DNA of 34,802 nt from an uncultured Clostridia bacterium (GTDB taxonomy: Bacteria; Bacillota; Clostridia; Oscillospirales; Acutalibacteraceae), in contig CANPXD010000013.1 of assembly GCA_947585615.1 (NCBI GenBank), positions 1-34,802 on the forward strand, written 5' to 3'. This document shows, one piece after another, positions 1 through 34,802 of this stretch; the stretch's first letter is position 1; each line of letters begins with the position of its first letter. Position numbers and translations under genes: made by a program. Under the pieces are notes generated by a model. That model was not told where the DNA came from. It did no database searches and saw nothing but the letters and a program-made list of their open reading frames with translations.

Positions 1-2
1 CG

Positions 3-383
3 TATCTCAGAAGTAAGGCGGTACGTCATTTTGAAAAGGGAAGAATCGTTATTTTCGGATGCGGAACAGGTTCACCGTTTTTCTCCACCGATACGGCGGC
101 GGCGCTAAGAAGCGTTGAAATAAATGCAGATGTTCTTTTGAAAGCAACAAATGTGGATGGAATTTACGATAAAGACCCGAATAAATTTGACGACGCCGTA
201 AAATACGATAATATCACGTTCAAAGAGGCAATCAACCGAGATTTGAAAGTTATGGATTCAACGGCATTTTCGCTCTGCAAGGACAATGATATGTCAATTC
301 TGGTTTTCAATCTGAATGATCCCGATAACATATGCAGAGCTGTTTGCGGTGAAGCAATAGGCACACTTGTTAAAAATAATTGA
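3..383 (+). CDS. pyrH: UMP kinase, 5'-truncated by window edge
   Basis: Reading frame is open from position 3: [61 protein letters not shown], the PyrH C-terminal half; followed by frr as usual. Confidence 0.95.
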
Positions 384-401
384 GAAAGGGAATGAATTAG
401 T

Positions 402-956
402 ATGGAAGCTTTATTCAGCAGAACAAAGGAAAAAATGGAAAAATGCCTTGATTCTCTGGAGAGAGATTATAAGGCAGTCCGTGCAGGCAGGGCAAATCCT
501 GCAGTGCTGGACAGAATATCGGTAGATTATTACGGCTGCCCGACGCCGATTAATCAAATGGCTGCGATAAGTGTTCCCGAGCCGAGAGTTCTTATGATTC
601 AGCCGTGGGACGCGACAACGCTCAAGGATATTGAGCGCGCTATCAATAGCTCGGACATCGGAATAAATCCGAGCAACGACGGAAAGGTTATACGTTTAAT
701 TTTTCCGCAGCTAAATGAGGAACGGCGCAGAGAGCTTGTTAAGGAGGTCTCGAAGCGCGCCGAAGATGCAAAGGTAGCGATACGCAATGTGCGCAGGGAC
801 GCAATGGACGATCTGAAAAAGCTCAAAAAGAACAGTGAAATCACTGAAGACGACCAGAAAGACGGCGAAAAGAAACTGCAGGACATTACGGACAGCTACG
901 TTAAACAGACAGAAGAGATGGAAAAGAAAAAAGAACAGGAAATCCTTTCTATCTAA
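402..956 (+). CDS. frr: Ribosome recycling factor
   Basis: 184 aa; VRAGRANPAVLDRISVDYYGCPTPINQMA..., RRDAMDDLKKLKK; canonical position after pyrH. Confidence 0.97.
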   Translation: MEALFSRTKEKMEKCLDSLERDYKAVRAGRANPAVLDRISVDYYGCPTPINQMAAISVPEPRVLMIQPWDATTLKDIERAINSSDIGINPSNDGKVIRLIFPQLNEERRRELVKEVSKRAEDAKVAIRNVRRDAMDDLKKLKKNSEITEDDQKDGEKKLQDITDSYVKQTEEMEKKKEQEILSI

Positions 957-1017
957 CCGATTTTAAAGAGGCGGAGGGAAATGAACCTCCGCCGTTCTCG
1001 CATTAAGGAGAAGAAAT

Positions 1018-1731
1018 ATGGCTTTATTCAAAAAAAATGAGCAGAACGCCGAATTTTCCGTTTTGCCGGAGCATATCGGAATAATAATGGACGGAAACGG
1101 CAGATGGGCAAAAAAACGCGGACTTCCGAGAACTGCCGGTCATAAGGCAGGCGCTGAGGTCTTTAAAAAAATCTCAAAGGAATGTGCAAGACTTGAAATA
1201 AAGGAAGTCACCTTTTATGCGTTTTCAACAGAAAACTGGAAACGACCGAAAGAAGAAGTTAAGGCGATTATGACGCTTTTCCATGACTACCTTATTGAGG
1301 CAAAAAACGATATGGAGGCAAGTGGGAATATAATCGTAAAATTTATCGGAGAAAGAAGGGGAATCGCGCCGGAACTGCTGAAACTTATGGACGATGCCGA
1401 GCGTGAAACCTCAAAAAGAAACGGAACGCTTATAAATGTTGCGGTGAATTACGGCGGACGCCAGGAAATCGTTGCCGCCGTCAACAGGCTTTTTTCCCTT
1501 GGAAAAACGGAAATCACAGAGGACGATATAAGCAGAAATATTTATACATCTCCTGAATGTGATTTGATAATCAGACCGAGCGGAGAGGAACGGCTGTCAA
1601 ATTTCCTGCTGTGGCAGGCGGCATACAGCGAATTCTGGTACAGCGATGTGCTGTGGCCTGATTTCAGTGAAAAGGATTTGCACAATGCACTTTCGGATTT
1701 TGAAAAGAGAAATCGCAGGTTTGGAGGTTGA
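1018..1731 (+). CDS. uppS: Isoprenyl (undecaprenyl) diphosphate synthase
   Basis: HIGIIMDGNGRWAKKRGLPRTAGHKAG and SGEERLSNFLLWQAAYSEFW motifs. Confidence 0.97.
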   Translation: MALFKKNEQNAEFSVLPEHIGIIMDGNGRWAKKRGLPRTAGHKAGAEVFKKISKECARLEIKEVTFYAFSTENWKRPKEEVKAIMTLFHDYLIEAKNDMEASGNIIVKFIGERRGIAPELLKLMDDAERETSKRNGTLINVAVNYGGRQEIVAAVNRLFSLGKTEITEDDISRNIYTSPECDLIIRPSGEERLSNFLLWQAAYSEFWYSDVLWPDFSEKDLHNALSDFEKRNRRFGG

Positions 1732-1736
1732 CGCCA

Positions 1737-2603
1737 ATGAAACAGAGAGTGATTACGGCAGTTGTTCTGCTCTGCATACTTGCGCTTGCAGTATGGCAGA
1801 TAAACACGCCGATTATGGTTGCCTTGGTAGCTTTTTTGTCTGCCGTTGCATCAAATGAAATAATGAAATGCGCAAAAGTTGAAAATAATTTTATTATTGC
1901 TCTCGGCACAGCGTTTTCGGCGCTTGTTCCGTTTTTCGCAAGTCCCGTTGCGCTTTATCCGCTCGTTTCTCCCGAAATATGGGATAAGGTAATCAGTTTT
2001 ATACCGAACACCGTGTTTATCATAGCACTTGTTCTTGTGTTTCTTCTTGCAATGCTTAAAGGCTATGCGTATACAACGTTTGAAGATGTAGCAGTTTCAG
2101 TGTTTGCAAGTGTTCTTGTTCCGTTCGGTTTCTCCATATTTATAAAGCTTCGTGATATGTTTTTAAATGAGCAGTTTGGAATTTATCTCATTTTCTTTGC
2201 TTTAATTTGCGCGCTTGGGACGGACAGCGGTGCGCAGCTCGGAGGAATGGCATTCGGAAAGCATAAAATGAGTCCGAATATCAGTCCCAAGAAAACCGTC
2301 GAGGGAGCTGTGTGCGGAATCATTTTCGCGCTTGTTCTGAACGCTGCCGCGTTTTTGCTCTACAATCGTTTTGCTGATTACAGGATAGACGCCGCAGGAA
2401 CAACGATTATTCTTGTGTGCAGCGTACCGATTTCCTTTATGGGAATGATGGGGGATTTGAGCGCGTCCGTACTGAAAAGAAATTTCGGAGTTAAGGATTT
2501 CGGAAAAATATTCCCGGGTCACGGCGGTGTTATGGATAGATTTGATTCAGTTTTGTTCACGCTTCCTCTTACATACGCTATGGCGCTTATTGCTTTTTGC
2601 TGA
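1737..2603 (+). CDS. cdsA: Phosphatidate cytidylyltransferase
   Basis: GDLSASVLKRNFGVKDFGKIFPGHGGVMDRFDS signature; multi-TM; ATG at 1737 preceded by GGAGG (ORF track start 1728 is an upstream TTG). Confidence 0.95.
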   Translation: MKQRVITAVVLLCILALAVWQINTPIMVALVAFLSAVASNEIMKCAKVENNFIIALGTAFSALVPFFASPVALYPLVSPEIWDKVISFIPNTVFIIALVLVFLLAMLKGYAYTTFEDVAVSVFASVLVPFGFSIFIKLRDMFLNEQFGIYLIFFALICALGTDSGAQLGGMAFGKHKMSPNISPKKTVEGAVCGIIFALVLNAAAFLLYNRFADYRIDAAGTTIILVCSVPISFMGMMGDLSASVLKRNFGVKDFGKIFPGHGGVMDRFDSVLFTLPLTYAMALIAFC

Positions 2604-2611
2604 GGTGAAAA

Positions 2612-3757
2612 ATGAAAAATATATCTATTCTCGGTTCTACAGGTTCAATAGGAACGCAGTCGCTCGACGTCTGCCGGATGCACAATTACAATGTTAAATG
2701 TCTTACGGCAAATTCAAATGTTGATTTAATGGAACAGCAGATAAGAGAGTTTTCCCCGGAGCTTGTCTGTATGATGAACGAAAAAGCCGCATCCGAGCTA
2801 AAAACAAGGATTGCAGATATGTCTGTTAAGGTGCTCGGCGGAATGGACGGACTTGTTGAATGTGCCGTATATGACGGCGCAGATACGGTTTTGAATTCGG
2901 TAGTCGGAATGATAGGTTTGCGTCCGACCCTCGAGGCAATAAAAGCAAAAAAGACAATTGCTCTTGCAAACAAGGAAACGCTTGTTGCCGGAGGTCATCT
3001 TGTAACAAATCAGGCAAAAGAATACGGCGTATCTATTCTTCCAGTGGACAGCGAACATTCCGCTATTTTTCAGGCGCTTCAGGGAAGCCCGAGAAAGGAA
3101 GCAGTCAAAAAAATAATCCTTACAGCCTCAGGAGGACCGTTTTTCGGTAAAAAGCCTAACGAGCTTGAAAATGTTACTGCTGCCGACGCGCTCAGACATC
3201 CAAACTGGAATATGGGTGCGAAAATTACCATTGACTCAGCCACTATGATGAACAAGGGACTTGAATTTATAGAGGCAAAATGGCTTTTTGATATGCCTAA
3301 TGATGATATTGAAATTGTTATTCATCGCGAGTCCGTTATTCATTCCGCAATAGTTTATCAGGATAATTCCATGATTGCCCAGCTCGGCGTTCCCGATATG
3401 AGAATTCCGATTCAGTACGCGCTGACTTATCCCGAACGTCTGCCAAGTCCTGTGGCTCCGCTTTCTCTTGCGGATTATGGGAAGCTTACGTTTTTTGAGC
3501 CGGATTACAAAACGTTCAGATGTATTGATGTGTGCAAAAGAGCGATTGAAGCAGGCGGACTTCATCCTGCCGCCGCAAACGGAGCAAACGAAGAAAGCGT
3601 GAGACTTTTCCTTGAAGGTAAAATTAAATTTACCGATATTGCATATCTTAATGATGAGGCGATGCAGAAAGCGCCCGAAAATAAAAATTTCACCCTTGAC
3701 GATGTCCTTGATGCGGACAGAGCGGCAAGGGAATACGTTAAAGAGGCGGTTAAGTGA
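2612..3757 (+). CDS. dxr: 1-deoxy-D-xylulose 5-phosphate reductoisomerase
   Basis: MKNISILGSTGSIGTQSLDV N-terminus, ALANKETLVAGG, DSEHSAIFQ, ATMMNKGLE motifs. Confidence 0.97.
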   Translation: MKNISILGSTGSIGTQSLDVCRMHNYNVKCLTANSNVDLMEQQIREFSPELVCMMNEKAASELKTRIADMSVKVLGGMDGLVECAVYDGADTVLNSVVGMIGLRPTLEAIKAKKTIALANKETLVAGGHLVTNQAKEYGVSILPVDSEHSAIFQALQGSPRKEAVKKIILTASGGPFFGKKPNELENVTAADALRHPNWNMGAKITIDSATMMNKGLEFIEAKWLFDMPNDDIEIVIHRESVIHSAIVYQDNSMIAQLGVPDMRIPIQYALTYPERLPSPVAPLSLADYGKLTFFEPDYKTFRCIDVCKRAIEAGGLHPAAANGANEESVRLFLEGKIKFTDIAYLNDEAMQKAPENKNFTLDDVLDADRAAREYVKEAVK

Positions 3758-4794
3758 GCTTGACATCTGTTTGGAACACAGTATATCCCATAATTATAGC
3801 TATACTTTTCTTTGAGCTTATTATCATTATTCACGAAGGCGGACATTTCGCAGCCGCCCGACTTATGAAAATAAAGGTAAACGAGTTTTCAATAGGAATG
3901 GGTCCGAAAGTTTTTTCCTTTAAAAAGGGAGACACAACGTATTCGCTGCGATGGATTCTTTTCGGCGGATATTGCTCAATGGAGGGAGAAAGCGAGGATT
4001 CCGAAGCCGAAGGCTCATTCTCGCAAAAGGGCGTAGCGGCGCGTATATTTGTTGTTGTTGCAGGAGCGGTTATGAATCTTATTCTCGGATTTGTGTTAGT
4101 TCTGTGCATAGTCGGCGGTCAGAATCTTGTGGGAACAACAACGGTTGCCCGTTTTGACGAAAATGCGTCAAGTTATTCCTGCGGATTGCGAGAAGGAGAC
4201 AAAATACTCAGTATAGATGGAATGAGAATTTATACGCCGACCGATGTGCAGACAGGACTTTCACGCTCGGCGGACGATACAGTCGAAATGGTTGTTGAAA
4301 GAAACGGCGAAAATATGCCGCTGAACGTCAGATTCAACACAGAAGTCTACGAATCGCATCAGTATATTTCAATGGATTTCTGGCTGCTCGGAAAGGAAAA
4401 AAGCTTTGGCAGTGTTTTGTCAAGCGGATTCAACAATTTTGTTTCTTATGCCAGAATGGTCTTTCTTTCCGTTCACGACATTATTGCGGGGCGTTACGGA
4501 ATTTCCGATCTGAGCGGTCCTGTTGGAGCCGTTTCGGTCGTATCAGACGCCGTTAAAACAAGTAGGTTGTCTATGCTCAGAATAATGGCGCTTCTTACAA
4601 TTAATGTCGGACTGTTCAACCTTTTCCCAATACCTGCCCTTGACGGCTGGCGTCTGTTTTTGCTTGTGGCAGAGGGAATAACAAGGCGAAGACTGCCGCA
4701 GAAATGGGAGTATATTATAAATGCAGTTGGTCTTGCGCTGCTGCTTTTGCTGATGTTTTTTGTAACGTTTTCCGATATAACAAAGTTGTTTTAG
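3754..4794 (+). CDS. rseP: RseP-family site-2 zinc metalloprotease with PDZ domain
   Basis: HEGGHFAAAR (HExxH), PDZ-like segment, NLFPIPALDG second motif; GTG start overlapping dxr stop. Confidence 0.93.
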   Translation: MSLTSVWNTVYPIIIAILFFELIIIIHEGGHFAAARLMKIKVNEFSIGMGPKVFSFKKGDTTYSLRWILFGGYCSMEGESEDSEAEGSFSQKGVAARIFVVVAGAVMNLILGFVLVLCIVGGQNLVGTTTVARFDENASSYSCGLREGDKILSIDGMRIYTPTDVQTGLSRSADDTVEMVVERNGENMPLNVRFNTEVYESHQYISMDFWLLGKEKSFGSVLSSGFNNFVSYARMVFLSVHDIIAGRYGISDLSGPVGAVSVVSDAVKTSRLSMLRIMALLTINVGLFNLFPIPALDGWRLFLLVAEGITRRRLPQKWEYIINAVGLALLLLLMFFVTFSDITKLF

Positions 4795-4810
4795 ATTTAA
4801 AAGGTGGATT

Positions 4811-5863
4811 ATGATCAAGAGAAGAGAAACTAAAAAAATTAAGCTTGGAAATACCTTTATAGGCGGCGACGCGCCGATTCTTGTTCAGTCTATGCTGAAC
4901 ATTCCCGCAAACGATATACAACATTCTGTCGAACAGGCGAAAGAACTTGCGGCGGCAGGCTGTGAGGTGATTCGCTTTGCCATACCGAATGAAGACGCGC
5001 TAAGGCTGATTGAGCCTATTAAAAACGCAGTTGATGTTCCGCTCGTCGCAGATATACATTTTGACTACAGACTCGCGGTAGGAGCGGCGGAACGCGGAAT
5101 AGACAAAATCAGAATCAATCCCGGAAATATAGGCGATGAATCAAGAGTTAAAGCTGTTGCGGACATATGTAAAAGAAAGGGTCTTCCCATAAGAATTGGG
5201 GTAAACAGCGGCAGTCTTGAAAAGGAAATACTTGCAAAGCACGGTTCTCCGACGCCTGCCGCGATGGTTGAATCCGCGCTTTACCATGCGTCGCTTCTTG
5301 AAAAATTTGATTTTGACGACATTGTTATTTCCATCAAATCGTCTGATGTGAATACAATGATAGCCGCATATGAACTTGCGGCACAGAAATGTTCCTATCC
5401 TCTTCACCTTGGCGTAACGGAGGCAGGAACGGAAAGAATGGGCATTATAAAATCGGCGGTAGGAATAGGTTCATTGCTGACAAGGGGAATAGGTGATACT
5501 ATACGCGTAAGCCTTTCGGATACACCGGTTAAAGAGGTTTTCGCGGCATTTGATATACTTAAAGCGATAGGACTTAAAAAGGACTGTCCCTACCTTATTT
5601 CCTGTCCCACGTGCGGAAGAACAAAGATCGATCTTATCGGTCTTGCAAAGCAGGTTGAAGAGCGCCTTCGGGACTGCAAAAAGCCGATTAAAGTAGCTGT
5701 TATGGGCTGTATTGTCAACGGCCCGGGTGAAGCGAGAGAAGCGGATATAGGAATCGCAGGCGGCGACTCAAACGGTTTGATTTTCAAAAAAGGCGAGATA
5801 TTGCGCAAAGTGCCAGAGGATAAGCTGCTTGAAGAATTGATGAAAGAGATAGAAAAACTGTAA
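4811..5863 (+). CDS. ispG: 4-hydroxy-3-methylbut-2-en-1-yl diphosphate synthase
   Basis: SCPTCGRTKIDL and VMGCIVNGPGEAREADIGIAGG motifs (Fe-S enzyme). Confidence 0.97.
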   Translation: MIKRRETKKIKLGNTFIGGDAPILVQSMLNIPANDIQHSVEQAKELAAAGCEVIRFAIPNEDALRLIEPIKNAVDVPLVADIHFDYRLAVGAAERGIDKIRINPGNIGDESRVKAVADICKRKGLPIRIGVNSGSLEKEILAKHGSPTPAAMVESALYHASLLEKFDFDDIVISIKSSDVNTMIAAYELAAQKCSYPLHLGVTEAGTERMGIIKSAVGIGSLLTRGIGDTIRVSLSDTPVKEVFAAFDILKAIGLKKDCPYLISCPTCGRTKIDLIGLAKQVEERLRDCKKPIKVAVMGCIVNGPGEAREADIGIAGGDSNGLIFKKGEILRKVPEDKLLEELMKEIEKL

Positions 5864-8800
5864 TGAATTATTTTAAAGATTATTTTAGCGAATATGTTGA
5901 CAAGTATCAGCTTTCGTGCCTCGGAGATTCTGAGATTACACGTTTTACCGTAAAAACTCAGGAGAGGGAACTTGAAATAGTGTTAAATATTCCCGAACTT
6001 GTTCCGTATTCAGAGTTTGCCGCTGCCGAAACAAGTCTGGCAAAGAATATGGATTTAAGAAAAGCCGTTATTAAGCCAAGGTATCTCAGCGAGCTTTTTG
6101 AAACGTCATATTTCGGTTCAATTATTGAATTTGTTAAAAGAAAAAACAGCGCGGCAAACGGATTCTTTGAAAATGCTGATGTTGAGCTTGTCGAAGACAA
6201 GCTTGAAATCAGTCTTAAAAACGGCGGTGCGGAAATACTGAAAAGTCAGAAAATAGCTCAGCTTATAGAAAGCACGGTTTCGGATATGTTCGGTATGTCG
6301 GTTACCGTCGTGTTCAAAGAAGTCCGGGCATTTGATATGGAAAAAGCCGTTAAGGAAGCGGTTGCCGAAAAGACTCAGCAGGAGGAGCAGATAAGGCAGG
6401 AAAAGGAAAAGAATAAAAAGCATCAGCTGCTCGATGATTTTCCGCTCTACATAGACACAGCCAAAGTTATATACGGAAATCAGATAAACGAAAAACCAAA
6501 GGCGATAGAGCAGGTATCCGCTGAGGACGGAACTGTTACTGTCTGGGGAGATATAATTAAGTCCGAAGCAAAGGAAACACGCCGCGGGGGCAATACTATT
6601 TTTACATTCGATATTACGGATTATACCTCCTCGCTTACCGTTAAAATGTTTGACAGAAACAGTTCTCTTGAACGTCTTGTGGAAAAAATCTGCATTGGAC
6701 AGACGGTTATTGTAAAAGGAAATTACAGCTATGACAATTTCTCCGGTGAGTATATAATATCCCCGTTTTCCATTGAAACGGTTTTAAAGGCTGAAAAGGA
6801 AGACAATGCCGAGGAAAAAAGAGTGGAACTTCATATGCACACCTCGCTTTCCACTATGGACGGAATTTCTCCGCCTGCGGCACTTGTTGAAAGAGCCGCC
6901 AAGTGGGGACACAGTGCAGTTGCAATAACCGACCACGGTGTTGTTCAGGCTTTGCCTGAAGCGTATTCCGCAGCAAAAAAAGCAGGCATTAAGCTTATTT
7001 GCGGAATGGAGGGATATCTTGTTGACGATGAAAAATATCCCGAATTTATGAAAATGAAAATAAGCGATTTCAAACGCTATCATATAATTCTTCTTATTAA
7101 AACCCTTGAGGGAAGAAAGGTGCTCTACAAGCATATAACCGCCAGCAACATTAAGTACTTCAGAAGCAGACCGCTGATTCCTAAATCCGCTTTGAGGGAA
7201 AACAGAAACGGTTTGATTATCGGCTCTGCCTGTGAGCAGGGAGAGGTTTATCAGGCGATTCTTGAGGAAGTTTCCGATGAAGAACTTGAAAAAACCGCCT
7301 CTTTCTACGACTATCTTGAAATCCAGCCGAACGGAAATAATGAGTTTATGCTCAGAACAAGCCGGGATGAATATGTTAAGAACAAAAAGGGAGAAGATAA
7401 GAAAAATATATACTGGAAAGTAAATACGCAGGAAGATTTAATTAATATCAACAAAAAAATTGTCGCTGTTGCCGATAAGCTGAAAAAGCCCGTTGTGGCT
7501 ACGGGAGACGTTCATTTTCTTGACAGAAAGGACGCGAAATTCAGAGCAATAATAATGAATGCCCAGAAGTTTGCCGATGCGGACAAGCAGGCACCTCTCT
7601 ATTTTAAAACAACAGATGAAATGCTTGAGGACTTTGCGTGGGCAGGAGACAGGGCAAAGGAATTTGTTATTGACAATCCGAATAAAATTGCGTCTATGAC
7701 AGATGATATACCTCCCATTCCGCCGGGAACGTTTCAGCCTCATATTGAGGGAGCAGAGGAAGAATTGCGTGAAATATGCTATAAAAACGCAAGGGAAAAA
7801 TACGGAGATCCCCTGCCCAAAGAGGTAGGACCGAGACTTGAAAAGGAACTTGATTCAATTATAAAGCACGGCTATGCGGTTCTTTATGTAATTGCAAAAA
7901 GGCTTGTTGAGAATTCGGAAAAACACGGGTATCTTGTAGGCTCAAGAGGCTCTGTCGGATCGTCTCTTGTTGCGCATCTCGGCGGAATATCTGAGGTTAA
8001 TCCCCTTCCTCCGCATTATGTCTGCCCCGAATGCAAATACAGTGAGTTCTTTACATGCGGTGAGATCGGCTCGGGCTTTGACCTTAAACCGAAAAACTGC
8101 CCTGAATGCGGAACTGCAATGAAGCGAGACGGACACGAAATTCCATTTGAAACATTCCTCGGTTTTGACGGGGACAAAGAGCCGGATATAGATCTTAATT
8201 TCAGCGGCGATTTCCAGTCACAGTCACATAGATTTACGGAAGAACTTTTCGGTAAAACACACGTTTTCAAGGCAGGAACAACTTCAACGGTAGCTGAAAA
8301 AACGGCATATGGCTATGTTTTAAATTATTTAGAGGAAAAGGGTATAAAGGTAAGCCGTGCTGAGGAAAACAGGCTTACCACAGGCTGCACGGGGATAAAG
8401 AAAACGACTGGACAGCATCCCGGCGGAATGGTTGTTGTTCCGAGTCAGTATGAGGCAGAGGATTTTACACCTATTCAGTATCCTTCCGATGATTCCAAAA
8501 AAGGCACGCTCACAACGCATTTTGACTTTAAAAATGCTCTTCACGATACTCTGCTCAAGCTTGATGAGCTTGGACATGATGTGCCGACGATGTATAAATT
8601 CCTTGAGGATGCAACGGGAATACCCGTTATGGATGTGGATATATGTGATCCAAATCTTTATAAAATGATAACATCCACTGAACCGATAGGTGTAAAGCCC
8701 GAGGAAATAGACTGCCAGACAGGAACTCTTTCAATACCTGAAATGGGAACGCAGTTTGTTATCGGTATGCTTATTGAGGCGAAGCCGAAAACCTTTTCCG

Positions 8801-9666
8801 ATCTGCTGCAGATTTCAGGTCTTTCACACGGAACGGACGTTTGGCTCGGAAACGCTCAGGATCTGATCACAAAAGGAATCTGCACTATATCCGATGTTAT
8901 CGGATGCAGAGACAGCATTATGACATATCTTCTGCATAAATGCGAAAAATATGAGAACGAAACGGGTAAAAAGTCACCGCTTACAAAAAAAGACTGCTTT
9001 AATATTATGGAATATACCCGAAAGGGAAAAGCGCCGAAAGAGCTTCCGCCTTATGAGGAAAAGATGAAAACAGTCGGGGTTGAGCAATGGTACATAGATT
9101 CATGCTATAAAATAAAATATATGTTTCCCAAGGCGCATGCCGCAGCTTATGTAATTGCCGCGCTTCGTCTTGGCTGGTACAAAATATATTATCCCGTTGA
9201 ATATTACAGCGCATACTTTACCGTTCGCGGAGGCGATCTGGACGCTGCTGCCGCGATTGGCGGAAAAGAAGCGGTAAGACGCCGCATTGATGAAATTAAT
9301 GCCAAGAAAGAAAACAAGACCGCGTCCAAAAAAGAACTTGATACCGGGGTTGTTCTGCAGATTGTTATTGAAATGCTTTGCAGGGGGATAGAATTCTTGC
9401 CTGTGGATTTGTATAAATCAGATTGGCGTGTATATAAGATTGAAAACGGTAAAATAAGACTCCCGTTTTCCGCAATCCCGGGCGTGGGCGAAGAAGCCGC
9501 AAAATCGCTTGCTGACGCGGTTAATGACGGCGCAGGAAAATACCTTTCCTGTGACGATCTTATGGAACGCGCGCATATCGGCAGCGGTGTTGTTGAATTG
9601 CTGAGGGAATACGGTGCTGTTAAAGATTTGCCGCAAAGCAACCAGATTTCGCTGTTCGGGTTCTGA
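5863..9666 (+). CDS. polC: DNA polymerase III alpha subunit, PolC type, without embedded exonuclease domain
   Basis: OB segment, PHP (VELHMHTSLSTMDG, AITDHGVVQ, GMEGYLVDD, GDVHF), zinc finger CPECK...CPECG, catalytic PDIDLNFSGD, GTTSTVAEKTAYGY, C-terminal clamp-binding-like QISLF. Only 17 residues separate YLVDD from YHIILL, where PolC normally carries the DEDD exonuclease. Confidence 0.97.
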   Translation: MNYFKDYFSEYVDKYQLSCLGDSEITRFTVKTQERELEIVLNIPELVPYSEFAAAETSLAKNMDLRKAVIKPRYLSELFETSYFGSIIEFVKRKNSAANGFFENADVELVEDKLEISLKNGGAEILKSQKIAQLIESTVSDMFGMSVTVVFKEVRAFDMEKAVKEAVAEKTQQEEQIRQEKEKNKKHQLLDDFPLYIDTAKVIYGNQINEKPKAIEQVSAEDGTVTVWGDIIKSEAKETRRGGNTIFTFDITDYTSSLTVKMFDRNSSLERLVEKICIGQTVIVKGNYSYDNFSGEYIISPFSIETVLKAEKEDNAEEKRVELHMHTSLSTMDGISPPAALVERAAKWGHSAVAITDHGVVQALPEAYSAAKKAGIKLICGMEGYLVDDEKYPEFMKMKISDFKRYHIILLIKTLEGRKVLYKHITASNIKYFRSRPLIPKSALRENRNGLIIGSACEQGEVYQAILEEVSDEELEKTASFYDYLEIQPNGNNEFMLRTSRDEYVKNKKGEDKKNIYWKVNTQEDLININKKIVAVADKLKKPVVATGDVHFLDRKDAKFRAIIMNAQKFADADKQAPLYFKTTDEMLEDFAWAGDRAKEFVIDNPNKIASMTDDIPPIPPGTFQPHIEGAEEELREICYKNAREKYGDPLPKEVGPRLEKELDSIIKHGYAVLYVIAKRLVENSEKHGYLVGSRGSVGSSLVAHLGGISEVNPLPPHYVCPECKYSEFFTCGEIGSGFDLKPKNCPECGTAMKRDGHEIPFETFLGFDGDKEPDIDLNFSGDFQSQSHRFTEELFGKTHVFKAGTTSTVAEKTAYGYVLNYLEEKGIKVSRAEENRLTTGCTGIKKTTGQHPGGMVVVPSQYEAEDFTPIQYPSDDSKKGTLTTHFDFKNALHDTLLKLDELGHDVPTMYKFLEDATGIPVMDVDICDPNLYKMITSTEPIGVKPEEIDCQTGTLSIPEMGTQFVIGMLIEAKPKTFSDLLQISGLSHGTDVWLGNAQDLITKGICTISDVIGCRDSIMTYLLHKCEKYENETGKKSPLTKKDCFNIMEYTRKGKAPKELPPYEEKMKTVGVEQWYIDSCYKIKYMFPKAHAAAYVIAALRLGWYKIYYPVEYYSAYFTVRGGDLDAAAAIGGKEAVRRRIDEINAKKENKTASKKELDTGVVLQIVIEMLCRGIEFLPVDLYKSDWRVYKIENGKIRLPFSAIPGVGEEAAKSLADAVNDGAGKYLSCDDLMERAHIGSGVVELLREYGAVKDLPQSNQISLFGF

Positions 9667-9682
9667 CACAGTAAATTTAGTG

Positions 9683-9711
9683 TTGACAACAGCAGTTTAA
9701 TATGTTAGCAT
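9683..9711 (+). promoter_or_regulatory. Candidate sigma-A promoter for the his cluster (TTGACA-N17-TAGCAT)
   Basis: TTGACA 9683-9688, 17-nt spacer, TAGCAT 9706-9711; 42 nt upstream of the hisZG ATG. Confidence 0.6.
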
Positions 9712-9715
9712 ATTA
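9698..9715. promoter_or_regulatory. Inverted repeat TAATATG-TTAG-CATATTA overlapping the -10; candidate operator
   Basis: Perfect 7-bp arms separated by 4 nt, centred on the -10 of the candidate his promoter. Confidence 0.5.
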
Positions 9716-9752
9716 CCGCGTTAATTCACTAAAGCGTTTTTAGGAGAGCAAT

Positions 9753-11366
9753 ATGAAAAGGTATTCAAACATAACTCCCGACGGAAGTAGGGATTTTCTG
9801 TTCGAGGAATGTGATGACAGAAAGCTTGTTGAAGCAACACTTTCCGCTCTGTATAAGGAGAATTCCTATCGAAAGGTGATCACGCCTGCTATAGAATTCT
9901 TTGATGTTTTCAACTGTGGAAATACGGGAATCGAAGCAGACGAAATGTATAAGCTGACCGATAACCATGGAAGGACAACCGTACTCCGCCCCGATAATAC
10001 AATGCCGATAGCGCGTCTTGTTGCGACAAGGCTTAAGGACAGCGATTTTCCCGTAAGGCTTTATTATAACCAGAATGTTTTTGTGAGAAACAAGCAGCTT
10101 GCAGGAAGAACGGATGAAATCCCTCAGAGCGGAATTGAGTTAATCGGCGACGGATCGCTTGACGCGGATACAGAGGTTATCTCAATGGCGGTTCAGGCGC
10201 TTAAGCGCTCGCATCTTAATTCGTTTAAGATTGAAATAGGTCACGCAGGTTTCTTTAATTCAATACTGAACAGGATGAATCTTTCCGCAACGCAGAGAGC
10301 TGACATATGCAATTACATCGAGTGCAAAAATTATGCCGCGCTCGGGGATCTTCTCGAAAAAATGAGCAGAAGTCCCGAAGCCGCCGTTTTGCAAAGACTT
10401 CCGCGTCTTTTCGGAGGCGTCGAGGTGCTTGCTGAGGCAAAGAAGCTTTACGATGTAAAGGAGTCGGAAGAGGCTCTTGAGTATGTTAAAACTCTTTATG
10501 AAAAACTTGAAAAAATGGGTATTGCGGACAGTGTGATGATTGATCTCGGTCTTGTAAACCGTTCCAATTATTATACGGGAGTTATTTTCAGAGGATACGC
10601 CGAAGGCTCGGGAATGACAATTCTAACCGGCGGAAGGTATGACAATCTGCTCGCTGAGTTCGGTATGGAAGCGCCTGCAATCGGCTTTGGCGTTGACGTG
10701 AACGCATTGTGTGATGTTAAGAACGAAACGGTAAATGTTGAAAGACCGATAAGAATTGCCCTGACCAAGGGCAGACTTGAAAAAAGTTCCGTTAGACTGT
10801 TTAAAACAATGGGACTTGACACAACCGAGCTTGAAAGAAAGGGGAGACGGCTTATCCTTCCCGTGGATAACTATGAGGCGGTGTTGTCTAAAGCACCCGA
10901 TGTTATCACATATGTTGAGCACGGAGTCTGCGATATTGGGGTCGTCGGAAAGGACACAATAGTTGAACACGGCGGTTCATTCTATGAGGTTATGGATCTT
11001 AATCTCGGAAAATGCAGATTTGTTCTTGCCTGCCCCAAGGGCGTTGATTTTTACAGCGGTTACAAAAGAAAGACTGTTGCAACAAAATATCCGCATATTG
11101 CGGGCGAGTTCTTTAAATCAAAGGGTATGGATGTTGATATAATAAAGATAGAGGGCAGCGTTGAGCTTGCACCGCTGCTCGGTCTTGCGGACGGTATTGT
11201 GGACATTGTCGAAACAGGTTCAACACTGAAGGAAAACGGTCTTGAGGCTATAGAGGATATTATACCGATTTCAGCAAGAGTGATTGTTAATATGGCGTCG
11301 ATGAAGCTTCGCAAGGAGGAAATAGAAGAGTTCCTTGCGGATATGGAGCTTGCGAGCCGAGTGTGA
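9753..11366 (+). CDS. hisZG: HisZ-HisG fusion: ATP phosphoribosyltransferase regulatory subunit fused to short-form catalytic subunit
   Basis: N-terminal HisRS-like HisZ (TPDGSRDFLFEE..., TGGRYDNLLAEFG) runs in frame into HisG (RPIRIALTKGRLEKSSVRLFKTMG..., DIGVVGKDTIVEHG, VDIVETGSTLKENGL) at about residue 330 (~10743). Confidence 0.95.
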   Translation: MKRYSNITPDGSRDFLFEECDDRKLVEATLSALYKENSYRKVITPAIEFFDVFNCGNTGIEADEMYKLTDNHGRTTVLRPDNTMPIARLVATRLKDSDFPVRLYYNQNVFVRNKQLAGRTDEIPQSGIELIGDGSLDADTEVISMAVQALKRSHLNSFKIEIGHAGFFNSILNRMNLSATQRADICNYIECKNYAALGDLLEKMSRSPEAAVLQRLPRLFGGVEVLAEAKKLYDVKESEEALEYVKTLYEKLEKMGIADSVMIDLGLVNRSNYYTGVIFRGYAEGSGMTILTGGRYDNLLAEFGMEAPAIGFGVDVNALCDVKNETVNVERPIRIALTKGRLEKSSVRLFKTMGLDTTELERKGRRLILPVDNYEAVLSKAPDVITYVEHGVCDIGVVGKDTIVEHGGSFYEVMDLNLGKCRFVLACPKGVDFYSGYKRKTVATKYPHIAGEFFKSKGMDVDIIKIEGSVELAPLLGLADGIVDIVETGSTLKENGLEAIEDIIPISARVIVNMASMKLRKEEIEEFLADMELASRV

Positions 11367-11374
11367 GGTAAAAT

Positions 11375-12661
11375 ATGAAGATAACCAAAGCAAACGGAAA
11401 AAACGAATACGCACTGATAGATGAGCTTAAAAAGCGCAGCGGTGAAACCGATAAAAAAATCGTTGAAATCGTTTCATCAATTATTGAGGGTGTAAAGAAC
11501 GGTGGAGATGACGCCGTAACGGAGTATACCGTCAGGTTTGACGGAATTGCGCCTAAAAAAACAGTCATAGACGGCGATGAGCTTTCGGAATACTTTGAAA
11601 CTGCGGACGAGATATTCAAAAAAGCAATTACAGACGCGAAAAATAATATATATGATTTTCATTTGCGCCAGGCACAGCAGAGCTGGATGACGACAAAGAA
11701 AAACGGCGTCATTATGGGTCAGCGGGTGCGTGGTCTGCACCGTGTGGGCATTTATGTTCCCGGAGGGACTGCCGCATATCCCAGTTCTGTTTTAATGAAC
11801 GCTGTTCCTGCAAAAATTGCAGGAGTCAAAGAAATAATTATGGTTACGCCTCCCGGAAAGGACGGCAATCCAAATCCCGATATTATGGCAGCTGCCGCAA
11901 TTGCCGGAGTGGACAAAGTGTTCCTCTGCGGAGGGGCACAGGCGGTTGCTGCTCTTGCTTACGGAACTGAGAAAATTCCGAAAGTGGACAAAATCGTCGG
12001 TCCCGGGAACGTTTTTGTCGCAACCGCAAAAAAACTCCTGTACGGAACAGTCGATATAGATATGGTGGCAGGACCTTCTGAAATTCTTATCGTTGCGGAC
12101 AAAAGCGCAAAACCGTCTTTTCTGGCGGCAGACCTTATGAGCCAGGCAGAGCACGACAAAATGGCGTCTGCTGTTCTGTTGACAACCTCGGAAGCAATTG
12201 CGCGCGCAACGGCTAAGGAAATAGAAAAACAAGTAAAATATCTTGAAAGACAGGATATTATCTTGCAGGCACTTAATGATTATGGTGAAATTATCGTCTG
12301 TGATACTCTTTCACAGGCTATAGATTTTGCAAATGAACTTGCGCCCGAGCATCTCGAGCTTTGTGTTGAAGAACCGCTCAGATATATAGGAATGATAGAC
12401 AATGCAGGCTCTGTCTTTCTCGGAAATTGGTCTCCCGAGCCGCTCGGAGATTATTTTGCGGGGCCTAACCATGTTTTGCCAACAAGTGGAACGGCAAGAT
12501 TTTTCAGTCCGCTTTCGGTGGACAGCTTTATCAAGAAATCCTCTTTTATATATTACACGCAGGAGGAGCTTTCCAATGTGCGTGATGAAATAATAACTCT
12601 TGCGGAAACAGAGGGACTTACGGCTCACGCTAACTCAATTAAGGTAAGGTTTGAAAAATGA
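11375..12661 (+). CDS. hisD: Histidinol dehydrogenase
   Basis: GLHRVGIYVPGGTAAYPSSVLMNAVPAKIAGV, AGPSEILIVAD, GPNHVLPTSGTARF motifs. Confidence 0.98.
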   Translation: MKITKANGKNEYALIDELKKRSGETDKKIVEIVSSIIEGVKNGGDDAVTEYTVRFDGIAPKKTVIDGDELSEYFETADEIFKKAITDAKNNIYDFHLRQAQQSWMTTKKNGVIMGQRVRGLHRVGIYVPGGTAAYPSSVLMNAVPAKIAGVKEIIMVTPPGKDGNPNPDIMAAAAIAGVDKVFLCGGAQAVAALAYGTEKIPKVDKIVGPGNVFVATAKKLLYGTVDIDMVAGPSEILIVADKSAKPSFLAADLMSQAEHDKMASAVLLTTSEAIARATAKEIEKQVKYLERQDIILQALNDYGEIIVCDTLSQAIDFANELAPEHLELCVEEPLRYIGMIDNAGSVFLGNWSPEPLGDYFAGPNHVLPTSGTARFFSPLSVDSFIKKSSFIYYTQEELSNVRDEIITLAETEGLTAHANSIKVRFEK

Positions 12662-13557
12662 AACGAAGCAGACCCATAATTACCGCGGCGGTATTAATCG
12701 TTTTTGTAATAGTTGCTGTCATAAGCTATTTCAGTTCAGGCAGTCCTGTCAGCAGTTTTGATACAATCGACAATTTGCAGACAGAAAACACGATTGTAGT
12801 CAATTTTTTGGATGTCGGTCAGGGAGACAGTGAGTTTATACAGCTTCCAAACGGTAAATGTATGCTGATTGATGCAAGCACCGCTGAATATGGTGAAGAA
12901 ATATCAGATAAAATTTCATCTCTCGGTTATGAAAAGATTGATTACTTAGTGGCAACGCATCCTCATGCAGACCATATCGGCGGTATGATTGAAATTGTAA
13001 ATGATTTTGAAATCGGTGAGGTTTATATGCCAAGGGCGCAGACGGACACAAAAACGTATGAAAATCTCCTTACCGCAATGTCGGATAAAGAACTTTCCGT
13101 AACCGCGGCTGCTGCCGGGAAGCTTGTTTTCAGCGAGGGAGATCTTATGGTTGAACTGCTTGCGCCCGTCAGTGAAAAATATGATGACCTGAATAATTAT
13201 TCGGCGGTTGTAAAACTTGATTACGGTAACAACAGCTTTCTGTTTATGGGAGACGCCGAAGAAGTTTCGGAGCGTGAAATTTTAAACAGCCTGCCAAAAG
13301 AGCAACTGAAAGCAGATGTTGTCAAGGTGGGACATCACGGCAGCAGCTCATCATCGTGTGAGGATTTTGTTTATGCCGTCAGTCCCGATTATGCTGTTTT
13401 TGAAGTCGGGGCAGGTAATTCCTATGGGCATCCGCATTCCGAATCACTTGAAAGATGGCAACGTGTCGGTGCTGAAATTCTGAGAACAGATTTACAGGGA
13501 GACATTTCGGTTGTTTCTGATGGAAACGATCTGACTGTTGTCAGTGAAAGGAACTAA
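12658..13557 (+). CDS. ComEC/Rec2-like metallo-beta-lactamase-fold hydrolase with N-terminal membrane anchor
   Basis: N-terminal hydrophobic segment; FLDVGQGDSEFIQLPNGKCMLIDA, THPHADHIGGM, VVKVGHHGSSSSS; ATGA overlap with hisD. Confidence 0.9.
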   Translation: MKRSRPIITAAVLIVFVIVAVISYFSSGSPVSSFDTIDNLQTENTIVVNFLDVGQGDSEFIQLPNGKCMLIDASTAEYGEEISDKISSLGYEKIDYLVATHPHADHIGGMIEIVNDFEIGEVYMPRAQTDTKTYENLLTAMSDKELSVTAAAAGKLVFSEGDLMVELLAPVSEKYDDLNNYSAVVKLDYGNNSFLFMGDAEEVSEREILNSLPKEQLKADVVKVGHHGSSSSSCEDFVYAVSPDYAVFEVGAGNSYGHPHSESLERWQRVGAEILRTDLQGDISVVSDGNDLTVVSERN

Positions 13558-13560
13558 AAA

Positions 13561-13764
13561 ATGAAGACATTTATAATAGACAGATTTGAAGGTTCATTTG
13601 CGGTATGTGAAACAGAGAACGGAGATTTTATAAATATTCCGGCTGTTGTTCTGCCTGATAATTCAAAAGAGGGTGATGTTATCACCGTTGCAAAGGACAT
13701 CAAGCAGACTGAGAGCAGGAAAGACAGGATAGGCGGACTTATGAACAGCCTTTTTAATGATTGA
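13561..13764 (+). CDS. DUF3006 family small protein
   Basis: 67 aa; FIIDRFEGSFAVCETENGDFINIPAVVLPDNSKEGDVI resembles DUF3006; adjacent to MBL hydrolase. Confidence 0.8.
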   Translation: MKTFIIDRFEGSFAVCETENGDFINIPAVVLPDNSKEGDVITVAKDIKQTESRKDRIGGLMNSLFND

Positions 13765-13782
13765 AGCAAGGAGAATGAAAAT

Positions 13783-14361
13783 ATGAGAACTGCCTTAATT
13801 GAAAGAAACACCAAAGAAACACAAATCAGGCTTGAGCTTGCCCTTGACGGAGGAAATGTTGATGTTGCAACGGGAATAGGATTTTTTGATCATATGCTCA
13901 CCGCTTTCGGAGTTCACGGAGGTTTCGGTCTCAAGATACGTGTAAAGGGCGATCTTGAGGTAGACACTCACCATACTGTTGAGGATACGGGAATCGCGCT
14001 CGGAACGGCATTCAGGCAGGCACTGGGAGATATGGGCGGCATCAGCCGCTATGGTTCTTTTTACATTCCGATGGATGAGAGTCTGGCATTCTGTTCCCTT
14101 GATATTTCAAACAGACCTTTTCTTGTTTTTAAAGCCGATTTCAGCGAGGAACGCTGCGGCGATTATGAAACGTGCTGCACAGAGGAGTTTTTCCGCGCCT
14201 TTGCAATGAATTCAGGAATAACGCTTCACATAAATGTGCCTTACGGTTCAAATTCTCATCACAAAACAGAGGCCGTTTTCAAGGCTGTTGCCCACGCAAT
14301 GAAGGCTGCGGTGACAGAAAACGGCAAAGGTGTTCTTTCCACTAAGGGCATTCTTGCCTGA
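13783..14361 (+). CDS. hisB: Imidazoleglycerol-phosphate dehydratase
   Basis: GIGFFDHMLTAFGVHGGF, DTHHTVEDTGI, NSHHKTEAVFKA motifs. Confidence 0.98.
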   Translation: MRTALIERNTKETQIRLELALDGGNVDVATGIGFFDHMLTAFGVHGGFGLKIRVKGDLEVDTHHTVEDTGIALGTAFRQALGDMGGISRYGSFYIPMDESLAFCSLDISNRPFLVFKADFSEERCGDYETCCTEEFFRAFAMNSGITLHINVPYGSNSHHKTEAVFKAVAHAMKAAVTENGKGVLSTKGILA

Positions 14362-14405
14362 TAAAACCGTCAGCGAATAATTCTGTAAAAAAGGAACGTG
14401 AAAGA

Positions 14406-15119
14406 ATGATTATCTTCCCGGCAATAGATATAATCGACGGAAAGCCCGTGCGTCTCTATAAAGGTGATTTTTCAACTGCAAAGCAGGTTGCCCAAGACGC
14501 CGTTGAAACGGCATACAGATTTAAAAAAGCAGGCGCGCAATGGATACATATGGTGGATCTGGACGGATCGGTGCAAAAAAAGAGAGTGAACAGCAAAATT
14601 TTTATTTCAGTCGCTGCGGAAACAGGATTGAAGGTTGAACTTGGCGGAGGTATCCGCACGATGGATGACATTTCCTTTTATGCCGAAAACAGAATAAGCC
14701 GTATTATATTAGGCTCTGCCGCTCTCAAAAATCCGAGTCTTGTAAAAGAGGCAGTCAGAGAATTCGGGGATTTGATTGCCGTTGGAATAGATGCAAGGGA
14801 CGGCTATGCCGCCGCCGAGGGCTGGACTGAAAGTACAGATATTTATTTTACCGACCTCGCTAAGCAGATGGAACAGGCAGGAGTCGAAACAATTATTTAT
14901 ACCGACATTTCACGTGACGGAACGCTGAGCGGACCGAATATCAAACAGCTTGCCGAAATAAACGGTGCGGTTTCCTGCAATGTGACTGCTTCCGGAGGAA
15001 TAACCGATATTGGCGATATTCTCGCTTTGCGCAAAGAAAATCTTTACGGCGCAATCTGCGGCAAAAGTATTTATGACGGCACTCTGGAGCTTAGAGACGC
15101 CATAGAGGTGTGCAAATGA
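14406..15119 (+). CDS. hisA: ProFAR isomerase HisA
   Basis: [58 protein letters not shown]; HisA rather than HisF. Confidence 0.95.
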
Positions 15120-15442
15120 TTGATCTAGAAAAATATTTTAAAAAAGCGGATCTGATTCCCGCAATAATTCAGGAGGAAAGCACGGGAGAAGTTCTTATGC
15201 TTGCGTATATGAACAGGGAGTCGTTGAAAAAAACGCTTGAAACAGGCTACACATGGTTCTGGTCACGCAGCAGAAAAGAGCTTTGGAACAAGGGCGCGAC
15301 AAGCGGCCATTTTCAGAAAATAGTTTCTATTTACTCAGACTGTGACGACGATACGCTTTTAATCAGGGTGATACAAACTGGCGCGGCGTGTCATACGGGA
15401 AGCCACAGTTGTTTTTTCAATGAAATCAAGGGAGAGTTTTGA
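15116..15442 (+). CDS. hisI: Phosphoribosyl-AMP cyclohydrolase
   Basis: [48 protein letters not shown] overlap with hisA (track start 15110 is an upstream GTG). Confidence 0.96.
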
Positions 15443-15765
15443 TGAACGTTATCAAGAATGAATATCAGGTTATTTTAGACAGAAGAAGAGAACAGGCAGA
15501 AGGTTCTTACACTTCGTATCTGTTTGAACAGGGTATAGACAAAATACTTAAAAAGGTCGGCGAGGAATGTACCGAAATGGTTATCGCGGCAAAAAATAAT
15601 GATAAGGCGGAAACAGTTTACGAAATTGCCGACCTGCTTTATCATACGCTCGTCATGATGGCAAATCAGGGAATCACTCCCGATGATATAGAAGCAGAGC
15701 TTGAAAAAAGAGCAGAAAAACGCTCTAATCTGAAAAAATTTCATCAGGTGGATAAGAATTCATAA
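15442..15765 (+). CDS. hisE: Phosphoribosyl-ATP pyrophosphatase
   Basis: SYTSYLFEQGIDKILKKVGEECTEMVIAAKN, EIADLLYHTLVMM; separate from hisI. Confidence 0.95.
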   Translation: MNVIKNEYQVILDRRREQAEGSYTSYLFEQGIDKILKKVGEECTEMVIAAKNNDKAETVYEIADLLYHTLVMMANQGITPDDIEAELEKRAEKRSNLKKFHQVDKNS

Positions 15766-17792
15766 TGCCTTATAAAAAATGGATAATTGCAGATGCTGAT
15801 AAAGAAAAGGCGTCTGAATTAAGTGAAAAATTCAATATAGACCCTTTTATAGCTTATATGCTGGTTTCGAGGGGAATAAAAAGCGAACTTGAGGTGTCTG
15901 ACTTCCTGTCGGACTCATATCATTTTTCCGACCCTTTTGGACTGGCCGATATGGATAAAGCTGTTTCACGCATTGAACAGGCGATTGATTACTCCGAAAA
16001 AATCACTGTTTACGGAGATTATGACTGCGACGGCGTGACTGCAACCGTTCTTCTTGTTTCGCTCCTGAAAAATATGGGAGCGCAGGTCGATTATTATATT
16101 CCGTCGCGCGAATCGGAAGGTTATGGAATGAACAGCGATGCCGTAAAACAAATTCACAGCGGCGGCACAAGGCTGATTATAACGGTCGATAATGGTATTT
16201 CCGCTTTTGAAGAAGCGCAGTTGATTTACTCTCTCGGAATGGAACTTATCATTACAGACCACCATCAGATAGGAGATGCGCTTCCGACAGCCTATGCTGT
16301 AATCAATCCGCATAGGGAGGATAACAGCATTGCATTTAGAAACTTTGCAGGTGTGGGCGTTGCTTTTAAGCTTGCGTGTGCTCTATATGGTGACACAAAC
16401 GATATGCTTATGCAGTTTGCTGACCTTGCCGCACTCGGAACAATAGGTGATGTTGTGCCTCTTGTGGGAGAAAACAGATCGCTGGTTAAAGCAGGTCTGA
16501 AAATGATTAATTCCGATTTCAGGCTCGGTATTGCCGCCCTTAAGGAAGCGGCAGGAATCGGAGATAAAAAACTTTCGTCAACCGATGTTGCCTTTATACT
16601 TTGTCCGAGAATTAACGCTGCCGGCAGAATAGACAAAGCGTCGCGTGCGGCTGAACTGTTGCTTTCAGAAAATTACAGCGACGCGTCATTTAAAGCGGAA
16701 CAGCTTAATATAGACAATCTGCACAGACAGGAACTGGAGCAGAATATTATAGATGATGTTATGCAGAAAATTGCCGAAAATCCTCGGCTTGTTCAGGACA
16801 GGGTAATTGTAATCGGCGGAGAAAACTATCACACGGGCGTTGTGGGTATTGTGGCTTCGCGTGTCCTTGAAGAATTTGGAAAACCGACTTTTATCATCGG
16901 CATTGACAGTGATGGAAATTCGCGTGGTTCGGCAAGAAGTATTGAAGGCTTTGATATTTATAAGGCAATATCTTCATGCTCTTATCTTCTGAAGCAGTTC
17001 GGCGGTCATAAGAGCGCTGCAGGAGTAGAACTGTCGGCAGACAATATAGATGTATTCAGAAGAAAGATCAATCAATACGCACAGGAAAATTATCCCGTAA
17101 TGCCGCCTCAGACGCTTCGCATAGATTGTAAGCTCTCACCGTTTTATCTTAATCTTGAACTTGCGCAGAACCTTACTGCCCTCGAACCTTACGGAGAAGC
17201 GAACCCAAAGGCTGTTTTTGCCCTTACGGGGCTGACGCTTGTCTCTGTAAAGGAAATGGGAAACGCAAAGCATATAAGGCTCGAGTGTGAGAAAAAAGGA
17301 CGAAAAATAAGAATTGTAAAATTCGGCTGCAGTGCAGAGGAATTTCCGTATGTTACGGGTGATAGGATTGATGTTGCCGTCAGAGTTTCAAAAAATATTT
17401 ATAACGGCAGGGAATATCTCTCGGTTCAGGCAGTGGATATAAGGCGCAACGGTACAGACGATGACAAGTATTTTAAGCAAAAGGCTGATTATGAGATGTT
17501 CTGTATTGATAAATCCTATACTGCCGATGTTTATCCTGACAGGGCGGCTTGCTCGGCAGTATACAAATATTTAAAGGCAAACGGAGGCTGGCGATTTGGC
17601 TTCGACGAGCTTTATTTTGCGATTGGCGGCGTTACATACGGTGCTCTGAAATTTGCACTGAAAGCGTTTGAGGAAAGCGGACTCATTTCATACAACGGCA
17701 GTATAATAAACATTTGCAGAGTATTTTCAAAGGTTGATTTAATGAACACTCCTGCTTTCAAGGAACTGAAAGGAAGACTGAGCATTGGCTGA
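15765..17792 (+). CDS. recJ: Single-stranded-DNA-specific exonuclease RecJ
   Basis: VYGDYDCDGVTATVLLV, TDHHQIGDALPTAYAVINPHR (DHH), FGGHKSAAGVEL. Confidence 0.96.
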   Translation: MPYKKWIIADADKEKASELSEKFNIDPFIAYMLVSRGIKSELEVSDFLSDSYHFSDPFGLADMDKAVSRIEQAIDYSEKITVYGDYDCDGVTATVLLVSLLKNMGAQVDYYIPSRESEGYGMNSDAVKQIHSGGTRLIITVDNGISAFEEAQLIYSLGMELIITDHHQIGDALPTAYAVINPHREDNSIAFRNFAGVGVAFKLACALYGDTNDMLMQFADLAALGTIGDVVPLVGENRSLVKAGLKMINSDFRLGIAALKEAAGIGDKKLSSTDVAFILCPRINAAGRIDKASRAAELLLSENYSDASFKAEQLNIDNLHRQELEQNIIDDVMQKIAENPRLVQDRVIVIGGENYHTGVVGIVASRVLEEFGKPTFIIGIDSDGNSRGSARSIEGFDIYKAISSCSYLLKQFGGHKSAAGVELSADNIDVFRRKINQYAQENYPVMPPQTLRIDCKLSPFYLNLELAQNLTALEPYGEANPKAVFALTGLTLVSVKEMGNAKHIRLECEKKGRKIRIVKFGCSAEEFPYVTGDRIDVAVRVSKNIYNGREYLSVQAVDIRRNGTDDDKYFKQKADYEMFCIDKSYTADVYPDRAACSAVYKYLKANGGWRFGFDELYFAIGGVTYGALKFALKAFEESGLISYNGSIINICRVFSKVDLMNTPAFKELKGRLSIG

Positions 17793-19938
17793 ATATGATG
17801 ACGGCTTTGCCGTTTTTTTAGAGGAAATTAAACAGCATCCGCAGTACAACACGAAAAAAATTACAGAGGCATACGAGCTTGCCAAAAATGCCCACGGAAA
17901 TCAGAAACGGCGTTCCGGTGAGCCGTATATTATGCACCCTGTTGCCGTTGCCCGTATCCTTTTCAGACTCGGTATGGACAATGAGTGTATTATCGGCGCT
18001 CTGCTTCATGATGTCGTTGAGGATACGGAATATACACTCCCATATATTGGCGAACATTTCGGAAGCAATGTGGAGCTGCTTGTTGACGGCGTCACAAAGC
18101 TCGGTCAGATTCCTCTGTCCACCAGAGAAGAGGTTCAGGCGGAAAATATCCGTAAGATGTTTATGGCTATGAACAAGGATGTCCGTGTTATTATCATCAA
18201 ACTTGCGGACCGGCTTCACAATATGCGCACGCTTGAGCATATGCCTGAATATAAACAGAGGGAAAAAAGTCTTGAAACGCTTGAAATCTATGCGCCGATA
18301 GCGCACCGCCTCGGTATACGTGCAATAAAGGATGAGCTGGAGGATTTAGCCGTATACTATCTTGACCCGATTGCATACAGGGAAATAGAAAACTCTCTTT
18401 CAATGAAGCAGGAAGAGGGCGAAAAATTTTTAAATGAGATTAAATCACAGATAAGCGAAAGAATAAAGCCCGTTATCGAAAATGCAAACATAACCTCAAG
18501 GGTAAAATCAGTTCACGGTATATTCAGAAAAGTATATATCAAGGGGAAGTCTTTTGAGGAAATATACGATATATACGCCGTCAGAATCATAGTCGATTCG
18601 ATGATAGACTGCTATAATGTGCTGGGCATAGTCCATGATATGTTCAAGCCTATTCCGGGTCGTTTTAAGGACTATATTTCAACGCCTAAACCAAACAGGT
18701 ATCAGTCGCTGCATACGACCGTTCTGTCAGGAAGCGGCGTTCCGTTTGAAATTCAGATAAGAACGTGGGAAATGCACCGCACTGCCGAATACGGTATTGC
18801 CGCGCACTGGAAATATAAGCTCGGCAGAGGCGGAAAGGACAGCCTTGATGCCGGTCTTTCGTGGATTCACAGTATGATAGAAATGGGCGAGGAATCGGAC
18901 AGCGCCGAGGATCTTGTCGCCAACATAAAAGGAGATCTTTCCATAGAGGAGGTCTATGTTTTCACACCTAAGGGAGATGTTAAAAATCTTCCAACCGGCT
19001 CAACCGTTATAGATTTTGCCTATGCCATTCACTCGGCGGTCGGGAATAAAATGATAGGCGCAAAGGTGGATGGAAGAATTGTTCCGCTTGATTACAAGGT
19101 CAGAACAGGAGAAAAAATAGAAATACTGACCTCAAATCAACAGGGCAAAGGGCCGAGCCGCGACTGGCTTTCAATCGTCAGAACAGGCGAAGCGAGGAGC
19201 AAGATAAGAAGCTGGTTCAAAAAAGAAAGACGTGAAGAGAACATCGAAGAGGGCCGTTCCATAGTGGAGCGCGAGCTTCGCAGGAATTTTATAAGATTGT
19301 CGGGTGAAAAATACGGCGAATTTATTTTAAAGATTGCGGAGCGTCAGCATTTCGGCAGTATTCAGTTCAACCGCCTTATGCCCGGAATAAAGGACGAATA
19401 CAACCGCAACTGGAAAGAGGATAAGGAAGCCGAAAAAGAAAAAATTGCCGCTCCCGACAGGATTCGGAAAACCCAGGCATCGGATAACGGTATAGTTGTT
19501 GAGGGAATAGATAACTGTCTTATCAAAATTGCCAAATGCTGTTCGCCTCTTCCCGGCGAGGAAATAGTCGGCTTTATTACGCGCGGTCACGGACTTTCCG
19601 TTCATAAAAGAAGCTGCCGCAATGTTCCGCAGGATCTTGAGAACTGCGCCGAGCCTGAGCGGTGGATAAAGGCTTACTGGGATGACAGCGTCAGGGTTGA
19701 AACAATGTCTACCCTTGATGTTTATGCTATTGACAGAGACGGTGTAGTGCTGGACATAACGAGTAAGTTGATGAATATGCACGTTAAAATTCACTCGATA
19801 AATGCAAGACCGATAAATGACGGCAATTGCCTGACTACTCTGACAGTTGCCGTAAACAGCAGGGAACACCTTGATAATATTGTTAAAATAATAAGAAAAA
19901 TAGAGGGCGTTTATCACATAGAAAGAAGCGGTGTATAA
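17785..19938 (+). CDS. relA: Bifunctional (p)ppGpp synthetase/hydrolase, TTG start
   Basis: HD hydrolase [10 protein letters not shown], synthetase [24 protein letters not shown] segment [29 protein letters not shown]-terminal ACT-like region; 8-nt overlap with recJ. Confidence 0.95.
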
Positions 19939-19939
19939 A

Positions 19940-20389
19940 ATGAAAGCTGTTATTCAGCGTGTGCTTGAATCAGATGTTAAAATAGACGGAAGAACAGTCG
20001 GGAAAATAGGTAAAGGAATGATGATTCTGCTTGGCGTTGTCGATGGCGACGCGGAAAATGAAGCTGATTTGCTGATTAACAAAATTCCTTTTCTCCGTAT
20101 TTTTGAAGACGAAAACGGAAAAATGAACCTTTCCTGCCTTGATACGGGCGGCGAGATACTTGTCGTATCACAGTTTACGCTGTGCGCTGACTGCTCTCAC
20201 GGCAGACGCCCGAGCTTTACAAAAGCCGCCGCACCGGACGCTGCCAATGCCCTTTACGAGTATTTTGTCCGCGGACTTGAAAAAGCGGGCGTTAAAAGCG
20301 TTAAGACAGGGAAGTTCGGGGCTGATATGAAGGTAAGTCTTATAAACGACGGTCCTGTTACGATTATTCTTGATACGGAACAGTTTTAA
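19940..20389 (+). CDS. dtd: D-aminoacyl-tRNA deacylase
   Basis: [36 protein letters not shown] motifs; ATG at 19940. Confidence 0.96.
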
Positions 20390-20431
20390 TATTTCATTTA
20401 AGCAAATCAAATACCTGAAAGGCGTGGTCGC

Positions 20432-21046
20432 ATGGTTAAAGTTAAATCCGTTGTACTCGGTTCTCTTGAAAACAACTGCTATCTGCTTACCGATGAAAAA
20501 ACGGGAAAATCCGCTCTTATAGACTGTACGGACGCATCAGCACCCATGACAGATATGATAGGCGGCGCCAAACTTGAATATATACTTCTTACCCACGGTC
20601 ATTTTGATCACATCGGCGGAGTTGCAGAAATTAAGAAAAAGTACGGCGCGAAGGTCGTTATCGGCAGCGGAGACGAAAAAATGCTCTCATCGGGGAAGCT
20701 GAGTCTTGCCGCCTATTGCGGCGAGCATCAGAGTGATACCGAAGCGGACAGTATTGTTTCCGACGGAGATGTCCTGAGGTTAGGGGAAACTGAAATTAAG
20801 GTTATGGCAACGCCCGGGCACACAAAGGGCGGAGTTTGTTATATTGCGGACGATGTTATTTTCACGGGTGATACGCTGTTTTTCTGCTCGTGCGGAAGAA
20901 CAGACTTTCCGGGAGGCTCGTTTTCCGAGATAAAGGAGAGCCTCAGACGTCTTGCATCGCTTAAAAAAAATTATAAGCTTTATCCGGGACACGACCGAGA
21001 AAGCACTCTTGAATTTGAGAAGAAAAATAATCCTTATATGAGATAA
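20432..21046 (+). CDS. MBL-fold hydrolase (glyoxalase II-like)
   Basis: LLTHGHFDHIGGV, TPGHTKGGVCY, FTGDTLF, LYPGHDRESTL; usual partner of relA-dtd. Confidence 0.93.
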   Translation: MVKVKSVVLGSLENNCYLLTDEKTGKSALIDCTDASAPMTDMIGGAKLEYILLTHGHFDHIGGVAEIKKKYGAKVVIGSGDEKMLSSGKLSLAAYCGEHQSDTEADSIVSDGDVLRLGETEIKVMATPGHTKGGVCYIADDVIFTGDTLFFCSCGRTDFPGGSFSEIKESLRRLASLKKNYKLYPGHDRESTLEFEKKNNPYMR

Positions 21047-21050
21047 AGCA

Positions 21051-22499
21051 ATGATAATTGTAGTTAAAAACCATCCTTATCGGTATGATATGGAAAACAT
21101 AAGCGAAATATTTTTTCCTTATGAAAAAATCAGAGTTTATGAGGCTTTCTGTGATGCCGAAGATCCTGTTACGGTCGTTACGGGAATAGAAGGGGATAAA
21201 CTCTATGTTGACGCGGAAATCTATAATAAGCACAAGTGTGCTGAAAGGACGGCAGACGGCGAAACTGACAGGAAAAGCGCTCTGTCTGTTCTTTTATATA
21301 ATACTTTATCCGAACTGTTAAATGTTTCGTATCCGTGGGGTCTGCTTTACGGCGTTCGTCCCGTGCGGCGTATGTATGCTCTGACAGACAAGTATTCCGA
21401 GGAACAGGCAAAGAGAATTTTTAGAGAAAAATATCTTGTAAGCAGTGAAAAAACGGAGCTTACTGCAAGAGTTATGAGGAGCGAAAACAAAATCATAGCG
21501 CTGTCAGATGAAAAGAGCTTTTCGTTATATGTTTCTATTCCGTTCTGCCCGACAAGGTGTTCATACTGCTCATTTGTGTCGCACAGTATTGAAAATGCCT
21601 CAAAGCTTGTGGAACCGTATGCAGAGAGGTTGGTGAAAGAAATATATGAAACGGGAAAATATGTATCGTCTCTGGGACTAAGACTTGAAACCGTCTATTT
21701 CGGCGGCGGAACGCCGACATCATTTTCAGCCGATATTCTTTCGCGGATTTTCAAAGCTGTTGAGGACAGCTTTGATATGAGCACCGTAAGGGAATATACT
21801 GTTGAAGCAGGCAGACCCGACACAATTACCCGTAATAAACTTATGACCTTAAAGAACGCAGGAATTTCGAGAATAAGCATTAACCCTCAGACCTTTAATG
21901 ACGATGTGCTTAAAATTATCGGCAGACATCACAATGCCGACGATACAATAAAAGCATTTGAACTTGCGAGAAAATGCGGCTTTGACAATATAAATATGGA
22001 TTTTATAGCCGGACTGCCGCAGGACAGTATGGAGTCTTTTAAAAGCAGTATTGATAAGGGAATCAGCCTTGAAGCAGAATCCGTTACGCTTCATACGCTG
22101 TCTCTTAAAAGCGGAGCATATATGGCAGAAAAAAAGACGGCGTTTGATTCATCGTCAAAAGATATTGTGTCTTCAATGGTGAATTACTCAAACTCGGCAC
22201 TCGGCGAAAACGGTTATCATCCTTACTATATGTACCGACAGGGCAAATCTCTCGGAAACCTTGAAAATGTGGGTTGGTGTAAAAAGGGCAGGGACTGTCT
22301 TTACAATGTTTTTATGATGGACGAAACACATACGGTGCTCGCAGTAGGAGCAGGAGCGGTTATAAAGTTAAAAAATCAGAAAACAGGAAAAATTGAGAGA
22401 GTCTACAATTATAAATATCCGTATGAATATATAAATGATTTTGATGAAATTCAGAGAAGAAAGAACCGTATAAAAACATTTTACAGTGAATATAATTAG
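21051..22499 (+). CDS. hemZ: Coproporphyrinogen dehydrogenase HemZ-like radical SAM protein
   Basis: SLYVSIPFCPTRCSYCSFVSHSI (CxxxCxxC), VYFGGGTPTSF; N-terminal extension typical of HemZ. Confidence 0.9.
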   Translation: MIIVVKNHPYRYDMENISEIFFPYEKIRVYEAFCDAEDPVTVVTGIEGDKLYVDAEIYNKHKCAERTADGETDRKSALSVLLYNTLSELLNVSYPWGLLYGVRPVRRMYALTDKYSEEQAKRIFREKYLVSSEKTELTARVMRSENKIIALSDEKSFSLYVSIPFCPTRCSYCSFVSHSIENASKLVEPYAERLVKEIYETGKYVSSLGLRLETVYFGGGTPTSFSADILSRIFKAVEDSFDMSTVREYTVEAGRPDTITRNKLMTLKNAGISRISINPQTFNDDVLKIIGRHHNADDTIKAFELARKCGFDNINMDFIAGLPQDSMESFKSSIDKGISLEAESVTLHTLSLKSGAYMAEKKTAFDSSSKDIVSSMVNYSNSALGENGYHPYYMYRQGKSLGNLENVGWCKKGRDCLYNVFMMDETHTVLAVGAGAVIKLKNQKTGKIERVYNYKYPYEYINDFDEIQRRKNRIKTFYSEYN

Positions 22500-22571
22500 T
22501 AAAAGAGATTTGAACGGCGCAATGATTGTTTGACTTTATAACTCTTTGGAAAACATTTATTACTTTTTGTA

Positions 22572-22600
22572 TTGAAAAAATGTTCTTTTTGCAATATAAT
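22572..22600 (+). promoter_or_regulatory. Candidate sigma-A promoter (TTGAAA-N17-TATAAT)
   Basis: TTGAAA 22572-22577, 17-nt spacer, TATAAT 22595-22600 in an AT-rich intergenic region. Confidence 0.75.
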
Positions 22601-22610
22601 ACTATTAATA

Positions 22611-22634
22611 AGCGGTCTTAAAAAACGGACCGCT
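22611..22634 (+). promoter_or_regulatory. 5' UTR hairpin (AGCGGTC ... GACCGCT)
   Basis: 7-bp perfect stem 22611-22617/22628-22634, about 10 nt downstream of the -10. Confidence 0.5.
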
Positions 22635-22653
22635 GATTAAAAGGGTGTTAGAT

Positions 22654-23184
22654 ATGAGCAAGTTTGACAATGCGTTCAATTATTCAAAATCAGGCTTTGA
22701 GGAGATTTTCTCAAAGACAAGAGATGTTGCTGTAAGCATAAATAAAAAGGGCACACAGGCATTGGATTTGTCGAGAAAAAGGTTTGAATTTCTTGACACA
22801 AAGGCTAAACTGTCAAAGGCTTACGAAAAATACGGACGTCTCCAGTTCAGCATTAATGTTAATGAGCCTGTGAATTCGCAGGAACTTGAGGATGTTACTG
22901 CGCTGATAATGTCATACCGCGATAAACTTGAAGCATTAAAAGAAGAAATTGAGGACTCGAGCGAAATCAAGGATACAAGTGAAATCAAGAGAGAGGCTCA
23001 GGAACTTAAAAAGGAAGTAAAGGCTGCTTCAATCGAAGCGCGCGAGGTGTTCAAGAAGCAGATGGAGGAAGTACGCAAAAACGCAAAGGAAGTATTCAAA
23101 AATGTTCAGCCTCAGTCTAAGGATAATGATCAGCCGGAAATAACAGAGGTTGAACCGCAGGTACAAAAGCAGACGGAAGAGTAA
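22654..23184 (+). CDS. Hypothetical charged coiled-coil protein
   Basis: ATG at 22654 after AAAGGG; Lys/Glu-rich helical sequence, no TM, no Cys; flanked by its own promoter and terminator. Confidence 0.8.
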   Translation: MSKFDNAFNYSKSGFEEIFSKTRDVAVSINKKGTQALDLSRKRFEFLDTKAKLSKAYEKYGRLQFSINVNEPVNSQELEDVTALIMSYRDKLEALKEEIEDSSEIKDTSEIKREAQELKKEVKAASIEAREVFKKQMEEVRKNAKEVFKNVQPQSKDNDQPEITEVEPQVQKQTEE

Positions 23185-23199
23185 TATAAAGATTTTTCA

Positions 23200-23231
23200 G
23201 GCAGTGCAAATTTTTTTGCACTGCCTTTTTT
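23200..23231 (+). terminator. Rho-independent terminator
   Basis: GGCAGTGCAAA-TTTT-TTTGCACTGCC followed by TTTTTT. Confidence 0.92.
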
Positions 23232-23242
23232 GTGGTGATTTT

Positions 23243-24931
23243 TTGAACAATTCAAAGCAGAAATATATCGGATCGGCAGTTTTGCTGCTCATTGCTTCAG
23301 TCCTTGTCAAGGCTATAAGCGCGGTGTATAAAATACCTTTGACAGCATACATAGGAGCAACCGGCAGAGGATATTTTAATATTGCTTATAATTTTTATAT
23401 GCCGCTTCATGCTCTCATTATGGGCGCATTTCCGATTACGCTTTCTCACCTTGTGAGCAAATACAACGAAAAAAAAGACCAGGCAAAAATTCATTCGCTC
23501 AAAAAAGCGGCAAAGATACTTTTCTTCGCGGTAGGTATGCTCGGGCTTGTTTTGATGCTTGTTTTTGCAAAGCCGTATGCCGAACTGATTTCTTCCTCTC
23601 CCAAGAGTATATACACCATCTATGTTCTTGCGCCGACAGTTCTTTTTTCTTCAATGGCGGCGTATAGGAGGTCGTTTGCAGAGGGGTATATGAATATGAT
23701 ACCAACCTCTGTCAGTCAGGTTATAGAGGCAGTGTTTAAGCTTGTTTTCGGTCTGCTTTTTGCAAGAGTGTCAATGGGCAGACTTTATGATATGTATTTG
23801 CAAACCGGCGCCGTGTTCGGTATGATCTGCGAAAATGAAGAAACGGCACTCTCGGTGATTTATCCGCTTACTTCTGCTGCCGCAATGGGCGGAGTGACGG
23901 TCGGTGCCTTTATCAGTTTGATTTATGTTTCGGTTTACACATCAGTGAAGTATAATTCATATATTCCCCGTAAAATCTATAAAACAAAGGACAGTATGCT
24001 GGAGATTTTTTCTTTTTCTGCTCCGATAATCTTTTCAACGGTTATACAAAGCGCGTCTTCATTTCTGGATGACGCTTCTGTTCAATACTGTCTTTCAAAC
24101 TGCTCAACAGAGGGTCTTAAAGAAGCATACGCCAGATGTCTTGCGCTTACTTCAACTCCGGACGAGGACATTGTTGCATATATATACGGACTCTTTTCGT
24201 CTGCTCAGGATTTTAAAAATCTTTTGCCGGGGCTGACTATGGCGCTTGGCGTTGCCGCAGTTCCCGCAATATCCGCTGCATTTGAAGCAGGCGACAGCCG
24301 CAGGCTTTCAAATCTCTCAAACAGTATTTTCAAATACACCTCCCTTATTGCTTTCGGCGGCGGATTTTATTTGTCTCTCGTTGCGCCTTATGCAATGGGG
24401 CTTCTCTATAAAACATCAAATTATGATATTGTTATAGGCAGCAGCAATCTTGTATTCAGCTTTGGCTTTGTTATGTTTATCTATTGTCTTGCGGGACTTT
24501 CCGTTTTTTCGGTTCAGGCGATCGGATGCGCAAAAAAGGGAATACCTTTTCTTGTTTTGTCTGCCGCAGTGCGGATTGCTGTTAATTTTCTTCTTGTTTC
24601 CGACTATCGTATTAATTTGTATGGAACTGTTGTTTCGGGAGCGGCAGGCTATCTTGTGATACTTATTTCAAATTTAATCATTTTCAGCCGTTATTCGGGA
24701 GTTTCGTTTAAAGTATCTCTTCTGTTTTTTAAACCTTTACTGTGCTGTTCAGTATCTTTCGCGGCGGCTAAAATCATTTTTTCAAGTCTTTTTGACGAGG
24801 CGGGAGATTTGTTTAACTTTACGGTTCTGAGCGGAATATATATTTTTATGTTTACAATCATGACTTTATTGTCAAAAACAATCACTTTTTCAGAAATCAA
24901 AATTTTACAATACAGTAAAAAATTGGCTTAA
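23243..24931 (+). CDS. spoVB: SpoVB/MATE-like polysaccharide transporter (MVF superfamily)
   Basis: LNNSKQKYIGSAVLLLIASVLVKAISAVYKIPLTAYIGATGRGYFNIAYNFYM; about 14 TM; TTG start at 23243; sits before mazG as yabM does in B. subtilis. Confidence 0.85.
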   Translation: MNNSKQKYIGSAVLLLIASVLVKAISAVYKIPLTAYIGATGRGYFNIAYNFYMPLHALIMGAFPITLSHLVSKYNEKKDQAKIHSLKKAAKILFFAVGMLGLVLMLVFAKPYAELISSSPKSIYTIYVLAPTVLFSSMAAYRRSFAEGYMNMIPTSVSQVIEAVFKLVFGLLFARVSMGRLYDMYLQTGAVFGMICENEETALSVIYPLTSAAAMGGVTVGAFISLIYVSVYTSVKYNSYIPRKIYKTKDSMLEIFSFSAPIIFSTVIQSASSFLDDASVQYCLSNCSTEGLKEAYARCLALTSTPDEDIVAYIYGLFSSAQDFKNLLPGLTMALGVAAVPAISAAFEAGDSRRLSNLSNSIFKYTSLIAFGGGFYLSLVAPYAMGLLYKTSNYDIVIGSSNLVFSFGFVMFIYCLAGLSVFSVQAIGCAKKGIPFLVLSAAVRIAVNFLLVSDYRINLYGTVVSGAAGYLVILISNLIIFSRYSGVSFKVSLLFFKPLLCCSVSFAAAKIIFSSLFDEAGDLFNFTVLSGIYIFMFTIMTLLSKTITFSEIKILQYSKKLA

Positions 24932-24935
24932 ACAC

Positions 24936-24964
24936 TTGATAAATGGATATATTTATTGTATTAT
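24936..24964 (+). promoter_or_regulatory. Candidate sigma-A promoter (TTGATA-N17-TATTAT) for mazG-hup
   Basis: TTGATA 24936-24941, 17-nt spacer, TATTAT 24959-24964, 27 nt before the mazG start. Confidence 0.65.
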
Positions 24965-24990
24965 TGTTTTAACAAGTTGATCTAAGAGGT

Positions 24991-25809
24991 GTGCCTGTGT
25001 CGGTTGATTTTGAATTTAAGGATACTTATGATATTAACGATTTGATCAGGCTTGTCACAGTATTGAGAGCGCCGGACGGCTGCCCGTGGGATCGGGAACA
25101 GACTCATGCTTCCATTAAAAAGAACTTTATTGAAGAAACCTATGAGGTTATTGAAGCAATAAATAATGAGGACTGCGAAGGACTGAAGGAGGAACTCGGA
25201 GATATTCTCCTTCAAGTTGCACTTCATACGGAGATGGAACGCGAAAAAGGGTCGTTTGATTTTAACGATGTTGCAAACGACATCTGCCACAAGCTGATTG
25301 TCCGCCATCCTCATGTTTTCGGAGATTTAACTGCCGAAAATGAAAAGGAGGCGCTAAGTAACTGGGACGCTATCAAGCTGAAAACCAAGGGCATAAAAAA
25401 GCAAAGCGAAGCTATGATTAAAGTACCGCGAGAACTTCCTGCACTGATGAGAGCCCAGAAAGTTCAGCAAAAGGCGGCAAAGCTCGGTTTTGACTGGGAA
25501 AATACCGATGGTGCGGTAAACAAGCTTTATGAAGAGATTGACGAGTTTAAAAACGCTTTATCAGAGGGTGAAAAGGCGGATATTGAAGATGAATTCGGAG
25601 ATATTCTTTTTTCCTGTGTGAATATATCACGTTTTATTGGTGTGGATTCCGAGGAGGCGCTTACCGCCGCGACGGACAAGTTTTTAAAACGCTTTGCCGT
25701 TGTTGAGGAAATCGCGGAAAGGGAGTGCGTTGATCTGAAGTCAGCTTCCGTTGAAGACCTTGATATTCTCTGGGAAAGAGCAAAAAAAGAAATAAGCCTC
25801 AAAGGCTAA
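24991..25809 (+). CDS. mazG: Nucleoside triphosphate pyrophosphohydrolase
   Basis: [47 protein letters not shown], second repeat [20 protein letters not shown] start. Confidence 0.95.
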
Positions 25810-25825
25810 AAATGGAGGAAGTTTT

Positions 25826-26098
25826 ATGAATAAGACAGAACTTGTAGCAGCAGTTGCTGCAAAAGCAGAAATCTCAAAAAAAGACGCAGAAGCAGCTGTT
25901 AAGGCAGTTATTGATTCAATAACAGGCGCTCTTGCAGACGGCGAAAAGGTAGCTCTTGTAGGCTTCGGTACTTTTGATGTTAAAACCCGTGCAGCCCGCA
26001 CAGGCAAGAATCCGCGTACCGGCGAGTCAATCAGCATTCCTGAGGCAAAGGTTCCTTCCTTTAAAGCAGGCTCCGCTCTTAAGGATGCTGTAAAATAA
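25826..26098 (+). CDS. hup: HU family DNA-binding protein
   Basis: [28 protein letters not shown]..., [23 protein letters not shown]. Confidence 0.97.
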
Positions 26099-26110
26099 TT
26101 ATGGGCTTTG

Positions 26111-26140
26111 GACCGCCACTGAAGTGGCGGTCGATTTTTT
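26111..26140 (+). terminator. Rho-independent terminator after hup
   Basis: GACCGCCAC-TGAA-GTGGCGGTC followed by GATTTTTT. Confidence 0.93.
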
Positions 26141-26184
26141 ATGTATAATACGCAATAATCACAACCGAAAGGCAGTTTGATTTT

Positions 26185-26424
26185 ATGAGGCTTGATAAAT
26201 ACCTTAAAGTAAGCAGAATTATAAAACGCAGAACAGTTGCAAACGAGGCGTGCGATGCAGGCAGAATAGAAGTGAACGGACGCGTTCAGCGCGCATCGTA
26301 TAATGTTAAGGTCGGTGATAAAATAACGGTGAATTTAGGCTCATCACCGCGCACATATCAAGTGCTTGCCGTGAGTGAACACGCGCTTAAAGAGGACGCC
26401 GCCGGAATGTATAAAATATTATAA
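26185..26424 (+). CDS. rqcP: S4-domain RNA-binding protein (RqcP/YabO, Hsp15-like)
   Basis: MRLDKYLKVSRIIKRRTVANEACDAGRIEVNGRVQRASYNVKVGDKI. Confidence 0.92.
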   Translation: MRLDKYLKVSRIIKRRTVANEACDAGRIEVNGRVQRASYNVKVGDKITVNLGSSPRTYQVLAVSEHALKEDAAGMYKIL

Positions 26425-26503
26425 ATCATTAATCGATCATCTGTATCATATATATTTTAAAGAGGAAAAGGTTTTAAAGTATTATTATTCAGGTGATTCT
26501 TTT

Positions 26504-26776
26504 ATGGAAAGCAAAGTAAAAAAGGCGCACAATCTCTATCTTGAAAACCGCAGTGGATTAAAGCTCACTGGCGTAACGGACGTTGATTCTTTTGACGAGG
26601 AAAGCGTTATTGCCTATACCGACTACGGATGTCTTACGGTAAGCGGGAGTGGTCTGCATATTGAGGAACTTCAGCTTGATTCGGGTCTGCTTGAGATAAC
26701 GGGAGAGGTTGTGGCTCTTGTTTATAGCAGCAAAACCGAAAAAAGCAAAAATATTTTAAAAAGGCTTTTCCAGTGA
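26504..26776 (+). CDS. yabP: Sporulation protein YabP
   Basis: MESKVKKAHNLYLENRSGLKLTGVTDVDSFDEESVIAYTDYGCLTVSGSGLHIEELQLDSGLLEITGEV; SD AGGTGATT before ATG 26504. Confidence 0.9.
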   Translation: MESKVKKAHNLYLENRSGLKLTGVTDVDSFDEESVIAYTDYGCLTVSGSGLHIEELQLDSGLLEITGEVVALVYSSKTEKSKNILKRLFQ

Positions 26777-27234
26777 CAGAAGAATTAACCGTATTTTTTC
26801 TTCTCGGTATTTTTTTTGGCTTTATTTATGATTTCTTTCGTTTTTTCAGACTGCTTTTTTCAAACAAGCGCACCGATTTTATTTTAGATTTCCTGTTTTT
26901 CTTTTTGATTTCACCGATTTTTTTCATTTTTCTGTTAAGCTATAATAACGGGCAGGTAAGGGGATTATACTTTACAGCTACTTTTTTGGGGTATATGCTT
27001 TATATAATCACCGTTTTTCGCTTAACAGGTATTATTGTTAAGCCTGTACTGTCATATTTCAGGCGATTTATGAAAAAAAGGTTAAAAAATTTAAAAAAAG
27101 TATTGCAAAGCGTTAAGAAATTGTATTATAATATTTCTGTGTTAAGTAGTAAACCTTTACGATTTTTGAAAAGGAAAAAGAAAAAAGCAGGCGGTATAAA
27201 TGATAGTGAATTTCAGGAATTTGAAACAGAATAA
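26773..27234 (+). CDS. yabQ: Spore cortex protein YabQ
   Basis: Hydrophobic N-terminus FFLLGIFFGFIYDFFRFFR; GTG start with GTGA overlap of yabP; conserved order. Confidence 0.85.
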   Translation: MTEELTVFFLLGIFFGFIYDFFRFFRLLFSNKRTDFILDFLFFFLISPIFFIFLLSYNNGQVRGLYFTATFLGYMLYIITVFRLTGIIVKPVLSYFRRFMKKRLKNLKKVLQSVKKLYYNISVLSSKPLRFLKRKKKKAGGINDSEFQEFETE

Positions 27235-27508
27235 GAAATTTATTGTATTCGCTGTTATTGGTGTGCTTCTTGCAATTTTCTTTTACTGTGGCAGCCGTGT
27301 TGCCGTTCAGAGCGCCGATATAAGCCGTCTCAAAAATCAAAAGGAGGCATACGAACAGCAGCTTTCAGATCAGCAGAATTTGAACGCTGAGCTTGAGGCT
27401 GTGCTTGAATCCGATAATAAGGATAAATATATAGAAAAAAAAGCCCGTGAAAAAGGCTTTGTTAAATCAAATGAAACTGTATTTTATGATATTTCCGGTA
27501 TTGAATAA
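27200..27508 (+). CDS. divIC: Septum formation initiator, DivIC/FtsB-like
   Basis: Single TM plus coiled coil ISRLKNQKEAYEQQLSDQQNLNAELEAVLESDNKDKYIEKKAREKGFVKSNETVF; follows yabQ. Confidence 0.88.
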   Translation: MIVNFRNLKQNKKFIVFAVIGVLLAIFFYCGSRVAVQSADISRLKNQKEAYEQQLSDQQNLNAELEAVLESDNKDKYIEKKAREKGFVKSNETVFYDISGIE

Positions 27509-27540
27509 AATAAGCCGAGATTTTTCTCGGCTTATTTTTA
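27507..27540 (+). terminator. Rho-independent terminator after divIC
   Basis: AAAATAAGCCGAGA-TTTT-TCTCGGCTTATTTT then TT. Confidence 0.92.
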
Positions 27541-27552
27541 TGGAGAATTAAA

Positions 27553-28398
27553 ATGAGAGAAATTACTGCAGAAAAAATAACCGATACAGTTGAAAGGCTT
27601 GCCGTCAGCGCAAATAAATTTTTGCCTGACGATTTGGTAGACTGTATAGCCTGTTCAACGCAAAAAGAAAGGAATCAGACCGCAAAATCAATATTGGGTG
27701 ATTTACAGGAAAATATAAAGGCCGCAAAGGAGCTTGACATCCCCGTTTGTCAGGATACGGGAATGGCCGTTGTTTTTGTTGAAATAGGTCAGGAGGTTCA
27801 TATTACGGGCGGCAGCTTTGAAAAGGCCGTGAATGACGGTATCAGCAGAGGATATACAAACGGTCTGCTGCGCAAATCGGTTGTCCGCGATCCTCTCTTT
27901 GACAGAGTCAACACGAATGATAATACGCCTGCCGTTATTCATACAAGAATAGTAGACGGGGATAAAATCAAAATCACCGTTGCTCCGAAAGGATTCGGAA
28001 GTGAAAATATGAGCAGACTCAAAATGTTTACACCGAGCTGCAGCAGAGAAGATATTATTGATTTTGTTGTTGAAACCGTAAAAACTGCCGGCTCAAATCC
28101 TTGTCCGCCTGTTGTTATAGGGGTCGGTATAGGCGGAGACTTTGAATACTGCGCGCTTCTTGCCAAAAAGGCGGTTTGCCGTCCCGTGTCTCAGTCGAAC
28201 AAGGTTGATTTTTACAAGGATTTGGAAGAGGAACTCCTCAAAAAAATCAACTCGCTTGATATAGGACCTCAGGGCTTCGGCGGAGGTACAACGGCTCTTG
28301 CAGTGAATATCGAAACATATCCTACTCATATTGCAGGTCTGCCGGTTGCCGTTAATGTCGGTTGCCACGTTACGCGCCACGCAACAGAGGTAATATAA
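27553..28398 (+). CDS. Class-I (Fe-S) fumarate hydratase/tartrate dehydratase alpha subunit
   Basis: PVCQDTGMAVVFVEIGQEV, LRKSVVRDPLFDRVNTNDNTPAVIH, FTPSCSREDIIDFV, GIGIGGDFEYCALLAKKA; 281 aa, alpha only. Confidence 0.92.
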   Translation: MREITAEKITDTVERLAVSANKFLPDDLVDCIACSTQKERNQTAKSILGDLQENIKAAKELDIPVCQDTGMAVVFVEIGQEVHITGGSFEKAVNDGISRGYTNGLLRKSVVRDPLFDRVNTNDNTPAVIHTRIVDGDKIKITVAPKGFGSENMSRLKMFTPSCSREDIIDFVVETVKTAGSNPCPPVVIGVGIGGDFEYCALLAKKAVCRPVSQSNKVDFYKDLEEELLKKINSLDIGPQGFGGGTTALAVNIETYPTHIAGLPVAVNVGCHVTRHATEVI

Positions 28399-28399
28399 A

Positions 28400-29515
28400 A
28401 TGTATTTATATATGGTTGCCCCCTGCCTTTTTGGCGTTGAGGGACTTGTTGCGAATGAACTAAAAGCAATGGAAGCCGAGAATGTTTCGGCTGAAAACGG
28501 CAAGGTGTTTTTTGAGGGTGACGAAAGTATACTTGTCCGCGCAAATTTAAACAGCCGCTTTTCAGAGCGGATTCTTATTGTTATGGACAGATTTAGAGCC
28601 GAAACGTTCACGGAGCTTTTTGACGCCGTTAAGCTGATTAACTGGAGTGATTTTATCGGCTCTGCCGATGCGTTTCCCGTCAAGGGCTACAGCCTTGACT
28701 CAAAGCTCCGTTCTGTTCCCGACTGCCAGAAAATCATAAAAAAGGCTGTTGTTGAAAGTCTTAAAATGGATTATAATATCGCTTGGTTTGAGGAAAGCGG
28801 ATCAGTGCATCAAATTCAATTTTCAATTATCAGAGACGATGTTACCGTTATGCTTGATACATCGGGTGTCGGTTTGCATAAAAGAGGTTACAGACCGAAA
28901 GCTAACGACGCTCCGATAAGAGAAACACTTGCTGCGGCGATGTGCTCGCTTTCTAAACTGCGCCATTACCATACAATGTACGACCCGTTTTGCGGAAGCG
29001 GAACTCTGTTGATTGAAGGCGCGCTGCTTGCAAATAATATTGCTCCCGGGTTGAAACGAGGTTTCTCTGCGGACAGGTGGGGACTTTTCCCCAATGAGGT
29101 GTGGACGCAGGAGCGTATGCGCTGTGATGCTTTGGTGAAAAAGGATACGGATTTTGTTGCGTTTGGGAGCGATATAGACAGACATTCTTCGGATCTTGCT
29201 CTTGCAAACGCGCGCAGTGCGGGTGTGGATAAATTTTTGAGGCTGAATACGGCAGATATTAAGAATTTTTGCCCAATCGGAGAAAAGGGAACACTTATAA
29301 CAAATCCTCCTTATGGTGAGCGTATGCTTGATAGTAAAGAGGCTGAAAGACTGTATGGTATTATGGGAGAAAAATTTGCCGCGCGGCACGGCTGGAGCTA
29401 CGGCATAATTTCACCTGATGAAAATTTTGAAAAATGCTTCGGAAGAAAGGCAGACAAGCGCCGTAAGCTTTATAACGGAATGATTAAATGCCAGTATTAT
29501 ATGTATTTTAAGTAA
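28400..29515 (+). CDS. THUMP-domain class I SAM-dependent RNA methyltransferase (RlmL/YpsC-like)
   Basis: VAPCLFGVEGLVANELKAM, SGVGLHKRGYRPKANDAPIRETLAAAM, DPFCGSGTLLIEGAL, LITNPPYGERM (NPPY). Confidence 0.93.
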   Translation: MYLYMVAPCLFGVEGLVANELKAMEAENVSAENGKVFFEGDESILVRANLNSRFSERILIVMDRFRAETFTELFDAVKLINWSDFIGSADAFPVKGYSLDSKLRSVPDCQKIIKKAVVESLKMDYNIAWFEESGSVHQIQFSIIRDDVTVMLDTSGVGLHKRGYRPKANDAPIRETLAAAMCSLSKLRHYHTMYDPFCGSGTLLIEGALLANNIAPGLKRGFSADRWGLFPNEVWTQERMRCDALVKKDTDFVAFGSDIDRHSSDLALANARSAGVDKFLRLNTADIKNFCPIGEKGTLITNPPYGERMLDSKEAERLYGIMGEKFAARHGWSYGIISPDENFEKCFGRKADKRRKLYNGMIKCQYYMYFK

Positions 29516-29527
29516 AATTGTATATTA

Positions 29528-29572
29528 TACAATAAAAAATGAAGGCTGATTTAGCCTTCATTTTTTATTGTA
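29528..29572. terminator. Bidirectional terminator between convergent genes
   Basis: 20-bp perfect inverted repeat (TACAATAAAAAATGAAGGCT ... AGCCTTCATTTTTTATTGTA) with 5-nt loop GATTT; A-tract left, T-tract right. Confidence 0.9.
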
Positions 29573-30085
29573 AAAGAAGCTGTCCGTATTTATTCCTTCA
29601 ATCTGTAGGAGCATAAGCTTCTTATCAATTCCTCCTGCATAGCCTGTTAGATTCCCTTTTGCGCCGATTACACGGTGGCAGGGAATGATAATGGAAATCG
29701 GATTATGCCCGATTGCTCCGCCGACCGCCTGTGCCGATACGGATGGCCTGCCTTGCTTTGAAGCAATCTTTTTTGAGATCGCTCCGTAAGTTGTTGTTTC
29801 TCCATAGGGTATTTCACACAGGTATTGCCATACGGTTTTGCGGAATTCACTGCCGTACGGTGAAAGGGGCAGTTCATACGGCGACGGTCTTTCACCTGAA
29901 AAATATCCGTTAAGCCATGATTTTGCCTTAAAGAAAATCTGCAAATCATTTTTCATCACAGGTGTTTCGGTGAGTGTGTCGGCAAAATATTTCTGCCCCT
30001 CTATCCATAGTCCCGTAATGCTTTTTCCGTTGCTTGCAATAGTGAGTTTTCCAACGGGAGACGGATATTCCGTTAGATAAATCAT
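29558..30085 (-). CDS. ogt: Methylated-DNA--protein-cysteine methyltransferase
   Basis: SEFRKTVWQYLCEIPYGETTTYGAISKKIA, AVGGAIGHNPISIIIPCHRVIGAKGNLTGYAGG (PCHRV). Confidence 0.97.
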   Translation of the reverse strand: MIYLTEYPSPVGKLTIASNGKSITGLWIEGQKYFADTLTETPVMKNDLQIFFKAKSWLNGYFSGERPSPYELPLSPYGSEFRKTVWQYLCEIPYGETTTYGAISKKIASKQGRPSVSAQAVGGAIGHNPISIIIPCHRVIGAKGNLTGYAGGIDKKLMLLQIEGINTDSFFYNKK

Positions 30086-31131
30086 TTATTTACCTGCGAT
30101 TTAACCGCTTCGGTGAGCATTGGAACAATTTTATTCAAATCACCGACGATTCCGTAATCTGCAATATCAAATATAGGAGCGGAGGGATCTTTATTTATGG
30201 CAATGATAATATCGGATTCCTCCATGCCTGCGGCATGCTGAATCGCTCCGCTGATTCCTATTGCGAAATAGAGATTGGGTCGAACGGTTTTTCCTGTCTG
30301 ACCAACCTGCAAATCCTTTGGAAGCCAGCCGCTGTCAACGACTGCTCTTGAGCAGGAAACGGTGCCTCCGAGCGCGTCCGCAAGTTCTTCAAGAATTTTA
30401 AAATTTTCCTTGCTGCCGACTCCTCTTCCTCCCGAAACAAGAATCTTTGCCTCCTGAATATCAACTGTCTGTGAAACCTCCTTAACAATATCGAGAATTT
30501 CGACATAGCAGTTGTTTTCCTCAAGTGTCGGACTGAATTCAATAATCTCAGCCTTTGAGCCTTCGCGCCTTTCAATCTTCTGCATTACACCGGGACGTAC
30601 CGTTGCCATCTGAGGACGGTTGTCGGGACAGGCGATTGTCGCAATCGTGTTTCCTCCGAATGCCGGGCGCGTCATCAAAAGCTGATTGTGCTTCTGTTCT
30701 TTGCCGGGGAGGGGATTAAGCGGAAAATCTCCGATTTCAAGCATTGTGCAGTCAGCGGTAAGTCCTGTTCCGACTCTTGCGGAAACACGCGGACCGAGGT
30801 CGCGCCCAATTGCCGTTGCGCCGACAAGCATTATTTCAGGCTTGAATTCGTTGATTACGGCGGTAAGAGCCTGAGTGTACGGCTCCGTTCTGTAGACCTT
30901 AAGAACGGGATCGTCTACGATGATAACCTTGTCTGCTCCGTATTCGCCAAGTGAATCCGAGAGATTTTTTACGTCTGAGCCGAGAAGAACGGCCGTAACA
31001 TCGGTTTCAAGATTATCAGCAAGATCCCTTGCCTTGCCGAGAAGTTCAAAGGCTATCGGGCTGATTTTGCCGTCTGTCTGCTGGGCGAAAATGAAAACGC
31101 CTTTATACTGTTCAATATTTTGAGTAACCAT
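30082..31131 (-). CDS. etfA: Electron transfer flavoprotein alpha subunit
   Basis: ILVSGGRGVGSKENFKILEELADALGGTVSCSRAVVDSGWLPKDLQVGQTGKTVRPNLYFAIGISGAIQHAAGMEESDIIIAINKDP. Confidence 0.97.
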   Translation of the reverse strand: MVTQNIEQYKGVFIFAQQTDGKISPIAFELLGKARDLADNLETDVTAVLLGSDVKNLSDSLGEYGADKVIIVDDPVLKVYRTEPYTQALTAVINEFKPEIMLVGATAIGRDLGPRVSARVGTGLTADCTMLEIGDFPLNPLPGKEQKHNQLLMTRPAFGGNTIATIACPDNRPQMATVRPGVMQKIERREGSKAEIIEFSPTLEENNCYVEILDIVKEVSQTVDIQEAKILVSGGRGVGSKENFKILEELADALGGTVSCSRAVVDSGWLPKDLQVGQTGKTVRPNLYFAIGISGAIQHAAGMEESDIIIAINKDPSAPIFDIADYGIVGDLNKIVPMLTEAVKSQVNK

Positions 31132-31146
31132 ATTTATTCACCTTCC

Positions 31147-31932
31147 TCAGACAATATGCTTTTCGGCAAGCTTGCCCATTATATAGTCAACTGCGTCTCT
31201 CGGAGATTCGGGCGTGACGGTTTCGCCTGCACCCTTTCTCACCTTATCAGATGCTTTTGCAATCTTAGTGGGAGAACCGCTGAGACCCAGATTCGAGTCG
31301 TCAACGTCCTTTAGATTTGCTCTGTTCCAAACGGTTATTTCCTTTTTATATGCGTCAAAAATACCGCCGGGAGTCATATATCTCGGCTCGTTAAGTTCGG
31401 AAAGAGCTGTAACGGCACAAGGCATTTTGGCTTTCAGAATATGATAGCCGTCGTCAAACTGACGTTTAACAATAACGCTGTTGCCATCAATCTTTATATC
31501 CTCAGCATAGGAAATAACAGGGATTGAAAGATGCTCGGCAATTTGAGGACCAACCTGCGCCGTGTCTCCGTCAATCGCCTGACGTCCCGTGATGATAAGG
31601 TCATAATCTATGTTCCTTAAAGCGCCGGCAAGCGTTGTGGATGTCGCCCATGTGTCAGCTCCGCCGAGTACTCTGTCTGTTACGAGAATGCCGTTGTCGG
31701 CGCCCATAGCCATTGCCTCGCGCAGGACATCCTCCGCCTTTGGAAGTCCCATTGTGATAGCTGTTATCTCTGCGCCTGTTTCGTCCTTTATCCTGAGCGC
31801 AGCTTCAAGTCCTGCCTTGTCATCGGGATTCATAATGGAGAGCATCGCAGCTCTGTTCAAAGTGCCGTCCGGATTAAACTGAACGCCGCCCTTTGTGTCA
31901 GGCACCTGTTTTATGCAAACGACTATTTTCAT
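31147..31932 (-). CDS. etfB: Electron transfer flavoprotein beta subunit
   Basis: MKIVVCIKQVPDTKGGVQFNPDGTLNR..., LIITGRQAIDGDTAQVGPQIAEHL; ATG at 31932 preceded by AGGAGG (ATG at 31950 contains the SD). Confidence 0.96.
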   Translation of the reverse strand: MKIVVCIKQVPDTKGGVQFNPDGTLNRAAMLSIMNPDDKAGLEAALRIKDETGAEITAITMGLPKAEDVLREAMAMGADNGILVTDRVLGGADTWATSTTLAGALRNIDYDLIITGRQAIDGDTAQVGPQIAEHLSIPVISYAEDIKIDGNSVIVKRQFDDGYHILKAKMPCAVTALSELNEPRYMTPGGIFDAYKKEITVWNRANLKDVDDSNLGLSGSPTKIAKASDKVRKGAGETVTPESPRDAVDYIMGKLAEKHIV

Positions 31933-31946
31933 TGTTGCAGCCCTCC

Positions 31947-33101
31947 TCATTTAAGTAAATCTCCGCTTATAACCATACGCTGAACCTCAGATGTTCCCTC
32001 GTATATTTCGGTTATTTTCGCGTCGCGCATCATACGCTCAACTTCGTATTCACGGATATAGCCGTAGCCGCCGAGAAGCTGAACAGCTTTTGTTGTAACC
32101 TCCATGGCAGTCTCCGCCGCGAACAGCTTCGCCTGAGCCGCCTCAACGGAGTAAACCTTCTGTGTTGCCTTTGCCTGAGCAGCTTTATATACTAGCATTT
32201 TCGCCGCCTCAACTTTTGTTGCCATATCTGCAAGGCGGAACTGTGTGTTCTGAAAAGCGCCGATTGCTCTTCCGAATTGCTTTCTCTCCTTAACATACTG
32301 AACGGCTCTGTCCAAAGCTCCCTCGGCGATACCGAGCGCCTGTGCGGCTATTCCGATACGTCCGCCGTCAAGAGTGTGCATCGCAATTCCGAAGCCTTTG
32401 CCCTGCGGGCCTAAAATGTTTTCCTTAGGAATTCTGCAATCCTGAAAAATAAGCTCATATGTGGACGAGCCGCGGATACCCATTTTTTTCTCCTTTGTTC
32501 CGAAAGAAAAACCGGGGGCGTTTTTTTCAACTATAAATGCGGAAAATAGTTTTTTCTTTCTGCCGCGTTTGTCTTCAACAACGTCCGTAACTGCTATTAC
32601 AATATAAACATCGGCTTCCTTACCGTTTGTAATAAAGCATTTTGAGCCGTTAAGCACCCATTCGTCACCGTCGAGCACAGCCTTTGTCTGGGCACCCTGC
32701 GCGTCAGTTCCCGCGCCCGGCTCTGTAAGAGCGAACGCGCCGAGCATTTTTCCGCTTGCAAGCGGTACGAGAAACTTCCGCTTTTGCTCTTCCGTGCCGT
32801 ATGTAAGTATCGGGTCACAGCACAGGGAGGTGTGCGCAGAAACAATAACCCCTGTTGTTGCACATACTTTTGAAAGTTCCTCAACACACATAACGTAGGT
32901 TAGAGGATCGCATCCCTGACCGCCGTATTCCTTGGGAACGGGAATTCCCATAAAGCCGTATTTTTGAAGCTTCGCAACAGTCTCACGCGGAAATTTTTCG
33001 GTTTCATCCGTTTCAATCGCGAGGGGCTTAACTTCATTTTCTGCAAAGTCACAGAACAGCTTTTTTGCCATTTCGTGTTCCTTACTAAGTTTAAAATCCA
33101 T
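31947..33101 (-). CDS. bcd: Short-chain acyl-CoA (probably butyryl-CoA) dehydrogenase
   Basis: [77 protein letters not shown]; adjacent etfBA. Confidence 0.94.
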
Positions 33102-33153
33102 TTGTATTTCCTCCGATAAAGGTTTGAGCCGGATAAGAACAAACCCGATAGTA

Positions 33154-33185
33154 ACAGGCTTCCTTATTAATAACGGGAAGCCTGT
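33154..33185. promoter_or_regulatory. Intercistronic hairpin between hbd and bcd, no obvious U-tract in the transcribed direction
   Basis: ACAGGCTTCC (33154-33163) / GGAAGCCTGT (33176-33185), 12-nt loop. Confidence 0.6.
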
Positions 33186-33191
33186 AATGTT

Positions 33192-34031
33192 TTATTTGCG
33201 GTAATCATAGAAGCCGACACCTGTTTTGCGGCCGAGCTTGCCCGCGCGCACCATTTTTTTAAGCAGCGTTGCCGGGCGGTACTTCGGGTCACCCGTTTCG
33301 GCATAGATTACTTCCATAATGGCAAGCACGATGTCAAGACCTACATAATCACCGAGTTCAAGAGGACCCATCGGATGGTTTGCACCGAGCTTCATGGCAG
33401 TGTCTATATCCTCAACATCGGCAATACCCATTTCGTAAACCGTTATGCCTTCGTTGATAAGAGGAATAAGTATTCTGTTTACAACAAATCCGGGAGCTTC
33501 GTTGACTTCAACAGGGGTTTTTCCGATTTCCTCTGCAATCTCCTTGATTTTTGCAACCATATCGGCAGGCGTGTCTGCACCTGCGATAACCTCAACAAGC
33601 TTCATAACAGGAGCAGGATTGAAAAAGTGCATACCGACAAGCGGTCTGTCAAGCTCTGCTCCGATTTCCGTTATTGAAAGGGAGGAGGTGTTTGTCGCAA
33701 ACATACAATCGGGCTTGACTATGTTCTGAAGCTCCTTGAATGTCTGCTTTTTCACGTCCATAACTTCAAGAGCAGCCTCAACGATTAAATCGCAATCTGT
33801 ACATAATTCTTTTGTTCCTGTGGTGATTTTTGCAAGAATGGCGTCTGCCTTTTCCTGCTCCATTTTGCCCTTGGCGATTCTTTTTTCAAAACCCTTTGCG
33901 ATTTTATTTTTTCCGTTTGCTGCAAATTCATCGTTTATATCGCAAAGAACAACCTCATAGCCGTCAACCTGCGCAAATGTCTGCGCAATTCCGCTGCCCA
34001 TTGTTCCTGCACCGATAATTCCAACTTTCAT
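33192..34031 (-). CDS. hbd: 3-hydroxybutyryl-CoA dehydrogenase
   Basis: [63 protein letters not shown]; start at 34031 with SD; N-terminal 43 aa of ORF track overlap crt and are not expected. Confidence 0.96.
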
Positions 34032-34047
34032 TGTGATTTCCTCCTGT

Positions 34048-34801
34048 TTACTTATTTTTAAACGGCTCTTTAACCTTTTCCTTGTTTCTGTCAAGGAAGA
34101 AAGCCATACCGTATTTCTGGTCTTCTGTTTCAAAGCAGTCTCCGAAAAGCTTTTCTTCAATTTTGATTGCTTCGTCGATGTTTGTCTGAAGTCCGTCGTT
34201 AATGGCCTTTTTGCAGTTGCGAACGGCTATCGGAGCGTTTGAAGCAATTACGCAAGCCATTTTTTTTGCCATGTTCATAAGTTCTTCCAGAGGATAGACG
34301 GCATTTACAAGACCTATTCTCAGCGCTTCGGGAGCTTTGATATTCCTTGCAGTGAAAATAAGCTGTTTTGCCATTCCAACGCCGACAATTCTCGCGAGGC
34401 GCTGTGTCCCTCCGAAGCCGGGCGTTATTCCGAGACCAACCTCAGGCTGACCGAAAACAGCGTTTTCGGAGCATATTCTAATGTCGCACGCCATTGCAAT
34501 TTCACAGCCGCCGCCGAGGGCAAAGCCGTTTACTGCGGCAATAACGGGAATGGGGAGCGTTTCGATTTTTCTGAAAATATCATTTCCCTTTTTACCGAAC
34601 GCCTCGCCCTCATCCTTTGTGAGAGAACGCATCTCGTCTATATCTGCTCCTGCAACAAAGGATTTTTCACCTGCGCCGGTAATGATAAGCGCACGAATTT
34701 CATCGGTATCTATTGCATCAACGGTCTGTTCAATTTCGTCAAGCACCGCACTGTTAAGAGCGTTGAGCGCTTTTGGGCGGTTTATGGTTAAAACCGCAAC
34801 A
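34048..34801 (-). CDS. crt: Enoyl-CoA hydratase/crotonase, N-terminus cut by window edge
   Basis: [22 protein letters not shown]..., [59 protein letters not shown]; frame open to the window end. Confidence 0.95.
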
Positions 34802-34802
34802 G

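Follow-up and report, generated by a model that had tools for sequence, protein, structure and literature searches.

A HisZ-HisG gene fusion without the HisZ C-terminal domain heads a clostridial histidine operon and has evolved several times

Results

We analysed a stretch of 34,802 nucleotides (the window) from an uncultured Clostridia bacterium of the Acutalibacteraceae (GCA_947585615.1, contig CANPXD010000013.1, positions 1 to 34,802). At 9753-11366, on the forward strand like all features of the window described below, lies a gene of 537 codons plus a stop, here called hisZG, which starts with ATG, is preceded by AGGAG at 9742-9746, six bases upstream, and has no internal stop. According to profile boundaries, its 537-residue product comprises a HisRS-like HisZ core domain without the C-terminal domain (residues 3-320; 9759-10712), an 11-residue linker, DVKNETVNVER (residues 321-331; 10713-10745), and a short-form HisG (residues 332-537; 10746-11363). 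The first-pass annotation, made from the letters alone, had described a single 537-residue frame with HisZ followed by HisG and no stop between them; curated Pfam and NCBIfam domain matches confirmed this arrangement, and the boundaries proposed there (HisZ ending near residue 325, HisG starting near residue 331) agree with those of the profiles.

The Pfam tRNA-synt_His model matched residues 11-319 over its full length (E 4e-74). The NCBIfam model hisZ_biosyn_reg (TIGR00443) matched residues 13-324 with 315 bits, above its cut-off of 272, whereas the HisZ half reached only 188 bits with the hisS (HisRS) model TIGR00442, for which the cut-off is 287. The nearest solved chain to the HisZ half is itself a HisZ (3od1; E 1e-59), residues 9-325 of the query aligning with residues 13-329 of its 400. 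In the second half, NCBIfam hisG (TIGR00070) matched residues 333-512 with 190 bits against a cut-off of 76, and Pfam HisG matched residues 380-532. Since the protein stops at residue 537, the HisG part is 206 residues long, the length of the short form; the C-terminal regulatory domain of long-form HisGL is absent from the fused protein, the matching models being those of the HisG catalytic part and of HisZ/HisRS only. A chance match is excluded by the E-values together with conservation in about 35 species genomes. The gene at 9753-11366 is a genuine HisZ-HisG fusion: one chain carries both the regulatory and the catalytic part of the enzyme that opens histidine synthesis, parts that are usually two proteins.

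The genome (1.98 Mb in 125 contigs, 97% complete) contains the fused gene as its sole HisG. Besides it there is one more HisRS-like gene, C7 (27% identity), which seems to encode HisRS proper, so neither a separate HisZ nor a separate HisG stands in for the fusion. hisZG is the first gene of an operon with the order hisZG-hisD-(MBL-fold gene)-hisB-hisA-hisI-hisE, flanked by polC and recJ: hisD (11375-12661), a metallo-beta-lactamase (MBL)-fold protein resembling the C-terminal part of ComEC (12658-13557), hisB (13783-14361), hisA (14406-15119), hisI (15110-15442) and hisE (15439-15765). hisH lies outside this operon, on another contig (C49, 3782-4381). Some members of the fused clade, such as loci L003-L021 and L035-L037, have the MBL-fold gene in the operon; it is missing at that place in others (L023, L025, L028-L033) and in the unfused sisters.

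The gap between polC and the ATG measures 86 bases and contains a promoter (9683-9711), with TTGACA at 9683-9688, a 17-nt spacer and an extended -10 element, TGtTAGCAT, at 9703-9711, which by eye is kept in the upstream regions of relatives. Just 3' of the -10 element, a 20-mer picked out by eye, cgcGTTAattcacTAAAgcg (9717-9736), is a candidate HisR operator; compared by eye and not by a scored match, it resembles the published Firmicutes HisR operator consensus cacTTTAnnnnnnTAAAgtg (PMC9413887). Taken together (9683-9736), the extended -10 promoter TGnTAGCATATTA and the HisR-like palindrome downstream of it are strongly conserved in fused and unfused relatives alike. A repressor gene of the TrpR family, to which HisR belongs, is present in the genome (C16). 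Scans of the window with Rfam and tRNA models gave no match, hence no T-box leader. Given the promoter, the candidate operator and the TrpR-family gene, the operon appears to be transcribed under the same kind of control as ordinary his operons of clostridia.

Scanning the GTDB species genomes yielded 40 loci. In L003-L037 the two genes are fused into a single reading frame, truncated in two cases by the end of a contig, with 62-87% identity to the window in HisZ and 81-93% in HisG. L038-L042 carry separate hisZ and hisG genes at the corresponding position, within the order ispG-polC-hisZ-hisG-hisD-hisB-hisA-hisI-hisE; their HisZ is full-length and about 48% identical, and hisZ, of about 398 residues, overlaps hisG. 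The fused gene occupies the unchanged place of the pair in the operon. The first-pass annotation had named a frameshift or stop near position 10740 as a finding that would speak against the fusion; the junction is open in the same frame in all fused relatives. Fused genes are also found in two cultured species with complete circular records, Monoglobus pectinilyticus (556 residues; L165, 3962-5632) and Collinsella aerofaciens (571 residues; L166, 3992-5707), where the records annotate them as hisZ only and as hisG only, respectively.

To describe prevalence we counted as fused any open frame of at least 460 residues that was checked in the DNA; in even, slightly overlapping samples of genomes, about 14 of 118 HisG-bearing ones were fused in the order, about 9 of 115 in the class and about 2 of 123 in the phylum. 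Within the same family the count was at least 8 of 150 genomes, and every one of the seven HisG-bearing genomes drawn from one of the order's families (f13) was fused. By these counts, only a minority of genomes carry the fusion, which is nonetheless fixed in some groups.

Separate HisZ proteins extend 63-179 residues (median 80) past the core in 73 of 76 loci, whereas in every fused row no such tail is left and HisG follows directly after the core end, through a linker of 11-20 residues in the clostridial fused clades and of 24 in Collinsella. The window's HisZ, too, is without the C-terminal domain usual in clostridial HisZ. Among seven independent pairs of fused and separate lineages, tail loss accompanies fusion in six or seven and the reverse is never seen (p 0.016-0.031). 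Three separate HisZ proteins (L080, L141 and L150) have no C-terminal tail, so the tail can be lost without fusion. In 11 of the 76 separate loci, hisZ and hisG share one frame and are parted by just one stop codon; although a tail-retaining fusion would be an easy mutation there, none was seen among the fused rows. Either such fusions fail to fold into a working complex, or deletion is the usual route to fusion. A sequence search with the lost tail against Pfam and solved structures gave nothing significant, the only hit being a non-significant one to the C-terminal part of a HisRS (E 0.13).

Residues expected to matter for function are retained. In HisZ, Thr83, Gln125, Gly127, Glu129, Asp264, Tyr273 and Tyr274 are kept in all fused rows, as are Lys339, Arg365, Asp401, Lys445, Gly468, Gly489 and Thr491 in HisG; Asp81 (HisZ) and Arg341 (HisG) are kept in all but one. 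Of the positions that are near-invariant in the separate proteins, the fused ones retain nearly all in HisG and most in HisZ; at the listed histidine-pocket and catalytic positions, Collinsella has the most divergent fused protein. The window's HisZ contains Asp81, Thr83, Gln125, Glu129, Tyr273 and Tyr274, which from their homology with HisRS we take to form the histidine pocket, and the PRPP loop of its HisG, ETGSTL, occupies residues 487-492. In P. arcticus HisGS the catalytic arginines are residues 32 and 56; Arg341 and Arg365 align with them, presumably as their counterparts, with a spacing of 24 residues in both. An AlphaFold model of the fused chain, built on a shallow alignment, was poor, with a mean pLDDT of 59.5, and does not enter the interpretation.

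Discussion

In the known enzyme, a HisZ tetramer carries a HisG dimer on each of two sides, and HisZ both activates catalysis and mediates its inhibition (PMC10795190, PMC9734150); in P. arcticus, two HisG arginines are positioned by HisZ (PMC9734150). Because the key residues are kept and the arginine spacing matches that of P. arcticus, the simplest reading is that this mechanism operates on one chain. hisZG very probably encodes a single-chain short-form ATP phosphoribosyltransferase, joined in place, in which the equivalent of a HisZ4-HisG4 assembly would be built from four chains, with HisZ activating the enzyme and carrying its feedback. We propose that neighbouring hisZ and hisG genes were fused where they stood through loss of the 3' end of hisZ (the C-terminal domain and the stop) and the intergenic bases, a deletion that would have left HisG behind the HisRS-like core via the 11-residue linker. 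Four fused chains would most likely form the equivalent of the octamer, the four HisZ parts making up its core and the HisG dimers flanking it on either side; the HisZ half would then speed catalysis when histidine is absent and block it when histidine is bound. Translation as one chain would set the HisZ:HisG ratio at 1:1, and such a ratio might in itself be of benefit.

The first-pass annotation suggested that fusion may alter histidine feedback. Some change is possible, and an enzyme made constitutively active or otherwise altered in its feedback by tethering of HisG and loss of the HisZ C-terminal domain would fit the absence of the tail from all fused rows analysed and the link between tail loss and fusion across the independent pairs; we nevertheless consider it unlikely, because the histidine-pocket residues are unchanged and because the HisZ proteins of L. 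lactis and T. maritima, which likewise have no tail, still build a holoenzyme, the latter solved with histidine bound (1USY; PMC10795190). As stated, the suggestion is therefore unsupported, and from the residues retained, feedback most likely persists in the fused enzyme.

With respect to the missing domain, the fusion resembles the HisZ of L. lactis and T. maritima and differs from those of A. baumannii and P. arcticus, which possess a C-terminal domain (PMC10795190). Its absence from the former two implies that the enzyme itself can do without this domain, which does not define HisZ as a whole; we assume that the clostridial tail is the same domain. It is conceivable, though we would put it forward only tentatively, that the geometry of the octamer imposes a rule by which HisZ has to lose its C-terminal domain before it can be joined to HisG, a rule that would have acted many times in Clostridia and once in Coriobacteriia, and that the role of the lost domain is needless in a tethered enzyme.

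The HisZ-HisG fusion evolved several separate times. In a maximum-likelihood tree of HisZ and HisG pairs from 99 loci, fused and separate, the state of the genes requires nine changes, seven of them forced by strongly supported branches; after removal of five long or distant rows, seven changes are required, five of them forced. The clade of the window, with 12 fused rows on a strongly supported branch beside the separate pairs of L038 and L041, represents one clear event. All fusions are alike in gene order and junction region, and parsimony counts are blind to the direction of change, gain or loss, as would suit one ancient fusion that passed down to every fused lineage, or a spread by gene transfer. 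Constraining the fused rows to one clade, however, lowers the log-likelihood by 883 and is rejected (AU p 2.35e-6), and the number of changes and of forced branches also speaks against it; moreover, each reversal would have to regain the lost HisZ domain, and splitting would have to restore it in many lineages. A single origin or spread by transfer is therefore very improbable.

The 1:1 synthesis proposed in the first-pass annotation follows only if no free HisG is made. It would fail if the mRNA also gave free HisG through an internal start, so that fused and separate subunits occurred together. In 19 of 32 fused relatives, the linker does contain an in-frame ATG a little ahead of the RP-[IL]-RIALTKGR stretch with which HisG starts, and some free HisG might be made there; the window itself has no such codon. 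That ATG has no Shine-Dalgarno-like sequence upstream, however, eight of the 32 have no start codon whatever at the junction, and a start codon together with a Shine-Dalgarno-like sequence is absent in 30 and present in only two. We rate internal initiation as very improbable, and in the lack of a conserved internal start 1:1 synthesis from one chain finds support.

That an assembly or frameshift error fused two normal genes might be suspected of a 125-contig assembly whose fused relatives are mostly metagenome assemblies as well, but this reading is already refuted by those relatives and has a negligible probability, since about 35 species genomes share the open frame, Monoglobus pectinilyticus and Collinsella aerofaciens have fused genes in records that are complete and circular, and no base error can remove an entire C-terminal HisZ domain.

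The fusion shares two homologous parts and their key residues with the hetero-octamers of separate HisZ and HisGS (L. lactis 1Z7M, P. arcticus 5M8H, A. baumannii 8OY0), but has both parts on one chain. In this it is like long-form HisGL (E. coli 1H3D, M. tuberculosis 1NH8), also a regulated enzyme from one gene with catalytic and regulatory parts joined; its regulatory part, however, is an N-terminal HisRS-like HisZ instead of a C-terminal regulatory domain, and its HisG half is of the short form. The first-pass annotation had thought that such fusions may be known in some Clostridia. hisZ-hisG fusions are indeed named once, in a single sentence on his gene fusions "in a variety of genomes" (PMC9413887); they are of the same kind, and the part of that paper which names them gives no case, boundary, distribution or domain loss. 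A 2007 survey of his gene fusions cited there does not contain the word hisZ (PMC1963479), and beyond that sentence we found no description of any hisZ-hisG fusion in an open-access literature of 5.4 million papers. Automatically generated entries for such proteins may already exist in protein databases. The parts and the mechanism are known, and the one-chain, tail-less, repeatedly evolved form appears to be undescribed. The earlier interpretation was right about the fusion and its 1:1 synthesis and finds no support on feedback; it had also missed the domain loss, the repeated origin and the many clostridial groups involved.

Short-form ATP phosphoribosyltransferase serves as a model of how one protein controls another allosterically, and natural one-chain versions are ready-made constructs for learning what the ratio of the subunits, their tethering and the C-terminal domain of HisZ contribute. 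If fused genes are named hisZ only or hisG only, a survey of gene content could conclude that a step of histidine synthesis is absent.

Several long frames proved on inspection to be other than tail-retaining or additional fusions. Nine genomes of the family sample have frames of 605-847 residues across both genes, with a stop after hisZ in all nine, so that the genes are separate; four long HisG frames (G196, G346, G430 and G476) are overlapping frames rather than fusions. The smallest fusion seen (L094, genome G174, 1584-2972; 463 residues), in which HisZ is without the tail and part of the mid-core, is known from one contig of one assembly. In L085 (G254), a stop lies within the HisZ half of the fused gene (150 + 404 residues), which is either a pseudogene or an assembly error; four relatives of the same family have the gene intact.
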